From Acidobacteriota bacterium (GTDB lineage Bacteria; Acidobacteriota; Thermoanaerobaculia; Gp7-AA8), in the NCBI GenBank assembly GCA_016184115.1, contig JACPDH010000023.1, forward strand, positions 1 to 64,000: 64,000 nt of DNA, given 5' to 3'. Positions 1-64,000 of the stretch are shown one piece after another. Position 1 is the stretch's first letter; the number at the start of each line of letters is the position of its first letter. A model generated the notes under the pieces. It saw only the letters and a list, made by a program, of their open reading frames with translations, searched no databases and was not told the origin of the DNA. The translations under genes were made by a program, and so were the position numbers.

Positions 1-6
1 CCTCTT

Positions 7-62
7 TTCACCCTTCACCCTTCACCCTTCACCCTTCACTCTTCACCCTTCACCCTTCACTC
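7..62. repeat. Heptad tandem repeat, TTCACCC x8
   Basis: Eight consecutive 7-bp units read TTCACCC, with TTCACTC variants at 35-41 and 56-62. The tract runs into the 3' end of the leftward restriction gene: its stop codon (complement of 50-52) and last codons lie inside the repeat. It is the most regular member of the heptad-repeat class seen between genes across the window. Confidence 0.95.
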
Positions 63-3000
63 TTCGTCGCCGTCCCGGCGACGCGGTCGATCATGTCGTT
101 GAAGTAGCCTTCGACCTTTTGTTTGAAGTCGAGTTGCATGTCGTAGACGTCGGTGAATTCGGCGAAGGACCAGCGGCCGAAGGTCCCGAGGTTGTTGACG
201 CCGGGGATCCATTGCGTCTCCATCGCCAGTTTCTTCTGCTTGTCGGATTCGTCGCGGAGGCCTTTGATCTCGACGACGAGTTGGAGGGGATCATCTGGCC
301 CACGGCCGTCATCGACGAGGACGATGAAGTCGGGGCGATAGCGCCTCGCTTCTCCCTGGTAGAGGTAGGGCACTTCGAGGCCGAGGTTGTGGTTCTTGAC
401 GTAGGCGCGGACGCGCGGGTGCGCTTCGGCGACGCGGCAGAACTCGGCTTCCCAGTCGCTGTCGAGGATGCTCCAATTGATGTGGCAGCGCTCCGGATTC
501 GTCTGCCAGCGCGAAGTCTTCGAGGTGTTGAAGTTGACGTGCCGCGTCGAGCCCGACGCGTTGTAGGGGTCGAGCGTCGCCATGATCCTTCGTTCGTCTG
601 CGTATCGGTTTCGCACCGCGGCCGTGATCTTTTCGCAGGCCAGGTCTGCGAGCTGCACGTAAACGAGTTGAGCGGGATACGTGCCACCACGGCATTCGAG
701 ATAGTTCTCGAGCCACTCGCGCGCGATCCTTTTGAGCTGCCCGAACAGGTAGAGCTTCGGATCGCCTCCGTCGTCACGAAAGTGCCTGAAAAGCAGGTGC
801 TTCGTGAGGTTCATCAAGACTGTGGAGGTCCGCGTGTCCTGGCCGGTGTGCTCCAGAGTAAGGTCGACACCCTCACCGATGATGCCTTCGTTCCTCGTGA
901 CCGTCGCCCCGATGAACTCGGGGGTCAGCACGAGCCTAGAGTCATCCGTGAACTTCGCTTCGAGACGCTCGTCAGGCAATTCGACGCGGTAGCCTTCGAC
1001 GCGAGGGAAGCGGATCTCGCAGGCGTCGCGCTCAGGGGTGATCGCCTTGACGTGGATGGTCTCGCGCGGCGGCTGCGGCGGCGCGACGACGGGCTTCGCG
1101 GTGAAGTCGAACGGAATGCCGAGGATGTCGGCGTACTCGACGTTGAAGAGCTTGTCTTCGTTGAGGTCGTATGACTGGCGGCGGAGCGCGCGGCCGATGA
1201 CCTGCTCGCAGAGAAGTTGCGTTCCGAAGGCGCGAACGCCTAACACGTGTGTGACGGTGTTGGCGTCCCAGCCCTCGGTGAGCATCGAGACGGAGACGAC
1301 GCAGCGGATCGATTCGCCGAGCTGCCCTCGCTTTCCAACCGTGTTCATGACTTCCCGCAGGATTTCATGATCGGTCGGATCGTCGACGCCGCTTCCGCCT
1401 CGCTCGCGCCGCTCGCGCTTGAATCGCTCGATCTCATCGGCCGCGATGTCGTGGAACTTGTCGTCGAGCGCCTCACCAGACTCGAGCTGCTGGCTGTCGA
1501 TGAGCAGTGTGCGTGGGCGAGCGAGCGGGTTGCCGTGTTCGTCGGAGTTGCAGAAGAGACTCAGGCGGCCGGCGACCGGGCTCACCGATCCGTCGTCGTT
1601 CGTTCGGTCGAAGCCGGCGATGTAGTCGTAGACGAGCTTCGAGGTAGAGGTGTTGTTGCATACGACGATGAAGCAGGGAGGAACGGCGATCCGGGCCTCC
1701 TGCCAGAGCTCGAAGGTCTTCTTGTAATGGCCGTAGAGCGCGGCGAGAGCGGTCTGCAGCTCAACCGGAATGCTGAGCGGGTCGAGCGCGCCGGATTTGC
1801 CGCGCCCCTTCTTCGGCATCTTCGGACCGATGTGCGACCAGAGATCGCGATAGATCGGCACGTCGGCGCCGGGAATGTTGTCGGCGACCGGGACGCGCGG
1901 GAGCTTCACGATGCCGCACTCGATCGCGTCCATCAGCGAGAAGTCGCTCATCGTCCAGGGGAAAAGCGTTCCTTCCGCGTAGCCGGAGCCGCGGAGGAAG
2001 AAGGGAGTCGCGGAGAGGTCGATGACGCGCTCGACGCCGAGCTTCCGCTTAACGGTCTCGATGCCGTTGATCCAGAGGCGCGCGGCCTCGAGGTTCTTCT
2101 CCGCCTCAACGCGCTCGTCGCCTTTTAGTTCTTCGTCTTCTTCCTCGCCCGGCTTTTCACGGTAGCAATGATGCGCCTCGTCGTTGATGACCATCACGTT
2201 CTTCATGCCCATGAGCTCGGGCATGACGCGCTGGATCATCTGTCCTTCGGTCTCGAGCGTCTCGATCTCGGCGCCGCCGCGTCCCTGCAGGAGTGCGCGG
2301 CCCCCTTTCGAGATCTCGAGCGTCTCGCGCAGCTTGAAGGCGTGGTAGTTCGTGATGACGATCTTCGCCTTCGCGACGTCGATGAGCATGTCGTTGGGGA
2401 CGAGCTCGCGACTGCGGTAGTAGCTGTCGGGGTCGTTCGGCTGAAGGACGCGGAGGCGATCCTTGATCGTGATGCCTGGGGCGACGATGAGAAAGCCGCG
2501 GGTGAAGTTCTTGCTGTTCGGCCGACGGACGGCGTTGATCGTCTGCCAGGCGATGAGCATCGCCATGACGGTCGTCTTGCCCGCGCCGGTGGCGAGCTTG
2601 AGCGCGATTCGGAGGAGCTCGGGATTCGCGTCCTTGTTCGCGTTGGCGATGTGCTCGAGGAACTTCTTCCCTGCCCTGACGTGAGGCGCGACTTCGACGA
2701 GCCAGATGAGGGTCTCGGCCGCTTCGACCTGGCAGAAGAAGGGACGAAGGTTGTTGAACGGATGGTGGCGCCAGTGCTGGAGGAGTCGCGCGGTCTCGGG
2801 GCTCACGTTCCAGTGGGCGGGATTCGGGAGCGCGCGCCAGCGGTCGACGTATTGGCGAAGCTCGTTGATGGCTGAGGCGGTGATCTCGTACTGCTGGTGC
2901 TCGTCGGAAATGCCTTTTTCGTCTTTGAAGGCGAGATCGGTCTGCGCTTTGTTGCGTTTCTTCGGCTTCGGGATCGGGGTGATGAACTCGGCGCGGCGGC

Positions 3001-3216
3001 GCGTTTCGACGAGGCGGTTCGTCGGCTGGCCGCTCTCATCGAGCTCCCAATGCTGACGGGGGTACTCGTAGGGCGAGTTGAGGATTGGCTTTTCGAAGGG
3101 CGGCGCGTTTCGACGAGGCGGTTCGTCGGCTGGCCGCTCTCATCGAGCTCCCAATGCTGACGGGGGTACTCGTAGGGCGAGTTGAGGATTGGCTTTTCGA
3201 AGAAGGTCTGGGTCAT
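50..3216 (-). pseudogene. Type III-like restriction helicase-nuclease (BPTD_3080-type), frameshifted by a 104-bp duplication
   Basis: Superfamily 2 helicase/restriction subunit predicted to translocate on and cut foreign DNA. The reading frame from 2806 leftward shows Walker A ATGAGKTT, a DEAH-type INDEAHH box, SATPFF (motif III) and QVIGRALRR (motif VI), then a C-terminal PD-(D/E)xK nuclease signature RYRPDF...EIKG. The natural start is MTQTFFEKPILNSPYEYP at 3216, but a perfect 104-bp tandem duplication (2995-3202) shifts the frame after about 40 residues. Removing one copy gives one continuous frame of 1020 codons plus stop, through HWNVSPETARLL where the truncated frame uses an internal GTG (2806). 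No methyltransferase partner is visible. It may be a pseudogene, an off-switched allele or an assembly error; the family call is firm. Confidence 0.85.
2995..3202. repeat. Perfect 104-bp tandem duplication
   Basis: Positions 2995-3098 are repeated exactly at 3099-3202, and the match stops immediately on both sides. As 104 is not a multiple of three, the duplication disrupts the restriction gene it sits in. The absence of any mismatch suggests a recent event or an assembly artefact. Confidence 0.95.
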
Positions 3217-3597
3217 GGTCTCTCGGTACGATCACCGTTCCCGCGGTCAGTGACCGTCGAGGGCGGCGCAATGGAGCGCCAAGGAAGGAGTGTCGAGAAC
3301 CGAAGGAAACCCTACCCTGCTCGGGCTCATCGCCGATGCGTGAAACGCGAGGAGTCGCGAGAGCTTCGAATGCACTCGGATCAACGCTTCCTCTCGGTTG
3401 TCGAACTTCGTGTTCGCTTCGTCCCACGCCGGCGGGAGCGCCCGAGATGCCTGTCACGTGGGTGTTGGGGCCAGACTGACTCGTGCATGGTAGCAAGAAA
3501 CGGTCAGGAGGGGGCGGCGGAGTTCACGGGAAGGGGTGACGTGGCTGAGTTAGGGCGGAAAGAAGTATCGAAAGATAGGCGCGGCGGCAGCTCTGCC
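3217..3597. other. Gap without a recognisable gene
   Basis: This is the 5' flank of the leftward restriction gene. Short open frames on both strands show no recognisable motifs and look like chance frames in GC-rich DNA. No methyltransferase or specificity gene is present where one would be expected. Confidence 0.5.
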
Positions 3598-3717
3598 CTA
3601 TGACCCACGGTCGATGACCTATGACCTCTGGCCTGCCCCTTCGCCTGTCGCCTAACGCAAAGAGCGCCGGCTCGCGCCGGCGCCCAACTCGCTGATTGCT
3701 TTGACCCTTGACCTGCT
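3598..3717. repeat. GACCT-class heptad repeat locus flanking the rho terminator
   Basis: Two clusters of TGACCTA/TGACCTT-like units (3598-3636 and 3694-3717) flank a GC-rich hairpin. Both clusters read in the same orientation here, unlike most loci of this class, which are inverted. Confidence 0.7.
3664..3683 (-). terminator. Likely rho-gene terminator hairpin
   Basis: GCGCCGGC at 3664-3671 pairs with GCCGGCGC at 3676-3683 around a 4-nt loop, about 30 bp beyond the rho stop codon. On the minus strand it is followed only by a short TCTTT, so the U-tract is weak. Confidence 0.55.
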
Positions 3718-5248
3718 ACATCGATCCCATGGCGTTCAAGAACTCCACGTTCGTCTTCGTCTTCTCGAGCTTTTCGAGCAGAAGCTCCATCGATTCGACA
3801 GTCGACATCGGGCTGAAGACCTTGCGCAGGACCCAGATCCGGTTCAGCTCGCTCCGTTCGAGAAGCAGTTCTTCTTTGCGCGTTCCCGAGCGGTTGATGT
3901 CGATCGCCGGGAAGACGCGCTTGTCGGAGAGCTTCCGATCGAGGTGGACTTCCATGTTGCCGGTGCCTTTGAATTCTTCGAAGATGACGTCGTCCATGCG
4001 CGAGCCAGTGTCGATGAGCGCGGTCGCAATGATCGTCAGCGACCCGCCTTCCTCGAAGTTGCGCGCCGAGCCGAAGAAGCGCTTCGGGCGCTGAAGCGCG
4101 TTCGAGTCGACGCCTCCCGAGAGTACCTTGCCCGACGGCGGAACCACGGTGTTGTAGGCACGCGCGAGTCGCGTGATCGAATCGAGCAGGATCACCACGT
4201 CGCGCTTGTGCTCGACGAGCCGTTTCGCTTTCTCGATCACCATCTCCGCGACCTGCACGTGGCGCGAGGCCGGCTCGTCGAAGGTCGAGCTGATGACTTC
4301 TCCCTTGACCGAGCGCTGCATGTCGGTGACTTCCTCGGGGCGCTCGTCGATCAGCAGGACGATGAGCGTGATCTCCGGATGATTCGCCGTAATCGAGTTC
4401 GCGATCGCCTGCAGCAGCATCGTCTTTCCGGTTCGCGGCGGTGCGACGATGAGGCCGCGCTGCCCCTTGCCGATCGGCGCGACGAGATCGAGCACGCGCG
4501 ACGACATGTAGGTGTTGACCTCGAGCTTGATCCGTTGCTCGGGATAGAGCGGCGTCAGGTTGTCGAAGAGAATCTTGTCTCTCGCGACGTCGGGGTGCTC
4601 GAAATTCACCGCCTCGACCTTGATCAGGGCGAAGTAGCGCTCCCCTTCCTTCGGAGGCCTGACCTGACCGGAGATCGTGTCGCCCGTCCTGAGGTCGAAG
4701 CGACGGATCTGCGATGGAGAGACGTAGATGTCGTCAGGTCCGGGAAGATAGTTATATTCAGGCGCTCGAAGGAAACCGAAGCCATCGGGAAGACACTCGA
4801 GCACACCTTGCGCGAAGAGTAGTCCTGACTTCTCGGTCTGCGCCTGAAGGATCGAGAAAATCAGGTCCTGCTTGCGCATCCCTGCCGCGTTCTCGATGCC
4901 GAAGTCCTTCGCGAGCTTCGTGATGTCAGGAAGGCGCATCTCCTTCAGCACGCGGATGTCGAGCGTCTCTGCGGCCGCCTTTGCGACCGTCACGGGAGGA
5001 GCTTCGCTCCTCGTGACCACGGCGCTGGCCTCAGCATCGGTGCCAGCCGCGGGCGCCTCCGCGACCGCTGCTTCCGGTTCGGGTGCGACTTCCGGTTCTG
5101 GTGCCGCCTCCGGCGCGGGCTCGGCCTTCACGGCCTTCTTCCGCGACGGACGTTCCGGCTTCACTTTCGCTTCCTTTTCCGGCTTCGCCGGCGCCTCCGC
5201 CACGTCCGTCACTGCCGTCTGCCCGTTCTCGATATCCTGTTCAGCCAT
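3716..5248 (-). CDS. rho: Transcription termination factor Rho
   Basis: Hexameric RNA-dependent ATPase that ends transcription by translocating along nascent RNA. The 510-residue protein has an Ala/Pro/Glu-rich low-complexity N-terminal insert (about residues 15-95), a Rho N-terminal domain (about 97-140), the RNA-binding cold-shock-like domain beginning [11 protein letters not shown], and a RecA-like core with Walker A APPRTGKT near 269-276 and [13 protein letters not shown]. The start at 5248 (MAEQDIENG) is preceded by GAGG about 6 nt upstream; the open frame extends 36 codons further without family resemblance. An acidic, proline-rich N-terminal extension is known in Rho of several high-GC phyla. 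It is the last gene of the leftward tig-clpP-clpX-lon-engB-rho run, 62 bp after engB. Confidence 0.97.
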
Positions 5249-5310
5249 GATGACCTCGTCATGCGCTCGCCGCGTTCCGGGCGAGCCCGTTCTCGATTCC
5301 TTCGCCTGCC

Positions 5311-5907
5311 TCACGAGGCGGCGCGAATGTTCATGTTTCCGTCGATGATCTTCCAAACCGCGTCGACACCCTGCCGGGTCATGCTCGAGAAGGGAATCAG
5401 CGAGCTGGGATCGACCGCGAGCGCGCTCGCAATCGTGCGCCTACTGTTCGTGAGCTCGTTCCCCGAAAGTTTGTCGACCTTCGTCATGATGATCACGACA
5501 CCGACGCCAGCCGAGCGCGCGAGCTCGAGCATCATCGCGTCTTCGTCGGTCGGCTCGCGACGCGAGTCGAGCAGTAGAAATAACGCACCGAGGGACTGGG
5601 CCTCCGCGAAGAAGCCCTCCATCAGCTTCGCCCATTCGGCCCGCGTCGTCTTCGCCACCTTTGCGTAGCCATAGCCCGGCAGATCGACGAGATGGATCTT
5701 CTCGTTGACGATGTAGTACTGAACGGCCTGCGTCTTTCCCGGCGTCGAACTGACGCGCGCGACACCCTTACGGTTCAGGAGCGTGTTGATGAGCGTCGAC
5801 TTGCCGACATTCGACCGGCCAACGAAGGCGAACTGCGGCCGGCCATCGCGGACGAAATCCGCGGGAGTGTAGGCGGCACGGTGAAATCCGACCGATCGAA
5901 CCTGCAT
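5311..5907 (-). CDS. engB: Ribosome biogenesis GTPase EngB/YsxC
   Basis: Small TRAFAC-class GTPase that assists large ribosomal subunit assembly. It has G1 GRSNVGKS (residues 30-37), a switch-I segment ending in STPGKT, G3 DLPGYG and G4 TKVDK. Start chosen at [10 protein letters not shown] (5907), giving 198 residues, the usual family length; the open frame extends 44 codons upstream into low-complexity sequence. It lies between lon and rho, and a gene next to lon/clpX is a common place for engB. Confidence 0.95.
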
Positions 5908-6030
5908 GGCGCTCCGTGTTGTGGGGTGCTGTCTGGGGCCCGTACTGCTGGGTCGAGACCTTGACGGGAACTCGAGATGTCTTGCCGCTCGTGAAGGGGT
6001 AGGCGGAGTCGGACCGCTGAACGATGTATA

Positions 6031-6080
6031 TAGAATCAAGAAACGAGAATCCAGAATTTCTCTCCGGATTCCAGATTCGT
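6031..6080. repeat. GAA-class heptad repeat between lon and engB
   Basis: Short units (AGAATCA, ACGAGAA, CCAGAAT) are followed by GGATTCCAGATTC, so GAATCC and GGATTC form inverted arms around 6049-6073. It is a degenerate small member of the class seen at 10040, 12137 and 23636. Confidence 0.6.
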
Positions 6081-6149
6081 CGCTGCGCGCTTCAGCCTCG
6101 CAGTTTCTCTCCCGCTCGACGGCGCCGCGCGGATGCGACTCCGTATTGC

Positions 6150-8567
6150 CTAATGGGTGAGAGTTCCCCCGCCATCGACTGTCTTTGCCGGCTCGGGGAG
6201 CTTCTGTTTCGCTCCGACGACCGGGGCAATCGTTCCGTCGAGCGCGATGGCGACGACTTCGTCCATCGACTCGACGAGATGAAACTCCATGGTCTCTCTT
6301 ACGTCCGCCGGGATGTCGTCGAGATCCCTCTCGTTCTCCTTCGGCACGATCACCCTCTTGATTCCGCCGCGCGAGGCCGCAAGCACCTTCTCCTTGAGGC
6401 CGCCAATCGGGAGGACTTTCCCGCGAAGAGTGATCTCTCCCGTCATCGCAACATCACGGTGAATCGGAATGCGTGTCACGGCAGAAAGGAGCGACGTCGC
6501 CATCGTGATTCCTGCCGACGGACCATCCTTCGGGATCGCTCCCTCGGGAACGTGAATGTGAATGTCGACCTTGTCGAGGAACTCGGCTTCGACGCCAAAC
6601 GCCTCGGATCGCGATCGGACGTAGGTGAGCGCCGCGCGTGCCGACTCCTGCATGACGTCTCCGAGTTTGCCGGTGAGCGTCAGTGATCCCTTGCCGCGCG
6701 TTAGGGCGACTTCGGTCGACAGCAACTCGCCTCCGACCTCGGTCCAGGCGAGGCCGGTCGCAACGCCGATCTCACTTCGCTCTTCACGTTTGTGGGAGCG
6801 GAACTTCGGCTTGCCGAGAAACTCGCGCACTTTCGCCGCATCGATCTCGACCGCGTACTCTCCTCCCGACTTCAGGACGGCACGAGCGACCTTCCGAAAC
6901 ACTGAGCCGATCTCGCGTTCGAGATTACGGACTCCCGCCTCACGGGTATAGAACTCGACGATCTCCGAGATGCCGTCGTCGGTCATCGAGATCTTTGAAG
7001 GGTCGAGCCCCTGTTCGGCGAGTTGCTTCGTCACGAGGAACTGCTTCGCGATGTGCAGTTTTTCGACGTGCGTGTAGCCGGAGAGCTGGATGATCTCCAT
7101 CCGGTCGCGGAGCGGCGCCGGGATCGTGTGCGAGACGTTCGCGGTCGCAATGAACATCACGCGCGACAGGTCGTATTCGACGTCGAGATAGTGGTCGACA
7201 AAGGCGTGATTCTGCTCCGGGTCGAGCACTTCGAGGAGCGCCGCCGACGGGTCGCCGCGAAAGTCCATCGCCATCTTGTCGACTTCGTCGAGCAGAAAGA
7301 CCGGGTTCACGGTTCCCGCCTTCTTCATCCGCTGGATGATCTGGCCCGGGAATGCTCCGATGTACGTGCGGCGGTGCCCGCGGACCTCCGCCTCGTCACG
7401 AACGCCGCCGAGCGACAGGCGGACGAACTCGCGTCCCGTCGATTTCGCGATCGATTTCGCAAGTGACGTCTTGCCGACGCCCGGAGGGCCGGCGAAGCAG
7501 AGGATCGTTCCCTTCGATCCCTTTACGAGCTGGCGCACCGCGAGGAACTCGAGGATGCGCTCCTTGATCTTCTCGAGACCGTAGTGGTCGTCGTTGAGGA
7601 TCTGCTCGGCGCGCTCGATGTCCTTGTTCTCTTTCGACGACTTCTTCCAGGGCACCGCGACGAGCCATTCGATGTAGTTGCGCGAGACGGTCGCCTCGGC
7701 GGAGACGCCCGGCATCGTCTCGAGACGCTTGAGCTCCTGGAGCGCCTTTTCTTTGGCCTCCTTGGGCATCCCGGCCGTCTCGATCTTCTGCTTCAGTTCC
7801 TCGACCTCGTCGGTTCGATCGTCTTTGCGACCCAGCTCCTGGTGGATCGCCTTGATCTTCTCGTTGAGGTAGTACTCCTTCTGCGCACGCTCCATCTGCT
7901 TCTTGACCTTGGAGTTGATGCGCTTGTCGAGATTGATCTTGTCGATCTCGATCTCGAGGAAGTCCTGGAGCTTCTGAAGCCGTTCATACGGGCTCGCGGT
8001 CTCGAGAAGCTGCTGCTTCTCGACCGTCGTGATCAACAGGTGCGACGCGAGCGTATCCGCGAACCGGTCGGGGTCTTCGACCTTGAGCGTCGACATCACC
8101 CCTTCGAATGCGAGGTGGTGCGACATCCGCGCGTACTGCTCGAATGTTTCGAGAATCTTCTGAATGTACTCGTTGACCTCAGGCGTCAGCGGGTATGCCG
8201 AGTCGATCGGCTCGACGTCAACCGCGACGAAGCCTTCCGTCTCGGCATGGCTGACGATTCGCGCACGCTGAAGCCCCTCGACCATCACCTTCACGTTCTG
8301 GTTCGGGAGCTTGAGATTCTGGACGACGGTCGCGATCACGCCAACGTGGTAAATCTCGTCGGTCGTCGGATCATCGATCTTAGGATCCTTCTGCGTGGCG
8401 AGGAAGATTCGCTTTTCGGTCGTGGAAAGCGTCGCCTCGAGCGCGAGGATCGAGGCTTTCCGACCGACGACGAAGGGAGCCATGGTCGATGGAAACACGA
8501 CCATGTCCCGGAGCGGGACGAGCGGAAGCCTGGCTTCGATATTCATGGACATGATCTGAGTCAACAA
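6150..8567 (-). CDS. lon: ATP-dependent protease Lon
   Basis: Cytoplasmic AAA+ serine protease degrading misfolded and regulatory proteins. About 805 residues: N-terminal LAN domain ([14 protein letters not shown]), central AAA+ module with Walker [10 protein letters not shown] and the FLLDEVDK Walker B, and a C-terminal protease domain with PKDGPSAG (catalytic Ser about 684) and GGLKEK (Lys about 725). The start is uncertain: the TTG at 8567 has AGGTG 4 nt upstream, while ATGs at 8552 and 8546 give a more standard N-terminus but lack a clear Shine-Dalgarno. It follows clpX by 56 bp, an arrangement conserved in many bacteria. Confidence 0.97.
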
Positions 8568-8623
8568 TCACCTGCCCGGCGCGGCAACGCCGCCGGGTCT
8601 ACGGAAAAAGTTACGCAAGGCAC

Positions 8624-9874
8624 CTAACCGGCCTTACGGAACAGCTTGATCGGCTGGCTGCGATTGACGACCGTCTCGCGGGTGATGACGCATTCCGAGA
8701 TCGAGTCGTCGGACGGGATCGTGTACATCAGCTCGAGCATCAGCTCTTCGATGATGATCTTGAGGCCGCGAGCGCCGACGTTACGTGTGAGCGCTTCCTC
8801 GGCGATCGCTTCGAGAGCGTCGTCCGTGAACTTCAGTTGGACGTTCTCGAAGCCCATGATCGTCTCGTATTGACGAACGAGCGAGTTCTTCGGTTCCTTG
8901 AGGATGTCGACGAGAGCCTGCTTGTCGAGCTCGTCGAGCGTGCCGACCACCGGCAGGCGGCCGACGAACTCCGGAATCAGGCCGAACTTGATGAGATCTT
9001 CCGGATGAGTCTGCGCGAGAAGATCGCCGACCTTCTTCTCTTTCTTTCCAGTGATCTTCGCGCCGAATCCCATCGACGACTGCGACAGGCGGCGCTCGAT
9101 CACTCCGTCGAGTCCGACGAACGCTCCCCCGCAGATGAAGAGGATGTTCGTCGTGTCGATCTGGATGAACTCCTGATGCGGGTGCTTGCGCCCACCCTGC
9201 GGCGGAACGTTGGCGACCGTTCCTTCGAGGATCTTCAGCAGCGCTTGCTGCACGCCCTCGCCAGAGACGTCGCGCGTGATCGACGGGTTGTCGCCTTTGC
9301 GACAGATCTTGTCGACCTCGTCGATGTAGACGATGCCGCGCTGCGTCTTGTCCTTGTCATTCCCTGCAGCCTGATAGAGCTTGAGGATGATGTTCTCGAC
9401 ATCCTCGCCGACGTAGCCAGCTTCGGTGAGCGTCGTGGCGTCGACGATCGTGAAGGGCACCGCGAGCATTCGGGCGAGTGTCTGCGCGAGCAACGTCTTG
9501 CCGGTGCCGGTCGGCCCGATCAGTAAGATGTTCGACTTCTGTAGCTCCACGTCCTGACGGGCGTTTTTCTGCTGGTAATCGATCCTCTTGTAGTGGTTGT
9601 AGACGGCGACGGCGAGCTTCTTCTTCGCCCGCTCCTGCCCGATCACGTAGAGATCGAGAAACTCCTTGATCTCTCTCGGCTTTGGAAGCTGCCCGCTCGA
9701 CTCGATCGCTCCGGAGTCGTCTTTGCGGTCTTCGGCGATGATGTCGAGACAGATGTCGACACACTCGTCGCAGATGTAGACCGTCGGCCCCGCGATCAGC
9801 TTCTTGACGTCCCTCTGGGACTTGTTGCAGAAGCTGCAGCGGAGCACGTCACCGGTACTTCCCTTCTTCGACAT
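8624..9874 (-). CDS. clpX: ClpX, ATP-binding unfoldase of ClpXP
   Basis: AAA+ unfoldase that recognises tagged substrates and threads them into ClpP. The N-terminal zinc-binding domain has CSFCNKS and CDEC (Cys13, 16, 35, 38). The AAA+ core has Walker A GPTGTGKT (about 120-127), pore-loop GYVGED, Walker [10 protein letters not shown] and the ClpX-typical segment from [20 protein letters not shown]. At 416 residues it is standard length, with all ATPase motifs intact. It is separated from clpP by 279 bp containing a heptad-repeat hairpin, so it may also have its own transcript. Confidence 0.98.
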
Positions 9875-10039
9875 CGGGCAGGTTTCCTCCGGTTGAAAAC
9901 AATTCTTGTACGCCCCCGAGGGAGTGTCAAGAAACGCTCACTTCGCCCTGCCGGAACCCTGGGCCTTGGAGGTTCATTCCGACGCTACGCCGCTGTGCTT
10001 CGAGCGTGACTGGAGCGACTTCGAAAGGACCATGAGGTG

Positions 10040-10125
10040 AGAACGATGAACGGAGAAATGTGAATCCAGAAAGGGAGGCCCTTTCTGGATTCAACGTTCA
10101 GCGTTCAAACTTCTAACTTCAGTCT
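10040..10125. repeat. GAA-class heptad repeat hairpin between clpP and clpX
   Basis: TGAATCCAGAAAGGG (10061-10075) pairs perfectly with its complement at 10079-10093 across a 3-nt loop. It is flanked by 7-bp-period units: GTGAGAACGATGAA on the left and TTCAACGTTCAGCGTTC on the right. In the clpP-clpX transcript it would fold into a strong hairpin, possibly affecting RNA stability or partial termination. Confidence 0.85.
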
Positions 10126-10153
10126 TTTCTATGAGGGAGCGCGCGCGCTGGGC

Positions 10154-10741
10154 TCACTCTCTCCGCGCCATCATCTGGTCGACGAGGCCGTACTCGACTG
10201 CGTCGGCAGCGGCGAGGATGTAGTCGCGGTCGGTGTCGAGGTTGATTTTCTCGACCGGCTGGCCGGTGTGGTTCGCTAGGATCTCGTTGAGGCGCTGACG
10301 CATCCTCATGATGTCCTTCGCATGAATGTCGATCTCGCTCGCCTGTCCGCCGAGGCCGTACATGAGCGGCTGATGAATGAGCACGCGCGAATTCGGGAGC
10401 GCGTATCGCTTTCCCTTCGTGCCGGCGGCCAGGAGCACCGCCGCCATGGAGGCAGCCTGCCCGATGCAGATCGTCGCCACATTCGGCTTCACGTACTGCA
10501 TGACGTCGTAAATCGCCATGCCGGCCGTGATCGAGCCGCCCGGCGAATTGATGTAGAGCCAGATGTCCTTCTCGGGGTTCTCGGCCTCGAGGAAAAGCAT
10601 CTGGGCGATGATGACGTTGGCGACCTGGTCCTCGATCGGTTGCCCGAGGATGATCACGTTGTCCTTGAGGAGTCGTGAGTAGATGTCGTACGACCGCTCT
10701 CCCCGGCTCGTCTGCTCGACTACGTACGGAATCAGCACCAT
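10154..10741 (-). CDS. clpP: ClpP protease subunit
   Basis: Serine protease forming the barrel of ClpXP. 195 residues, standard length. The catalytic triad is visible: Ser98 in GQAASMAA, His123 in LIHQP, and Asp173 in DTDRDY. The N-terminus [25 protein letters not shown] is typical and fixes the start at 10741. It lies 65 bp downstream of tig, so trigger factor, protease and unfoldase are probably co-transcribed. Confidence 0.98.
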
Positions 10742-10806
10742 GATGCACCTTTCCGCCCATCCGGGCCCGGTGCCGCGCCATCCCGGCGCGACGCCGCCGG
10801 CGTCGC

Positions 10807-12084
10807 TTACGACGCCTTCGCCTCTGCGATCACCAGCTGGAACGCCTTCTCTTCCGCAACGTGTCTGCGAATCTCCTCGTACGTTCCGTCATGCTGCAAG
10901 CGGCGCTTGAGTGAGGAGAATTCCGAGGCGTTACTCACGCCTTTGCGAATCTCGTCGTCGACGTCGGCGTCGCTCGCCGCGAGACCTTCCTGCTTGGCGA
11001 TCGCGTCGAGGATCGCCGACAGTTGCACCCGCTTGACGGCATCGGGACGGAACTCGGCGCGCAGATTCTCCCAGTCGATCGGCGCCTTCTCGACGTCGAC
11101 GCCCTGACTCGAGAGGAAGCGCGCGTAGTTGCGCAACGCCTTCACCGTCTCGTCGTCGACGAGCGCATCGGGAACGTCGAACGAGTGCGCAGCGACCAGC
11201 GCGTCGCCGAGCTGCTTCCGCTTGTCGTTCGTCGATTCCTGCTCCTTGTGTCGCCGCATGTCGTCTTCGACTTTCGTTCGAAGATCGTCGAGCGATTCTG
11301 CGAAGCCGGTGCCGCGCGCAAACTCATCGTTCAGCTCCGGCAACTCGCGCAGCTGGATCTCCTTCACGGTCACGTCGTAGCGCACCGTCTTGCCGCGCAC
11401 GTCCTCGTTCGGCGCCTCGTCGTCCCATGTCTTTTCGAACGACACGTTGTCGCCCGGCGAGCGGCCGGTCAGCGCCTCACGCAGCTCGGGGAGCACGGTG
11501 TCGGGACCGAGATGCACGTAGTAGCCCTCCGTCGTCTTCCGCTCCATCCCTTCGGCGGTACTGACGAGGTCGACGACGACGTAGTCGCCTTCGACCGCGG
11601 CGCGATCGGAGACCCCTCGAAACGTCCCCGACTGCTCCCTGAAACGTTCGATCGTCTTCGCGACTTCATCGGCGAAGACGTCGAACGGCTTTACCGCCAC
11701 CTCGAGGCCGCGATACGTCGAGAGCGCGACGGCGGGCCTCACCTCGAGCTCCGCATCGAAACGCAGCGGTGAGCCCTCGACGAGATCGGCGACTTGCTTC
11801 AGCTCCGGAGTCCCGACTGCCTCGAGCCCCTTCTCCACGATCGCGTCGCGAAGAAAGCGCGGGAGGAGCCGGTCGAGAACCTCGCGCTTGATGTCGTCGT
11901 CGAACTTCGTGCGGACGACCGCGCGCGGAACCTTCCCCGCGCGAAAGCCGGGAATCCTCGCCTGGCGCGAAAACTCGTCGAGCACGTGCTTGAACTCGTG
12001 GTCGACGGCGCCGGCAGGGATCTCCACACCGACGAACTTCTTTACGGAGGTGACGTCCTTGTATTCGATAAGCATCGTTTTCAC
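10807..12084 (-). CDS. tig: Trigger factor
   Basis: Ribosome-bound chaperone and peptidyl-prolyl isomerase acting on nascent chains. 425 residues: N-terminal ribosome-binding domain with GFRAGKVP (46-53), central FKBP-like domain (about 160-245, GDYVVVDLV...[19 protein letters not shown]), and a helical C-terminal substrate-binding domain. The start is ATG at 12084; a second ATG three codons on (12075) is equally possible. It heads the tig-clpP-clpX-lon cluster, downstream of tRNA-Leu. Confidence 0.96.
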
Positions 12085-12136
12085 TCGTCTCGGTTATGAA
12101 ATGCGCTGCCAGGAACCCGGATCCTGCTGCAGAAGC

Positions 12137-12234
12137 GGAAGTGAGAACGCAGAACGGTGAATTGAGAATCCAGAAAGGAGGGGAGTCGGTTCTGAATTCT
12201 CAATTCATCGTTCTGCATTCAGCATTCAGCATTC
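12137..12234. repeat. GAA-class heptad repeat, 27-bp inverted arms
   Basis: The left arm 12149-12175 and right arm 12190-12216 are complementary over 27 bp with two mismatches, separated by 14 bp. Within each arm GAA recurs every 7 bp (GTGAGAA CGCAGAA CGGTGAA TTGAGAA). TTCAGCA heptads continue to 12234. It lies between tRNA-Leu and tig. Confidence 0.92.
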
Positions 12235-12269
12235 TTCGTCCTCCCGTCGTCGACGGAAGTGCCTGGCGT

Positions 12270-12356
12270 TGGTGCGAAAGGGGGGACTCGAACCCCCACG
12301 GCGATTAAGCCACTGGATCCTAAGTCCAGCGCGTCTGCCAATTCCGCCACTTTCGC
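12270..12356 (-). tRNA. tRNA-Leu (anticodon TAG)
   Basis: Class II tRNA read from 12356 leftward: acceptor GCGAAAG pairs with CTTTCGC, the anticodon loop CTTAGGA contains TAG (reads CUA/CUN), a long variable arm follows, then the T-arm GGGGGTTCGAGTCCCCC. The discriminator A and CCA end are encoded (12273-12270). It lies 68 bp after tRNA-Lys and is probably in the same transcript. Confidence 0.97.
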
Positions 12357-12424
12357 AAAACATCGAGGACCGGGGACAGGGCCACTCGGTCGCCCGTCTC
12401 CCGGTCCTCGGAAAATCTTTCGGT

Positions 12425-12500
12425 TGGTGCCTCCACTAGGACTCGAACCTAGAACCAACGGATTAAGAGTCCGCTGCTCTACCAATTGAGCTATGGAGGC
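12425..12500 (-). tRNA. tRNA-Lys (anticodon CTT)
   Basis: A 76-nt tRNA read from 12500 leftward: acceptor GCCTCCA pairs with TGGAGGC, D-arm AGCTCAATTGGTAGAGC, anticodon loop CTCTTAA with CTT, T-arm CTAGGTTCGAGTCCTAG, encoded CCA. A near-consensus promoter lies about 50 bp upstream at 12552-12580. Confidence 0.97.
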
Positions 12501-12551
12501 AGGGAGCTTACGAAACCGCTCGTCGCCGAGTCGTATTTCCCGCGGCCGGGG

Positions 12552-12580
12552 ATTGTAGGGGGTCAGGGCATTCGCGTCAA
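12552..12580 (-). promoter_or_regulatory. Sigma70-like promoter of the tRNA operon
   Basis: On the minus strand TTGACG (12580-12575) and TACAAT (12557-12552) are separated by exactly 17 bp. They point at tRNA-Lys, whose 5' end is 52 bp away. This is one of the best -35/-10 matches noticed in the window. Confidence 0.75.
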
Positions 12581-12634
12581 TCACGAAGTGTCTCCGGAAT
12601 CGGACCTCGTCTTCACTCCTCATTCTTCATTCGA

Positions 12635-12695
12635 CATTCGTCGTTCCGGTTTCGGTGCCGCGGCGCGGATCGGACGGAAACCGGAACGACGAATG
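12635..12695. repeat. Perfect 19-bp inverted repeat downstream of the pgsA-like gene
   Basis: The 19 bp at 12635-12653 (ending CGTTCCGGTTTC) are exactly complementary to 12677-12695, with a 23-bp spacer. It starts 19 bp beyond the stop of the leftward phosphatidyltransferase gene, so it may act as its terminator. It has no U-tract and carries heptad-like CATTCGTCGTTCC units. Confidence 0.8.
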
Positions 12696-12713
12696 GCACA
12701 TGCACACGCGGGG

Positions 12714-13343
12714 CTACCCGGTCGCGAGTTGCTCGTCGAGCAGCAGGCGCCCGCGGCGCAGATAGCCAAGGCCCGAAAAGAGGGTCATGCCGAGGGCGAG
12801 CAGGATGAGGATCGGGAGCAGTGGAAGCGCGATGGGCGCGAACGTTCCATTCGCGGCGATCACCGCGGAGAGCGTGATGACCTGAATCACGGTCGACGTC
12901 TTCCCAGCGAGCGAGGGAGGAAAGCGGCGCACCTGGATCCTCGTGTAGAGCATGTATGCGAAGAATGTGATCATCAGGTCGCGCATGAAGATCGTGATCG
13001 TCAACCAGATCGGGAGCCGGTGCCCGATCGCAGAGACGAGTGTGTAAATGATGTACGCCGAGAACATCATGATCTTGTCAGCGGCCGGATCGAGCACCGC
13101 ACCGATCGACGACTTCTGATTGAAGCGTCGCGCGATCCATCCGTCGAAGATGTCGCTGACGCCGGCGGTGACGAAGAAGGTGAATGCAAGGTTGTGATGC
13201 CCTGTCAGCGCCGCGGCGACGAAGAAGGGAATGCAACCGAGCCGGCCGACCGAAATGAAGTTCGGGATCGTCAGGAATCGTCGCCGCCTCGGTTGCGTCG
13301 AAGGCGATGGAGTCGCGGCGCCATGGAGCTCGTCGCCGTTCAC
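12714..13343 (-). CDS. pgsA: CDP-alcohol phosphatidyltransferase (PgsA-like)
   Basis: Integral membrane enzyme, most likely transferring the phosphatidyl group of CDP-diacylglycerol to glycerol-3-phosphate for phosphatidylglycerol synthesis. The family signature D-x2-D-G-x2-A-R-x8-G-x3-D-x3-D is complete: Asp64, Asp67, Gly68, Ala71, Arg72, Gly81, Asp85, Asp89. 209 residues with about five to six hydrophobic segments, the size of PgsA. Other CDP-alcohol acceptors (for example inositol phosphate or cardiolipin-type) cannot be excluded. The start (13343) overlaps the stop of the upstream Crp-like gene by ATGA, implying translational coupling. Confidence 0.85.
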   Translation of the reverse strand: MNGDELHGAATPSPSTQPRRRRFLTIPNFISVGRLGCIPFFVAAALTGHHNLAFTFFVTAGVSDIFDGWIARRFNQKSSIGAVLDPAADKIMMFSAYIIYTLVSAIGHRLPIWLTITIFMRDLMITFFAYMLYTRIQVRRFPPSLAGKTSTVIQVITLSAVIAANGTFAPIALPLLPILILLALGMTLFSGLGYLRRGRLLLDEQLATG

Positions 13344-14029
13344 GACGCCTCGCGAAACCTTCGCAGCGCGTCGCGCCGCACGTAGATCGTCTTTCGCTCC
13401 GAGAGGATCACGCCTTGTACCATCAGCTCGTGAAGGAGCCGCGATACCGTCTCGCGAGACGTGCCGATCGTGTTCGCGATTGCCTGATGAGTCGGGCGCA
13501 TGACGGCGATGTAGTCTCCCGGCGCTTCTCTCCCCTGGTTACCCGCGAGGTCGAGCAGATATCGCGCAAGCCGGCCGTTGACGTCCATCGTCGCGAGCGA
13601 CTCGATTCGCGACGATGCGTCGCGCAGTCGCTTCGACATCTCTGCGAGAAGCCGGCGCGTAAAGGCAAAGTTCTCGCTTAACAGTTGCAGAAAGTCGCTG
13701 CGCCAGATCGTGAGCACTTCGAGCCTCTCGGTCGCGATCACGCTCGCAGATCGAGGCTCGTCGTCGAGCAGCGCCATCTCACCGAAGAACTCCCCCGGAC
13801 CCAGGGTCGACAGAATCAGCTCCTTCCCTTCCGGAGAGGTCATCGTGATCTTCACTCGACCCTGTTTGATCAGGCAGAAGACGTCGCCCCGCTCGTCCTC
13901 GCGGATCACGACCTCGTCGCGCGCATACCGGCGCGGCTTCGCCACTGCTGCAATCGACGCCAGGTCGGTGTCGGGCAGGTCGGCAAAGAGAGAAAAACGC
14001 CGGAAGAGCTCGTACGCCATCGGCGGCAT
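13340..14029 (-). CDS. Crp/Fnr-family transcriptional regulator
   Basis: DNA-binding regulator with an N-terminal cyclic-nucleotide-type beta-barrel (GEFFGEMALLDDEPRSASVIA is the phosphate-binding-cassette region) and a C-terminal winged helix with recognition segment THQAIANTIGTSRETVSRLL. No Cys cluster is present, so it is not an Fnr-type iron-sulfur sensor; whether it binds cAMP or another ligand is not decided by sequence. Starts at 14029 (MPPMAYELF) or 14020 (MAYELF) are both plausible; the open frame further upstream overlaps a repeat. Coupled by ATGA overlap to the pgsA-like gene, an unusual partner suggesting envelope-linked control. Confidence 0.9.
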   Translation of the reverse strand: MPPMAYELFRRFSLFADLPDTDLASIAAVAKPRRYARDEVVIREDERGDVFCLIKQGRVKITMTSPEGKELILSTLGPGEFFGEMALLDDEPRSASVIATERLEVLTIWRSDFLQLLSENFAFTRRLLAEMSKRLRDASSRIESLATMDVNGRLARYLLDLAGNQGREAPGDYIAVMRPTHQAIANTIGTSRETVSRLLHELMVQGVILSERKTIYVRRDALRRFREAS

Positions 14030-14068
14030 TCTATCGGGGATTGGGGCAGGACGGGCAATCGAGGGCAC

Positions 14069-14205
14069 CGAATTGAGAATCGAGCATTGAGAATCGAGTG
14101 AGTGCGGGGGAGCGAACGTGGCTCCGCGCCGCGGGTCTCTGCTCTCGGAGTCACCATCGCAATGCCACGCTATCGCTCGGTTCTCAGGTCTCAATTCTCA
14201 ATTCG
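14069..14205. repeat. GAA-class heptad repeat between divergent genes
   Basis: CGAATTGAGAAT (14069-14080) with further 7-bp units (CGAGCAT, TGAGAAT) is mirrored by ATTCTCAATTCG at 14194-14205. It sits in the divergent region between the Crp-like gene and the MinD/ParA gene, so its arms overlap both promoter regions. Confidence 0.75.
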
Positions 14206-14269
14206 CCTTCAGGCGCCCCCGCGCATACAATTCGGCTCGCTCGCGCTTCGCGCGCGGCACCCTATCCGC

Positions 14270-15517
14270 ATGAAGCGAATCATCCCCGTAAGTTCAGGCA
14301 AGGGCGGCGTCGGCAAAACGACGTTCGCCACGAATTTCGCCCTCTCATTGTCGCGCCACGGCAAGACCGTGCTCGTCGACCTGGACACCGGCACATCTGC
14401 GATCCGCCATGCGATCGACACTCCGGTGACGCGCGACCTCTACCACTTCTTCCGCAAGGGAGAGCCGCTCGCGAACTGCGTCACGCAGATCGACTCGAAG
14501 CTCGATCCCGACGGCTCCTACCGGAACTTCGGCTTCGTCGCGGGGCCGCTCCACTTGATCGACGAGATCACCAACTTCGGGCCGCAACACAAGTCGCATC
14601 TCATCGACGCGGTCAATGCACTCGACGCAAACTACGTCGTGCTCGACATGCGAGCCGGGCTCGACTCGACGGTGATCGACTTCCTCCCGGTCTCGAACTC
14701 GGGAATCCTCGTCTTCACGCCTCACCTCCCGAGCGCGACGCTCGCCGCGTCCGACATCGTCAAGGCGATCCTCTTCCGCAAGCTTCGTCTGATCTTCGGC
14801 AAGAACTCGCCGTTCTACGAGACCGTCGACGGCCGTCTCGACTTCTTCCGCCTCACGAACGAGCTGATCGATCGCGTCGAGGACGTCTACGACTCGTCGA
14901 TGAAGAACCTCGACGAGTTCGCCAACGACCTTCACTCGTCTCTCGGCGACCATCCGATCACGCGAACCGTCCAGGCGACGCTCGACAGCTTTCGCGTCCA
15001 CTTCGTTCTCAATCTCTTCCATGGCGTCGAGGAGTCGTACCAGACCGCGATCCGTCCCTTCATCGAGAACCTCACGGGGAACGTCTCGAGTCACTGCGGA
15101 ATCACGAATCTCGGGTGGGTCACGAAAAGCGATGCGATCCACAAGGCGAACTGCCGGAGCGTGCCGGCACTCCTCGCACTCGACGCGGAAAAGCGTAAGC
15201 CGAAGGATCGTATCGCTCAGGAGCTCGAAGACCTGCGGGTCACCGCGATCGGTCTCGAGCCGGCGAAGAAGAAGCCACACAGCACGACGCGCGAACGAAG
15301 CGGGGACCCGGGCGACCACCTCACCGCGCAGCTCGAGACGCTCTCGACGATGTTCGAACAGCGCCGCACCGACGACTACCGCGCGAACTTCGAGTACATC
15401 GCGCAGCGCGCGCTGTTCACGATGAAGACGCGCCGATCAAACGAGTTCGGCGACACGCGCATCTACCGTCCCGGCGAGATGCTCGACGCGATCTTCGCGA
15501 AATCGGCGCACCCCTGA
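14270..15517 (+). CDS. MinD/ParA-family P-loop ATPase
   Basis: Deviant Walker A ATPase: MKRIIPVSSGKGGVGKTTFA has the signature Lys11 and KGGVGKT (11-17), followed by LVDLDTGTSA and a Walker B-like YVVLDMRAG. At 415 residues it is longer than MinD (about 270). The extra C-terminal part (about 300-415) has conserved-looking segments but no recognised domain. Such proteins position cell structures (division site, flagella, pili, chromosome). No minC/minE, parB or flagellar partner is adjacent, so its cargo is unknown. The start at 14270 is the ATG directly before the core; the longer open frame lies in repeat sequence. Confidence 0.85.
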   Translation: MKRIIPVSSGKGGVGKTTFATNFALSLSRHGKTVLVDLDTGTSAIRHAIDTPVTRDLYHFFRKGEPLANCVTQIDSKLDPDGSYRNFGFVAGPLHLIDEITNFGPQHKSHLIDAVNALDANYVVLDMRAGLDSTVIDFLPVSNSGILVFTPHLPSATLAASDIVKAILFRKLRLIFGKNSPFYETVDGRLDFFRLTNELIDRVEDVYDSSMKNLDEFANDLHSSLGDHPITRTVQATLDSFRVHFVLNLFHGVEESYQTAIRPFIENLTGNVSSHCGITNLGWVTKSDAIHKANCRSVPALLALDAEKRKPKDRIAQELEDLRVTAIGLEPAKKKPHSTTRERSGDPGDHLTAQLETLSTMFEQRRTDDYRANFEYIAQRALFTMKTRRSNEFGDTRIYRPGEMLDAIFAKSAHP

Positions 15518-15524
15518 AGCAGCT

Positions 15525-15759
15525 CAAAGGTCATAGGTCAAAGGTCATATCAGGCAGCGAGTTGCGTGGGTTGCTTGTGTGACGCACATGCTCGAGCGCA
15601 GAGAACTCAGCGCTCGCGATCTCTCTCGAATATGAGCTCGCTGCGCACCGATTCGGCCTACAAGGTTCACTTCGATAGTCTCGACCACGAGGAACATCCG
15701 ATCACACCAGGCGAATCGCTGCCCGCTGCGACCTTTGACCTATGACCTTTGACCTAACC
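15525..15759. repeat. AGGTC-class heptad repeat, inverted arms 170 bp apart
   Basis: The left arm (15525-15556) carries AAAGGTC ATAGGTC AAAGGTC; the right arm (15727-15759) carries GACCTTTGACCTATGACCTTTGACC. The intervening sequence is unique and has no convincing gene. This is the clearest example of the two-armed AGGTC layout, between the ParA-like gene and the convergent GT2 gene. Confidence 0.92.
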
Positions 15760-16431
15760 AAAGATCCGCGTTCTCGCCACGACACCGGCGATGCGGAGCG
15801 TGTCGAGAAGCGGCCGGTAGTGGCTCGTCGAGATTCCATTCACGAAGCCGAGCTCGATCGGGATCGAGAGGATCCGCTTTCCAAGCCGGCCCGCGCGAAC
15901 GATGATCTCACTCTCCGCAGCGAACCCGTTCGCGTCCATCGATACTTCGCGGATCAGTGACGCGGAGTAGAGCCGAAAGCCGCTCTGCGAGTCGGTCACG
16001 CGCCGTCCTGCACACTTCGAGATTGCCCACGCCGAGAACATGTTTGCGTTGCGGCGCCGCGGCAACATCCCGCCGAAGAGGTGGCTCCGGTCTCCGATGA
16101 TCAGGTCGGCTCCCGTCTCGCGCCAGGCCCTGACGAACTTCGGGATCTCTGAGGGCAGATGCTGACCATCGGCATCGACTGTAATCACAGCATCGAAGCC
16201 GTTTTCCAGTGCGTGGCGAAAGCCTGTCCGGAGCGCGGCACCCTTGCCCAGATTGTGCGGGTGATGAAGCACGACGGCTCCCGCCGCCGCGGCCGCCTCC
16301 GGCGTTGCATCGGTCGAACCGTCATTGACGACGACGACGGCGGGCAATTGCGCGAGACTCGCTCGGACGACGTCTCCGACCGTGAAGCCCGCGTCGAGCG
16401 CCGGAATGACAACCATCACATTCTCAGCCAA
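15754..16431 (-). CDS. Family 2 glycosyltransferase (DPM1/polyprenyl-phosphate type)
   Basis: GT-A fold enzyme transferring a sugar from a nucleotide donor, probably to a lipid or polyprenyl acceptor. VVVVNDGSTDAT and the metal-binding TVDADGQH are visible; 225 residues with no C-terminal membrane anchor, like dolichol-phosphate-mannose synthase. It overlaps the upstream ketosynthase-like gene by 8 bp and is the last gene of the ACP-hotdog-KS-KS operon. A role glycosylating, or supplying sugar for, the acyl/polyene product is inferred from context only. Confidence 0.85.
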   Translation of the reverse strand: MAENVMVVIPALDAGFTVGDVVRASLAQLPAVVVVNDGSTDATPEAAAAAGAVVLHHPHNLGKGAALRTGFRHALENGFDAVITVDADGQHLPSEIPKFVRAWRETGADLIIGDRSHLFGGMLPRRRNANMFSAWAISKCAGRRVTDSQSGFRLYSASLIREVSMDANGFAAESEIIVRAGRLGKRILSIPIELGFVNGISTSHYRPLLDTLRIAGVVARTRIFG

Positions 16432-17653
16432 GGTCGCTCCTGCTGAGAACGGCAGAGACGATGCCGCCTCCCGCCGAGATCGAATTCACGAGAATGTGCT
16501 TCACTCCGGCGGGCGTCGAGGCGCGAGTGACCGGAAGCACCGCGCCCTCTTCCGCTCGCTCGAAGCCCACCGACGCGGGCAGTCGCTGATCCCGCAGCGC
16601 CACCGCCGCCGATGCGAGCTGGATTCCGCCGCCGGCAGCATACTCGCCGAACATGCCTTTCGTGGCGACGACGGGCGGGCAGTTGTCTCCGAAAAGCTCG
16701 CGCAGCGCCCGCGCCTCGAGGCGGTCTCCGTTCACGCTCCCGTTGGCGGAGGCCCAGACCGCGTCGACATCGTCTGGCGCGATGCCCGCATCGTCGAGCG
16801 ACGCACGCACGGCGCGAACAACAGCACCGGAATCGGTGCCCCAATCGGAGATCGTCGCCGTCGCGTCCTTCGCGATACCGAAACCCGACACGAGAGCCCA
16901 CGGATCTCCCCGAAGCGCGCCGGGTCGTTCGAGGACGAGCGCCGCGGAGCCTTCGCCTACGAGCGTGCCATTGCGCCGCGCATCGAACGGACGCCCCACC
17001 TCGTCCTCCCCGTTGCGTGCGTGAGCCAAGGCACCGATCCGGTCGAGCACGGAGTAGAGCAGCTCATTCATCTCGTCGATGCCGCCGCAGATTGCTGCAC
17101 TCGCGGTTCCTTTCAACATCTGTCCACAGGCGAACATCAGCGCAGTCATCGCGGAGCTCTCGCGCTGCGTGAAGGTGACATTGAAGCCTTCGAAGCCATG
17201 TTCGATGGCGACGTGGCTTCCGGGGGCGTTTGCCACCGACTCCGCGAACAGCTGCGGCGGCGCGAGCGCGGCCCCTTTCTCCATGTACTCGCGAAGGTAT
17301 TCGATCGAGGTCTGCACGGGACCAAACGCCGTGCCGATCGCGACGCCGACCTCGGGGCGCGCAAACCCCGCCCCTTCGAGCCTCGCATCGGCGATGGCCA
17401 TCGTCGCCGCCGCGAGCCCCATTCGCGAAAGGTTGTTCATCCGGCGAAGCTTCATCATCGGGATGAAGTCCTTCGCCTTGAAATCGCGGAGGAGTGCAGC
17501 GCGGTGCGATCGCATCGCCGAGGTGTCGAAACGGTCGATCTCCACCGCGCAGCTGACGCCTGCGTAGAGCGTGGCGCGGAACGCGTCGACACCGATGGCG
17601 CCCGGCGCGACGACGCCGATTCCGGTAACGGCAATGCGTGAGGAGGTCGTCAT
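16424..17653 (-). CDS. Ketosynthase-like protein lacking catalytic residues (chain-length-factor type)
   Basis: Thiolase-fold beta-ketoacyl synthase relative, 409 residues. All three catalytic positions are changed. Aligning to the neighbouring active KS, the Cys position falls at Glu165 in FTQRESSAM, the NAHGTGT His is Asn304 in ASANGS, and the FGHT His is Glu337 in KGMFGEY. In type II polyketide and aryl-polyene systems such a KS-beta (chain-length factor) pairs with an active KS and sets chain length. It lies 137 bp downstream of the active KS and overlaps the GT2 gene. Calling it a chain-length factor is inference from residue loss plus pairing. Confidence 0.85.
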   Translation of the reverse strand: MTTSSRIAVTGIGVVAPGAIGVDAFRATLYAGVSCAVEIDRFDTSAMRSHRAALLRDFKAKDFIPMMKLRRMNNLSRMGLAAATMAIADARLEGAGFARPEVGVAIGTAFGPVQTSIEYLREYMEKGAALAPPQLFAESVANAPGSHVAIEHGFEGFNVTFTQRESSAMTALMFACGQMLKGTASAAICGGIDEMNELLYSVLDRIGALAHARNGEDEVGRPFDARRNGTLVGEGSAALVLERPGALRGDPWALVSGFGIAKDATATISDWGTDSGAVVRAVRASLDDAGIAPDDVDAVWASANGSVNGDRLEARALRELFGDNCPPVVATKGMFGEYAAGGGIQLASAAVALRDQRLPASVGFERAEEGAVLPVTRASTPAGVKHILVNSISAGGGIVSAVLSRSDLG

Positions 17654-17790
17654 GGGAAGCGTACGGAGCTACCGCAGGAGCACTGGGGCACCGCGGGGCG
17701 GCGACACTCTAGCAGAGCAGCTTCAAAAGCGGTATTGCCGCGAGTACCTGTAACGAGTATTCGAGCTCTGCCGCAGCGAAGCCCGCACCG

Positions 17791-19014
17791 TCACACCGCG
17801 CGGAAGAGGAGCGACACGTTGCTGCCGCCAAACCCGAACGTGTTCGACAGAACCCGCTCCATCGCCAACGGGCGCGGCGTACTCGGGATGTAGTCGAGCG
17901 TGCAGTCGCCGGCAGGCGACTCGAGACGCAGGGTGGGTGGAGCGACCTGGTGTCGCAACGCGAGCACGGCAATCACCGCTTCGAGCCCCCCGGCCGCACC
18001 GAGCGTGTGACCGAAGTACGACTTCGTCGAAGAGACCGGGACGTCGTTGCCGACTGCGCCGATGATCGCCCGCGTCTCCGCGGAGTCATTGAGCAACGTG
18101 CCGGTTCCGTGTGCATTGACGTAGTCGATGGGCATCCCGTCGGCACCTCCGTCGCCGATCGCGCCGAGCATCGCGGCGCGCGCCCCTCTCCCGTCCTCTG
18201 CCGGCGCGGTCGGATGACTCGCGTCGCACGATGCGCCGTAGCCGCAGAGCTCGGCCAGGATCTCCGCGCCGCGCGCGACGGCATCGTCCCATCGCTCGAT
18301 CATCAGGTAGGCCGCACCTTCTCCAAGCGTGATCCCCTGGCGGGCGACGTCGAAGGGGCGACACGGCTTCGGGTCGACCGCCTGGAGGACATTGAAGCCG
18401 CTGTACGTTAGGCGGCAGAGCGCGTCGCTTCCGCCCGCGATCGCGGCCGCTGCCTGTCCCGAACGGATCAGATCGGCGGCAAAGCCGATCGCCGCTCCGC
18501 CGGAAGCGCACGCGGTCGCGTTCGAGAAGACGCCGCCCCCGAGGCCGAGATGGCGCGCGACTGAGTCGGACGGCGCTGAGGTCGGCTGCTGCAGCACGGT
18601 CGACGCCGCGGCGCGACGCGCACCGAAACGCTCGCGTCGCATGAAGAACTCTTCTCCTTCGAGAAGGCCGCCGGTCGACGTCCCGCTCGAAACAGCAACG
18701 CGCTCCGGCGCGACGGGGCGGCCTTTCGCATTCGCCCGCGACCAGCATTCGGCGGCGGCGACGATTGCGAAGAGGTCGGTCCGCGAGAGGCGCTTCGCCT
18801 CGCTGCGCGAAAATCCGGCCGGCACGAAGCGCTCGAGCTCCGCCTGCGCAGCGATGTCGGTCGGGAAGCTCTCGCCGGGAAACATGTCGAGCTTCGCGAT
18901 ACCGTCACGCGACGCAATGATCGCCGCCCAAACCTCTTCCTGGTTCTTTCCGATCGCGCACCGGATCCCGAGTCCGGTCACGGCGAGCCTCGTGCTTCTG
19001 TCCGCGATTCTCAT
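17791..19014 (-). CDS. Beta-ketoacyl synthase (active, FabF/KS-alpha type)
   Basis: Condensing enzyme joining an acyl chain to malonyl-ACP. The full triad is present: Cys169 in NATACASGG, His302 in NAHGTGT, His336 in KSYFGHTLGAAG. 407 residues from the ATG at 19014; the longer open frame upstream lacks homology and would cover the hotdog gene. The start overlaps the hotdog gene stop by 4 bp (19011-19014), so the two are translationally coupled. With the catalytically dead partner downstream and an ACP upstream it looks like KS-alpha of a small type II polyketide/aryl-polyene-like system rather than housekeeping FabF. Confidence 0.93.
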   Translation of the reverse strand: MRIADRSTRLAVTGLGIRCAIGKNQEEVWAAIIASRDGIAKLDMFPGESFPTDIAAQAELERFVPAGFSRSEAKRLSRTDLFAIVAAAECWSRANAKGRPVAPERVAVSSGTSTGGLLEGEEFFMRRERFGARRAAASTVLQQPTSAPSDSVARHLGLGGGVFSNATACASGGAAIGFAADLIRSGQAAAAIAGGSDALCRLTYSGFNVLQAVDPKPCRPFDVARQGITLGEGAAYLMIERWDDAVARGAEILAELCGYGASCDASHPTAPAEDGRGARAAMLGAIGDGGADGMPIDYVNAHGTGTLLNDSAETRAIIGAVGNDVPVSSTKSYFGHTLGAAGGLEAVIAVLALRHQVAPPTLRLESPAGDCTLDYIPSTPRPLAMERVLSNTFGFGGSNVSLLFRAV

Positions 19015-19424
19015 CGGCCCTCGTTCTCCTCCGGTGCCTCGTCCTGCGCGGCGAGATAAAAGCGCGCTCGAGCGAATTCGGTCACGCCGTCGAAGGCGAC
19101 GCCGTCGAAACGATGAATCCTCCCGAACGACTTCACGAGTCGCACCTCGAGGCGGAACGACTCGCCGCCGCATAACGCACGATCGATCCGCGCCTCGTCG
19201 ATCGCCGAAAGAAAGCCAGGCTCCGAGGAACGGCCGAAAGCCAGCACCCCGGCCGTCTGCGCCATCGCCTCGATCACGAATATCTCGATCGGAATCCCGC
19301 GACCGAGCGCGTCGGCGGCCGATTGGTGGAACACCCCGCGCGCCCGCTCTTCATCGACGACTTCGATCCGCGACGTCGCGCGGAAGGGAATCTGATGCGG
19401 CAGTCCCGCGAGAGGCGACCTCAC
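19011..19424 (-). CDS. Hotdog-fold dehydratase-like protein (FabZ/ApeI-like)
   Basis: 137-residue single hotdog domain resembling 3-hydroxyacyl-ACP dehydratases. LPHQIPF places a His10 where FabZ has its catalytic His, and FVIEAMAQTAG places Glu52 where FabZ has its acidic partner in VEAMAQ. The FabZ glycine-rich PGHFPG segment is absent, so catalytic competence is uncertain. It overlaps the ACP gene by 4 bp (19421-19424) and the active KS by 4 bp. In the aryl-polyene pathway such proteins dehydrate ACP-bound intermediates; that role here is inference. Confidence 0.8.
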   Translation of the reverse strand: MRSPLAGLPHQIPFRATSRIEVVDEERARGVFHQSAADALGRGIPIEIFVIEAMAQTAGVLAFGRSSEPGFLSAIDEARIDRALCGGESFRLEVRLVKSFGRIHRFDGVAFDGVTEFARARFYLAAQDEAPEENEGR

Positions 19425-19699
19425 GCGTCAGCCCTGACTGCCGTCCTCTCCTGAACGAACTTCGCGAGACTGCCGATCGATCGGAAGTGCTCACGCGCCG
19501 ACGACTCGTTCTTGATCTTCAGGCCGAACTCGCTCTCGAGCATCACGACGATCTCGAGCGCGTCGATCGAGTCGAGCCCTAGGCCGCCCTCGAACAGAGG
19601 GTCGTCGTCCCCAATGTCGTCGGGAGTCATGTCTTCGAACTTCAGCCGCTCGATGAGCAGCTGCTTGAGTCGATGTTTCAGGCTGTCGAGATCCGGCAA
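19421..19699 (-). CDS. Acyl carrier protein
   Basis: 92-residue carrier protein with the phosphopantetheine site Ser44 in GLDSIDALE; acidic helix II and FGLKIKNE follow as in ACPs. The start is a TTG at 19699 with GGAGG 8 nt upstream; the frame extending to 19828 overlaps the divergent ligase start and is unlikely. As first gene of the leftward operon it probably carries the growing chain for the KS pair. It is distinct from a housekeeping acpP, which would normally lie with fabF/fabG. Confidence 0.9.
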   Translation of the reverse strand: MPDLDSLKHRLKQLLIERLKFEDMTPDDIGDDDPLFEGGLGLDSIDALEIVVMLESEFGLKIKNESSAREHFRSIGSLAKFVQERTAVRADA

Positions 19700-19774
19700 G
19701 ACTTCCCTCCGATGAGTGGCTCCGCGCACCCGAAGGAATCTGAAGTGGGGGCGCTGTCGGATTCTATACCGAGC

Positions 19775-19803
19775 TTGACGCTCGAAAAATCCTGCCGATA
19801 TCC
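19775..19803 (+). promoter_or_regulatory. Candidate promoter of the acyl-AMP ligase gene
   Basis: TTGACG at 19775-19780 is followed 16-17 bp later by GATATCC (19797-19803), about 20 bp before the ligase ATG. The -35 is good and the -10 is weak. A TATAGA-like element on the opposite strand (19763-19768) could serve the divergent ACP operon. Confidence 0.4.
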
Positions 19804-19821
19804 TTCGCCGCTGACCGTCCG

Positions 19822-21228
19822 ATGCCATCCACCACTCCCGCAGCCGCTCCGATCACGACGATTGCCGAGTCGTTCTCCCGCCTCGTCGCGCTCGATCCCG
19901 CGGCAGCCGCGGTCATCGAGGGCGAGAGCGGCGCGGTGACCTCGCGCGCCGAGCTCTCGGCACGCGGCGACGAGATCGCCTCGCGCCTCCGTGCATCGGG
20001 GGTCGAGAACGGCCAGCTCGTCGCAATCCAGATCCCGAACTCGGTCGATTTCCTCGCGGCTGTCGTCGCGGCACTCCGCCTTGGCGCGACGGTGGTCCCC
20101 GTCGACCGTGACACGCGTGCCGGCGAGCTCGCGACGATCGTCGCGCACCTAGGGGCCCGCGCCATCGTCTCCCGTGACACCGGCGGCGCGGTGTCGGTCG
20201 CCCGCCTCGACGGCGCGACTCGACTCGAGCTCGCCGAGCCCATTCCGCTCATCAAGTTGACCTCCGGATCGACCGGCCATCCGAAGGGAATCATCACGAG
20301 CGAGCGCAATCTCCTCGCTGACTGCCGCAACATCTGCTCGACGATGGAAATCGCGCCCACCGACCTGAATCTTGGCGCGATCCCTTTCTCGCACTCCTAC
20401 GGCTTCTCGAATCTCGTCACGCCGCTCCTCGTGCAGGGAACGCCCGTCGTCGCCACGAACCTTTACCTCCCCCTCTCGATCCTCGAGCTCGCGAACAGAT
20501 ACCGCTGCACGGTGATCCCGGGGATTCCGATGATGTTCGACCATCTTGCGCAGCTCGCGGCCGACGACGGCCGCTTCAATTCCGCGCGGACGCTGATCTC
20601 CGCCGGAGCTCCCCTCCGCGCAAACGTGTCGCGCGGCTTCCGCGAGCGCTTCGGCATCGCGATCCACTCGTTCTACGGCTGCAGCGAGTGCGGCGGGATC
20701 TCATACGACCGCGCCGGCGCGTCGGTCGAGCGCGGCACCGTCGGCGGGGCGATGGACGGAGTCGCGCTGACGATGGAGCACGACGGCCGCCTCATCATCG
20801 AGAGCGACGCCGTCGCACTCGGATACTTCCTCGGTGGCGACGATGAACACGCTCGCTTCGCCGCGCGCCGCTACCGCTCGGACGATCTCGCCCGATGGAC
20901 CGACGCCGGCGAGATCGAGCTGACCGGGCGCGCCGGCGATCTCATCAACACCGCGGGGAAGAAAGTGAACCCGCGTGAGATCGAAGCGGTGATCCTCGAA
21001 CACCCTGGCGTCCGCGAGGCAAAGGTCTGGGGTGAAGCAGCAGGTGCACGCGGCGAAGTCGTCGCCGCGGCCATCGTGGCGTCACCCGATGTCACCGTTG
21101 CCACGATTCGCGAACACTGCGCGGCCCGGCTCTCGTCGTGGAAGGTCCCCAGGATCGTCAAGCTCCTCGAGAAGCTGCCGCTCGACGAGCGGGGAAAGCT
21201 GAAGCGGGACGAGCTGCGTCGCGCGTGA
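19822..21228 (+). CDS. Acyl/aryl-AMP ligase (ANL superfamily)
   Basis: Adenylate-forming enzyme activating a carboxylic acid for transfer to CoA or an ACP. Core motifs: LTSGSTGHPKGI (A3, phosphate loop), YGCSECGGIS (A5), YRSDDLARW (A7), GRAGDLINTAGKKVNP (A8, hinge) and catalytic Lys in RGKLKRDEL (A10). 468 residues, slightly short because the region between A3 and the N-terminus is compact. It diverges from the ACP-hotdog-KS operon by 122 bp, so it plausibly loads the starter acid on that ACP. The substrate cannot be read from sequence. Confidence 0.92.
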   Translation: MPSTTPAAAPITTIAESFSRLVALDPAAAAVIEGESGAVTSRAELSARGDEIASRLRASGVENGQLVAIQIPNSVDFLAAVVAALRLGATVVPVDRDTRAGELATIVAHLGARAIVSRDTGGAVSVARLDGATRLELAEPIPLIKLTSGSTGHPKGIITSERNLLADCRNICSTMEIAPTDLNLGAIPFSHSYGFSNLVTPLLVQGTPVVATNLYLPLSILELANRYRCTVIPGIPMMFDHLAQLAADDGRFNSARTLISAGAPLRANVSRGFRERFGIAIHSFYGCSECGGISYDRAGASVERGTVGGAMDGVALTMEHDGRLIIESDAVALGYFLGGDDEHARFAARRYRSDDLARWTDAGEIELTGRAGDLINTAGKKVNPREIEAVILEHPGVREAKVWGEAAGARGEVVAAAIVASPDVTVATIREHCAARLSSWKVPRIVKLLEKLPLDERGKLKRDELRRA

Positions 21229-21385
21229 CGCGGAAACGCGGATTGCGTAACGCGGAACGCGAAATGCGAAACGCGAAATGCGAAATGCGAAACGCAAAGT
21301 GTGGAATGCGAAACGCGAAATGCGGATTGCGCGTCCCGCATCGAGGCGTTTCACATCCGGCGTTTCGCGTTCCGCATTTCAGCGT
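21229..21385. repeat. GCG-class heptad repeat (AAATGCG units), inverted
   Basis: About 16 units of 7 bp related to AAATGCG/GAACGCG/GATTGCG run from 21235 to 21335, then inverted units (GGCGTTTCGCGTTCCGCATTTC) to about 21380. It fills the whole gap between the ligase and the convergent yraN gene and reaches the yraN stop codon. Confidence 0.92.
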
Positions 21386-21783
21386 CGCCACGGCCTGCCG
21401 GGCTCGGCGTCGGAGGTGAACGCTCCCTCGAAGCGCTCGACGCGGAAACGCCAGCGAGTCTTCGTGATCGAAACGACGTCGAAGCGGATTTCGTCGTCGT
21501 CGCCGAGGTCGCTCGCGTGCGCGGCGAGCCACCCCTCGGCTGCCCGCATGATCCGGCGGCGCTGGCCCTCACGCAACGACTCCCACGGTTCGCCGGCGTC
21601 GCTCTCACGCCGCGTCTTCACTTCCACGAACGCGATCACCCTCCCGCGACGGGCGATGAGGTCGATTTCCGCTCCATGCTCGCGCACGTTGCGACCGACG
21701 ATTCGCCAACCACGAACGAGATAGTGGAGAGCGGCGCGGCGCTCGCCGGCGCGGCCTAACGCGTCCTTGTCGAGCAACGCCAT
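21379..21783 (-). CDS. yraN: YraN/UPF0102 family nuclease-fold protein
   Basis: Small protein of the endonuclease-like UPF0102 family with the restriction-endonuclease-like motif: GRAGERRAALHYLVRGW, then E-I-D-L-I-A and FVEVKTRR (metal-binding Asp/Glu-x-Lys). 134 residues from the ATG at 21783. The cellular role is poorly defined; the motif set suggests Holliday-junction or DNA-repair-like nuclease chemistry. It lies 5 bp after mutL, probably co-transcribed, which fits a DNA metabolism role. Confidence 0.9.
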   Translation of the reverse strand: MALLDKDALGRAGERRAALHYLVRGWRIVGRNVREHGAEIDLIARRGRVIAFVEVKTRRESDAGEPWESLREGQRRRIMRAAEGWLAAHASDLGDDDEIRFDVVSITKTRWRFRVERFEGAFTSDAEPGRPWRR

Positions 21784-21788
21784 CCCCG

Positions 21789-23588
21789 TCACCGCCGGTG
21801 GAAGTGCTTCTCGATGTCGAAATGACGGATGTCGACGATGATTGGACGGCCGTGAGGGCAAGCGAACGGGTTCGCGGCGCCCAGAAGGTCGGCGATGAGC
21901 TGTGACATCTCGCTGCCCGACATCGGACGGTGAACTTTGATCGCGGCGTGGCATGCGATCGTCGCGAGAAGCCGGTCGCGCAGGCGCTCGACGTGCGAGC
22001 GCTCCCAGGCCGCCGCGTCGAGCAGCTTGCGAAAGAAGGCGTCGACTCCTTCGCGTCGGAGAATCGCCGGAATCGACGAGATCGCGAAGCTGCCACGCGA
22101 GAACGGCTCGATCTCGAACCCTGCCTCGCGCAGTTCGCCGAGATACGACGCAATCGTCCCCGCCTCCGCCGCACCCGGCTCGTAGATGTACGGCTCGAGA
22201 AGGCGCTGCGACGCCTCGTGCGATGGCGGCGCCGCGAGCAGTCGCTCGTAGAGGACCCGTTCGTGCGCCGCATGCTGGTCGACGAGACGAAGCCCCTCGG
22301 GCATGTCGACGAGGACGTAGCTGTCGCGGTACTGGCCGATCACCCGTCCCCGCAAGTCGCCGAGCGGCGCTTCGCGCGGCGGCTGCACGATGGCCTTCTG
22401 CTGGAAAAGGGGTGTCGCCTCGTAGCGGGGCGCGGAGCGCGGTTGGCTCACAGGGTCGATGAGGGGCGACTGGAAGGCGGGCGCGTCAGCCCTCTCCGAA
22501 ATCGCGGGCCACGATCCGTCGACGCGCGTGGCCTCTCCGTCGGACGGCTCCGACGTCTCCCGTGCGGAGAGAAGTCCGCCCCCCTGCGCTGGACCGCCTA
22601 ACGCATTCCTCACGCCGACTTCCACTGCAACGTGTACCTGTCCCGAATCGCGAAAGCGGACTTCCGTCTTCGCGGGATGAACGTTGACGTCGACGAGTTG
22701 CGGGTCGATCGCGACGAAGAGGACGACGCCCGGATGACCATCGCCGTCGAATGCCTCGGTTGCGCGGTTCACAGCGTGCGCGAGGACCCGGTCCTTCACC
22801 AGTCGGCCGTTGACGAAGAAATACTGGTTTCGCCGGCTACCGTAGCGAAGCCCACGCGTCACGAATCCGTTCGTACTCACCGGATCGATCGTCATCGCAA
22901 TCTCGGCGAGACTCTCGTCGACGTCGGAGCCGAGGATCTGCACGACGCGCTCACGCGCGTCGGAAGCTGAAGGCAAGTCGAGCACTTCGCGAGCGTTGTG
23001 GCTCAGCCGGAACGCGACTCCGGGGTTCGGCAGCGCGTACGACGAGACGATCGAGACGATCGAGCGGAACTCCGCATCGGTGCTCTTGAGAAACTTCCGT
23101 CGCGCGGGCACGCTGTCGAAGAGGTCGGCGACGCGGATCGTCGTACCGCGCGCCCGCGCCGCGGGGCGCGACTCCGGCGCGATCCCCGGCACGCAGTCGA
23201 TCTCGATGCCGTGCGCCTCGATCCCGTCCCACGTCAGGATCGAGAAGCGAGAAACACTCGCGATCGACGGGAGCGCCTCTCCGCGAAAGCCTAACGTCGC
23301 GACGTTCAGCAAGTCGTCGAACGAGCGGATCTTCGAGGTCGCGTGCCTTTCGAGTGCGGCGATCGCGTCACGCGCCGACATTCCGGAACCGTCATCGCTC
23401 ACCTCGACGAGCCGCTTTCCGCCATTCTCCAGGACGATCTCGATCGATCGCGCCCTCGCGTCGAGCGCGTTCTCGACGAGCTCCTTGACCACGGATGCCG
23501 GGCGCTCCACGACTTCGCCCGCGGCGATCTGGTTCACCAGTTCGTCGGGAAGGATCCGGACTTGGGGAGTGGTCTCGACGGGAGGCAT
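21789..23588 (-). CDS. mutL: DNA mismatch repair protein MutL
   Basis: Mismatch-repair mediator. The N-terminal GHKL ATPase has ENALDA, DDGSGM and TLGFRGEALPSI. The C-terminal domain carries the metal-dependent nicking motif DQHAAHERVLYE (DQHA-x2-E-x4-E), plus ACHAAIKVH and CPHGRP. So this MutL is predicted to cut the strand itself, as in MutH-less bacteria. 599 residues; the middle (about 330-400) is a low-conservation linker. No mutS in the window. yraN follows after 5 bp. Confidence 0.96.
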   Translation of the reverse strand: MPPVETTPQVRILPDELVNQIAAGEVVERPASVVKELVENALDARARSIEIVLENGGKRLVEVSDDGSGMSARDAIAALERHATSKIRSFDDLLNVATLGFRGEALPSIASVSRFSILTWDGIEAHGIEIDCVPGIAPESRPAARARGTTIRVADLFDSVPARRKFLKSTDAEFRSIVSIVSSYALPNPGVAFRLSHNAREVLDLPSASDARERVVQILGSDVDESLAEIAMTIDPVSTNGFVTRGLRYGSRRNQYFFVNGRLVKDRVLAHAVNRATEAFDGDGHPGVVLFVAIDPQLVDVNVHPAKTEVRFRDSGQVHVAVEVGVRNALGGPAQGGGLLSARETSEPSDGEATRVDGSWPAISERADAPAFQSPLIDPVSQPRSAPRYEATPLFQQKAIVQPPREAPLGDLRGRVIGQYRDSYVLVDMPEGLRLVDQHAAHERVLYERLLAAPPSHEASQRLLEPYIYEPGAAEAGTIASYLGELREAGFEIEPFSRGSFAISSIPAILRREGVDAFFRKLLDAAAWERSHVERLRDRLLATIACHAAIKVHRPMSGSEMSQLIADLLGAANPFACPHGRPIIVDIRHFDIEKHFHRR

Positions 23589-23635
23589 CGGCCGTTATTG
23601 TCCCTCGGATTGCGCTAACGTCCGAGATTCACTGG

Positions 23636-23731
23636 AAGTGAGAACGCAGAACGATGAATGTTGAACCCAGAAAACAAGCTGCAAGATCTTTCATTTCTGG
23701 ATTCAACGTTCATCGTTCTCACTTCTCACTT
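23636..23731. repeat. GAA-class heptad repeat, 38-bp inverted arms
   Basis: 23636-23673 and 23694-23731 are complementary over 38 bp with five mismatches, 20 bp apart. The left arm reads GTGAGAA CGCAGAA CGATGAA TGTTGAA CCCAGAAA, GAA repeating every 7 bp. Its sequence closely resembles the loci at 10040 and 12137, so these three are copies of one family. It lies between mutL and the MDR gene. Confidence 0.93.
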
Positions 23732-23785
23732 CAACCCGTCGCGCGTGCTGCCTAGCGGATCGATATCGGCAAGGCACAGTCTGGC

Positions 23786-24817
23786 CTACCCCACCTCCAG
23801 GACCACCTTCCCCGCGGCCTCTCTTGCTTCGAGCACTCGGTGCCCTTCGCGGATCTCGGCGAGCGGAAGCACCCGATCGACGACGGGTCGGAGCGTTCCC
23901 GCCTCGATGTGCTGCACGACCTGCTTCATCTCCGCGAGGCTGCCCATTGTGGAGCCGAGCAACGAGATCCCCTTCGCAAAGAGGACGCGGAGATTGACCG
24001 TCACTTCGTGGCCTGTCGTCGCGCCGCACGTGACGAGCCGGCCACCGCGTGCGAGCGAGCGGACCGAGCCGTCCCATGTGTCGCGGCCGACGTGCTCGAT
24101 GACGACGTCGACTCCGCGTTTGCCGGTCAGCTCGCGAATCTCCTTCGCGAAGTCGGTCTCGCGGTAGAGAATCGTGCGGTCGGCGCCGAGAGCGCGCGCC
24201 CTTTCTGCCTTCGCCTCACTCCCCGCCGTTGCGAGCACGGTCGCGCCCCAGAGCTTCGCGATCTGAACCGCCGCGCTGCCGACACCCGATGCGCCAGCGT
24301 GGACGAGCACCGTGTCACCGGGACGGAGCCGTGCCCGCGCGACGAGCATGTGCCATGCCGTGAGGAAGTCGAGTGGCATCGATGCCGCCTCCGCGAACGA
24401 GAGCGCAGACGGTTTGCGCATCAGGTTCCGCACAGGAACCGCCGCAAACTCCGCCGCGCCTCCATTGCTCGTTTCGCCCAGGATTCCATAATCGCGGCAG
24501 TGGGGATCCCACCCCGAAGCGCACTCGATGCATACGCCGCAACTCGTTCCCGGAGCGACGAGCACATCATCGCCGAGGCGCCAGCCCGACGCGCCGTCGG
24601 GTAACGCCTCGATCGTTCCAGCGATCTCGGAACCGAGGATCATCGGAAGAGGAAACTTCGCTCCCGGAACGCCACGTCGAACCCAGATATCGAGGTGATT
24701 GAGTGCGACTGCGCGGACGCGGACGACCGCGACGCCTGGTGACGGACGCGGGTCGTCGACGTCGGTGAGCTCGATCGCCTCGGGGCCGCCGTGTGCCCGA
24801 ACGAGGGCTGCTTTCAT
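23786..24817 (-). CDS. Zinc-type medium-chain dehydrogenase/reductase
   Basis: NAD(P)-dependent oxidoreductase of the alcohol dehydrogenase/quinone reductase superfamily, 343 residues from MKAALVRAHGG. It has GSEIAGTI, the structural zinc Cys cluster (CGVCIECASGWDPHC), and the Rossmann nucleotide motif GASGVGSAAVQIAKLWGA. The catalytic zinc position reads ALNHLDIWVRRG, with His where many alcohol dehydrogenases have Cys, so activity may differ from classical ADH. The start at 24817 has AGGAG 6 nt upstream. It is divergent from the tiny-membrane-protein/eRF1-like pair, with a 20-bp inverted repeat between. Confidence 0.88.
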   Translation of the reverse strand: MKAALVRAHGGPEAIELTDVDDPRPSPGVAVVRVRAVALNHLDIWVRRGVPGAKFPLPMILGSEIAGTIEALPDGASGWRLGDDVLVAPGTSCGVCIECASGWDPHCRDYGILGETSNGGAAEFAAVPVRNLMRKPSALSFAEAASMPLDFLTAWHMLVARARLRPGDTVLVHAGASGVGSAAVQIAKLWGATVLATAGSEAKAERARALGADRTILYRETDFAKEIRELTGKRGVDVVIEHVGRDTWDGSVRSLARGGRLVTCGATTGHEVTVNLRVLFAKGISLLGSTMGSLAEMKQVVQHIEAGTLRPVVDRVLPLAEIREGHRVLEAREAAGKVVLEVG

Positions 24818-24844
24818 GGAGTCTCCTTCTCGACGGGCAAGCTT

Positions 24845-24901
24845 AGTACAGCTCCCCGGAAATTCGCGGCCACTCGCCACCAATTTCCAGGGAGCTGTAC
24901 T
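24845..24901. promoter_or_regulatory. 20-bp inverted repeat in a divergent promoter region
   Basis: AGTACAGCTCCC...GGAAATT at 24845-24864 is complementary to 24882-24901 with a single mismatch, around a 17-bp spacer. It is not heptad-periodic. It lies 28 bp upstream of the MDR start and just before an extended -10 element reading right (TGCTATAGT, 24925-24933). A dimeric regulator site or RNA hairpin are both possible. Confidence 0.75.
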
Positions 24902-24924
24902 TAGGATCCCGCGCCCGCGGCTGG

Positions 24925-24933
24925 TGCTATAGT
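24925..24933 (+). promoter_or_regulatory. Extended -10 promoter element
   Basis: TGCTATAGT matches an extended -10 (TGnTATAAT) and lies 25 bp before the ATG of the 55-residue membrane protein. No good -35 is present; the inverted repeat occupies that region, suggesting control by a bound protein. Confidence 0.45.
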
Positions 24934-24957
24934 TCAACGATATCAGTCCTCTTGCCG

Positions 24958-25125
24958 ATGATCCGAAAACTCGCCGCGCTGCTCGGAATCGCAGTCATCC
25001 TCACCGTCCTCGCGTCGCTCCTCTGGACGGTTCACCAGCACAAGGTGCAAACCGAGGTCGACCCTGCCGTCGGGGGCGATCTGTCCGATGATGTCCCGGT
25101 TCGAGAAAGGGATGAAAGCCTATGA
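24958..25125 (+). CDS. Small single-pass membrane protein (55 aa)
   Basis: Encodes MIRKLAALLGIAVILTVLAS followed by a polar tail ending ERDESL. One hydrophobic segment (about residues 5-24) preceded by Arg/Lys predicts an inner-membrane anchor with the acidic tail outside, or an uncleaved signal. Its stop overlaps the ATG of the following eRF1-like gene (ATGA at 25122-25125), so both are translated as a unit. No family is recognised. The promoter-like element upstream and the overlap support it being real. Confidence 0.65.
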   Translation: MIRKLAALLGIAVILTVLASLLWTVHQHKVQTEVDPAVGGDLSDDVPVRERDESL

Positions 25126-26216
25126 TCGACGATCAGATTCGCCAGCTCGCAACCAGGCCCGACAGCAAGGGCCCCTTCGTCTCGCTCTATATCGACACGG
25201 CACGCAACGACGAAGCGCAGAAGGACAGAATCAGGCTCTTCCTCAAAAACGAGACGGGGCGCCTCCGCGAGACGATCGGAGAGAATGGCAACGGTCTCGA
25301 AGACGCGATCCGGCAGATCGAGCGCTACGTCGACCAGTCGCTCGCACCGGAGACGCGCGGACTCGCGATCTTCGCGGCGCCGGGCGAGCAGTTCTTCTCG
25401 CCGTTACAGCTGCCGATCGCGGTGCGGCCACAACTCGCCATTGGCAGCCGGCCCCACATCCGCCAGCTCGCGGAACTTCGCCAGTCACATCCGTCGGCGG
25501 CGCTCGCGATGATCGACGCCAAAAGCGCGAGGCTCTTCCTCGTGAACTTCGGCGCGCTCGAGTTCGAGGTCGACCTCGAGAATCCCGAGACGCCTACGAG
25601 GCACGACCAGGGAGGCTGGTCGCGGACGCACATTCAGCGACATCTGCAGGAGAACATCGATCGGCACCATCAGAAAGCGGCCGAATCACTCGCGCGGATC
25701 GTCGAGCAGGGGCGTGTGCGCGGTGGAGTCATCCTCAGCGGCCAGGAGCGGAACGTCGCAAACTTCCGCGGCTTCCTGCCGAAGCGAGTTGACGAGAAAG
25801 TGATCGGCGTGTTGCATCTCGACATGCACTCGAGCGTCGAAGACGTGACGGCAGCCTGCACTGCGCTCATCCGCGGCCGCGCACGCGGCGAGGCGATGGC
25901 GCGCGCCGCGGAGCTCGAGGGTTCGCGTGCCGCCGTCGGCTTCAATCGCGTCGTCGCTGCGCTCAACGAGCGCAAGGTCGACAGCCTGTTCGTGACGACG
26001 AACGCCTCCGCGCGCGGATGGCGCTGCACGTCGTGTCGGATTCTCGGCCTCGAAGTGCCACTCGGCTGTCCGGTCTGCGCGAAACCGGTGCGCTCGTGCG
26101 ACCTCGTCGAGGCCATGGTCCTCACAGCCGAAGGCGAAGGCGCCACGGTGTCGTGCATCGACGAACCATCACCGATCGACCGCTTCGAAGGAGTCGGCGC
26201 TGCACTCCGCTTCTAA
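25122..26216 (+). CDS. eRF1-like (baeRF/Vms1-related) protein with zinc ribbon
   Basis: 364-residue protein resembling bacterial relatives of release factor eRF1: FVSLYIDTARND near the start, LAIFAAPG, RPHIRQLAEL, AMIDAKSARLFLVNFG (eRF1 domain-2 like), HLQENIDRHHQKAAESL and GVILSGQERN. The C-terminus has four Cys in a zinc ribbon (CTSC...CPVC). Some such families hydrolyse peptidyl-tRNA or rescue stalled ribosomes; the catalytic GGQ of true release factors is not obvious, so function is unproven. Translation is coupled to the 55-residue membrane protein upstream, suggesting a membrane-linked role. Confidence 0.75.
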   Translation: MIDDQIRQLATRPDSKGPFVSLYIDTARNDEAQKDRIRLFLKNETGRLRETIGENGNGLEDAIRQIERYVDQSLAPETRGLAIFAAPGEQFFSPLQLPIAVRPQLAIGSRPHIRQLAELRQSHPSAALAMIDAKSARLFLVNFGALEFEVDLENPETPTRHDQGGWSRTHIQRHLQENIDRHHQKAAESLARIVEQGRVRGGVILSGQERNVANFRGFLPKRVDEKVIGVLHLDMHSSVEDVTAACTALIRGRARGEAMARAAELEGSRAAVGFNRVVAALNERKVDSLFVTTNASARGWRCTSCRILGLEVPLGCPVCAKPVRSCDLVEAMVLTAEGEGATVSCIDEPSPIDRFEGVGAALRF

Positions 26217-26302
26217 CTCCGTGCCAGCCTCGAGCTCGCGGACGTCGATCCACGCCTCACTCAGGTCGCAAGTTGCAGAGCGCGCGTGTGATAAGCTTCG
26301 TT

Positions 26303-26329
26303 GAATTCTTCCCGGGGAATTCACCCGGG
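26303..26329 (+). promoter_or_regulatory. Tandem GAATTC/CCCGGG direct repeat upstream of the OmpA-family gene
   Basis: GAATTCTTCCCGGG is followed directly by GAATTCACCCGGG, two near-identical units each made of two palindromic hexamers. They lie 36-62 bp before the ATG of the OmpA-family gene and could be an operator pair. No consensus -35/-10 was identified beside them. Confidence 0.35.
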
Positions 26330-26364
26330 TCGATTGACTTCGAAAAAGGGAGGTTCTTCGAACG

Positions 26365-27726
26365 ATGCAACGCGCACGCCTCTTCTGTCTCGTGGCGCTG
26401 GTGCTGCTCACCGCAGCCGCGCTCGGCGCACAGACGATCTCTAAAGAAGATCAGCTGACGCTTCAAGCTCCGACATTCTCCGGAGCCACAGGGCTCTTCG
26501 ACATCGTCACCGGCGACACGCTGAAACGGGGCGACTGGTCGTTCAGCACCTACTTCAACGAGTACACCTATCTCGCCGGCCACGCCCCTGAGCTACAGCC
26601 CCCCTCGACCCGCGAGGGTCAGGACATGGACTACCTGCAGTCCGAGTTCACGGCGTCGATCGGGTACGGCCTAACAGACCGCTGGGAGCTCACCCTCGGT
26701 ATGCCGTACGTGACGCTCGACCAGAATGCCGGCGACCTCGCCGGTTACATCAATGGATATCCGTATGCCGGCAAGTTCACCGAGAACGACATCGGCAACC
26801 TCCGGGTCGCCACCAAGTTCGGACTCGTGAACAGCGACACGAACAAGCTCGCGCTGTCCGCCTTCTGGGACGTGAACACCGGCCACGAAGACAGCGGCAT
26901 CGCCACCGGACGCCCCGAGTACGGCGCCGGCCTGCACTGGACCTCGGGAATGGTCACGGCCTCGGCCGGCTATTTCATGCGCCCTGACCGGCGCGCGATT
27001 ACCTCGCCCGAGGGCCTCGACTTCGAGATGTCCGACGAGATCAACCTCGGCGTCGCGCTCAATTACCCGCTTTCCCACTTCTCGCCGACCAGCTGGATCA
27101 CCGAGCTCAACTCGACGGTCTACACCGGTGGCGAGCGGGCGCCCGACGATCTCGTCGAGATCGGCACCGGCATTCGCCATTGGTTCGGTGACAGCGGCTG
27201 GGGTATGAGTGCCCTCGTGCGCTCGAACCTCACGATCGCGACGAGCAGCAACGCCGACGGCGTCGGGCTCGGATACGGCTTCGGCGTTCACTACGCGCCG
27301 ACACACCTTGGGCCCGTGGCTCTGCCGCCTCCCCCGGCGCCAGTTCCTGTTCCGGAGCCACCACCGCCAGCTCCCGCTCCGGTCGAGCCGCCTCCCGAGC
27401 CGGTCGCCGCGCCGCGCGCCCCGCAGGAGATTCTCTCGACCGACATCATGTTCGACGAGGCGTCCGCACGCCTCACGAACATCGCCAAAGCTCAGCTCGA
27501 CGACGTCGCGCTTCGCATGAAGTCGGAGCCCGCCGCCACGGCAATGGTCTCCGGCTACACCGACGGCACGGAGAAGACCGGCGAGGGGAACGACCTCGAC
27601 CGCCGCAGGGCGGAAGCGGTCCGCGACTACCTCGTCAGCCGCCATGGCATCGACGCCTCACGTATCACGACCGAGGCGAAGGGCACCGGCTCGCGCAGCG
27701 CGAACGTCAAGCTCATCGTTCCGTAG
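26365..27726 (+). CDS. OmpA-family outer-membrane protein
   Basis: Signal peptide MQRARLFCLVALVLLTAAALG with AQT cleavage, then about 290 residues of aromatic-rich, alternating sequence consistent with an outer-membrane beta-barrel, a Pro-rich linker (about 315-350), and a C-terminal OmpA/Pal peptidoglycan-binding domain (ILSTDIMFDEASARL...GYTDGTEKTGEGNDLDRRRAEAVRDYLV). The Asp and Arg of NDLDRRRAEAV that contact diaminopimelate are present. Probably tethers the outer membrane to the wall. Monocistronic: a strong hairpin follows within 20 bp of the stop. Confidence 0.9.
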   Translation: MQRARLFCLVALVLLTAAALGAQTISKEDQLTLQAPTFSGATGLFDIVTGDTLKRGDWSFSTYFNEYTYLAGHAPELQPPSTREGQDMDYLQSEFTASIGYGLTDRWELTLGMPYVTLDQNAGDLAGYINGYPYAGKFTENDIGNLRVATKFGLVNSDTNKLALSAFWDVNTGHEDSGIATGRPEYGAGLHWTSGMVTASAGYFMRPDRRAITSPEGLDFEMSDEINLGVALNYPLSHFSPTSWITELNSTVYTGGERAPDDLVEIGTGIRHWFGDSGWGMSALVRSNLTIATSSNADGVGLGYGFGVHYAPTHLGPVALPPPPAPVPVPEPPPPAPAPVEPPPEPVAAPRAPQEILSTDIMFDEASARLTNIAKAQLDDVALRMKSEPAATAMVSGYTDGTEKTGEGNDLDRRRAEAVRDYLVSRHGIDASRITTEAKGTGSRSANVKLIVP

Positions 27727-27739
27727 AAACTTCAGTAAC

Positions 27740-27789
27740 GCACGAAGCAAGACGGCCCTCGCAAACGCGAGGGCCGTCTTGCTTCGTGC
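27740..27789 (+). terminator. Intrinsic terminator after the OmpA-family gene (23-bp stem)
   Basis: 27740-27762 pairs without mismatch to 27767-27789 around AAAC. The stem starts 14 bp after the stop codon. There is no long U-tract, but the length and perfection make it a very strong hairpin that would work on both strands. Confidence 0.85.
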
Positions 27790-28022
27790 AGAGGTCGAAG
27801 GTCAGCGGAGGTCAAAGATCATAGGTCAGAGGTCAGAGGTCAAAGCAGGCAAAAGGTAAACATGGCCCCTCGTTTAGGGTCGTGGGATCGGCGGTGCCGC
27901 GCGCGCTGGATCACCGGACGAGCGGCATGCGTATGTCCTGGTCCACTTGCTGCCTGCCATGACCTTTGACCTATCGCCCATGACCTTTGACCGCTGACCT
28001 TTCACCTTTGGCCTTTGACCTC
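27785..28022. repeat. AGGTC-class heptad repeat, inverted arms
   Basis: The left arm (about 27790-27850) has AGGTCAA/AGGTCAG units; the right arm (about 27960-28022) has TGACCTTTGACCTATC...TTTGACCTC in inverse orientation. About 105 bp of unique sequence lie between. It lies between the OmpA-family gene and tdk and ends near the tdk ribosome-binding site. Confidence 0.9.
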
Positions 28023-28066
28023 TTCTGCTGGCCTGTTTATGCTACGCGCCGCGAGGAGGGATCGCG

Positions 28067-28669
28067 TTGGACGCATACCGCGGAGGTTGGATCGAGATCA
28101 TTGCGGGAGGAATGTTCTCCGGAAAATCGGAAGAGCTGATCCGCCGTGTCAGACGCGCACACATCGCGCGGCAGCGTGTGCAGGTGTTCAAGCCGATCAT
28201 CGACGATCGGTTCAGCATCGAAGAAGTCGTTTCGCGCGACGAACGCCGCCTGAAGGCGATTCCCGTCGCCACCTCGGCGCAACTCCTCTCGCACGTCGAG
28301 CTCGGCGTTCAGGTCATCGGTATCGACGAGGTGCAGTTCTTCGACGCGGGAATCGTCGATGTTTGTATGCAGCTTGCCGATGCCGGGCTCCGCGTCATCG
28401 CCGCCGGTCTCGACCAGGACTTCGTGCGTCGCCCGTTCGGTCCCATGCCAGCACTGCTCTCCGTCGCCGAAGAAGTCGTGAAGATGCACGCGGTCTGCGT
28501 CCGCTGCTCAGGGTCGGCTCACTACTCGCAGCGAATCGCGGGAGGCGACTCGCAGGTGGAAGTCGGCGACTCGTCGTACGAAGCACGCTGCCGCTCCTGT
28601 TTCGAGCCTTACAAGCCTGCCGACGAAGGCTCCGAGGAGCCGGTGCAGCTGACCATCCCGAAGAATTGA
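28067..28669 (+). CDS. tdk: Thymidine kinase
   Basis: Type II thymidine kinase phosphorylating thymidine in the salvage pathway. It has P-loop GGMFSGKSEELI, DEVQFFD (Walker B-like), lasso region, and four Cys (CVRC...CRSC) for the structural zinc. 200 residues, usual length. The start is a TTG at 28067 with GAGGAGGG about 6 nt upstream. It stands alone between a repeat locus and the convergent ABC exporter genes. Confidence 0.95.
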   Translation: MDAYRGGWIEIIAGGMFSGKSEELIRRVRRAHIARQRVQVFKPIIDDRFSIEEVVSRDERRLKAIPVATSAQLLSHVELGVQVIGIDEVQFFDAGIVDVCMQLADAGLRVIAAGLDQDFVRRPFGPMPALLSVAEEVVKMHAVCVRCSGSAHYSQRIAGGDSQVEVGDSSYEARCRSCFEPYKPADEGSEEPVQLTIPKN

Positions 28670-28705
28670 GAAAGCGATCGTTCGGATTCACCCGACCGCG
28701 CCCTG

Positions 28706-29905
28706 CTATTCCGCCCGGAGGGCCTCGACCGGCTCCATGCGCGCGGCGCGCATCGCGGGGGCGACGCCGGCGATGAGACCAGTCGCGATCGCGATTCCCT
28801 CGGCGAGCAGGGCGAACCACCACGGGGTGCTCACCGGCAACCCGTCGACGAATACGGCGAGGAGCCGCGCGATCGACGCGCCCAGCACGAGCCCGGCGGC
28901 GCCGCCTAACGCCGCGAGCATCGTGGCCTCGCCGAGAAAGACGTAGAGAATCTGCTCCCGCGAAGCGCCGAGTGCGCGCAGGAGCCCGATCTCCGACGTC
29001 CGCTCACTCACCGCGATCGTCATGATCGTGAGGATTCCGACCCCTCCTACGAGGAGAGAAATGCTGCCTAACGCACCGACGGCGAAGGTCAGAACTCCGA
29101 GCACCGACCCGAGAACCTCGATCATCTGCTGCTGCGTGACGATCGTGATGTCGTCGCGGCCGTGCCGCGACCTGATCACCTCACGAAGCCCTTCGACGAC
29201 CTCCTCGACCGGCGCTTCCGGGTCGTAGTTCACATGGAAACCGGTGAGACCGGGGCGATTGAAGAGCTCGAGAGCGAGCGATACCGGAATGTAGACCGTG
29301 TCGTCGAGGTCCATCCCGAGCATCTGTCCTTTCGACTCCATCACGCCGATCACCTGAAATCGCCGGCCGCCGACCGTGATGTATCTCCCGAGCGGATTCC
29401 CCGAGCCGAACAGCTCCTCCTTCACCTTCGATCCGAGAACGGCGAACGGCCGCGGCCGGCGAAGGTCCTCGCGCGGGAGGAACGACCCTATCCGTACGCT
29501 CATCCGCCCGACGGTGAGCCAGTCGGGGCCCATTCCGTAGACGGTGACGCGTCTCCGGCGCGAGCCGGCGGCGATCTCGGCATTCCCGTCGGTCGTCGGA
29601 TTCGCGACGAGCACGTGCGGCGCGCGCCGGGCCGCCGCCGCATCCTCGATCGTGAGCGGCCTCACCGACCCGAACACGCCGATCGACGCGCCCGCCGTCG
29701 CGACTCGCCCAGGCGTGACGATGATCAGATTCGTTCCGAACTGGCTGAACTCCGAGAGGACGAAGTCGCGCAACCCCTGGCCTAACGACGTGAGAAGGAT
29801 CACGGCCGCGATACCGACCGCGATGCAAAGCGCGGCGAGCGTCGTGCGGAGACGGTGGGACCGCAGCGAGCCCGAGGTGAGCCTGACGAAATCCGCGGCC
29901 AGCAT
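28706..29905 (-). CDS. ABC transporter permease (MacB/FtsX type) 1
   Basis: Inner-membrane component of a MacAB-like efflux or lipoprotein-export system. N-terminal TM helix (RTTLAALCIAVGIAAVILL), a large periplasmic domain (MacB_PCD) about residues 45-270, then three C-terminal TM helices of the FtsX domain (GSISLLVGGVGILTIMTIAVSERTSEIG). The start at 29905 has GAGGAG 6 nt upstream; an ATG at 29911 would overlap the upstream stop by ATGA. Paired with a second permease, an ATPase and a membrane-fusion protein in one leftward operon. Confidence 0.9.
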   Translation of the reverse strand: MLAADFVRLTSGSLRSHRLRTTLAALCIAVGIAAVILLTSLGQGLRDFVLSEFSQFGTNLIIVTPGRVATAGASIGVFGSVRPLTIEDAAAARRAPHVLVANPTTDGNAEIAAGSRRRRVTVYGMGPDWLTVGRMSVRIGSFLPREDLRRPRPFAVLGSKVKEELFGSGNPLGRYITVGGRRFQVIGVMESKGQMLGMDLDDTVYIPVSLALELFNRPGLTGFHVNYDPEAPVEEVVEGLREVIRSRHGRDDITIVTQQQMIEVLGSVLGVLTFAVGALGSISLLVGGVGILTIMTIAVSERTSEIGLLRALGASREQILYVFLGEATMLAALGGAAGLVLGASIARLLAVFVDGLPVSTPWWFALLAEGIAIATGLIAGVAPAMRAARMEPVEALRAE

Positions 29906-29907
29906 CG

Positions 29908-31116
29908 TCATCTCCTCGCAAGCGCGGCCGCCGCCTCGAGGCGTGCCGCGCGTCGCGCCGGAAGCAGACTGAACAGGATCCCCGTCACGAGGGCAACGCC
30001 GAGCGAGGCCGCGACGGCCCACACGGGAGCGTATGCGGGAAGCTCCGGATAGATCCACCGGATCGCGAGGCTCCCCGCCTGTCCGATCGCGAGACCCGCG
30101 ACGCCGCCGACCGCGGAGAGCATCGCCGCCTCCGCGATGAAGAGCAGACGAATCTGAAGTGGCGACGCGCCAATCGCCTTGAGCAGTCCAATCTCCCCGG
30201 TTCGTTGTGAAACGGCGACCAGCATCACGTTCATGATGAGAATTCCGGCCACCGCCAGGCTGATCGAGCCGATACCGCCGATCGCGAGCGTCAGCGCCAG
30301 AAGGATCTTGTCGAACGTGCTCGCGACGGCATCCTCCGTCACGACCGTAACGTCCTCCTCGCCATCGTGACGTCTAGCGAGAGTCTTCAACACCTCGTCG
30401 CGGACCGGCTTCACATCTTCGTGGCGCTCGACTTCGATCGCGACGCGAAGCAGCGATTGCAAATTGAAGACCATCTGGGCCGAAGTCACCGGGATGATCG
30501 CCAACTCGTCGATGTCCAGGCCGACGAATTGCCCTTTCGGCGCGAGAACCCCGACGACACGGAATCTTCGATCGCCGATTCTCACCCACTCACCAACCGC
30601 AGGCCCCGTCCCGAACAGCTCATCGCGCACCTTCGATCCGATTACGCAGACCGGGATCGCGCGCCGTGGGTCCTGCGCCTCGAGGAAGTGTCCCTGCGCC
30701 ATCGAAAGGTGCCACAGGTGCTGGAGCTCGCTCGTCGATCCGACGACGGGAATGTCGCGACGCCGGCCGCTGTGCCAAATCTCTCCCGCAACAAGGTTGA
30801 GCGGCATCACACTCGTGACGCCGCGGATCTGGAGAAGAGAGAGGGCGTCGTCGAGCGTGAGGTCGCGCGGTGTTCGCCCGGAGAGCACGCCTCCCATCCC
30901 GCCACTCGTCTCTGCGCGACCCGGGAAGACGACGATGAGATTCGTGCCTAACGCCTCGAACTGGTCTCGGACATAGCGCCGCGCCCCTTCGCCGAGCGAC
31001 GTGAGAACGACGACCGACGCCGAACCGATCGCCATCGCCAGCACCATGAGGAGCGTACGCGCGCGGTGCGACGAGAGCGAACGCCACCCGAATCGCACCA
31101 CGTCGCCTCCCCTCAT
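29908..31116 (-). CDS. ABC transporter permease (MacB/FtsX type) 2
   Basis: Second MacB-type permease, 402 residues, same architecture as its downstream neighbour: N-terminal TM helix (RARTLLMVLAMAIGSASVVVL), a periplasmic domain with GTNLIVVFPGR, and C-terminal FtsX TM helices (SISLAVAGILIMNVMLVAVSQRTGEIGLLKAIGAS). The two permeases are clearly paralogous and could form a heterodimer with one ATPase. Its start overlaps the ATPase stop by 4 bp (31113-31116). Confidence 0.9.
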   Translation of the reverse strand: MRGGDVVRFGWRSLSSHRARTLLMVLAMAIGSASVVVLTSLGEGARRYVRDQFEALGTNLIVVFPGRAETSGGMGGVLSGRTPRDLTLDDALSLLQIRGVTSVMPLNLVAGEIWHSGRRRDIPVVGSTSELQHLWHLSMAQGHFLEAQDPRRAIPVCVIGSKVRDELFGTGPAVGEWVRIGDRRFRVVGVLAPKGQFVGLDIDELAIIPVTSAQMVFNLQSLLRVAIEVERHEDVKPVRDEVLKTLARRHDGEEDVTVVTEDAVASTFDKILLALTLAIGGIGSISLAVAGILIMNVMLVAVSQRTGEIGLLKAIGASPLQIRLLFIAEAAMLSAVGGVAGLAIGQAGSLAIRWIYPELPAYAPVWAVAASLGVALVTGILFSLLPARRAARLEAAAALARR

Positions 31117-31799
31117 CGCGCCTCCGACGCGCCCGAGTCCGACTCGATCCTGCCGTCAATCATCCTGACGCGCCTGCGTGCCCGTTCGCCGAGCGCCGGA
31201 TCGTGCGTCACGAGGACCAGAGCGACGCCGCGCGCATTCACGCCCTCGAGGAGGTTGATCACGTCTTTTCCGGTCGACTGATCGAGGTTCCCGGTCGGCT
31301 CGTCGGCGAGAATCGCCGTGGGCTGCATCACCATCGCGCGGGCGATCGCGACGCGCTGCCTCTCGCCACCCGAAAGCTGATCGGGACGATGTTGCGCGCG
31401 ATGCGACATTCCGAACTCGCCGAGGAGGCGCGCGACCGCCGGGGCCCGCTCTCCGGGCGGCACCCCGGCAAGCACGAGTGGCAGCTCCACGTTCTCCGTG
31501 GCCGTTAGGCGCGGCACCAGATGAAAAAACTGAAACACGAACCCGATCTTCTCTCTCCGCACCCGCGACTGTTCCTCGTCACCGAACGCCGTCACGTCCT
31601 CTCCGTCGATCGAATAGACCCCTTCATCGGGCCGGTCGAGAAGCCCGATGATATTGAGAAGTGTCGATTTCCCGGAGCCGGAGGGGCCCATGATCGATAG
31701 ATACTCGCCTGGCGCGACGCTGAGACTCACGTCGCGTAGCGCGTGAACCTTCTCCTCGCCCACCGGGAAGACGCGGTGAATCCCACGAAGCCGGATCAT
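31113..31799 (-). CDS. ABC transporter ATP-binding protein (MacB/LolD type)
   Basis: Nucleotide-binding subunit of the exporter: Walker [11 protein letters not shown]-loop FVFQFFHL, signature [14 protein letters not shown], Walker [13 protein letters not shown], and H-loop LVTHDP. 228 residues and the [20 protein letters not shown] wording are typical of the MacB/LolD/FtsE group. Its start overlaps the membrane-fusion protein stop (31796-31799). No TolC-like outer-membrane gene is adjacent, so one would be supplied elsewhere. Confidence 0.95.
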
Positions 31800-32968
31800 T
31801 TTGATTTCGGCGTCTCGGGCACCACGCGCGCGCCTGCCTTCACGCCCGCGCGCTCCACCGAGAGCACAACCTTGTCACCCTGCTCGACACCCGAACGGAC
31901 CTCGCTGAAGCCCCAGTTGGAAATGCCCGTCTCGATGCGCCGCTCGTCGAGCGTCCCCCGCTTCGCGTCGTAAACGTACACCCGCCCTCCCTCGAGGACC
32001 GCGGGCGCAGGGATCCGGACGACACCTTCACGCGCTTCGAGAATGATCTCCACGTCGGCACTGTAGCCGACCAGCAGCGCCTTCGCGTCTTCGGGACGCG
32101 TCAGCTCCACGTCGACATCGACCGTCCGCGCCTGCTTCTCGAGATCGAGCACGTAAGGCGCAATCCGGCGTACGCGACCCTCGATTCGCTTATCGGGCAT
32201 CGCTTCGAGCGTGATCCAGGCAATTTGTCCGAGGCGGACGCGCGCGACGTCGACCTCGTCGATCGGCGCGGTGACGTAGAGACAGCTGTCGTCGATCAGA
32301 TCGATCGCGGGGGGCGTCGGGATCCCAGGTGGCGAGGGCGTCGCAAGCTCGCCGAGCTCTCCGGTGACCTTGGCGACGACGCCCGAGAACGGCGCGCGGA
32401 CTACGGTGCGCGTCATGCCCGCTCGTGCGGCTTCGAGCGCCGCGCGGCTCTGCAGAATCTCTCTACCCGCCGCGTTGCACGCGGCGCGAAGCGCCTTGGC
32501 GGAGGAGCTCGCATGATCCAACGAATCGAGAGGCACGAGCCCGTCGTGGTGAAGCCTTGCGGCGCGCGCGGCATCGCGTTCGGCGACATCGGCGCGCAGG
32601 CACGCCTCGTCCCGGCGAAGAACCGCACCGCGCTCTCGCTCTTCCGCGACACTTACTTCGGCGGCGACATCGCCGCTCCAGAGCTCGAGGAGCAGTTGCC
32701 CCTCGCGCACGCGCTCGCCTTCGCTCACAGGAAGCGCGGCGATTTTCCCGCCCGCCTGAGGCGCGAGCTTCGCGCGCCTGCAGGCATTCACCGTTCCAGC
32801 ACGCGTGTTGGCGACGGTGCGCTCGACGCGTCCGCGATCGACGTCACCGAGGACGACCGCAATCGGTTTTGGTCGCGTCGTTCGCCAGGCGACGACGCCC
32901 ACCACCGCGATGACCGCCGCGCTCGCCGCCAGTTTGTTGCGCAATGAGATTGCCATGCCCCCAATCAT
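31796..32968 (-). CDS. Periplasmic membrane-fusion protein (MacA/HlyD type)
   Basis: Adaptor linking the inner-membrane ABC exporter to an outer-membrane channel. One N-terminal TM anchor (LAASAAVIAVVGVVAW), a biotinyl-lipoyl-like half (GGKIAALPVSEGERVREGQ), an alpha-helical hairpin (about residues 100-185), the second lipoyl half (APFSGVVAKV) and beta-barrel domains. 390 residues. Start ATG at 32968 or 32956. First gene of the four-gene leftward operon; substrate unknown. Confidence 0.9.
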   Translation of the reverse strand: MIGGMAISLRNKLAASAAVIAVVGVVAWRTTRPKPIAVVLGDVDRGRVERTVANTRAGTVNACRRAKLAPQAGGKIAALPVSEGERVREGQLLLELWSGDVAAEVSVAEERERGAVLRRDEACLRADVAERDAARAARLHHDGLVPLDSLDHASSSAKALRAACNAAGREILQSRAALEAARAGMTRTVVRAPFSGVVAKVTGELGELATPSPPGIPTPPAIDLIDDSCLYVTAPIDEVDVARVRLGQIAWITLEAMPDKRIEGRVRRIAPYVLDLEKQARTVDVDVELTRPEDAKALLVGYSADVEIILEAREGVVRIPAPAVLEGGRVYVYDAKRGTLDERRIETGISNWGFSEVRSGVEQGDKVVLSVERAGVKAGARVVPETPKSK

Positions 32969-33058
32969 CTCGCATTCCGCCGGTCGGCCGGAAGGAGGGG
33001 GCGAGCCAGAGCGATACGGCCGCTGAAATCCCCAATCCGCAATCGGATCCGCAGCTAC

Positions 33059-33664
33059 CTACTTCACTTCCCTCACCGTATTGAAGTGCTCGTAGAGCTT
33101 CTCGTGAAAGTCGAGCGTGTCGCGCACGATCTTCTTGAACGACCCGATGTCTTTCGTGGCGAGGACGAGATTCACGCCGTAGAGGAACGCAGCATTCCCG
33201 TCGAGCGTCTTGAGGTTGTCGGCGACGAGAATGAAGAATCCGCGCCGGCGATCGGTAGGGCTCACGGACGTTAGCGGCGCCACGTCGACGAGTGGAGGCG
33301 GAGTCATCTGCTGCGGCGTAATGACGACCAGCTTCGGATGGTCGCGGTAATAGGCGTCGCGCGCCTCCTCTGCGGAGGCGAACGCCAGCGGAACGAGTCC
33401 CATGTTCTTCACCGCGTCGCGAATCGCCGGGATCTCGCGGCCGAGCATCAGCGCCTTCGGCTTCCCGTATCCGTCGTCGTCATCGTCCACGACCGGAGCC
33501 GAGACAGGAAGCGGCTCGACCGCCGCCGCATCGGCAGGCTTCGTCCGATCGAAGACCTGCGGCGCCTTGCAGTGCGGGCAGGGGAACTTCACTTCCTTCA
33601 TCGGCAGCTTCGTCTCGTCGATCTGTAGCTGCTTCGCGCATGAGCTGCAGGTGATCTTGACCAT
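33059..33664 (-). CDS. Zinc-ribbon protein with receiver-like domain, next to pilT
   Basis: 201 residues. The N-terminus has an MJ0042-type zinc ribbon (CSSC...CPHC, residues about 6-33), followed by an acidic linker and a C-terminal region (about 68-200) resembling a degenerate receiver domain (KALMLGREIPAIRDAVKNMG, LVVITP, GFFILVAD), without a clear phospho-acceptor Asp pair. It ends the pilT operon, its start 3 bp after the pilT stop. Similar zinc-ribbon proteins accompany motility genes in some deltaproteobacteria; a role in pilus control is inference. Confidence 0.6.
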   Translation of the reverse strand: MVKITCSSCAKQLQIDETKLPMKEVKFPCPHCKAPQVFDRTKPADAAAVEPLPVSAPVVDDDDDGYGKPKALMLGREIPAIRDAVKNMGLVPLAFASAEEARDAYYRDHPKLVVITPQQMTPPPLVDVAPLTSVSPTDRRRGFFILVADNLKTLDGNAAFLYGVNLVLATKDIGSFKKIVRDTLDFHEKLYEHFNTVREVK

Positions 33665-33667
33665 CGC

Positions 33668-34819
33668 TTACTCCAGCATCGAGAGCATCGAGTCGCTCTC
33701 GTCCTGCGCCTTCTTCTTCGCTGACTCCGGCTCGTCGGTCAGCCTGAGTGCTAGGTTGGTCGGGTTCGTCGCGTAAACGAGAGCCGTCTCCTTCGAAATG
33801 ATCCCCTCGTTCCAGAGCTTCTCCAACTCGTCGTCGAACGTCTGCATCCCATCGACGCCCCCGTCGTGCATCGCGTCCGCGAGAGACCGTCCCTCGGTCT
33901 CGCCCTTGAGAACGTAATCGCGCGTGCGCATGGTCGACTTCAGGACCTCGAGCACCGCCTTGCGCCCGCCGCCGATCTTCGGTACGAGGCGCTGCGAAAT
34001 GACGTACCGGAACGACTGTGCAAAACGCGTTCGCACTTGTTGTTCCTGTTCCTTCGGGAAGACGCCGACGATGCGGTCGACCGTCTTCGACGCGTCGATC
34101 GTGTGCAAGGTCGAAAGAACGAGGTGTCCCGTCTCGGCTGCCTCCATCGCGATCTCGATCGTCTCGACGTCGCGCATCTCGCCGATCAGGATGACCTTGG
34201 GCGCCTGCCGCAAAGCGGCGCGCAACGCCAGCGAAAAGGTCTTCGTGTCGGAGCCGACTTCGCGCTGGTTCACGGTCGACTTGATGTGCTTGTGCATGAA
34301 CTCGACCGGGTCTTCGATCGTGATGATGTGGTACGCGTGGTCGTTGTTGATCTTGTTGATGATCGCAGCGAGCGTCGTCGACTTGCCCGATCCTGTCGGC
34401 CCCGTCACCAGGACGACGCCGTTCTTCAGCCTCGCGACGTTGTTGATCTCCTCGGGGAGGCCGAGCTGCTCGACCGTCGGAATCCCCTCGGGGATGACGC
34501 GGAGGACGATCGCGTATGTCCCACGCTGCGAAAAGACGTTCACGCGGAAACGCGTCTTGCCGGGAATGGAATACGACAAGTCGGTCGATCCTGACGCCAG
34601 CAACGTGCGCGTGAGGTCGCGATCCCCACGCAGCATGTGAAGCACGATCGTCTCGGTCTGGAACGGCGTCAGCCGCTGAAGTCCGGGAAAGTTCACTGGC
34701 GTCAGCTGCCCGTCGACCTCGACCTGAGGTGGCTTGCCAACCGAGAAGTTGAGATCCGACACGCGGTCAGACACTCGCAGCATCGCCTCGAGTATCGCGT
34801 CGAGATTGAAGTTCTTCAT
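33668..34819 (-). CDS. pilT: Type IV pilus retraction ATPase PilT/PilU
   Basis: Hexameric motor that disassembles the type IV pilus for twitching motility. 383 residues: PAS-like N-terminal domain, Walker A GPTGSGKST (about residues 137-145), Asp box ITIEDPVEF, Walker B VILIGEMRDVET and His box STLHT. The C-terminus contains LWNEGIISKETALVYATNP, as in PilT/PilU. No other pilus genes are visible in the window. It diverges from ruvX (mutual start distance about 115 bp). Confidence 0.95.
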   Translation of the reverse strand: MKNFNLDAILEAMLRVSDRVSDLNFSVGKPPQVEVDGQLTPVNFPGLQRLTPFQTETIVLHMLRGDRDLTRTLLASGSTDLSYSIPGKTRFRVNVFSQRGTYAIVLRVIPEGIPTVEQLGLPEEINNVARLKNGVVLVTGPTGSGKSTTLAAIINKINNDHAYHIITIEDPVEFMHKHIKSTVNQREVGSDTKTFSLALRAALRQAPKVILIGEMRDVETIEIAMEAAETGHLVLSTLHTIDASKTVDRIVGVFPKEQEQQVRTRFAQSFRYVISQRLVPKIGGGRKAVLEVLKSTMRTRDYVLKGETEGRSLADAMHDGGVDGMQTFDDELEKLWNEGIISKETALVYATNPTNLALRLTDEPESAKKKAQDESDSMLSMLE

Positions 34820-34933
34820 CGCCTCTCCTGATTGTCGCGCCGATCATATCAGGCAGCGGAGACGATGGTGTCGCCCGCGCGATCGCGCCGCGCTGAAATT
34901 CGAGGCGCCCCGCCCGCGATTGAGGCTCCTGTC

Positions 34934-35353
34934 ATGGGTTGGCTCGGAATCGATTTCGGTGCGCGGCGCATCGGCGTCGCCGTCAGCAGCTCCGGCATCA
35001 TCGCCGAGCCACACAGCGTCATCCGGCGCGGCGACGACCTGACGCCGGTGATCGAAACGATCGCGCGCATCGCCGGCGAGTACGAGGCGACGACGATCGT
35101 CGTCGGCATCCCGAAAGGGGGCCGTCGTGCCCCCTCTGACAATCTTCCACTCTACGAAGCGTTCGCGGAGACGCTCCGATCGCGTCTCGCAGCCGACGTG
35201 GTACTTTGGGACGAAAGTTATTCGACGACCGAAGCCGCAAGCAGGCTCCGCGAAACGGGCAAGCCGCTGCGCGACGCCAGGGCGCGTATCGACATGCTCG
35301 CGGCGGCCGTCATACTGCAGTCTTATCTCGATTCGGGGAGGAACGGCGCATAG
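34934..35353 (+). CDS. ruvX: RuvX/YqgF Holliday-junction resolvase-fold protein
   Basis: RNase H-fold protein; in E. coli YqgF processes the 5' end of pre-16S rRNA. It has GIDFGARRIGVAVS (first Asp), VVGIPKGG, and WDESYSTTEAASRL, with a late Asp in ARIDMLAAAVILQSYLD. 139 residues from MGWLGIDFG (34934), normal length. It is followed directly by mltG, a common ruvX-mltG pairing. Confidence 0.93.
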   Translation: MGWLGIDFGARRIGVAVSSSGIIAEPHSVIRRGDDLTPVIETIARIAGEYEATTIVVGIPKGGRRAPSDNLPLYEAFAETLRSRLAADVVLWDESYSTTEAASRLRETGKPLRDARARIDMLAAAVILQSYLDSGRNGA

Positions 35354-36393
35354 CAAGCAAAGGCAGCCGCACGCATTTTCTGCGGACGATCGTCATCGCC
35401 GCGATCGTGTTCGCCGCCGGCGGGATTGTCTTCGCCTGGCAGGCGCTTCGCGCCCCCTACAAGGGGTACGACGGTGAGGCGACGACGTACGAAGTGCGCC
35501 GTGGCACATCTACGGCACAGATCCTCCGCGGCCTCGAGCGACGCGGAGTCCTACGCGACGCGTTCGTTCCCGTCCTCTACGTCAAAGCGATCCGGCGCGA
35601 TCTCCGACCCAAGGCTGGCGTGTACGAGTTCCGCGGAGCCCTCTCACCGCTCGACGTGCTCAACCGGCTCAGCCGCGGCGAGAGCCTCATGATTCAGATC
35701 ACCGTGCGCGAAGGGCTCGATCGCTTCGCCCTCGCGAAGCTGATGGCGGAGGAAGGGCTCGGAACCGAAGGCGAATGGCTCGAGTTGACGGCCGACTCCA
35801 CGCTCGTCGAAGACATCGCACCCGAGGCGACTACGCTCGAAGGGTATCTCTTTCCCGACACCTACCGCTTCAGCCCGGGGATCTCACCGACGGTGGTCGT
35901 CGGAGAGATGGTGAAGAACTTCCGCAAGCAGTTCGGCGAAGAGCTGGCGTACATCCGGACGGGACTGTCAGTCCACGAGACGGTCACACTCGCGTCGATC
36001 GTCGAGACCGAGGCGAAGCTCGAAGCCGAGCGCCCGCTCATCGCTTCGGTCTACCGCAACCGCATCACGAAGCGCATGCTGCTGCAGGCGGACCCGACGG
36101 TGATCTACGCGATGAAGATCGCGGGAACCTGGGGCGGCAACATCCGCAAAGACGACCTCCGGATGAGCTCGCCGTACAACACCTATGCGCGCACGGGACT
36201 GCCACCCGGCCCCATCGCCAGCCCAGGTCTCGCCTCGCTCCGTGCCGCGGCGAACCCCGCGGAGAGCGAGTGGCTCTACTTCGTCGCGAAGAACGATGGA
36301 TCGCACGTCTTCGCGAAGACGCTCGACGAGCACAACAACAATGTCGCCGAATGGCAGAAGCGGTATTGGAAGAACCGCCCGGAGCAAAGGTAG
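35350..36393 (+). CDS. mltG: Endolytic peptidoglycan transglycosylase MltG
   Basis: YceG-family enzyme that cuts nascent glycan strands and sets their length. One TM anchor (IVIAAIVFAAGGIVFAW), LysM-like region (YEVRRGTSTAQILRGL), and the catalytic domain with LASIVETEAK (Glu), PTVIYA, and SPYNTY...GLPPGPIASPG. No ATG, GTG or TTG lies near the expected N-terminus: the strong GGGGAGGAA stands 6 nt before an ATA codon (35350) overlapping the ruvX stop TAG. Upstream open frame to 35206 would overlap ruvX by 148 bp. An AUA start, or an assembly error in ATG, is the simplest reading. Confidence 0.88.
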   Translation: MASKGSRTHFLRTIVIAAIVFAAGGIVFAWQALRAPYKGYDGEATTYEVRRGTSTAQILRGLERRGVLRDAFVPVLYVKAIRRDLRPKAGVYEFRGALSPLDVLNRLSRGESLMIQITVREGLDRFALAKLMAEEGLGTEGEWLELTADSTLVEDIAPEATTLEGYLFPDTYRFSPGISPTVVVGEMVKNFRKQFGEELAYIRTGLSVHETVTLASIVETEAKLEAERPLIASVYRNRITKRMLLQADPTVIYAMKIAGTWGGNIRKDDLRMSSPYNTYARTGLPPGPIASPGLASLRAAANPAESEWLYFVAKNDGSHVFAKTLDEHNNNVAEWQKRYWKNRPEQR

Positions 36394-36407
36394 CGCGGTG
36401 AGGCAGC

Positions 36408-36552
36408 TCAAAGGTCATAGGTCATAGCAGGCGGGCTTGAGCTCGAGGCGCGAGCGGCGCGCATCGGGCGTTCGTGTTCGATCATGCCCGTCGACGCGGC
36501 AACGCGACGACCTGCCTGCTTTGACCCATGACCTTTGACCTTCCGGCCTGCC
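36408..36552. repeat. AGGTC-class heptad repeat, inverted arms
   Basis: The left arm AAAGGTCATAGGTCATAGCAGGC (about 36410-36432) is mirrored by GCCTGCTTTGACCCATGACCTTTGACC (about 36514-36540), about 80 bp apart. It lies in the gap between mltG and the pseudokinase-TonB gene. Confidence 0.9.
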
Positions 36553-36636
36553 TTTCCGTTGACCCCGCGAATCGTTTGCTGCTAGCGTTCGCCGCAGCCG
36601 CGCGGCCCCAACGCGTGCCGCGCTGAGGGGGATTCC

Positions 36637-38586
36637 ATGTCAGCGCAAGCACCCGCGAAGCCGTACGATCGCCTCGGCCCATTCGTGCTGTTCCGGAAAC
36701 TCGATACCGACGCGCTCGGCGAGACGTGGCGCACCGGGATCCTGGAGCCGCCAGCGATGGGCCCCGTCCTCGCGACGCGCAAGCTGACTGGCAGCCGCGA
36801 GGCCTGGGCCGCATGTTTCCCCTCGGCAAAGCTCTTCGCGGAGAAGATCGGCGGCGCAACGATCGCCAAGGCCCAGCGATTCGAGTTTGCCGACGGTAAG
36901 CCTGTAATCGCCTGGGAGTACGCCGGCGGACGCAGCCTCGCGCACATCTCCGCTTCCGCAGCCACGGCACGCAATCCGATTCCCACCGACCAGGCGATCG
37001 CGATCGCGGAAAAGGTCGCCTCGGCTCTCGAGTCGATCAACACCGTCAAGCAGGAAGGAAAGCGGCTCGTTCACGGTGCACTCGTCCCGCAGTTCGTCTG
37101 GATCAGCGAAGATGGTGACGTTCGCGTCGCCGGACAGCTTCTCGGAAAGGCGCTCGTCGCGTCGCTCTCCGACGCGTCGATCGCGAAGGAACTAGGCCCG
37201 TTTGTCGCTCCCGAGCTTCGAAGCGGAGGCGAGCCGACGAAACATTCGGACGTCTACGCGGCCGGTGCCATCCTCTTTCTCGCCGTGACTGGAAGCGCGC
37301 CCCCCGACGGCGCATCGGGAGGCGTAGTCGACGCCGTACAGCGCGCGAAGCTCGCACACGGCGGCGAGCCGATTCCCGCCGACATCAAGGCGATTCTCCT
37401 CAAGTCGCTCGCGACCGATCCCTCGGCGCGCTACGACGGTGCCTCCGAGCTCCACAAGGCGCTCACTGAACTGCTCGGCAAGGGTCAGTACGCGCCGACG
37501 ACGTTCAATCTCGCGTTCTACCTTCACAACCTCCTGCGCTCGGAGATGGAGACGGAACAGAAAGAGCGCGAGCGCGAGTCGAATATCGACGTCAAAGGAT
37601 ACCTCGAAGACCTGGCACGTCCCGCGCCGGCTCCGGCTCCGCAACGCCCACAACCGGCACAGCCGGCGCCTCCCGTCGCACCGATGTTCGGCAGCGTGAC
37701 CTTCGACCAACCGAAGAAGGCGGGCAGCAAGATGCCGCTCGTCGCCGTCACCGTCGTCGTCCTCGGCCTCGCTGCGGGCGGCGCATGGTTCTTGATGGGA
37801 AAGAAGGACGCACCTCCCGCCAAAGTCGCGCAGGCAACACCCCCACCCGTAACGCAGACGGTCGCTCCCGCACCGGTCGCCGCGGCTCCCGTCGTTGCGG
37901 CTCTCCCTGGACAGGATACGGAAGCGCCTTCGGCAACAACGACCGACGCCGAAGCACGCAGGAAGGCGGTCGAAGAGGAGATCAATCGCCGCGTCGCCGC
38001 CGAAATGGCCAAGGTGCAGGCGGAGTACAACAAAGAGCTCCTCAAGCAGCAGGACGCCGCCGCACGCGCGACTGGCGCGCAACCGCCACCGGCGACGAAA
38101 GCGGCAACTCCCGCCATCGTCGAGACGGCACCCGTTCAGCCCGCAGCCACCGCTCCCGCGCCGGAGACCACAACGCAGGCTCCCGTGGCGGCAACAACGA
38201 CGCAGGCACCTGCAGCCGCTGCCGCTGCGCAACAGCCTCCGCCGGCCGCCGCGACGCAGCAGCCTCCTGCGCCGCGCGCCGTCGAGACCGGCGACTTCAT
38301 CGCGAGCACCGAGCTCGACCAGGGCCCGAAAGCGAAACGCCGCGTCGATCCCGTCTATCCGCCAATGGCGGCTCGTCAACGCGTGAAGGGTGTCGTCATC
38401 CTCGGGCTCCTGATCAACGAGACCGGGCGCGTGCAGGACGTCCGCGTCCTGAGCGTCGACAAGAAGGGAATGGGATTCGAGGAGGCCGCCGTCACCGCCG
38501 CGAAGCAGTTCACCTACGACCCAGGCGTCAAAGACGGGAAGAAGGTCAAGACGCTCATCCCGGTCCCGTTCATGTTCGGCAAGTAG
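36637..38586 (+). CDS. Pseudokinase-TonB C-terminal domain fusion
   Basis: 649 residues: an N-terminal protein-kinase fold (about 10-290; SDVYAAGAILFLAVTGSAPP and LKSLATDPSARYDGASEL are kinase C-lobe features), a linker, one TM helix (LVAVTVVVLGLAAGGAWFLM, about 375-394), a long Ala/Pro/Gln-rich and helical spacer, and a TonB C-terminal domain (RVDPVYPPMAARQRVKGVVILGLLINETGRV). The catalytic-loop HRD is replaced by VHGALVP and DFG by VAGQLLG, and no glycine-rich GxGxxG loop is seen, so it is a pseudokinase. Presumably the cytoplasmic domain senses and the TonB end contacts the outer membrane or its receptors. Confidence 0.8.
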   Translation: MSAQAPAKPYDRLGPFVLFRKLDTDALGETWRTGILEPPAMGPVLATRKLTGSREAWAACFPSAKLFAEKIGGATIAKAQRFEFADGKPVIAWEYAGGRSLAHISASAATARNPIPTDQAIAIAEKVASALESINTVKQEGKRLVHGALVPQFVWISEDGDVRVAGQLLGKALVASLSDASIAKELGPFVAPELRSGGEPTKHSDVYAAGAILFLAVTGSAPPDGASGGVVDAVQRAKLAHGGEPIPADIKAILLKSLATDPSARYDGASELHKALTELLGKGQYAPTTFNLAFYLHNLLRSEMETEQKERERESNIDVKGYLEDLARPAPAPAPQRPQPAQPAPPVAPMFGSVTFDQPKKAGSKMPLVAVTVVVLGLAAGGAWFLMGKKDAPPAKVAQATPPPVTQTVAPAPVAAAPVVAALPGQDTEAPSATTTDAEARRKAVEEEINRRVAAEMAKVQAEYNKELLKQQDAAARATGAQPPPATKAATPAIVETAPVQPAATAPAPETTTQAPVAATTTQAPAAAAAAQQPPPAAATQQPPAPRAVETGDFIASTELDQGPKAKRRVDPVYPPMAARQRVKGVVILGLLINETGRVQDVRVLSVDKKGMGFEEAAVTAAKQFTYDPGVKDGKKVKTLIPVPFMFGK

Positions 38587-38591
38587 CAGGG

Positions 38592-38842
38592 TTCAGGTCA
38601 AAGGTCAGAGGTCAAAGCAGTCATCGATTCGGGCCGTTGACGCGGCCCGCTTTTCGTGAGCAAGGAGAGACAGCGGGCCGTGTCAACGGTGAGGCGATGA
38701 GCTCGAACGTTCCAGCGCTCTTCGACCGCACTCGCGATGCACCTGCCGTGGCTCCCGGCACATGGCTCGTGCCCGCCCTTCGCCATTCGCCTCACGCCTG
38801 ACTTTGCCAGCTATGACCTATGACCTTTGACCTCGAACCTGC
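38592..38842. repeat. AGGTC-class heptad repeat, inverted arms
   Basis: AGGTCAAAGGTCAGAGGTCAAAGCAG (about 38595-38620) is mirrored by TGACCTATGACCTTTGACCTCGAACCTGC (about 38814-38842). The enclosed 190 bp contain a separate 18-bp hairpin (38634-38689). The right arm overlaps the end of the DUF4442 gene. Confidence 0.88.
38634..38689 (+). terminator. Hairpin terminator candidate after the pseudokinase-TonB gene
   Basis: 38634-38651 pairs with 38672-38689 over 18 bp with one mismatch. A smaller alternative stem, CGGGCC with GGCCCG (38630-38649), is followed by CTTTTC and looks like a classical intrinsic terminator. It lies 45-65 bp after the stop codon. Confidence 0.6.
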
Positions 38843-39288
38843 TTTTTCACGTAGACCGTCTTCTCCACCACCGCGTACACCGTTCCCTCAGCGTCGGCGA
38901 GCTCGACGGTGTAGAGCCGGTCGATCGAGCGCTCGGTCGCAAGCTCCGCGCGGATCGCGTCGAGCTCCCCGTCGTCGATGCGGAACGTCGCAGTCAGCGT
39001 CGTCCGTCCCGGCTTGAGGAACCGGATCGATGCCGCCTTGTCCCAGACGACGTAATCGGCCCCTAGGCAATGGATCAGCATGATCATGTACATCGGATCG
39101 ACCGCTGCGTACATGCTCCCGCCAAAAATCGTCCCTACGTAGTTGCGCGTTCGCCACGAGAGCGGCAGCTCGACGCGGATCTCGCGCATGTCGTCAGCGA
39201 TATAGCGGACGCGGGCGCCGGTACCTCGGTACGCGGGGAAGACGTTGAATTTCCAGCGGAGCATGCGCGACCGGAACGATTCAGGCAT
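38818..39288 (-). CDS. DUF4442/PaaI-like hotdog thioesterase-fold protein
   Basis: 156-residue hotdog-fold protein: LPLSWRTRNYVGTIFGGSMYAAVDPMYMIML matches the DUF4442 pattern (acidic residue and GG in the central helix region), and RFLKPGRTTLTATFRID is the typical thioesterase strand. Probably acts on an acyl-CoA; the substrate is unknown. The 3' end runs into the AGGTC repeat locus, so its last codons (about QVRGQRS) derive from the repeat. It is the downstream neighbour of the SdpI-like gene on the same strand. Confidence 0.75.
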   Translation of the reverse strand: MPESFRSRMLRWKFNVFPAYRGTGARVRYIADDMREIRVELPLSWRTRNYVGTIFGGSMYAAVDPMYMIMLIHCLGADYVVWDKAASIRFLKPGRTTLTATFRIDDGELDAIRAELATERSIDRLYTVELADAEGTVYAVVEKTVYVKKQVRGQRS

Positions 39289-39337
39289 CCGTCGATTCTA
39301 TCGACCACGCCTTCGCCGTGCGACCCTCCGGATCCCG

Positions 39338-39688
39338 CTACCCCTCGCGTGCCGCGCGTCGGTTGCCAAAGATCACAACCGGCACGATTAACACGAGCGT
39401 GATCAGGAGCGGCCCGATGTTCCATGGAAGACTCCAGACGCTCCGGGGATCGGGTGCGAAATCGCGTGCCGCGTATCCGAATACCGTGAGCAGCACCCCG
39501 TAGACGAGGAAGATCCGTCCGCCATAGGCGTTGATGTCGTACCAGCAATCGTCCGATTTGAAGGCTGACGCGATCCGGAAACCGTATGCGTGGTTCATCG
39601 GAATGCGGCGAAGCACGAGAGGGATCGAGATCGCAGCCAGCAGCAGGCCGAACGCACAGTGTAGGACGACCGTAGGATTGTTCATCAC
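39338..39688 (-). CDS. SdpI-family membrane protein
   Basis: 116-residue membrane protein with three hydrophobic segments. The N-terminal RIPMNHAYGFRIASAFKSDDCWYDINAYGGR matches the SdpI/YhfL signature (NxxYGxRx11-12SDxxWYxxNxYGG). SdpI is the immunity protein to the Bacillus toxin SdpC; most distant homologues, like this one, have no known toxin and no known function. No toxin-like gene is adjacent. Confidence 0.75.
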   Translation of the reverse strand: MMNNPTVVLHCAFGLLLAAISIPLVLRRIPMNHAYGFRIASAFKSDDCWYDINAYGGRIFLVYGVLLTVFGYAARDFAPDPRSVWSLPWNIGPLLITLVLIVPVVIFGNRRAAREG

Positions 39689-39749
39689 TCCTCCGGCGCG
39701 CGCGAATCGTGCGCGCGCGGCTCACAGTTCCAATCTTACTTCGGCTAGT

Positions 39750-40172
39750 CTAACTGGTGTCCGCGGAGGTGACGGTTAGGGCAACCTCCTGCCCGTACGC
39801 CAGCTCCAGCGTGTGCCCGTCGGGATCGCTGAGGAGTGCCCAGTAGCCTACAGGCGGGCCGCTGTCGGTCGGCCCCTGAATCAGCACGCCCTCCGCACGG
39901 GCCCTCGCGCAAAGCTCGTCGACGCGCTCCCGGCTCTCACATCCGACGCCGAGATGTGCGATCGGTCGCAGCGTCACCGTCACCTCGGTGGATTCGATCA
40001 GGACCACGACGAAAGGGCGACTCCCGTCGCTGATCCACACGACGTCCAATCCCGACACCTCGTCATGCCTCCGATGCACGACGCGCATCGCCGCAAATTC
40101 GCCGTAGAACGCGAGGCTCCGCTCCATGTCCGACACGGGGAGCGCGATGTGCGTGAGTCCAACATCGATCAT
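39750..40172 (-). CDS. Glyoxalase/VOC-superfamily protein
   Basis: 140-residue vicinal-oxygen-chelate protein: LTHIALPVSDMERSLAFYGEF at the N-terminus (first metal His), HLGVGCESRERVDELCARARA and GYWALLSDPDGHTLELAYGQ (Glu metal ligand) at the C-terminus. Substrate unknown. The ATG (40172) overlaps the stop of the cysteine-synthase-like gene by ATGA, so it is translationally coupled to it, suggesting a linked sulfur or amino-acid function. Confidence 0.85.
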   Translation of the reverse strand: MIDVGLTHIALPVSDMERSLAFYGEFAAMRVVHRRHDEVSGLDVVWISDGSRPFVVVLIESTEVTVTLRPIAHLGVGCESRERVDELCARARAEGVLIQGPTDSGPPVGYWALLSDPDGHTLELAYGQEVALTVTSADTS

Positions 40173-41110
40173 CCGAGGTTCCTCGACTGCTCGTTCCGGT
40201 AGACGTCGGTGTTCATGTACTTGAGTCCCGAATCGGCCATGAGGGTTACCACGCTCGCCTCGGGGCCGAGGCGCTCGGCCACGCGGATTGCCGCAACGAC
40301 GTTTGCCCCAGCTGACGTGCCGGCGAACAGCCCTTCCTCGCGCGCGAGGCGTCGCGTCATCGCCTTCGCATCTGCGGTCGTGACCGCTTCGACATCGTCG
40401 ACGAGCGAGGGATCCCAGAGCGGCGGAATGTAGCCGATTCCAACGCCTTCGATCTTGTGTGGACCTGGCTGCCCTCCCGAAAGCACAGCCGACTCTGCCG
40501 GCTCCACCGCGACGAACTTCACCGAAGGCTTGTGCCGTTTGAGCACCGTCGCTACGCCGCGCGAGGTTGCCGCCGTCCCGACGCAATGTACGAATGCGTC
40601 AACCGCGCCGTTCGTCTGCTCCCAGATCTCCTCGGCGAGCGCGTAGTACCCCGCGATACTGTCGTGGTTGTTGAGCTGATCGGTCCAGTACGTTCGTGGT
40701 TCGCGGCTGATCTCGCGCGCCGCTTCGATCATGTCGAGGATCAGTTTCTTCGTGGTAAGGCCACCTTCGCTCGGCACGAGCGTGAGCTGTGCGCCAAGCG
40801 CCGCCATCTGGTCGAGTTTTTCGCGCGCGAATGCGTCAGAGCTCACGATGCGAACCGCATGACCCTTCGTACCGCAGACGAGCGCGAGCGAGGCTCCAGT
40901 GCTCCCGCCGGTGTACTCGACGACGCCGTCTCCCGGCTTCAGCCGCCCGTCGGCCTCCGCGCGCGAGATCACGGCAAGGGCCATGCGGTCCTTGACGCTT
41001 CCGGTCGGATTCTCCCATTCGAGCTTTGCGTAGATCGCCGCACAGCCGGGAGGAACGACGTTCCTCAACCTGACCATCGATGTGTTTCCGATCGCTTCGA
41101 GGATGTTCAT
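40169..41110 (-). CDS. Cysteine synthase-like PLP enzyme (CysK/CysM family)
   Basis: Beta-family PLP enzyme replacing the acetyl or phospho group of (O-acetyl/O-phospho-)serine. PLP Lys in NPTGSVKDR, substrate loop EYTGGSTGASLA (TSGNTG-like, here TGGSTG), and phosphate-binding GTAATSRGVA. 313 residues from MNILEAIGNTSMV, with AGGTGA 6 nt upstream. The TSGNT replaced by TGGST and divergence from CysK leave open cysteine synthase, cystathionine-synthase-like or other beta-replacement activity. Coupled to the VOC gene. Confidence 0.85.
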   Translation of the reverse strand: MNILEAIGNTSMVRLRNVVPPGCAAIYAKLEWENPTGSVKDRMALAVISRAEADGRLKPGDGVVEYTGGSTGASLALVCGTKGHAVRIVSSDAFAREKLDQMAALGAQLTLVPSEGGLTTKKLILDMIEAAREISREPRTYWTDQLNNHDSIAGYYALAEEIWEQTNGAVDAFVHCVGTAATSRGVATVLKRHKPSVKFVAVEPAESAVLSGGQPGPHKIEGVGIGYIPPLWDPSLVDDVEAVTTADAKAMTRRLAREEGLFAGTSAGANVVAAIRVAERLGPEASVVTLMADSGLKYMNTDVYRNEQSRNLG

Positions 41111-41139
41111 CGGATCACCTTGTGGAATCGCAATGCGCT

Positions 41140-41568
41140 TCAATCGAACGATCCCGGAGCGGGATGGATCTTCAGGAATCCGTCCTGTCGAACGAGCACG
41201 ATCTCAGTCGGCACGTTGGTGGTCTCCACGGTTACATGGACGTGGTCGCCATGTTCGCGGGCCGACACGAATTTCGCGTCCTTCCACGCGCGATACCACA
41301 TGCCATTCCGTTTCAACTCGACCTCGAGCTCATCGCGGTCGCGCTCTCGATCGTATCGCTCCTGCTGGCGCTTCATGGCCCCTTTCGGGAGGATCGCGGG
41401 ATCGGCCGTCAGCGCCATGATCGCGTCGGCATCCTTGCGCTCGTACGCCTTCCGCATCGCTACGACCAGCTCTTCCGGCGTCTCGGGCTTCGTCGCCCGT
41501 CCGCACGAGGGCACGACGAGCAGGAGACTGACGATGATCGGGAGCACACTGCGCAGCACTCTTCGCAT
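41140..41568 (-). CDS. Hypothetical lipoprotein
   Basis: 142 residues with a lipoprotein signal (VLPIIVSLLLVVPSC, Cys22), then a small soluble domain (PEELVVAMRKAYERKDADAIMALTADP resembles NTF2/SnoaL-like folds, EVELKRNGMWYRAWKDAKFV). No family recognised with confidence. Probably anchored in the periplasmic face of a membrane. It lies 29 bp upstream of the cysteine-synthase-like gene. Confidence 0.6.
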   Translation of the reverse strand: MRRVLRSVLPIIVSLLLVVPSCGRATKPETPEELVVAMRKAYERKDADAIMALTADPAILPKGAMKRQQERYDRERDRDELEVELKRNGMWYRAWKDAKFVSAREHGDHVHVTVETTNVPTEIVLVRQDGFLKIHPAPGSFD

Positions 41569-41902
41569 ATCGAATCACTCCTTCGGGCGATCGAGTCGGA
41601 GCCCGCTCCGGCACCGCAACAGCATACGTCTCGCCTACCCTCCGCACACATCATTCACGATCGACCCGTAACGAAGGAGTCGGGCCAACCGTCGCGGGCC
41701 ACCGTCCCGTGTTCTACACGAAGTCGCGTCGCGAGAACTACGATCGCCACGTGTCTCGCGGGTTGGGCGTCAGACTTCCGGGCAGAGGCGGTCCCGTGGC
41801 CGGGAGCGACTTTGCGGACCCGCGCGGTACCGGCGGATCGCCATCATCGCAATCTCGACGCTCAATTCGCCCGGCTCCCTGTTAGCATTTCATCCTTCCG
41901 AG
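41569..41902. other. 334-bp gap with no gene
   Basis: Divergent gap between the lipoprotein gene and the GT4 operon. No open frame with recognisable content, no repeats of the heptad type and no clear hairpin were seen. It must contain the promoters of both flanking units. Confidence 0.5.
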
Positions 41903-43132
41903 ATGACGACCCTGCTTCGATCGCCGGAGTCGCTATACGCTGCGTACGACCGCTTCCCGACGCAGAAGGGGGCATCGACGCATATCGCGCGCTTCGCTCC
42001 CGCGCTGTTTCGGCACGCAGGAGGCGGGCTTCTCTACGTTCTCGGCGACTCGTCCATGCCGCAACGACAACTGGAGGAAAACGTCGAGATCGTCCGGTTT
42101 CGCCGCGAGATACCGAACTTTCTCGAACGCGCGATCGCCTTTCAATCAGCGCTCTCCCGCATCGTCGATGCCGCGCGCGGCTCGCTGCGGATCGCCCACT
42201 TTCGCGACCCTTGGAGCGGGCCACCCCTCGTCACCGCGAACCGAAGCTGGGCAGCGGTATACGAGGTCAACGCGCTTCCATCGATCGAGCTCCCTAACGC
42301 GTTCCCATCGGTTGCGCCACGCACACTCGCCAAGATCCGCGCGGTCGAGCTCCATTGCCTCGAAGCATGCGACGCGGTCGTCACCCCGTCGCGCACGACC
42401 GCATCGATGCTCGAGCGCCTCGGCGTCAATCGCGCGAAGATCACGGTGATTCCGAACGGAGCCGACCCGGTGCCATCCCAACCGCGCCCCGTCGACGCCC
42501 CGGAGCGGTACATTCTCTATTTCGGCGCCATGCAGCGCTGGCAGGGAGTCGACACGCTCCTGCGCGCGTTCGCTCGCCTCACCGACCTCGACGAGCTGCG
42601 CCTGGTGGTCTGCGGTTCGGCGCGCTCGCGCGACGCACGGCGGCTCGAGTCACTCGCTTCGAAGCTCGGTCTGTCTGACCGCGTCGTATGGCAATACGAG
42701 CTCCACGACAGGGAGCTCCGTCCGTGGCTCGCGAACGCGGAGCTCTCTGTGGCTCCGCTTCGGGAATGCGCGCGCAACGTCGAGCAGGGTTGCGCGCCGC
42801 TCAAGATCGTCGAATCGCTTGCGGCGGGAGTCCCCGTCGTCGCCTCGAACCTCCCTCCAGTCCGCGAGATCGTGACCGACGGAATCGAAGGGCGCCTCGT
42901 TGTGCCCGATCGGCCCGCCGACCTCGCGCGTGCGATCCGCGTTCTCCTCCACTCTCCGCAGCGTCGCGAAGAGATGTCGATCGCAGCGCGCAGACGCGTC
43001 GAGGAGTCGCTCACCTGGGATCACGCGCTCGCAGCGCTCACGGCGCTTTACGAACGGCTCGATTCTCTCCCTCACCAACGAGGACGTATCGCCCTCCGTC
43101 CCGAAATCAGCATCGAAGGAGCCCGCGCATGA
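41903..43132 (+). CDS. GT4-family glycosyltransferase
   Basis: GT-B fold glycosyltransferase, 409 residues: N-terminal acceptor domain, IPNGADPVPSQPRP linker, donor-domain FGAMQRWQGVDTLLRAF and EQGCAPLKIVESLAAGVPVVASNLPPVREIV (GT4 EX7E motif). No TM segment; probably acts at the cytoplasmic membrane face on an envelope glycan or lipid. First gene of the 41.9-48.6 kb rightward set; stop overlaps the next start by ATGA (43129-43132). Confidence 0.88.
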   Translation: MTTLLRSPESLYAAYDRFPTQKGASTHIARFAPALFRHAGGGLLYVLGDSSMPQRQLEENVEIVRFRREIPNFLERAIAFQSALSRIVDAARGSLRIAHFRDPWSGPPLVTANRSWAAVYEVNALPSIELPNAFPSVAPRTLAKIRAVELHCLEACDAVVTPSRTTASMLERLGVNRAKITVIPNGADPVPSQPRPVDAPERYILYFGAMQRWQGVDTLLRAFARLTDLDELRLVVCGSARSRDARRLESLASKLGLSDRVVWQYELHDRELRPWLANAELSVAPLRECARNVEQGCAPLKIVESLAAGVPVVASNLPPVREIVTDGIEGRLVVPDRPADLARAIRVLLHSPQRREEMSIAARRRVEESLTWDHALAALTALYERLDSLPHQRGRIALRPEISIEGARA

Positions 43133-44013
43133 AGAAAACTCTCGCTGCGCTCAACGCGTTGACACCCGAGCAGAAAGCCGTACTGCAGGAGAAACGGCTC
43201 GAAGGAAGCTACACGCCCCAGGCGATGCTCGCGCTTCTCCGGCCGGTCAGCGAGTTCGACCGGTTGAGTGACAAGTCGCGCGTCGGCATCGGCTGCTGGA
43301 GCGCCGTCTTCTTCGTGCTCGCAGTCGTCTGCCTGATCGTCACAGCGAACGGCGTGATCCCCTGGCTCCTCGGTGCGCCTTTGATCCTCGGATTGCTCGG
43401 CGCGTTCCTTTTCTTCCTCGTCACGGTGATACGACTCTCGAAGGTCGACCTGTCGAACAACTTCCGGCAGATCGCGCTCCCCTTCGTCGCGATCCTCCGA
43501 GAGGACATGGAGAAGGGCGAGCCGATGCAAATGAAGCTCGACCTCACGGCGCCGACCGCCAAGACGAAAAAGACCGGCGAGAGCGACGCCTATGCACTCG
43601 GCGTCTACTACAAGGTCGTCGATCACTTCTACCGCGACGCCTGGTTCGAAGGCTCCGCCTGGCTCGCCGACGGAAGCTCAGTTTCCTGGGCGATCGTCGA
43701 AGACATCACCGAGAGCATGCGGACGAAGCGAAACGCGCGCGGAAAGCACAAGACGAAATCGAAGTACCGGAAGATCTGCCACCTCGCGGTCGACGTCACG
43801 CTGCCGCACAAGGAGTATTCGGTCGGCGCGGCAGAGCCGTCGATCGACGCCAAGGTGAAAGTCAAACCCGCCGAGAAGCGGACGACCCTCCGCCTGAAGC
43901 GAAAGGTCAAAATCAAGTCGAACGAGCCATGGGACGTCCGCGCCCTCATCGAGCTCGTCGCGGAAGCATTCCGCCGGGCGAAACCGGCGGCCCCGGCGGG
44001 AGGTGCAGCATGA
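43129..44013 (+). CDS. Two-TM membrane protein of unknown function
   Basis: 294 residues: a cytoplasmic N-terminus (about 1-52), two TM helices (about 53-73 and 77-100), then a large polar C-terminal domain rich in Lys and Arg with an alternating beta-like pattern (DAYALGVYYKVVDHFYRDAWFEGSAWLADGSSVSWAIVEDITE). No family recognised. Coupled by ATGA overlaps to the GT4 before it and the Cys-rich protein after it, so it likely works with them at the membrane. Confidence 0.65.
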   Translation: MKKTLAALNALTPEQKAVLQEKRLEGSYTPQAMLALLRPVSEFDRLSDKSRVGIGCWSAVFFVLAVVCLIVTANGVIPWLLGAPLILGLLGAFLFFLVTVIRLSKVDLSNNFRQIALPFVAILREDMEKGEPMQMKLDLTAPTAKTKKTGESDAYALGVYYKVVDHFYRDAWFEGSAWLADGSSVSWAIVEDITESMRTKRNARGKHKTKSKYRKICHLAVDVTLPHKEYSVGAAEPSIDAKVKVKPAEKRTTLRLKRKVKIKSNEPWDVRALIELVAEAFRRAKPAAPAGGAA

Positions 44014-44423
44014 TGGGTTGTGAATGCAGAGGTGGGTTCTTCGCTCTGCGTGACTGCGACCAGCCGGTCGCAACGTCGTGCGGAACGTGTGGTCGAGGCG
44101 TTTGCTCACGCCACCTGTCACCGGCGAGCGGCTTCACGCAATGCCTCGACTGTTGGGCACAGGGGCATGGAGATGAGCAACAGAAGGTCGCCGACGACGG
44201 CAGCGTGCCGGCCGTCGACCGATCGGTGGCCGACGACGCGGCCTACGACGACGATTGGGCATACGGCTACCGTCACGGATTCTATCGAAGCGGTTATGCG
44301 CCGATCTACTTCGGTAGCCATTCGTCTCGTTACTACGACACGTACGACACGCGCTCGTTCGACGACGATTACGGCGATGAGAGCGGATTCTCCGAGGGCG
44401 ATGGCGGCTTCGGAGACAGCTGA
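44010..44423 (+). CDS. Cys-rich (B-box/zinc-finger-like) small protein
   Basis: 137 residues. The first 50 carry Cys/His pairs (CEC, CDQP, CGTCGRGVCSRH, CLDC) as in a B-box-type zinc finger; the C-terminal half is acidic with many Asp, Tyr and Gly (DDAAYDDDWAYGYRHGFYRSGY). ATG at 44010 overlaps the previous stop; GGGAGG lies upstream. No function is known; possibly a metal-binding scaffold of the membrane protein before it. Not similar to any family I can name. Confidence 0.6.
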   Translation: MMGCECRGGFFALRDCDQPVATSCGTCGRGVCSRHLSPASGFTQCLDCWAQGHGDEQQKVADDGSVPAVDRSVADDAAYDDDWAYGYRHGFYRSGYAPIYFGSHSSRYYDTYDTRSFDDDYGDESGFSEGDGGFGDS

Positions 44424-44427
44424 CGCG

Positions 44428-45588
44428 ATGCCGCGTCCGCTCGTACTGACCGAGACCTACCCGCCCGATCGCGGCGGTATGGCGCAGTCATGCGACCGGA
44501 TCGTTCGCGGCCTGCGTCTCTCCGATGAGGTCGACATCGTTCACTTTTCGCGCCGTCACGCGGCGATCGAGCGCGAAACGCACGAGCGCGGCATGTTGAT
44601 TCGCTGCCCCGCGGACGACGATCCTGGACACTGGATCAATCTTCTCTGGAACGAGCTTCGCGACACGCGTCCGTCGCACGTCGTCGCCTTCGGCGGTCAT
44701 GTACCGCTACTTGCGGCCCCGTCGCTCGCAGCCTGGTCAGGCGCGCCACTGTTGACGATGATCCGCGGCAACGACTTCGACGCGGCACTCTTCTCTGCGC
44801 GCCGAGGGTGGATTCTGCGCGACGCCCTTTCGCGTTCGGCCCTCGTCACAGCCGTCAGCCGCGACCACGTGAGTCGCATCTCCGCCCTGCTTCCCGAAGT
44901 TCCGGTTCGCTGGATCCCCAATGGAATCGACACGACGGAGTGGAAGCTCGAGGATCACGATCTCGAGCGCGCGCGGGAGTGGCGGGCCGAGCACGTCGCG
45001 CCGGGGCGCCGCGTCCTCGGCCTCTTCGGCCAGCTCAAATCGAAAAAAGGAGGCTCGTTCTTCCTCGACGCGCTTCGCCGCGCTGGCTGCGACGGCCGCT
45101 TCCATCTTCTCCTCGTCGGTGAGGCGGAGCCGGAGATGCTCGCGCGGCTCCTCTCGATCGAGAGCGCCGCCTCCTGGACGCACATACCGTTCGTCGACCG
45201 ATGGGAGCTCCTCCCCTTCTACGCCGCGTGCGACCTCGTCGTGATTCCGTCGCATTACGACGGACTGCCTAACGTACTGCTCGAGGCCGGGGCGCTCGGC
45301 GTACCGCTGCTCGCGTCGACCGCGGGCGCGATGCCCGACCTGCTCGACGACGAGGCCGGCATGCTCCTCTTCCGCGCAGGCGACCCGCATGACTGCAGAC
45401 GTGCGATCGAGGCGGCTGCCGCGATTCCCGACGAGGAGCTCCGAGCCTCGGGCGCGCGCCTCGCGGCCAAGATCGCGCGCGAATTCGACGCAACTACCGA
45501 GGCGACTCGCTACCGCGACTTACTCCGAGACACGGCCCGCAACCGCGACGCCGGGAACCGAACACCACTTCAGGAGCAAGAACGATGA
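44428..45588 (+). CDS. GT4-family glycosyltransferase 2
   Basis: GT-B fold glycosyltransferase, 386 residues from MPRPLVLTETYPPDRGGMAQ. GGMAQ is the typical N-terminal nucleotide-sugar/acceptor loop; WIPNGIDTTEWK linker, FGQLKSKKGGSFFLDALRR, and GLPNVLLEAGALGVPLLAS (GT4 EX7E-like). It differs from the first GT4 of the set in sequence. Alternative start MAASETADAMPRP at 44401. Stop overlaps the following lipoprotein start by ATGA (45585-45588). Confidence 0.88.
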   Translation: MPRPLVLTETYPPDRGGMAQSCDRIVRGLRLSDEVDIVHFSRRHAAIERETHERGMLIRCPADDDPGHWINLLWNELRDTRPSHVVAFGGHVPLLAAPSLAAWSGAPLLTMIRGNDFDAALFSARRGWILRDALSRSALVTAVSRDHVSRISALLPEVPVRWIPNGIDTTEWKLEDHDLERAREWRAEHVAPGRRVLGLFGQLKSKKGGSFFLDALRRAGCDGRFHLLLVGEAEPEMLARLLSIESAASWTHIPFVDRWELLPFYAACDLVVIPSHYDGLPNVLLEAGALGVPLLASTAGAMPDLLDDEAGMLLFRAGDPHDCRRAIEAAAAIPDEELRASGARLAAKIAREFDATTEATRYRDLLRDTARNRDAGNRTPLQEQER

Positions 45589-46265
45589 AGACACTTCTAG
45601 GTACCGTCACCCTTCTCGCCCTCGTCGCATGCTCGCGCGGCGACGAGGCGTCGGCGCCTAACGTCGAGTTCGCACCGAAACCGGCCTCCGCTACCGCTGC
45701 TGCGCCGGCCACTTCAGCGCAGGCAGCGCCTTCATCAGGGAACGCGGTCACGCTCGTTTCCGCCGACGGGACCAAGACGATGACCGTCGTCGCCGACGGC
45801 GAGCGCGTCGAGGTATCGGTCAGCGGCGGCGCGCGCTTCGTAGGTGAGCGCGACGGAGACAAGCGACGCTATCGCAACGCCGCGACCGGCGCAGCATTCG
45901 TCGAAGTCAAGTTGAGCGATACGGGGTTCAAGGTCCGCACCCCCGACAGCAAGCTTCTCTGGAAGGTCAAGGTCGACTCCGACAAGATCAAAGTGAGCGA
46001 CAACGAAGAGAACCGGAATCCCTGGGTGCTCAAGACGAAGTACGACGACAAAGCGAAGGTGCTCGATCCCGCCGAGAACGAGATCGGCGAAGTGAAGTAC
46101 TACCGAGATTCCGGTAAGGCAAAGGTCAAGGACTCATCGGGGAGCGAAGTGCAAGCGAGCGACACAGGGCGTATGTCACCAGCGTTCGGCGTCTCGCTGA
46201 TGAATGGCGTGCCGGAAGAATACCGGCTCATCGTGATGGCGGAGCTCCTCGCGAGGGGCATTTAG
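45585..46265 (+). CDS. Hypothetical lipoprotein, repeat-rich beta protein
   Basis: 226 residues: signal MKTLLGTVTLLALVACSRG with lipobox Cys16, an Ala/Pro/Ser-rich spacer, then a beta-rich region with repeated short patterns (KVRTPDSKLLWKVK, KVSDNEENRN, KAKVLDPAENEIGEVKYYRDSGKAKVKDSSGSEV), suggesting a repeated beta-hairpin or beta-helix-like fold. No family recognised. Coupled by ATGA to the GT4 upstream; likely an envelope protein of the same set. Confidence 0.65.
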   Translation: MKTLLGTVTLLALVACSRGDEASAPNVEFAPKPASATAAAPATSAQAAPSSGNAVTLVSADGTKTMTVVADGERVEVSVSGGARFVGERDGDKRRYRNAATGAAFVEVKLSDTGFKVRTPDSKLLWKVKVDSDKIKVSDNEENRNPWVLKTKYDDKAKVLDPAENEIGEVKYYRDSGKAKVKDSSGSEVQASDTGRMSPAFGVSLMNGVPEEYRLIVMAELLARGI

Positions 46266-46281
46266 TGCCGCTCCACCGCGA

Positions 46282-47145
46282 ATGCGGACACACGGCACCG
46301 CGATGATCCTCGTCTACGCGCTTGGTGGAGGGCTCGGGCACCTCGTCCGTGCCCGCGCGTTCCTTCACACGCTCGACATGGAAGGCGACGCGGCCATCAT
46401 CACAGCATCGCACCACGCCTCCGACCCGCGGGTGCTCGGCGGGATCGAGGCAATCGCAATTCCGCGCGAGCTCGAGCGCGATGCTGCGCGGTGCCGCGCA
46501 TGGATCGCGTCACTCATCGACGAGCGAAGACCTGCAATCTTCTGCGTCGACGCGTTCCCATGCGGCATCGTCGGCGAGCTCGCCGGCGAGCCGCTGCCAC
46601 ACTCCGGAGAGCGCTGGCACATCGCGCGCCTCCTCCGGTGGGATGAGTACTCACGCTTCACGGCCGAGCCGCCTCACTTCGACGTCACCTGGAAGCTCGA
46701 GCCGCTCGGCGAGGATCACGAACGCTGGCTGCGCGACATTTCGGACGATCTCCGCGAGCTCGAGCTCCACGACCCACCCTGCGACGACTCGCCGCCGGGC
46801 GAACTTCCCGATGGATACTGGCTCGTCATCCACAGCGGGCCATCATCGGAAGTCGAAGAGCTCGCGAGCTACGCGGAGGATCTTCGCGCGGCGGAGAAAT
46901 CGAACGCTCCAATCGTGGTAGCCACGGTCGAACCTCCCGACGCGCTTCCCGCGGGTGCGATCGTCGTGAGCTCGATTCCGGCGACTCGCCTCTTCGCACG
47001 GGCGGCGAAGATCGTGAGCGCCGCCGGCTTCAACATCATGCGCCAGGCTCACGCCTATCGAGACAAACAGGTCGTGATGCCGCTCCCACGTCGCTTCGAC
47101 GACCAGTTCGAGCGAGCGCGACGCGCGCGAAACGCGCTGCGATGA
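46282..47145 (+). CDS. GT-B-like glycosyltransferase/nucleotide-sugar protein (GT28-like N-terminus)
   Basis: 287 residues: MILVYALGGGLGHLVRARAFLHTL resembles the MurG/UDP-GlcNAc epimerase glycine-rich N-terminal loop, and GAIVVSSIPATRLFARAAKIVSAAGFNIMRQA resembles the acceptor-binding end of such enzymes. The protein is shorter than MurG (about 350) and the central part is unusual. Likely another glycosyltransferase-type enzyme of this set; start at 46282 or 46303. Confidence in the fold is moderate, in the activity low. Confidence 0.6.
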   Translation: MRTHGTAMILVYALGGGLGHLVRARAFLHTLDMEGDAAIITASHHASDPRVLGGIEAIAIPRELERDAARCRAWIASLIDERRPAIFCVDAFPCGIVGELAGEPLPHSGERWHIARLLRWDEYSRFTAEPPHFDVTWKLEPLGEDHERWLRDISDDLRELELHDPPCDDSPPGELPDGYWLVIHSGPSSEVEELASYAEDLRAAEKSNAPIVVATVEPPDALPAGAIVVSSIPATRLFARAAKIVSAAGFNIMRQAHAYRDKQVVMPLPRRFDDQFERARRARNALR

Positions 47146-47204
47146 CCTCGGAAGGCGGTCGGCGCTCCCATCATGAGATTAGAATCCACCCGGAGAAACC
47201 AGCG

Positions 47205-47300
47205 ATGCAAATCCGCGACACTGCGCACACAGGCGCGACCGGGACGATCGGCCGGCCCACGCCGATGCTCGTGGAGCTCGCCTTCGAGGCGAGCACGTAA
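47205..47300 (+). CDS. Possible 31-residue peptide
   Basis: A short frame, MQIRDTAHTGATGTIGRPTP to TAA at 47298, begins 9 nt after CGGAG. It is the only visible frame in the 167-bp gap between the GT-B-like and PH-domain genes. Could be real or chance; no similarity recognised. Confidence 0.2.
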   Translation: MQIRDTAHTGATGTIGRPTPMLVELAFEAST

Positions 47301-47312
47301 AGGACGACGACC

Positions 47313-47834
47313 ATGCGACTCGACGATGCAACGCCGCTCACACGCCAGCCCGACAAGAATCTGCTCATCTACTACGCGCTCGGCTCGCTGGTTCTCGGCC
47401 CGTTGTGCTTCATCCCGATGATCCCGCTCTACTTTCGCTACCACACGCTTCGCTACGTGTTCGATCGCGAGGGAATCACGATGCGCTGGGGAATTCTCTT
47501 TCGCCGCGAGATCAGTCTCACGTACGCGCGAATTCAGGACATCCACCTCGTCAGCAACGTGATCGAGCGTTGGCTCGGGCTCGCGCGCATTCAGATCCAG
47601 ACAGCGAGCGGAGCCTCGGGTGCGGAGATGGTCATCGAAGGCTTGCAGGACTTCGAGGCGATCCGTGATGCGCTCTACGGCCGCATGCGCGGCGTGCACG
47701 CTCCGCGCGGCGACGAGGCGAAGGGCGCCGTCGCCGCGGCTGGCAACGGCAGCGATGCGGCGCGCGCGATTCGCGAAGCCGCAGCGGAGCTACGCGCGGT
47801 CCGCGAAGCGGTCGAGAAGGGAGCCTTCCGGTGA
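47313..47834 (+). CDS. Bacterial PH-domain (bPH2/DUF304) membrane protein 1
   Basis: 173 residues: two hydrophobic segments (about 18-45, LLIYYALGSLVLGPLCFIPMIPLYF), then the YdbS/DUF304 bacterial PH-like domain (LRYVFDREGITMRWGILFRREISLTYARIQDIHLVSNVIERWLGLARIQI). DUF304 proteins are membrane proteins whose function is largely undefined. Its GTGA overlap with the next, paralogous gene (47831-47834) suggests a heteromeric pair. In other bacteria ydbS/ydbT come as pairs as well. Confidence 0.88.
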   Translation: MRLDDATPLTRQPDKNLLIYYALGSLVLGPLCFIPMIPLYFRYHTLRYVFDREGITMRWGILFRREISLTYARIQDIHLVSNVIERWLGLARIQIQTASGASGAEMVIEGLQDFEAIRDALYGRMRGVHAPRGDEAKGAVAAAGNGSDAARAIREAAAELRAVREAVEKGAFR

Positions 47835-48565
47835 GCGGCTGGCGAGGCATTCTCCTTCGTGCGATGCGCGTACCGCCCAAGCCGGCGACACCCCCTGGTG
47901 GAGAGACGCGCGTGTTTCGCGCGGGTCGCAACTACTTCCGCTACAAGCTCGTCGCATGGCTCATTGCGCAGCTGGCCGCCGCGGCGGGCCTCGCCTTCGC
48001 ATTTTGGTTCGCGGCGAACGTGCCGATCCCCGGCGTCCCCGAAAGGGTGATGCTTGCACTCGAGATCCTCGGCGCGATCGGCTTCGTCGCACAGCTTCCC
48101 TTCTCGCTCCTCGTCACCGTGCTCGACTTCGAAATGCGCTGGTACATCGTCACCGACCGCAGCCTTCGCATCCGCGAAGGAATCACCTCGGTGCGCGAGA
48201 AGACGATGACGTTCGCCAACATCCAGAACATCGTCGTGCGCCAGGGGCCGCTGCAGCGGCTACTCGGCATCGCGGACGTCGAAGTTCGCAACGCCGGCGG
48301 AGGAGCGTCCGACGAGCACCACGGAGAGAAACAGGGGAACGATCCGGTACACGTCGGCTTCTTCCGAGGCGTCGACAACGCCGACGCGATCCGCAACCTC
48401 TTGCTCGACGGGGTTAGGCGACAGCGCGACGCGGGGCTCGGCGACCCCGACGACGTCGCGGGCATCGCCACGACGCACGACGACGGAGATCTCGCCGAAG
48501 CGGCCGCGATCCTCCTGACCGAGGCGCGTGCGCTGCGCGCCGCGATCGTCACGCGCGCCGGCTGA
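47831..48565 (+). CDS. Bacterial PH-domain (bPH2/DUF304) membrane protein 2
   Basis: 244 residues, GTG start at 47831. Two TM segments (about 40-65 and 75-100) and a DUF304 domain (FEMRWYIVTDRSLRIREGITSVREKTMTFANIQNIVVRQGPLQRLLGIADVEV). A long acidic tail follows. Second of a paired set; see the upstream neighbour. It ends the 41.9-48.6 kb rightward set, facing the metal-uptake genes. Confidence 0.88.
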   Translation: MSGWRGILLRAMRVPPKPATPPGGETRVFRAGRNYFRYKLVAWLIAQLAAAAGLAFAFWFAANVPIPGVPERVMLALEILGAIGFVAQLPFSLLVTVLDFEMRWYIVTDRSLRIREGITSVREKTMTFANIQNIVVRQGPLQRLLGIADVEVRNAGGGASDEHHGEKQGNDPVHVGFFRGVDNADAIRNLLLDGVRRQRDAGLGDPDDVAGIATTHDDGDLAEAAAILLTEARALRAAIVTRAG

Positions 48566-48609
48566 ACCATCGGCGCCCGTTCATCCTCATACTCCGGCGA
48601 CTCGCACCT

Positions 48610-49446
48610 TCAGGCTGCCCCGAGCCCTCCACGCAGGAGCTTCACAGATGCCGCGAGCAGTAACGCGACGCCGAACGTACAGACGATCGCCGCGCCTGTC
48701 GGCAGATCCCACTGAAACGATACGAGCACGCCGATCGCACTGACCACCGCGCCCATCATCCATCCGAATGCGAGGCGGCCTCCAACCGTGCGCGCGAAGA
48801 GCATCGCCGCCACGGATGGGACGATGAGGTACGAAAAGACGAGAAGCACGCCGGCAATCTCGACCGACGACGTCACGACGACGCCAAACGACGTGTAGAA
48901 GAGAAAATCCCAGAACTTGACGTTGATCCCCGATGCCGCGGCCGTCTCCGGCTCGAGCGAGATCAACATGAATTTGTCCCGGAACACGTAGTGGAACGCG
49001 CCGACGACCGCGTAGAGGGCCGCCGTCTTGAGCACTTCGCTCCACGAAACGCTCAGGATGTTGCCGACGAGCATGTCTTTGAGATGCTCGGTTCCTTCGG
49101 GCGCCTTGCTCATCGCGAGAATCGCCGCCGCGGCCGCAACGGCGTAGACGATGCCGATGACCGCCTCCTGAGGAATCCTCGTCACGCCGTGGACGCGCGT
49201 CAGGGCGAAGATCGCCGCGCCGACGACGGTGAAGCCGAGAGACCAGAACCAGGTGACCGGATCGTGGAGATCGTGCCCGGCTAGATAGGCGGCCGTCGCC
49301 CCAAGGGCCGCGATCTGCGCAAGCGACAAATCGACGAAGATCACACCTCGCTCGACGACGTGAAGACCGAGGTAGGCGTGGATCCCGGTCAGCACCAGGC
49401 CAGCGACGAACGGAATGATGAGAAAGCCGAGCAGTTCGATGCTCAT
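48610..49446 (-). CDS. Metal ABC transporter permease (ZnuB/MntB family)
   Basis: 278-residue inner-membrane permease with about eight TM segments, of the zinc/manganese ABC type (FLIIPFVAGLVLTGIHAYLGLHVVERGVIFVDLSLAQIAALG). The start overlaps the substrate-binding protein stop by ATGA (49443-49446). Zinc is the most likely cargo by family, but Mn or Fe is possible. No nucleotide-binding subunit is found in the operon. Confidence 0.9.
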   Translation of the reverse strand: MSIELLGFLIIPFVAGLVLTGIHAYLGLHVVERGVIFVDLSLAQIAALGATAAYLAGHDLHDPVTWFWSLGFTVVGAAIFALTRVHGVTRIPQEAVIGIVYAVAAAAAILAMSKAPEGTEHLKDMLVGNILSVSWSEVLKTAALYAVVGAFHYVFRDKFMLISLEPETAAASGINVKFWDFLFYTSFGVVVTSSVEIAGVLLVFSYLIVPSVAAMLFARTVGGRLAFGWMMGAVVSAIGVLVSFQWDLPTGAAIVCTFGVALLLAASVKLLRGGLGAA

Positions 49447-50345
49447 CGCAGTCCCTCGGCCAGGGCGCTGACGTTGCGATCGAAAAGCTTGAAGTAGTCG
49501 TCGAGCCCAGGCGCTCCGCCGACCGACGGGTACATCACGATCACCTTCGCCCCCGTCTTCTGCGCCACTGAGTTAGGCGTCTTCAGATCGAAATAGGGCT
49601 CGACGAGGATCACCTTGACCTTCTGCTCCTTCATCGATTGCACGAGCTCGAAGAGATGCGACGGCGACGGCGGAACTCCCGGCTTCGGCTCGACGAAGTC
49701 GACGACGTCGAGGCCATAACGCCTCGCGAAGTTCGACCACGATCGATGATAGGTCACGATCTTCGCCCCTTTGTACGGCGCGAGCGCCTCCGTCCAGCGC
49801 TTGTTCGCATCGTTCGCGCGAACTTTGAATTCGTTGAGACGCGCGGTGAAGTAGGGCGCCTCGGCCGGCCGCAGCTTCGCGAACCGGTCGCGGAACTGGA
49901 TCGCGATGCGGACTGCGTTGCCCGGTTCGAGCCAATAGTGCGGGTTCCCTGATGCGTGAATGTCGCCCATCGACCGATCGACCTTTGCGGAAGGACGGTC
50001 GAGAATCTCGACCCCCGCCGAAAGGTCGAGATAGCCGTCGGTCCCGGGCCGAACTTCCGAATTCCTGCTCTGCTCGATGAGCGGTGGAAGCCATCCGATC
50101 TCGAGCTCGAGTCCGACGACCGCGAGAAGCTCCGCCTTTCTCAACTGGAGAAGAAAGCTCGGCTTCGCTTCGACGAAGTGCGGATCCTGATAGCCGCGCG
50201 CGATCGACTCGACGGCAACGCGGTCGCCACCGACCTCCCTGGCGATCGACGCAAGGTCCGACGTAGTCGTGACGACGTTGAGCGGCTCGGCCTGCGCAAC
50301 GGAGCCGGCGACGAGTGCAAGTGCGAGTACCAGTGTTCTTTTCAT
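49443..50345 (-). CDS. Periplasmic metal-binding protein (ZnuA-like, cluster A9)
   Basis: 300 residues with signal peptide MKRTLVLALALVAGSVAQA. Probable metal ligands: His56 (GYQDPHFVEAKPS), His136 (GNPHYWLEP), His200 (YHRSWSNFA) and an Asp/Glu near VILVEPYFD. The His-rich loop of ZnuA is missing, so it could be zinc-, manganese- or iron-specific. AGGAGG before the ATG. Between the porin-like gene and the permease, in one operon. Confidence 0.9.
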   Translation of the reverse strand: MKRTLVLALALVAGSVAQAEPLNVVTTTSDLASIAREVGGDRVAVESIARGYQDPHFVEAKPSFLLQLRKAELLAVVGLELEIGWLPPLIEQSRNSEVRPGTDGYLDLSAGVEILDRPSAKVDRSMGDIHASGNPHYWLEPGNAVRIAIQFRDRFAKLRPAEAPYFTARLNEFKVRANDANKRWTEALAPYKGAKIVTYHRSWSNFARRYGLDVVDFVEPKPGVPPSPSHLFELVQSMKEQKVKVILVEPYFDLKTPNSVAQKTGAKVIVMYPSVGGAPGLDDYFKLFDRNVSALAEGLR

Positions 50346-50354
50346 CGCGTCCTC

Positions 50355-51668
50355 CTAGAACGGATGCGCGCCATGCGCGCCGATGCCGAATTGGAACTGG
50401 AGCAGAAACTCGTCGGCTTCGAAGCCGTCACCGTAATCGGTTCGCCGATACTGCCCGCGGATCAGGCTGAACTCCGAGGGACGGAACGTGAGCATGAGCG
50501 ACTGGCCACGATCGGTGATCGACGGATCGTCGGGACGATCGACTCCATCGATTCGCGCACCTGCAAGCCAGCGGCGCGCGAACTGATAATCGGCGCTGGC
50601 GTAGTAGCCGACCGCGCTGTCTGGTCCGCCGTCGCGGTCGTTGACGATTAACTCGCCGCGCGCGAGAAACGAACGGTAGATCGCGCGCGAGAGCGGCTTC
50701 CATCGATAGCTCACATCGATGCCGGTGAAGCGGCTCGAGCCGCCCGTCTCCGGAAGTGTTCCGGTTGCAAAACTGGCGCCGACGTCGATGTTGCTGTTCT
50801 CCGTCAAGTCGCGGTAGGCGCGGAGTCTTGCGTCGTAGAAGAGGTCGCTCGAGCGCCCCGGCTCGAACACTCCTTCGACGCTTCCCCTGAATGCCTCCGC
50901 GGTCGCCTCCACCAGGAACGCACCTGCAGGAATCAACTTCGAAACCGACACGCCGCTATCGGCGAGACCTTCTTCGCCAAAGAACGTGGCGTTGACGAGA
51001 GGCGCGTCGGTCGTCGACCAGGTGTGGAAGTGCGTTGGGTTGAACTTGCCGAACGACGCCTTCATCTTCCCGACTTTCGCGGAGAGATCCCACGGTAGGG
51101 CGACGAATTGGATGTAGCCCTCCTCGACTGCGACTTCCTCGTCGCTGTAGCCGATGAAGAACTTCGCCTTTGCGTATGGGTCGACGGCAGCTTCGAGCGA
51201 GAGCTCCGATTCCTGCAGCGCGATCGCGTCGCGTTCCTCGGGGTTGTCGCCGCCCGCGTGCGCGACGACGTTGCCGATGATCGCGATGTCGGGATTGAAG
51301 ATCTTCGAGACCGCGGCCGACGGCGCATTCTCGATGACGTCGACGCCGGCGAGCGAGCCGTCGCTCGCGGCGGGCGCGGGGACCGCGTCGATCTTCGTCA
51401 GATCCTCGGTCGCAGCAGGGAGAGCGCCTTCGATCTGCGTGAGGTCGTCGGCGGGAACGGACGCAGCGCCGGCGACCAACGATCTCAGCGCGTCGATCTC
51501 CGCGCGGATCGCGCCCGACTCACGGTCGAGCGCCTCGAGACGAAGCGTCAGCGCTTCGAGGCGAGATGCGACGTCGGCATCGGAACCCTGCGCGAACGCG
51601 ACGAGGGGAACGAGAACAACGAGAATGACGAGCGGCATGAGCCGCTCGGAGAAAAGTGCCTTGAGCAC
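50355..51668 (-). CDS. Outer-membrane beta-barrel protein with N-terminal coiled coil
   Basis: 437 residues, GTG start (51668) with GGAGGTG 5 nt upstream. Signal peptide (MPLVILVVLVPLVAFAQG), a short coiled-coil (VASRLEALTLRLEALDRESGAIRAEIDALRS), then a beta-barrel region with repeated aromatic and Gly-rich strands and a terminal Phe (HPF), as in outer-membrane porins. It lies 9 bp before the metal-binding protein gene. Likely admits the metal or its complex across the outer membrane. Confidence 0.75.
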   Translation of the reverse strand: MLKALFSERLMPLVILVVLVPLVAFAQGSDADVASRLEALTLRLEALDRESGAIRAEIDALRSLVAGAASVPADDLTQIEGALPAATEDLTKIDAVPAPAASDGSLAGVDVIENAPSAAVSKIFNPDIAIIGNVVAHAGGDNPEERDAIALQESELSLEAAVDPYAKAKFFIGYSDEEVAVEEGYIQFVALPWDLSAKVGKMKASFGKFNPTHFHTWSTTDAPLVNATFFGEEGLADSGVSVSKLIPAGAFLVEATAEAFRGSVEGVFEPGRSSDLFYDARLRAYRDLTENSNIDVGASFATGTLPETGGSSRFTGIDVSYRWKPLSRAIYRSFLARGELIVNDRDGGPDSAVGYYASADYQFARRWLAGARIDGVDRPDDPSITDRGQSLMLTFRPSEFSLIRGQYRRTDYGDGFEADEFLLQFQFGIGAHGAHPF

Positions 51669-51716
51669 GAAACACCTCCGGTTTTCGGTTTGACGACTCG
51701 GCGGAAGCGAGGAGCG

Positions 51717-52025
51717 TCAGACCGTGGGAGGTGCGCGTCCGGGACGGACGGGGAGGGCGAGCGCGACAACGACGCGCTCCGAAGAATGAACGACAGCGAG
51801 CGCGACGAAGATGGGTGCAATGTCGGCGCGCTCGAGGATGATCCCGGGACTCGCGTTGACGACGCACGCCGCACATGGCGCCTTCTGCGGCAACGCATTG
51901 CCGCCTTCGACCGCCAGATCGTGCGCGTGCATCGGCGCGCCAACTGCGACGATGGCGACGAGCGTCGCCGCCGCGAGCAGCCGCATCAGCGCGCCAGAGG
52001 CCGAACCGGGTGAGCGTTGCGTCAT
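51717..52025 (-). CDS. Small secreted Cys-rich protein (DUF2946-like)
   Basis: 102 residues with a signal sequence (MRLLAAATLVAIVAVGAPMHA; a start at M1 or M14), then a short region with His (MHAHD) and CAAC. Small proteins with this pattern accompany metal uptake genes in other bacteria. It is first in the leftward operon with the porin-like, binding and permease genes. Function unknown; a periplasmic metal-handling role is a guess. Confidence 0.55.
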   Translation of the reverse strand: MTQRSPGSASGALMRLLAAATLVAIVAVGAPMHAHDLAVEGGNALPQKAPCAACVVNASPGIILERADIAPIFVALAVVHSSERVVVALALPVRPGRAPPTV

Positions 52026-52212
52026 TCCGACGTTCTATTACTACAGATCGCCCTCGCACGCAAAGTCCCCCACCCCAGAGCTGTGACCGGTCCGTTGCAA
52101 CGCGAGGCGAAGGCCAGGGGTGATGGGCCAACCAGGCGAGCCGAGCGTAGGGTGTGCCTCGATTCGCATTCTTCCACGCCTGTCTGTCGCCTCTCGCATA
52201 CCGCCTCGCCTG

Positions 52213-52232
52213 CTCTGGCCTTTGACCTTTGG
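52213..52232. repeat. AGGTC-class heptad fragment
   Basis: GGCCTTTGACCTTTGGCCTT (52213-52232) is a single short arm of the AGGTC class, close to the end of the fpg gene. No inverted partner was found nearby. Confidence 0.5.
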
Positions 52233-52252
52233 CCTTAGGGCTCTCTTCGGCC

Positions 52253-53137
52253 TCACTCCACCTCATCGATCGACTTCGGCCAATCGTCATGCAGGAGGCG
52301 GGAGAGAGCACGATCTGCGAGGAGCTTTCCGTTCGTCTGACAGCGAGCGCAGTAGTTCGTCTCATTGTCGGCATAGACGATTCGTTGCACCGGCGTCGCG
52401 CAGTCGGGACATGGCTGGCCAAAGCGGCCATGCACGGCCATGCCGTCGCGGAACGCCGTGACCTTCTCCGGGAAGCGGTCGCCCGTCTCGGCACGAAGCC
52501 GCTCGGTCCAGAACGTCAGCGTATCGATGACGGCACGATGCAGGCGCGCGATCTCCTCATCAGTCATCGACTTCGTGAGCTTCATCGGAGACATCCTCGC
52601 GCGGTGGAGGATCTCGTCGGAATACGAGTTGCCGATGCCACTGACGAGGCGCGGATCGGTCAGCGCGCGCTTCACGGTATGGCTCTCGCGCCGGAGCGCG
52701 CCGCGAAATGCATCAAGGCCCGAGTCAAGTGGCTCGATTCCGCCTCGGTCGAGCGCGGCAAACCCGTCTCGCCCCGCGAACAGGTGCAGCGACGCCCGAC
52801 GCTTCGATCCGGCTTCGGTGAGAATAAGCGACCCGTCCTCGAAGTCGAACGCCGCGAGACCAACTCGTCCCGGGATCTTCGCACGCGGCGCGAGCCAGCG
52901 AAAACGCCCCGCGATCATCAAATGGATCACGATCCATCGATCGCCGGCGAGTCCGATCACGATCCGCTTGCCGAGCCGCGCGACCGATTCGACCGCGCGT
53001 CCCGCGATCTCCCGAGGAGACGGCGACACCGTGCGAAGCAGAAACGGGCTCGCGAGCCGGATCGCCTCGAGCTTCCGCCCTACGATGCGCGCACGCAACG
53101 CTTCCACGTAGATCGTGATGTCAGGAAGCTCGGGCAT
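52253..53137 (-). CDS. Fpg/Nei-family DNA glycosylase
   Basis: Base-excision DNA glycosylase/AP lyase for oxidised bases. After Met removal, Pro-Glu (MPELPDITIY) gives the catalytic N-terminal Pro; Lys in ARLGKRIVI; helix-two-turn-helix about residues 150-170; C-terminal zinc finger CPDC...CARC with Arg-binding end (LLADRALSRLL). 294 residues from the ATG at 53137. PELPD rather than PELPE and overall divergence mean Fpg and Nei substrate ranges cannot be separated by eye. Confidence 0.9.
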   Translation of the reverse strand: MPELPDITIYVEALRARIVGRKLEAIRLASPFLLRTVSPSPREIAGRAVESVARLGKRIVIGLAGDRWIVIHLMIAGRFRWLAPRAKIPGRVGLAAFDFEDGSLILTEAGSKRRASLHLFAGRDGFAALDRGGIEPLDSGLDAFRGALRRESHTVKRALTDPRLVSGIGNSYSDEILHRARMSPMKLTKSMTDEEIARLHRAVIDTLTFWTERLRAETGDRFPEKVTAFRDGMAVHGRFGQPCPDCATPVQRIVYADNETNYCARCQTNGKLLADRALSRLLHDDWPKSIDEVE

Positions 53138-53164
53138 GGCCGACTGATCATAGCGACTTCGCGA

Positions 53165-53325
53165 AGGCAATGCGGATTGCGAAATGCGAATTGCGAAATG
53201 CAAGCCAAAGCTCGGGCTCGGGCTCGGGCCCGGAAATTACGAGCTTCGTCCCTTCATTCCGAGCTCGTCGCTCGCCCCCCTTGTTTCGTTCCGCATTCCG
53301 CATTCCGCATTCCACGTTCCGAATC
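53165..53325. repeat. GCG-class heptad repeat, inverted arms
   Basis: GCGGATTGCGAAATGCGAAT (about 53172-53191) and the inverse GTTCCGCATTCCGCATTCCG (53288-53307) are about 100 bp apart, between the fpg and ABC-2 permease genes. Both arms are made of 7-bp units. Confidence 0.88.
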
Positions 53326-54358
53326 ACTTCCACTTGAACACTCTCAGTGCGACGGCAAAGCTGAGCAGCATCCACACCGTCAGGTTGACAAGCTCCGGCA
53401 ACACCGCCACGACGCTCGCCCCTTCAATCATCACTTCGCGCAACGCGTCGTTGAGCGCTGTGAGCGGCAGCGCGCGAAGGAAGGGCTGGACCGAATCGGG
53501 AAATCGGTCGGCGGAGAAGAAGACACCCGAGAGAAGCCACATCGGCAGCATCACGAAGTTCATCAGCCCGCTCACGGCCTCGATCGTCTCCGCGCGCGAT
53601 GCGACGAGAACTCCGAGCCCGGCGAATGCCATGGCGCCAACGAAGCAGATGACCGCGAGGAGCAGAAGCGAGCCACGCACGCCCACGTCGAAGACGAGCC
53701 AGGCAAAGCCGAGCAGCACCGCGACTTCGGCGGCGAGGAACGCGATGCGCGACGCCATCTGCGCGAGCAGGTAGTCGCGTTTGCGCATCGGCGTCGCCAC
53801 GAGCCGCTTGAGGAGCTTCTGCGATCGTGCTGTGACAATCGAGAAGCCGACGCCCCACATCCCCGTACTCATCAGATTCAGCCCGAGAAGACCGGGAATC
53901 AGAAAGTCGATGTAGCGAGAGCCGCGCTCGGTCACCCGCTCTTCGCCAATCGTCACGGGATCGACGCGCCCCGCTGCACGCTGCAGTGCGTCGACCGCTT
54001 CCATGCGCGCCATTCGAGAATCGGGTCGCGTCGGATCGAAGCGGAACAACGTCGCACCATCGACTTCGACGAGAAGAGAGATCTTGCCGACGCGCAGCGC
54101 TTCGCGCCCCGCAACCGGGTCGTAGAGCCGCACGCGAAGCGCCGGCGACGTCTCCAACGCCTTCGCGACTGCGGCGGAGCGCGCACCGTTCGCGACGCCG
54201 ATCGGGATCCGGTCGGGAGTCTTGTCGCGGAAGGCGAAACCGAGCGCAAGCGCGAGGAGGATCGGAAAGACGAAGACCCAGAACACCGCCTCGCCCTGGC
54301 GGATGAACTCCTTGACGCGCGTAACGGTGAGCTCGTAAAGCGGTGAAGGAGCCGGCAT
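53324..54358 (-). CDS. ABC-2 type transporter permease
   Basis: 344-residue permease: an N-terminal TM helix (VFWVFVFPILLALALGFAF), a periplasmic domain (about 45-150), then five TM helices of the ABC-2 type (LGLNLMSTGMWGVGFSIVTARSQKLLKRLVATPMRKRDYLLAQ is the coupling-helix region). Start chosen at MPAPSPLYEL (54358). It follows the ATPase by 22 bp. Exports drug, lipid or polysaccharide; no cargo gene is adjacent. Confidence 0.9.
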   Translation of the reverse strand: MPAPSPLYELTVTRVKEFIRQGEAVFWVFVFPILLALALGFAFRDKTPDRIPIGVANGARSAAVAKALETSPALRVRLYDPVAGREALRVGKISLLVEVDGATLFRFDPTRPDSRMARMEAVDALQRAAGRVDPVTIGEERVTERGSRYIDFLIPGLLGLNLMSTGMWGVGFSIVTARSQKLLKRLVATPMRKRDYLLAQMASRIAFLAAEVAVLLGFAWLVFDVGVRGSLLLLAVICFVGAMAFAGLGVLVASRAETIEAVSGLMNFVMLPMWLLSGVFFSADRFPDSVQPFLRALPLTALNDALREVMIEGASVVAVLPELVNLTVWMLLSFAVALRVFKWK

Positions 54359-54380
54359 CGTCGTGTCGTCCTTGTCGCGG

Positions 54381-55313
54381 CTACGTGTCACGGAGCTCCC
54401 TTCCCGTGAGTGACACGAACACATCCTCGAGCGTCGCATGGTGCGTCGAAAGGTGAAGGAGCGTTGCGCCGCTCCCCTCGAGCTCGGCGAGCAGCGCCGG
54501 CACGGTGCGCGGCAACGATTCGACGTGCAGCGCGAGGTTAGGGCCGCGCGCGTGGCATCCCTGCACTCCAGGCAGCGCGAGCAATCGTGCGGCCTCAGGC
54601 ATCGGATCGGCCGCCAGTTCGACGACGGTCGACGCCTCGAGTGCGCCAATCAACTCCGCGGGCGTGCCGAGTCTGATCACTCTCCCTCTGTCGATCACCG
54701 CAACGCGGTCACAGAGCCGTTCTGCCTCATCCATGTAGTGCGTCGTCAGAAGGACCGTCCCACCCTCTTTGCGAAACTTCGTCACCACCTCCCAGAGCTG
54801 GAGGCGGCTCTGCGGGTCGAGCCCGGTCGTCGGCTCGTCGAGGAAGAGGATCTCGGGATCGCCGACGAGCGCGCAGGCGACGGCAAGCCGTTGCCGCTGT
54901 CCGCCGGAGAGCTTCCCGACCCGCGCGTTCGCCTTCTCGTCGAGCGAGAGGCGACGGAGTACATCGTCGTGGTCGCGTCCGGTCCTGTAAAACGAGCGAA
55001 AGAGGCGAATCGTCTCGGCGACCGTCAGCTTGTCGTTGAAGCGCGTCTCCTGGAGCGAGATCCCGATCCGCTCCTTCAGCGCCTGTGTGTTACCACTCCA
55101 GCGCTCACCCAGAATTGCCACATCACCTTCGTCGGCATTGGTGAGCCCTTCGAGGATCTCGATCGTCGTCGTCTTCCCAGCGCCGTTAGGCCCGAGGAGC
55201 CCGAAGCACTCTCCGCGGCGCACCTCGAGGTCGAGTCCGTCGACCGCGACGACGTCGGGATATCGTTTGCGCAATCCTCGGCAGAGGATGGCGGGGGCGG
55301 GGGCGGGGAGCAT
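54381..55313 (-). CDS. ABC-2 type transporter ATP-binding protein
   Basis: Nucleotide-binding subunit: Walker A GPNGAGKTT, LSGGQRQRLAVACAL, Walker B LFLDEPTTGLDPQ, H-loop TTHYMDE. 310 residues with a C-terminal extension typical of CcmA/NodI/DrrA-type subunits. First of a two-gene operon with the permease; divergent in direction from nothing nearby, preceded by the GCG-class repeat locus. Confidence 0.95.
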   Translation of the reverse strand: MLPAPAPAILCRGLRKRYPDVVAVDGLDLEVRRGECFGLLGPNGAGKTTTIEILEGLTNADEGDVAILGERWSGNTQALKERIGISLQETRFNDKLTVAETIRLFRSFYRTGRDHDDVLRRLSLDEKANARVGKLSGGQRQRLAVACALVGDPEILFLDEPTTGLDPQSRLQLWEVVTKFRKEGGTVLLTTHYMDEAERLCDRVAVIDRGRVIRLGTPAELIGALEASTVVELAADPMPEAARLLALPGVQGCHARGPNLALHVESLPRTVPALLAELEGSGATLLHLSTHHATLEDVFVSLTGRELRDT

Positions 55314-55324
55314 CGTGTGATTCT

Positions 55325-55546
55325 AAATGCGGAACGCGGATTGCGGAATGCGGAATAAAGGGCCGGAGACGGGCGAGGTTGACGCTCTGATGAAAACCGA
55401 AAAGAAGAATGTCGAGAGAGGAATGAAGAAGTCGGAAGCCGGGATTGGAATCGGGATCAAGCCAACCCGACGCCTTCTTCATTCCTCATTCTTCAATCGC
55501 CATTCTCCATTTCGGTATCCACTCCGCGTTCCGCATTCCTCACACC
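55325..55546. repeat. GCG-class heptad repeat, inverted arms, with a nested GAA-class pair
   Basis: The outer arms are AATGCGGAACGCGGATTGCG (about 55325-55344) and CCGCGTTCCGCATTC (about 55523-55537). Between them lies a nested pair: AGGAATGAAGAAG (about 55420-55432) and CTTCTTCATTCCT (about 55474-55486). It lies between kup and the ABC-2 ATPase gene. Confidence 0.85.
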
Positions 55547-57561
55547 TCGATCTGCGCTCCGAGCTCGACGATACGGTTAGGCGGGAGGCGGAAGAAGAGA
55601 CCGGCGCCCGAGGCATTGCGCGCCATCCAGATGAAGAGTTTCTCGCGCCACGCCGCCATCGCGTGACGGTGCGTGGCGACGAGCGTCTCGCGCCCGAGGA
55701 AATACGACGTCTTCGCGGCGTCGAGGTCGAGCCCCTCCCGATTCACGTCGGCAAGCGCTCTCGGGATGTCGGTGTCGTCCATGAAGCCGTAGTGGATCTC
55801 CATCCTCCAGACGCCGCTACCGAGATCCTCGACGTCCGTCCGCTTCGCCGCGTCGTGGTACGGCTCGTCCATGATCTGCACGGAGAGGAGAACGATGGTT
55901 TCATGGAGGACTTTGTAGTGCTTGAGACTGTGAAGAAGGGCCGTGGGAACCGCCTCTGCGTTGCGATGCATGAAGATCGCAGTGCCCGGCACGCGATGCG
56001 GCGGATTCGACATGACCGACGCGAGGAAGAGATCCATCGGGAGCGAGCCCGAGCGAAGGCGATCGTCGAGGATCTGGCGTCCGCGCTTCCAGGTCACCAT
56101 CAGCACGTAGATGCAGGCGCCGACGACGAGGGGGAACCATCCGCCGTGGGCGATCTTCACCGCGTTTGCCGAGAAGAAAGCCACGTCGATCAGGAAGAAT
56201 GGCAGGACGACCAGCGTCGCAGCGAGTATGCTCCAGCGCCAACGCTGCACCATGACGACCCACAGCAGCACCGCCGTGACGACCATCGTGCCGGTCACGG
56301 AGATCCCGTACGCGGCCGCAAGGTTGCTCGAGCTACGGAATCCGAGCACCAGCGCGATGCACGAGATCATCAGGATCCAGTTGACGATCGGGATGTAAAT
56401 CTGGCCGATCTCGCGCTCCGAAGTGTGATCGATCTCCATTCGCGGGCTGTAGCCTAACAGTACCGCCTGTCGCGTGAGCGAGAAGGCGCCTGAGATGACC
56501 GCCTGCGACGCGATGCACGTTGCCGCAGTCGCGAGTATGACCATCGGGTAAAGCGCCCAGGAGGGAGCCATGAGGAAGAACGGGTTCACATTCGCCGACG
56601 GATCGCTCAGAAGAAGCGCACCCTGGCCGAAGTAGTTGAGCAGCAGCGCCGGCATGACGATCACGAACCATGTCGCGCGGATCGGCTTCGCGCCAAAGTG
56701 CCCCATGTCCGCGTAGAGCGCTTCGCCGCCGGTGACGACGAGGAAGACGGAACCGAGCACGAGGAAGCCGTGCACCTTCGTGGCTGCGAAAAACGCCACC
56801 GCGTGCATCGGATTGATCGCCTCGAACACCGAAGGGTATCGAACGATCTGGTTCACGCCGAGAATCGCGATCGAGACAAACCAAACGAGCGTCACGGGGC
56901 CAAAGACTGCACCAACCCCCGAGGTCCCGTGCTTCTGCAGGAGAAAGATCCCGAGAAGAATGACGATCGTGATCGGGACGACGTAAGGCGTGAACAGAGG
57001 CGTCGCGATCGAGAGACCCTCCACCGCGGATAGCACCGAGATCGCCGGCGTGATGATCCCGTCGCCATAAAAAAGCGACGCGCCGAAGAGGCCGATCACC
57101 ATGAGGATCCAGTAACGTTTGCTCTTCTCGTGCGGTGAACGGACGAGAGCGGAAAGGGCGAGAATCCCTCCTTCACCCTTGTTGTCGGCGCGCATCACGA
57201 AGACGACGTACTTGATCGAGATGATCATCACGAGCGCCCAGAAGATGAGCGAGAGCACACCGAGCACGTTCGTCGGAGTCGCAGCCACGGCATGAGGTCC
57301 GTGGAAGCACTCGCGTATCGCATAGAGAGGGCTCGTTCCAATATCGCCGTAGACGACACCCATCGCGGCGAGGGAGAGCGCGGCAAAATAGCCGACACCT
57401 CGGTTTCGGGGATCTGCGTGTTCGCTCAGAGGGTCACTCCCGGCGCGGCCTGCCTCGCAAAATGGCGAGGTTCCGGCTTCTTCGTACTCTGCTTCATCGC
57501 GCCACGGTTCGGATTCGTTTGGATTGTTCCCGGGCGTGCCAGGGTCACAACGATACCTCAA
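55540..57561 (-). CDS. kup: Kup potassium uptake permease
   Basis: Low-affinity K+ transporter of the KUP/HAK family, 673 residues with about 12 TM helices (SLAAMGVVYGDIGTSPLYA is the family signature; VFVMRADNKGEGGILAL the second). The start is uncertain: TTG at 57561 (with GAGGGG nearby) adds a polar N-terminal extension of about 55 residues; the core homology begins at GYFAALSLAA. The C-terminal domain is cytoplasmic. Leftward and alone, with a repeat locus after it. Confidence 0.93.
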   Translation of the reverse strand: MRYRCDPGTPGNNPNESEPWRDEAEYEEAGTSPFCEAGRAGSDPLSEHADPRNRGVGYFAALSLAAMGVVYGDIGTSPLYAIRECFHGPHAVAATPTNVLGVLSLIFWALVMIISIKYVVFVMRADNKGEGGILALSALVRSPHEKSKRYWILMVIGLFGASLFYGDGIITPAISVLSAVEGLSIATPLFTPYVVPITIVILLGIFLLQKHGTSGVGAVFGPVTLVWFVSIAILGVNQIVRYPSVFEAINPMHAVAFFAATKVHGFLVLGSVFLVVTGGEALYADMGHFGAKPIRATWFVIVMPALLLNYFGQGALLLSDPSANVNPFFLMAPSWALYPMVILATAATCIASQAVISGAFSLTRQAVLLGYSPRMEIDHTSEREIGQIYIPIVNWILMISCIALVLGFRSSSNLAAAYGISVTGTMVVTAVLLWVVMVQRWRWSILAATLVVLPFFLIDVAFFSANAVKIAHGGWFPLVVGACIYVLMVTWKRGRQILDDRLRSGSLPMDLFLASVMSNPPHRVPGTAIFMHRNAEAVPTALLHSLKHYKVLHETIVLLSVQIMDEPYHDAAKRTDVEDLGSGVWRMEIHYGFMDDTDIPRALADVNREGLDLDAAKTSYFLGRETLVATHRHAMAAWREKLFIWMARNASGAGLFFRLPPNRIVELGAQIEV

Positions 57562-57609
57562 CCGCCCCTCGGCCGATAGCTGCCGCGGGGCGGGACGGCC
57601 GGCGCCGCA

Positions 57610-58722
57610 TCATGCGTGCGCTGGCACCGCCGTGAGCATCGACACCGCATGCTTCCAGTCGCGACGTGCGTCCGCAAGAGCCTGCCTCGCTTCGCGGCGC
57701 GTCTGCCTCCAGGACTTCGAGAGCCCCTCCGCCCGCTCCTCCGCCTGGCGTCGCCAGAGCTCGACCGCCCGCGCGAACTTCTCGCGCGCCGCGGCAACAC
57801 GCTGCCGGATCTCCTCGGCGCGATCGCGCGAAGCCACGTCGAGGCGTGGTGCAAGCGTTTCCATCGCCGCCTCCATTCGCGCCTGCTCGATCGTCGGCGC
57901 CGCAACCCGGCGAAGCTCCCACGCCTGCCCTGCCGCCTGCAGTCCGCGAATCAGCCATTTCGACGGATCCCAGTGGTACCAGTGAATCCCGTTCCTGAAG
58001 TCGCTCGGGAAACGATGGTGGAAGCTGTGATAGCCCTCGCCGAAGGTCAGCAGCGCAACGAATGGATTGTCGCGCGCCGAGGAGCGCGCATCGAATGACG
58101 GCGCGCCGAGTGTGTGCGCGAGAGAGTTCACGAAAAACGTGGAATGGTGCACGGCCGCGACCCGGAGAAACCCACCCCAGAGAAGCCCCGCGACCCAGTC
58201 ACCGAAATACACACCGACGAGCGCGGGAAGCCCAAAACCGGCGACGATCATCAGCACGTTGTGCCAGCGGTGTTGCCACATCACGACCGGGTTCTTCAGC
58301 AGATCTTTCGCGTTCTCATACTTCCCGTTACCCGGGTTCTTGTAGAAGATCCAGAGGATGTGCGCCCACCAGAACCCACGCTTGATGTTGTATGGATCCC
58401 AGTCGCGGTCGACGTATCGGTGATGGATGCGATGCGACGACGACCACTGCAGGATCGAGTTCTGCGCCGCGAGCGCACCGAAGACCGCGAAGAACGCCTC
58501 CGTGGCGCGCGAAGCCTCGTACGCCTTGTGCGAGAAAAGGCGATGGTAGCCCGCCGTGATCGACAATCCGACGAGAAAGTACATCACGAGCGCGAGCCCG
58601 AGCATCCACCACTCGAAACCGTGCGCGAGCGTCCACGCCGCGGTACCGAAGACCGCGATCAGCGGGGTCAGCATCAGAAAGCCGATATTGACCCAGTCCT
58701 TCTTCGTCGTCGTCGTTTCCAT
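57610..58722 (-). CDS. Fatty acid/acyl-CoA desaturase with C-terminal helical extension
   Basis: Membrane diiron desaturase introducing a double bond, Delta9-type. 370 residues. Three His boxes: HRLFSH, HRIHHRYVD and GEGYHSFHH, between four TM segments, as in acyl-CoA/lipid desaturases. The C-terminal 90 residues (about 285-370, RMEAAMETLAPRLDVASRDRAEEIRQRV...) are charged and helical, not part of the usual enzyme. Start METTTTKK at 58722 with AGGAG 7 nt upstream. Its leader contains a terminator-like hairpin. Confidence 0.93.
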   Translation of the reverse strand: METTTTKKDWVNIGFLMLTPLIAVFGTAAWTLAHGFEWWMLGLALVMYFLVGLSITAGYHRLFSHKAYEASRATEAFFAVFGALAAQNSILQWSSSHRIHHRYVDRDWDPYNIKRGFWWAHILWIFYKNPGNGKYENAKDLLKNPVVMWQHRWHNVLMIVAGFGLPALVGVYFGDWVAGLLWGGFLRVAAVHHSTFFVNSLAHTLGAPSFDARSSARDNPFVALLTFGEGYHSFHHRFPSDFRNGIHWYHWDPSKWLIRGLQAAGQAWELRRVAAPTIEQARMEAAMETLAPRLDVASRDRAEEIRQRVAAAREKFARAVELWRRQAEERAEGLSKSWRQTRREARQALADARRDWKHAVSMLTAVPAHA

Positions 58723-58741
58723 CGGGAGTCTCCTGCGCGCT

Positions 58742-58786
58742 AAAAAAGCGGCGTCCGGGCATGAATACGCCACGCCCCGGACGCCG
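58742..58786 (-). promoter_or_regulatory. Terminator-like hairpin in the desaturase leader (possible attenuator)
   Basis: On the minus strand an 11-bp GC-rich stem (58786-58776 with 58759-58749) around a 16-nt loop is followed by TTTTTT (58747-58742), ending 19 nt before the desaturase ATG. It is an intrinsic-terminator shape, and just upstream GCATC-TGTTAC-GATGC forms a small second hairpin. No minus-strand gene lies upstream within reach, so it may regulate the desaturase by attenuation (temperature or membrane cues are guesses). Confidence 0.6.
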
Positions 58787-58853
58787 ATTCCCGCATCGTA
58801 ACAGATGCGAGGTTACACCGAGGTAAAAAGGCGGGCCAAAAGGCAGCTGGGAG

Positions 58854-58925
58854 GGCATAGGTCAAAGGTCAGAGCAGGCCAGCGGACCTCCCACCTTTGA
58901 CCTATGCCCTGCTTTCCGACCTGCC
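58854..58925. repeat. AGGTC-class heptad repeat, 16-bp perfect inverted arms
   Basis: GGCATAGGTCAAAGGT (58854-58869) pairs perfectly with ACCTTTGACCTATGCC (58893-58908), 23 bp apart; GCAGGCC and CCTGC extend the pattern. It lies in the divergent gap between the desaturase and zincin genes, about 30 bp from the latter. Confidence 0.92.
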
Positions 58926-58938
58926 TTACCATGACGTC

Positions 58939-59325
58939 ATGAGCGAAGACTGGCGCATGTCGAAAGAGCAGTTCGCGCGACTCGTCGAGGAGGCTGTGGC
59001 GGCGATTCCCGAGCGCTTCGCCCGCGCGCTTCAGAACATCGCCGTCGTCGTCGAGGAGGAACCTTCCGACGACGATCTCGATCTACTCGACGATCCCGAC
59101 GAGTTTGAAGAAGACGACGAGTTGTTAGGCATCTACCGAGGAGTTCCACTCCCCGAGCGCTCGTGGTCCGACCCGGCTGCACTCCCCGACCAGATCGCCA
59201 TCTTCCGCGGACCGATCGTCCGAATCTCCGAAACACGCGACGACGCGATCGACGAGATCCGCGACACCGTCATCCACGAAATCGGTCACTACTTCGGCCT
59301 CGACGACGAAGAAATGCCGTTCTAG
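58939..59325 (+). CDS. Zincin-like metallopeptidase (HExxH)
   Basis: 128 residues with the zinc-binding HEIGHYFG (HExxHxxG) near the C-terminus, as in the small metallopeptidase family with a Met-containing end (DDEEMPF). MSEDWRMSKEQF is the most plausible N-terminus (ATG 58939 or 58957); the frame runs to a TTG in the repeat at 58897. Substrate unknown. Its stop overlaps the convergent small membrane gene by 4 bp. Confidence 0.85.
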   Translation: MSEDWRMSKEQFARLVEEAVAAIPERFARALQNIAVVVEEEPSDDDLDLLDDPDEFEEDDELLGIYRGVPLPERSWSDPAALPDQIAIFRGPIVRISETRDDAIDEIRDTVIHEIGHYFGLDDEEMPF

Positions 59326-59609
59326 AACATAAACGCGAACACGAGCTTCCCGGCAAGCGCGATCATCGCGAGCGGCACGATGACCAGCGCGATCAGGATG
59401 AGCACCGGAGCGAGCAGCGCGGCCAGGGCCGTGAGAATCACCGCCGCGATCACGAACTTCACCAGCCCGAACGCGATCTTGAGCGGAATGAGCGCCACGG
59501 TGAAGAGGAGCTTGAGCAGCAGGACCACGAATCCGATCGTCATGCCAACGACCGCGATCACGATAGTCACGGTAACGAGACTGATGATCAGACCGAGAAA
59601 GGTACCCAT
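59322..59609 (-). CDS. Small hydrophobic membrane protein
   Basis: 95 residues, almost entirely hydrophobic with about three TM segments (IISLVTVTIVIAVVGMTIGF, LLFTVALIPLKIAFGLVKFV, LLAPVLILIALVIVPLAMIA). No family recognised. Overlaps the convergent metallopeptidase gene by 4 bp at 59322-59325. GGAGG lies just upstream of the ATG. Confidence 0.6.
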   Translation of the reverse strand: MGTFLGLIISLVTVTIVIAVVGMTIGFVVLLLKLLFTVALIPLKIAFGLVKFVIAAVILTALAALLAPVLILIALVIVPLAMIALAGKLVFAFMF

Positions 59610-59678
59610 TGCGCCACCTCCTGAAGTGGAGATACGAGGTTGGCAGCGGGAGGTTGCACGGAACTGCGGAGTGGCGTC

Positions 59679-60125
59679 CTACAACGTCACCATGAAACTG
59701 ACGCCGTGCCGTTCGAAGCCCAGAGCGTCGTAGAAGCGATGTGCTTCCTCGCGTGCGAGGTTGCTCGAGAGGACGAGCTTGTAGCAGCCCGCGTCGCGGC
59801 ATCGCGCCATCGCGTGCTCCATCATCGCGCGACCGACTCCTCGTCCCCGTGAACCGGAGGCGACGACGACATCCTCTACGATCCCTTCGGGGGCGCAACG
59901 ATCGCCGAGCGTATCGACGATGCAGAGAGCGTACGTCCCAACAGTCGCGTCACCGTCGAACGCGATGAACACCCGATAGTCGGGATAGAGCGCGAGCCGT
60001 GCGAACACCGCCTCGAGACGCTCCGGCGTGACTCGCGGCGCCTTGACGGAGAGCTCGCGATAAAGCTCGAGGAGCCGCGGCAGATCGTCGTGCGTCGCCT
60101 GCCGGATCGCGACCGGCATCGTCAT
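59679..60125 (-). CDS. GNAT-family N-acetyltransferase
   Basis: About 148 residues: IRQATHDDLPRLLELYREL (beta1-alpha1), VFIAFDGDATVGTYALCIV, and the acetyl-CoA loop GSRGRGVGRAMMEHAMARCRDAGCYKLVL (R/QxxGxG/A), then YDALGFERHG. Start at 60125 (MTMPVAIR) or 60119, the latter better spaced from GGAGG. The long frame upstream lies over the kinase gene. Substrate unknown. It follows the Ser/Thr kinase gene by 8 bp, so they are probably co-transcribed. Confidence 0.9.
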   Translation of the reverse strand: MTMPVAIRQATHDDLPRLLELYRELSVKAPRVTPERLEAVFARLALYPDYRVFIAFDGDATVGTYALCIVDTLGDRCAPEGIVEDVVVASGSRGRGVGRAMMEHAMARCRDAGCYKLVLSSNLAREEAHRFYDALGFERHGVSFMVTL

Positions 60126-60133
60126 TCCTCCGC

Positions 60134-61438
60134 TCAACCGAGCCACTTCTTCAACCTGGAGGAGAGCCTCCCGCTCTCCTTCGCGGTCTCCTCGCCAACG
60201 TACTGAGTGTAGTCGACGACGCGCCGGAAGGCCTCGGTCTCGGGCCAGAACGCGAAGCGGTAAAGCCACCGCCGAGGTGGCCCCTCGTCGAGCTCCGCGC
60301 GTTCGAGTCGGTAAGGACGCCCTTCGAACATGAGCGTCATCGACGGCGTCCAATCGGTTCGCTCGCGCGGCGAGGCGAGCACGAGCGCCCAGCCGCCGAT
60401 TTCGTCATCGAGCACGTAGTCTCCGCCCGCGAGACGCCGCATCTGTCCGCGACTCCTATCCTTCCGGAGCTCGAGTGCGAGATCGGCCGCGGTCGGAAAG
60501 CGATCCGCCGGTTGCTTCTCCAGGCACTTGAGGACGACGCGATTCATCCAAATCGGAATCTCGGAACGGATCGCGCGCGGCGCGGGCGCCGGTTCGCGGG
60601 TGTGCGCGAGGGCAAGCGCCATCGCGCTGTCGGCGACGAAGGGAAGCCGGCCGGTCAGCAGTTCGAAGAAAACGACGCCTAACGAGTAGACGTCGCTCCT
60701 GCCATCGACGCGGTGTCCCTCGAACTGTTCGGGTGACATGTACTCCGGCGTTCCGACGACCATGCCGGTCGCCGTGATCGTCTTCATGTCGATTCCGACG
60801 CCGCGCGCAACGCCGAAGTCGAGCAGGCGGACCGATCCGTCCGTCGTGATCATCACGTTGTGAGGCTTCACGTCACGGTGGATCACTCCATGCCGATGCG
60901 CCTCGTCGAGCGCATCGGCGACCGCGGCGCAGATTCGCGCCCCTTCGTCTGGCGCGAACGGTCCCAGCTCCCGCACGACCCGCCGCAGATTCTTCCCGTC
61001 GACGAACTCCGCGACGAAGTACATCTCGTCGTCCAGCAGACCTGACCCCGAAATCTTTGGAATCGACGGATGGCTGATCTTCGCCAGAACGCCGATCTCA
61101 CGCCTGAAGCGCTCCGAGCCGCCCGGATCGTCCGCGGCGGCATGCAGGATCTTCAACGCCAGTTGCTCGCCCGACTCCCGGTCGCGCACGCGATAGACGC
61201 TCCCCATGCCGCCGCGACCGAGAAACGCCTCGATCTCGTACCGCCCCGCGTAGAGATGTCCATCTGCGTAGTCGGGGAGCCTGGCGCGCCCCGTCCGCGG
61301 AGAGACATCGGGCGTGCTCCGCTTCTCAGTCGAGAGCTCCGCAAGAGGAGTCGTGCGCGAGACGGTGATCTCGCCGCACACCGCACACACCTTTCCCTCT
61401 TCGAGCCCGTCGAACCCGCAGTTCGCGCAGATGGCCAT
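60134..61438 (-). CDS. Ser/Thr protein kinase with N-terminal zinc ribbon
   Basis: 434 residues: zinc ribbon CANCGFDG...CAVCG (residues 4-22), a Hanks-type kinase (about 68-330) with GRGGMGSVY, AVK-like ALKIL, HRDVKPHNV, DFGVARG and GTPEYMSPEQ, and a C-terminal domain of about 100 residues (GGWALVLASPRERTDWTPSMTLMFEGRPYRLERA) of unknown type. No TM segment is evident, so it is soluble. All catalytic residues (Lys, HRD, DFG) are intact. It probably co-transcribes with the GNAT gene. Confidence 0.92.
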   Translation of the reverse strand: MAICANCGFDGLEEGKVCAVCGEITVSRTTPLAELSTEKRSTPDVSPRTGRARLPDYADGHLYAGRYEIEAFLGRGGMGSVYRVRDRESGEQLALKILHAAADDPGGSERFRREIGVLAKISHPSIPKISGSGLLDDEMYFVAEFVDGKNLRRVVRELGPFAPDEGARICAAVADALDEAHRHGVIHRDVKPHNVMITTDGSVRLLDFGVARGVGIDMKTITATGMVVGTPEYMSPEQFEGHRVDGRSDVYSLGVVFFELLTGRLPFVADSAMALALAHTREPAPAPRAIRSEIPIWMNRVVLKCLEKQPADRFPTAADLALELRKDRSRGQMRRLAGGDYVLDDEIGGWALVLASPRERTDWTPSMTLMFEGRPYRLERAELDEGPPRRWLYRFAFWPETEAFRRVVDYTQYVGEETAKESGRLSSRLKKWLG

Positions 61439-61534
61439 GGGATTGGGTGATTGTAGTACCGCTGCCCTGCGAAAAGGCCGTCGTCGACGAACGTGACGAT
61501 GTCGTAGATCGGGCGACTTCCGGCGAATCGGTCG

Positions 61535-61930
61535 TCAGCGTCCGCCATCGATGACGACGGCCACCGCGGTCGCCTGCCGAGGGTACGACTCCTTGACTGC
61601 TCCGTCGTACCAGGCGCTCACGGTCATTCCTTCGCCAAGCTCGGCGGATGACACGGGCCGCATCGTGCCGGCTTCGTCACGGTAAAGCACCGTCGCGGGC
61701 GAGATCGTCACGACGTCCTTCGCTGCGTCGGCCTCGACGAGGATGCGAAGCGGCTCGTCTCCATTCGCCGCCATGATCCTCGTGATCGTCCCGCGGATGT
61801 CGGCTGCACGTTCCGGAAGAACCGGAGGGTCGGCGACGGGCGTCACTCCTTCTGGCCCACCGGTCGTGGCACATGCCGCGAGGAGCAGAAACGCAATCGC
61901 CGAGATGAGAACGAAATGGGCAAGACGCAC
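61535..61930 (-). CDS. Hypothetical lipoprotein (DUF3221-like)
   Basis: 131 residues with a lipoprotein signal (LISAIAFLLLAACATT, lipobox Cys20), then a beta-barrel-like small domain (IRGTITRIMAANGDEPLRILVEAD...ISPATVLYRDEAGTMRPVSSAELGEGMTVSAWYDG), similar in pattern to DUF3221/YobA. Function unknown. It lies between the Ser/Thr kinase and YkgJ-like genes on the same strand. Confidence 0.65.
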   Translation of the reverse strand: MRLAHFVLISAIAFLLLAACATTGGPEGVTPVADPPVLPERAADIRGTITRIMAANGDEPLRILVEADAAKDVVTISPATVLYRDEAGTMRPVSSAELGEGMTVSAWYDGAVKESYPRQATAVAVVIDGGR

Positions 61931-61953
61931 GACTCCTCCTGATCCAGCTGCTT

Positions 61954-62322
61954 CTAATCCTGCACGAGGGGAACGAACTCGGGATCGTCCTGGCGGTCAC
62001 GCTCCCAGCTCAGGAAGTCCCAGTAGCCGCAGTGATGCTCTTCGGGATAGTTGCGACACGTCTGAGGTCGCACGTCGTAGATCGTGCAGCGTCGCGTGTC
62101 GGTGTCAAGGAAGCGGCAGACGCTGCCGTAGATCGCATCCTTCTGGTGGCGCAGTACGCGGTCACCATCGACAATCTTCGTGAATCGCTTCTTCGCGAAC
62201 TCCTTGTCGATCCCGAAGTGCTTCCCGATGCGCTCGATCTCGCGCTCGGTGAGCTCGATCGCGGGGTAGCTGCAACAGTACGCAGGGCACTTCGCACAGT
62301 CATAATTCGGTTTCTTCGCCAA
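61954..62322 (-). CDS. YkgJ-family Cys cluster protein
   Basis: 122 residues with Cys-rich metal-binding motif CAKCPAYCCSYPAIELTEREIERI and later CRFLDTDTRRCTIYDVRPQTCRNYP, the YkgJ/Fe-S or zinc-chelating family pattern (CxxC(x)nCC...C..C). Start is a TTG (62322) with AAGGAG upstream; the frame beyond is in the heptad-repeat region. Function is unknown; proposed metal binding. Confidence 0.85.
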   Translation of the reverse strand: MAKKPNYDCAKCPAYCCSYPAIELTEREIERIGKHFGIDKEFAKKRFTKIVDGDRVLRHQKDAIYGSVCRFLDTDTRRCTIYDVRPQTCRNYPEEHHCGYWDFLSWERDRQDDPEFVPLVQD

Positions 62323-62372
62323 AACGCCGGACTCCTTACGGAAGGTTCGGGAGAGTCTAGACGAGAAAAGGC

Positions 62373-62496
62373 CATTTCGGATTTCGGATTTCGAATTTCG
62401 GATTTGAGATCTGGATCGATGCCACCAATCCTGTGCCTGGCGCCCCGCGAGGCCGTTCAAATCCGAAATCTGAAATCCGCAATCCGAAATCTCCAC
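62373..62496. repeat. GATTTCG-class heptad repeat, inverted arms
   Basis: GATTTCGGATTTCGAATTTC (about 62379-62398) and the inverse AATCCGAAATCTGAAATCCG (about 62460-62479) are separated by about 60 bp. It lies between the YkgJ-like and MgtC-like genes, divergently read, so its arms are near both starts. Confidence 0.9.
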
Positions 62497-62508
62497 TACG
62501 ATTGCCAT

Positions 62509-63756
62509 GTGGATCCGCAACTCGTGTCCGCCCTCGAGACGCTCGCCCTCGCCCTCGGCCTCGGAATGCTCGTCGGGTTGCAGCGCGAGAGCGTGCACAG
62601 CAGGATCGCGGGGCTCCGGACGTTCGGCCTCGTCACCGTGACGGGGGCTCTGGCGGGGCTGCTGGCGCCGACGTTCGGCCCGTGGATCGCCGTCACCGCG
62701 CTCGTTGCGATCTCGTCATTCGCGATCCTCGGCAACATGTTGGCACTCCGCGATGGCGACATCGATCCAGGGACCACCACCGAGGTCGCCATGGCGCTGA
62801 TGTGCCTCGTCGGGATCTACCTCTCGACGGGAGCGCGGCTCGAATCAGTCGTTCTGAGCGCCGCGATCGCCGTGCTGCTGCAGTTCAAATCGCGCGCGCG
62901 GCGAATCGTCGAGCAGCTCGGCGAGAAGGACATCGAGCACATCATCCGCTTCGCGCTCATCTCGCTCGTCGTCCTTCCCGTATTGCCCGATCGCGACTTC
63001 GGGCCATTCGACGTCTTCAATCTGCAGCGCACCTGGCTGATGGTCGTACTGATCGTCGGTCTCTCGCTCGGCGGGTACATCGCCTACAAGTTTCTTGGCG
63101 CAGGAGCAGGCGTACTGCTCGGTGGCCTTCTCGGCGGTGCGGTCTCGAGCACCGCGACCACGGTCAGCTACGCCCGCCGTTCGAAGGGCCAGGTGGAGTC
63201 GAGTGGTCTCGCAGCCGCGGTGATCCTCATCGCGTCGACCGTCGTCTGGGTGCGCGTGCTCGTCGAGATCGGCATCGTCGCACCAGGCTTCATCGCGTGG
63301 GCGCTCGGCCCTTTCGGCCTGCTGCTCGCAGTCGCGATCGGAATCTCGGCACTCGCATATCTCCGGCAGCGCAAGAGCGCTCCGGAGCTGCCAGAGCCGG
63401 AGAACCCGTCCGAGATGAAGTCCGCGTTGTTCTTCGCGTTGCTCTACGTCGTCGTCACGATCGCGGCGACCTGGGCTCAGCAGGCGTGGGGAGAGCCCGG
63501 GCTCTTTGCGGTCGCGCTGGTTGCCGGAATGACCGATGTCGACGCGATCACCCTCTCGACCTCCCAGCTCGTCGCCGGCGGACGGCTCGACGCAGACGAG
63601 GGGTGGAGAATCGTGATGGCTGCGGTGCTTGCGAACATGCTCTTCAAGCTGGGCGCCGTCGCGTTGATGGGAAGCCGCAGGCTTCTGGCACTCGTCGCAT
63701 CCGCGTCTGCCGTCGTGATCGCGGCGGGAGTCGCCACGATCGCATTCTGGCCGTAG
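62509..63756 (+). CDS. MgtC/SapB-DUF4010 family membrane protein
   Basis: 415 residues from a GTG at 62509 (VDPQLVSALETLALALGLGMLVGLQRES). The N-terminal half is MgtC-like (LGMLVGLQRES...GLRTFGLVTVTGALAGLLAP), the second half matches DUF4010 (SSTATTVSYARRSK...GMTDVDAITLSTSQL). About 11-12 TM segments. Family role uncertain; MgtC proteins relate to Mg2+ or acid stress. An overlapping frame begins at 62032 but would run over the repeat and the YkgJ-like gene. Confidence 0.85.
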   Translation: MDPQLVSALETLALALGLGMLVGLQRESVHSRIAGLRTFGLVTVTGALAGLLAPTFGPWIAVTALVAISSFAILGNMLALRDGDIDPGTTTEVAMALMCLVGIYLSTGARLESVVLSAAIAVLLQFKSRARRIVEQLGEKDIEHIIRFALISLVVLPVLPDRDFGPFDVFNLQRTWLMVVLIVGLSLGGYIAYKFLGAGAGVLLGGLLGGAVSSTATTVSYARRSKGQVESSGLAAAVILIASTVVWVRVLVEIGIVAPGFIAWALGPFGLLLAVAIGISALAYLRQRKSAPELPEPENPSEMKSALFFALLYVVVTIAATWAQQAWGEPGLFAVALVAGMTDVDAITLSTSQLVAGGRLDADEGWRIVMAAVLANMLFKLGAVALMGSRRLLALVASASAVVIAAGVATIAFWP

Positions 63757-63766
63757 GATTGACGGG

Positions 63767-64000
63767 ATGAAGCTCGCGTCTGCCGGCATCTCGACTGCCC
63801 TCCTCGCCGTGACGATTGCCGTCGCAGGATGTTCCGCGGGAGACGACGGGCCGAAGGAGGCTCGGATGAACGAGAGCCCCATGCTCCACGATGACGATGC
63901 GGTGTTTGCCGAAGAGCGCCGTCGCATGGTCGAGACTCAGCTCGCAGCGCGCGACATCCGCGATCCGAAGGTGCTCGCGGCGATGAAGCGGGTTCCGCGT
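63767..64000 (+). CDS. Protein-L-isoaspartate O-methyltransferase-like, lipoprotein type (5' part)
   Basis: The first 78 codons of a gene continuing past the window edge. Signal MKLASAGISTALLAVTIAVAGC with lipobox Cys22, a short linker, then ERRRMVETQLAARDIRDPKV LAAMKRVPR, the typical Pcm N-terminus. It would thus be an exported, lipid-anchored Pcm that repairs isoaspartate in envelope proteins, unlike the usual cytoplasmic form. Starts 10 bp after the MgtC-like gene. Confidence 0.8.
   Translation, partial: MKLASAGISTALLAVTIAVAGCSAGDDGPKEARMNESPMLHDDDAVFAEERRRMVETQLAARDIRDPKVLAAMKRVPR

Follow-up and report, generated by a model that had tools for sequence, protein, structure and literature searches.

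Aryl-polyene-type biosynthesis is known mainly from Proteobacteria and Bacteroidetes. In the xanthomonadin and arcuflavin systems of Lysobacter, Xanthomonas and Azoarcus, a ketosynthase (KS) and a chain-length-factor (CLF)-like partner lie beside a DPM-synthase-like glycosyltransferase, a conserved neighbour of the KS/CLF pair that is a hallmark of xanthomonadin-type clusters (PMC3691225). An ACP, an AMP ligase, dehydratases, an acyltransferase, a PS-deacetylase, a methyltransferase, a halogenase and a chorismatase also belong to these systems (PMC3949708, PMC3691225), and the arcuflavin genes are split over loci (PMC3949708). The CLFs of aryl-polyene (APE) systems, ApeC and ORF16, are of half size with a single thiolase domain (PMC8358021), and the Lysobacter ORF16 CLF requires a Gln at the active-site position (PMC3691225). 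We compared these systems with a six-gene locus in a 64,000-nucleotide stretch of an Acidobacteriota genome (the window). A literature search on Luteitalea pigment and on aryl polyenes in Thermoanaerobaculia found nothing direct.

The six genes, present at 15754-21228, matched Pfam and NCBIfam KS, PP-binding, GT2 and AMP-binding families (Table 1). These family matches and the KS motifs confirmed the original prediction of an ACP, a hotdog protein, an active KS, a dead KS, a GT2 and a divergent ligase, and supported its description of a type II KSα/KSβ system to which a dedicated ACP, a hotdog, a ligase and a GT2 belong. The ACP, hotdog, KSα, KSβ and GT2 genes share one strand, and the ligase was divergent from the ACP in all relatives with sufficiently long contigs. 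Gene overlap, also predicted, was found for ACP/hotdog (4 bp), hotdog/KSα (4 bp) and KSβ/GT2 (8 bp), but KSα and KSβ lie 137 bp apart. The ACP gene starts with TTG and has the Shine-Dalgarno sequence GGAGGG. Judged by its position alone, the ligase/ACP intergenic region is likely a shared promoter region; a sigma-70-like promoter scan of it gave one match (19775-19804), which was not above chance.

Table 1. Features of the six-gene locus (positions in the window)
Feature	Position	Strand	Evidence
GT2, dolichyl/polyprenyl-phosphate sugar synthase type	15754..16431	-	PF00535 E 4.2e-23; NF058614 E 1.2e-30
KSβ, CLF-like, 409 aa, Cys -> Glu (QRESS)	16424..17653	-	motifs; predicted two-domain KS fold
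KSα, active ketosynthase, ApeO clade	17791..19014	-	motifs TACAS/AHGT/K..GHTLGA intact
Hotdog, FabZ/ApeP-like	19011..19424	-	FabZ NF000582 E 1.7e-9
ACP, ApeE type (GLGLDSIDALEI)	19421..19699	-	PF00550 E 5.7e-11; PRK09184 68.6 vs 70 bits
Intergenic region ligase/ACP operon, 122 bp	19700..19821	.	position between divergent genes
AMP-forming acyl/aryl ligase, ApeH/ArcT-like role, 468 aa	19822..21228	+	PF00501 E 1.7e-51, PF13193

With the APE systems of E. coli and Xenorhabdus the locus shares an ApeO-clade KS, an ApeE-type ACP, an ApeJ-type GT2 and an ApeH-type ligase, and possibly an ApeP-like hotdog. The ACP matched ApeE at 43.5% (E 1.6e-22). The GT2 resembled the N-terminal part of ApeJ (E 1.5e-19), and its NCBIfam match, NF058614, is a polyprenyl-phospho-GalNAc synthase. 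The ligase, which carries TSGSTGHPK and YGCSE motifs, matched ApeH with an E value of 1.6e-8, and the hotdog matched ApeP with an E value of 0.003. NCBIfam matches of the hotdog reached only FabZ level, under the cut-off, and its AlphaFold model (pLDDT 81) matched FabZ structures (E 1.9e-9). In contrast to aryl-polyene systems, however, an alignment of relatives revealed that this hotdog lacks the FabZ catalytic His segment.

We then considered the two ketosynthases. KSα keeps the C-H-H catalytic residues and formed a clade with E. coli ApeO (100/99), itself a long branch, outside the FabF and actinobacterial KS clades. KSβ formed a separate clade outside FabF/FabB, and the FabF of the host genome, encoded elsewhere (G000:C55), grouped with FabF (100/100). 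The trees therefore rejected a housekeeping FabF/FabB identity for either protein, which had been named as one of two outcomes that would count against the original prediction. Actinobacterial type II aromatic PKSs also pair KSα with an adjoining KSβ that is full length and catalytically dead, and have an ACP; this identity was rejected because neither KS fell in the actinobacterial clades, and no cyclase/aromatase was found here. At the C-H-H positions KSβ has QRESS, SAN and K..GEY. Both KS domains are present, and a two-domain ketosynthase fold was predicted (pLDDT 86). Compared with the 409 aa of KSβ, ApeC has 240 aa; no significant match was found between them, relatedness was undetectable beyond 25 columns, and on this sequence comparison we rejected ApeC homology for KSβ. 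The CLF of the xanthomonadin/arcuflavin systems is likewise half length and carries Gln, whereas KSβ is full length with Glu. The best PDB sequence match of KSβ was chain C of 9s5h/9s5i (E 3.5e-51, ~30% identity), in which one chain is active and one dead and which also strongly matched KSα; its placement beside KSβ in the tree was weak (59). The locus is unusual mainly for its full-length chain-length-factor partner, the usual one being half-size.

A KSβ orthologue was found in 19/19 genomes of the window's order, and the order of the six genes was kept in every relative with a long enough contig, indicating that the set is not a chance assembly. Across the order the locus lies in conserved housekeeping synteny beside a pgsA-like gene. 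In contrast to the xanthomonadin/arcuflavin systems, the pathway genes are scattered and universal in the order, and KR, exporter and LolA are missing at the locus. Methyltransferase, acyltransferase and counterparts of ApeR, ApeQ, ApeM, ApeL and ApeI were also not found there. The predicted lack of KR, methyltransferase, acyltransferase and exporter thus held for the locus itself, but acyltransferase and methyltransferase candidates lie elsewhere in this genome, on contig C39, where a cluster-type LPLAT occurs together with a polysaccharide deacetylase and a methyltransferase. This LPLAT (G000:C39) fell in a clade with cluster LPLATs, in a tree that mirrors that of KSβ, with order A sister to class B (98/96). 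A third contig (C126) encodes an FkbO/Hyg5-type chorismatase (38%, E 1.6e-55, PF21168), a candidate for the hydroxybenzoate supply that XanB2-type chorismatases provide. The chorismatase occurred with KSβ in 16/20 genomes versus 15/376 of the KSβ-negative set, as raw counts that ignore ancestry and with that set scanned at strict cut-offs. As pathway exporter we rejected the one full-length MMPL of the order: it lies in valS-birA-coaX-rpiA context and corresponds, in G134, to a second MMPL that the cluster does not include, which marks it as a housekeeping-context paralogue.

Relatives of KSβ in other classes of the phylum were found in fuller clusters, variously with KR, MMPL exporter, acyltransferase, methyltransferase, deacetylase, chorismatase and flavin halogenase-like genes. 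L181 contains ligase, KSα, KSβ, GT2, MMPL, methyltransferases, hotdog, LPLAT and halogenase-like genes; L185 contains ligase, ACP, KSα, KSβ, GT2, KR, MMPL, an ApeI-like hotdog, deacetylase and methyltransferase. L170-L177 and L254 show the arrangements KSβ/KR/ACP..KSα, MMPL/GT2/LPLAT and chorismatase/hotdog/ligase. KR and MMPL in L185 and MMPL in L181 thus sit in the cluster, and the order's own locus has neither. Such homologous loci with fuller aryl-polyene sets were the second finding named as counting against the original prediction, and its view of an undescribed combination is contradicted by the published aryl-polyene and xanthomonadin clusters, which hold these parts (PMC3949708, PMC3691225).

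We read the locus as the probable elongation core of an aryl-polyene pathway of xanthomonadin/APE type; the other genes of that pathway are dispersed in the order. What the analysis shows directly is which genes are present, where they fall in the trees, the state of their active sites, how far they and their synteny are conserved, the fuller clusters of relatives and, elsewhere in this genome, the C39 locus and the chorismatase. The pathway in the order is vertically inherited and dispersed over several loci. From these data we infer a substrate, a polyene product, an order of steps and a mode of attachment. The chorismatase on C126 would form a hydroxybenzoate, which the ligase would activate onto the ApeE-like ACP. 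Elongation with malonyl units would be the task of KSα, and the full-length KSβ would determine chain length. Reduction and dehydration of each unit by a KR of FabG type and the hotdog, probably assisted by FabZ, would give a conjugated polyene. Attachment of this chain to a cell-envelope (glyco)lipid would fall to the GT2 and to the C39 acyltransferase of LipA type, with tailoring by methyltransferase, deacetylase and halogenase-like enzymes. A lipid-anchored polyene on an activated, probably aromatic starter would replace the small glycosylated acyl product first proposed.

The strongest alternative, which we consider unlikely, is that the same machinery has diverged to a non-aryl use: the ligase would activate a fatty acid, or some other acid, and KSα/KSβ would make a specialised acyl chain, polyunsaturated or beta-modified, that goes into a core glycolipid of the order's cell envelope. 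Universality and housekeeping synteny are in keeping with this, as are the hotdog without His and the closest solved sequence of KSβ, from a KSα/KSβ-like pair. Furthermore, targeted searches, on which all genome-wide absences given here are based, found no chorismatase in family members G008, G015 and G016. Against it, KSα nests with ApeO, and most family members have the chorismatase. In relatives, moreover, chorismatase and halogenase-like genes adjoin the homologous genes. Decay of a once complete aryl-polyene cluster to a remnant that no longer makes its product would fit the missing KR and exporter and the diverged hotdog. It is very improbable, however, since none of the six genes is disrupted, their conservation extends to 18-19 genomes, the catalytic residues of KSα and ACP are invariant, and gene order and synteny are kept. 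A new minimal type II polyketide pathway, suggested by the window's gene content by itself, is equally hard to credit, as its parts are known from fuller homologous and published xanthomonadin-type clusters and the GT2 is of polyprenyl-phosphate type.

An aryl-polyene elongation core at this locus would extend aryl-polyene-type biosynthesis to apparent Acidobacteriota, where it looks fixed in one order rather than being a sporadic cluster. Because the genes are scattered, they would escape genome-mining tools that need clustering. We tentatively suggest that the full-length Cys-to-Glu CLF could represent a distinct aryl-polyene-type branch, ancestral to the half-size ApeC/ORF16 CLFs and fixed as a dispersed, order-wide core pathway, hence missed by cluster-based mining. 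Because this ApeO-type system has a full-length CLF, it makes the origin of the half-size APE CLFs testable, as well as the role of the dead-site Glu/Gln. In a scan of genome contigs most matches were ordinary FabF genes; one was a true named relative, L062, an Acidobacteria gp7 MAG.

All six genes claimed by the original prediction were found, spanning 15754-21228. Its description of them as overlapping held for three of the four minus-strand junctions (4-8 bp) and failed between KSα and KSβ, which are 137 bp apart.

Features of the locus (window positions) and of the order's second conserved locus
Feature	Coordinates	Strand	Family or counterparts
ACP	19699-19421	minus	Pfam/NCBIfam PP-binding family
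Hotdog	19424-19011	minus	diverged beyond Pfam; NCBIfam FabZ, E 1.7e-9
KSα	19014-17791	minus	Pfam/NCBIfam KS family
KSβ	17653-16424	minus	Pfam/NCBIfam KS family
GT2	16431-15754	minus	Pfam/NCBIfam GT2 family
AMP ligase	19822-21228	plus	Pfam/NCBIfam AMP-binding family
Second conserved locus	L217:3584-6700 (G000:C39)		L218-L224

The phylogeny suggested by the original prediction placed neither ketosynthase in the FabF or FabB clades. KSα formed one clade with E. coli ApeO (100/99), separate from FabF (100/100), FabB, ApeR and actinobacterial KSα, and KSβ formed a clade of its own (100/100); the FabF of the same genome, on contig C55, fell inside the FabF clade (100/100). Alignment demonstrated that the Cys-His-His triad is intact in KSα, and that KSβ carries Glu for Cys (QRESS motif), Ser/Ala for the first His and Glu for the second, with Lys retained. 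This pattern is near-invariant across relatives. The nearest solved sequence to KSβ was the KSα/KSβ pair of PDB 9s5h/9s5i.

We compared the locus with the E. coli CFT073 aryl-polyene (APE) cluster. The ACP is ApeE-like (43.5%), GT2 resembles the glycosyltransferase part of ApeJ (E 1.5e-19), the ligase resembles ApeH (E 1.6e-8), KSα matches both ApeR and ApeO, and the hotdog protein matches ApeP weakly (E 0.003); the 240-aa ApeC gave no match to KSβ in this comparison. In APE systems the chain-length factor is a half-size protein of one domain (PMC8358021), with an essential Gln in Lysobacter (PMC3691225), whereas KSβ has Glu and its predicted model is full length and two-domain (pLDDT 86). The predicted hotdog model (pLDDT 81) matches FabZ structures (E 1.9e-9), and alignment showed that, unlike in known aryl-polyene systems, the FabZ His segment is lost. 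Also unlike known systems, the locus has no KR or export genes and the pathway is dispersed and order-universal.

All 19 genomes of the order carry a KSβ orthologue, at 54-78% identity, next to a KSα. The arrangement of divergent ligase, ACP, hotdog, KSα, KSβ and GT2 was found in every relative with a long enough contig, within a conserved housekeeping neighbourhood of pgsA-like and CRP-like genes (NCBIfam) and of trigger factor, ClpP, ClpX and Lon, identified by sequence inspection. Because of this order-wide presence, fixed gene order and housekeeping setting, the locus is a trait that the order has inherited vertically, and not a cluster of sporadic occurrence. The KSα and KSβ trees contained the same three groups, namely this order and two other classes of the phylum (B and C). 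Ligase, ACP, KSα and KSβ also occur, in that order, in L062, from an Acidobacteria gp7 MAG, and the phylum is most likely Acidobacteriota. About ten relatives carry an extra FAD-dependent gene between ligase and ACP; the ones whose sequence was read completely resemble CmlS and retain the WxWxIP motif of halogenases. Its nearest copy in the window's genome (C104, 40%) has a Trp_halogenase domain and WFWLIP, and lies beside an SDR gene. A Trp_halogenase-like FAD protein of ~515 aa, with a WIWVIP motif (L045:795-2336), adjoins the ligase in several relatives and is on a different contig, C115 (L149:4636-6201), in the window's genome.

KSβ genes 36-38% identical sit in fuller clusters in the two other classes. 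L181 contains ligase, KSα, KSβ, GT2, MMPL, methyltransferases, an ApeP-like hotdog, a LipA-type acyltransferase and a halogenase-like gene. L185 contains ligase, ACP, KSα, KSβ, GT2, KR, MMPL, polysaccharide deacetylase, methyltransferase and two hotdogs, one ApeI-like. L176/L254 (genome G140) holds, in a stretch of ~28 kb, KSα, ACP, KR, KSβ, MMPL, GT2, acyltransferase, methyltransferase, chorismatase, hotdog and ligase; FkbO/Hyg5-family chorismatases occur in L061 and L184. It has been documented that the arcuflavin genes of Azoarcus, split over two separate loci, encode a glycosyltransferase, acyltransferase, halogenase, methyltransferase, PS-deacetylase, exporter, LolA, dehydratases, AMP ligase, ACP, KS, half KS, reductase and chorismatase (PMC3949708). 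In Lysobacter, Xanthomonas and others, a dolichyl-phosphate-mannose-synthase-like gene is regularly beside the KS/CLF pair, often with a halogenase (PMC3691225). The content of the relatives' fuller clusters is that of published xanthomonadin-type clusters, and the original view that the combination was not a recognised pathway was not upheld.

We then looked for the remaining parts elsewhere in the order. Each genome examined had two strong LpxL/M-type PF03279 proteins and a third, weak one (G013 had one more strong copy; G004 was interrupted by a contig end). It was this weak protein that the cluster acyltransferase matched best (31-36%). In a tree mirroring that of KSβ, the weak protein joined class-B cluster acyltransferases (98/96), not lipid A ones (100/100). 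Its neighbours include a polysaccharide deacetylase and a methyltransferase, both homologous to those of L185, and PIG-L deacetylase and glycosyltransferase genes. This second conserved locus, on C39 in the window's genome (G000), also encodes a ~200-aa membrane protein; it is probably the half of the pathway that attaches the product to lipid. An FkbO/Hyg5-family chorismatase is encoded on C126 of the window's genome (L246:9164-10129; 38%, E 1.6e-55, PF21168) and is present in most relatives, usually alone; in this order it lies away from any biosynthetic cluster. Among 396 genomes of the phylum, strong matches (E<1e-30) occurred in 16/20 KSβ-positive versus 15/376 other genomes, the latter scanned with strict cut-offs (Fisher p 1e-16, shared ancestry ignored). 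The MMPL search revealed no dedicated exporter, since the order has just one full-length MMPL, a paralogue in a housekeeping context.

APE biosynthesis starts from 4-hydroxybenzoate, which ApeH adenylates and transfers to the ACP; ApeO/ApeC carry out elongation, and product anchoring has been proposed for the acyltransferases ApeD and ApeJ (PMC8253772). In the pathway proposed here, ligase-activated hydroxybenzoate would go onto the ACP, where KSα would extend it and KSβ would act as chain-length factor. A FabG-type reductase would reduce the chain and the hotdog protein, with or without FabZ, would dehydrate it, and the resulting polyene may be attached to lipid by GT2 and the C39 acyltransferase.

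A KS, a SAM methyltransferase and an FAD-dependent oxidoreductase lie in tight order at L146:8696-11905 (G000:C90:41.7-44.9 kb); this KS is active and outside the FabF clade, and the set is possibly a separate small polyketide pathway. A MinD/ParA-like ATPase (window 14267-15517), weakly similar to MinD models, is kept beside the locus in many relatives. Short tandem repeats were observed on both flanks of the locus: an ACGCGAA-type array of 7/14/21 bp after the ligase (window 21228-21331) and the 14-bp repeat GACCTTTGACCTAT after GT2 (window 15730-15756).
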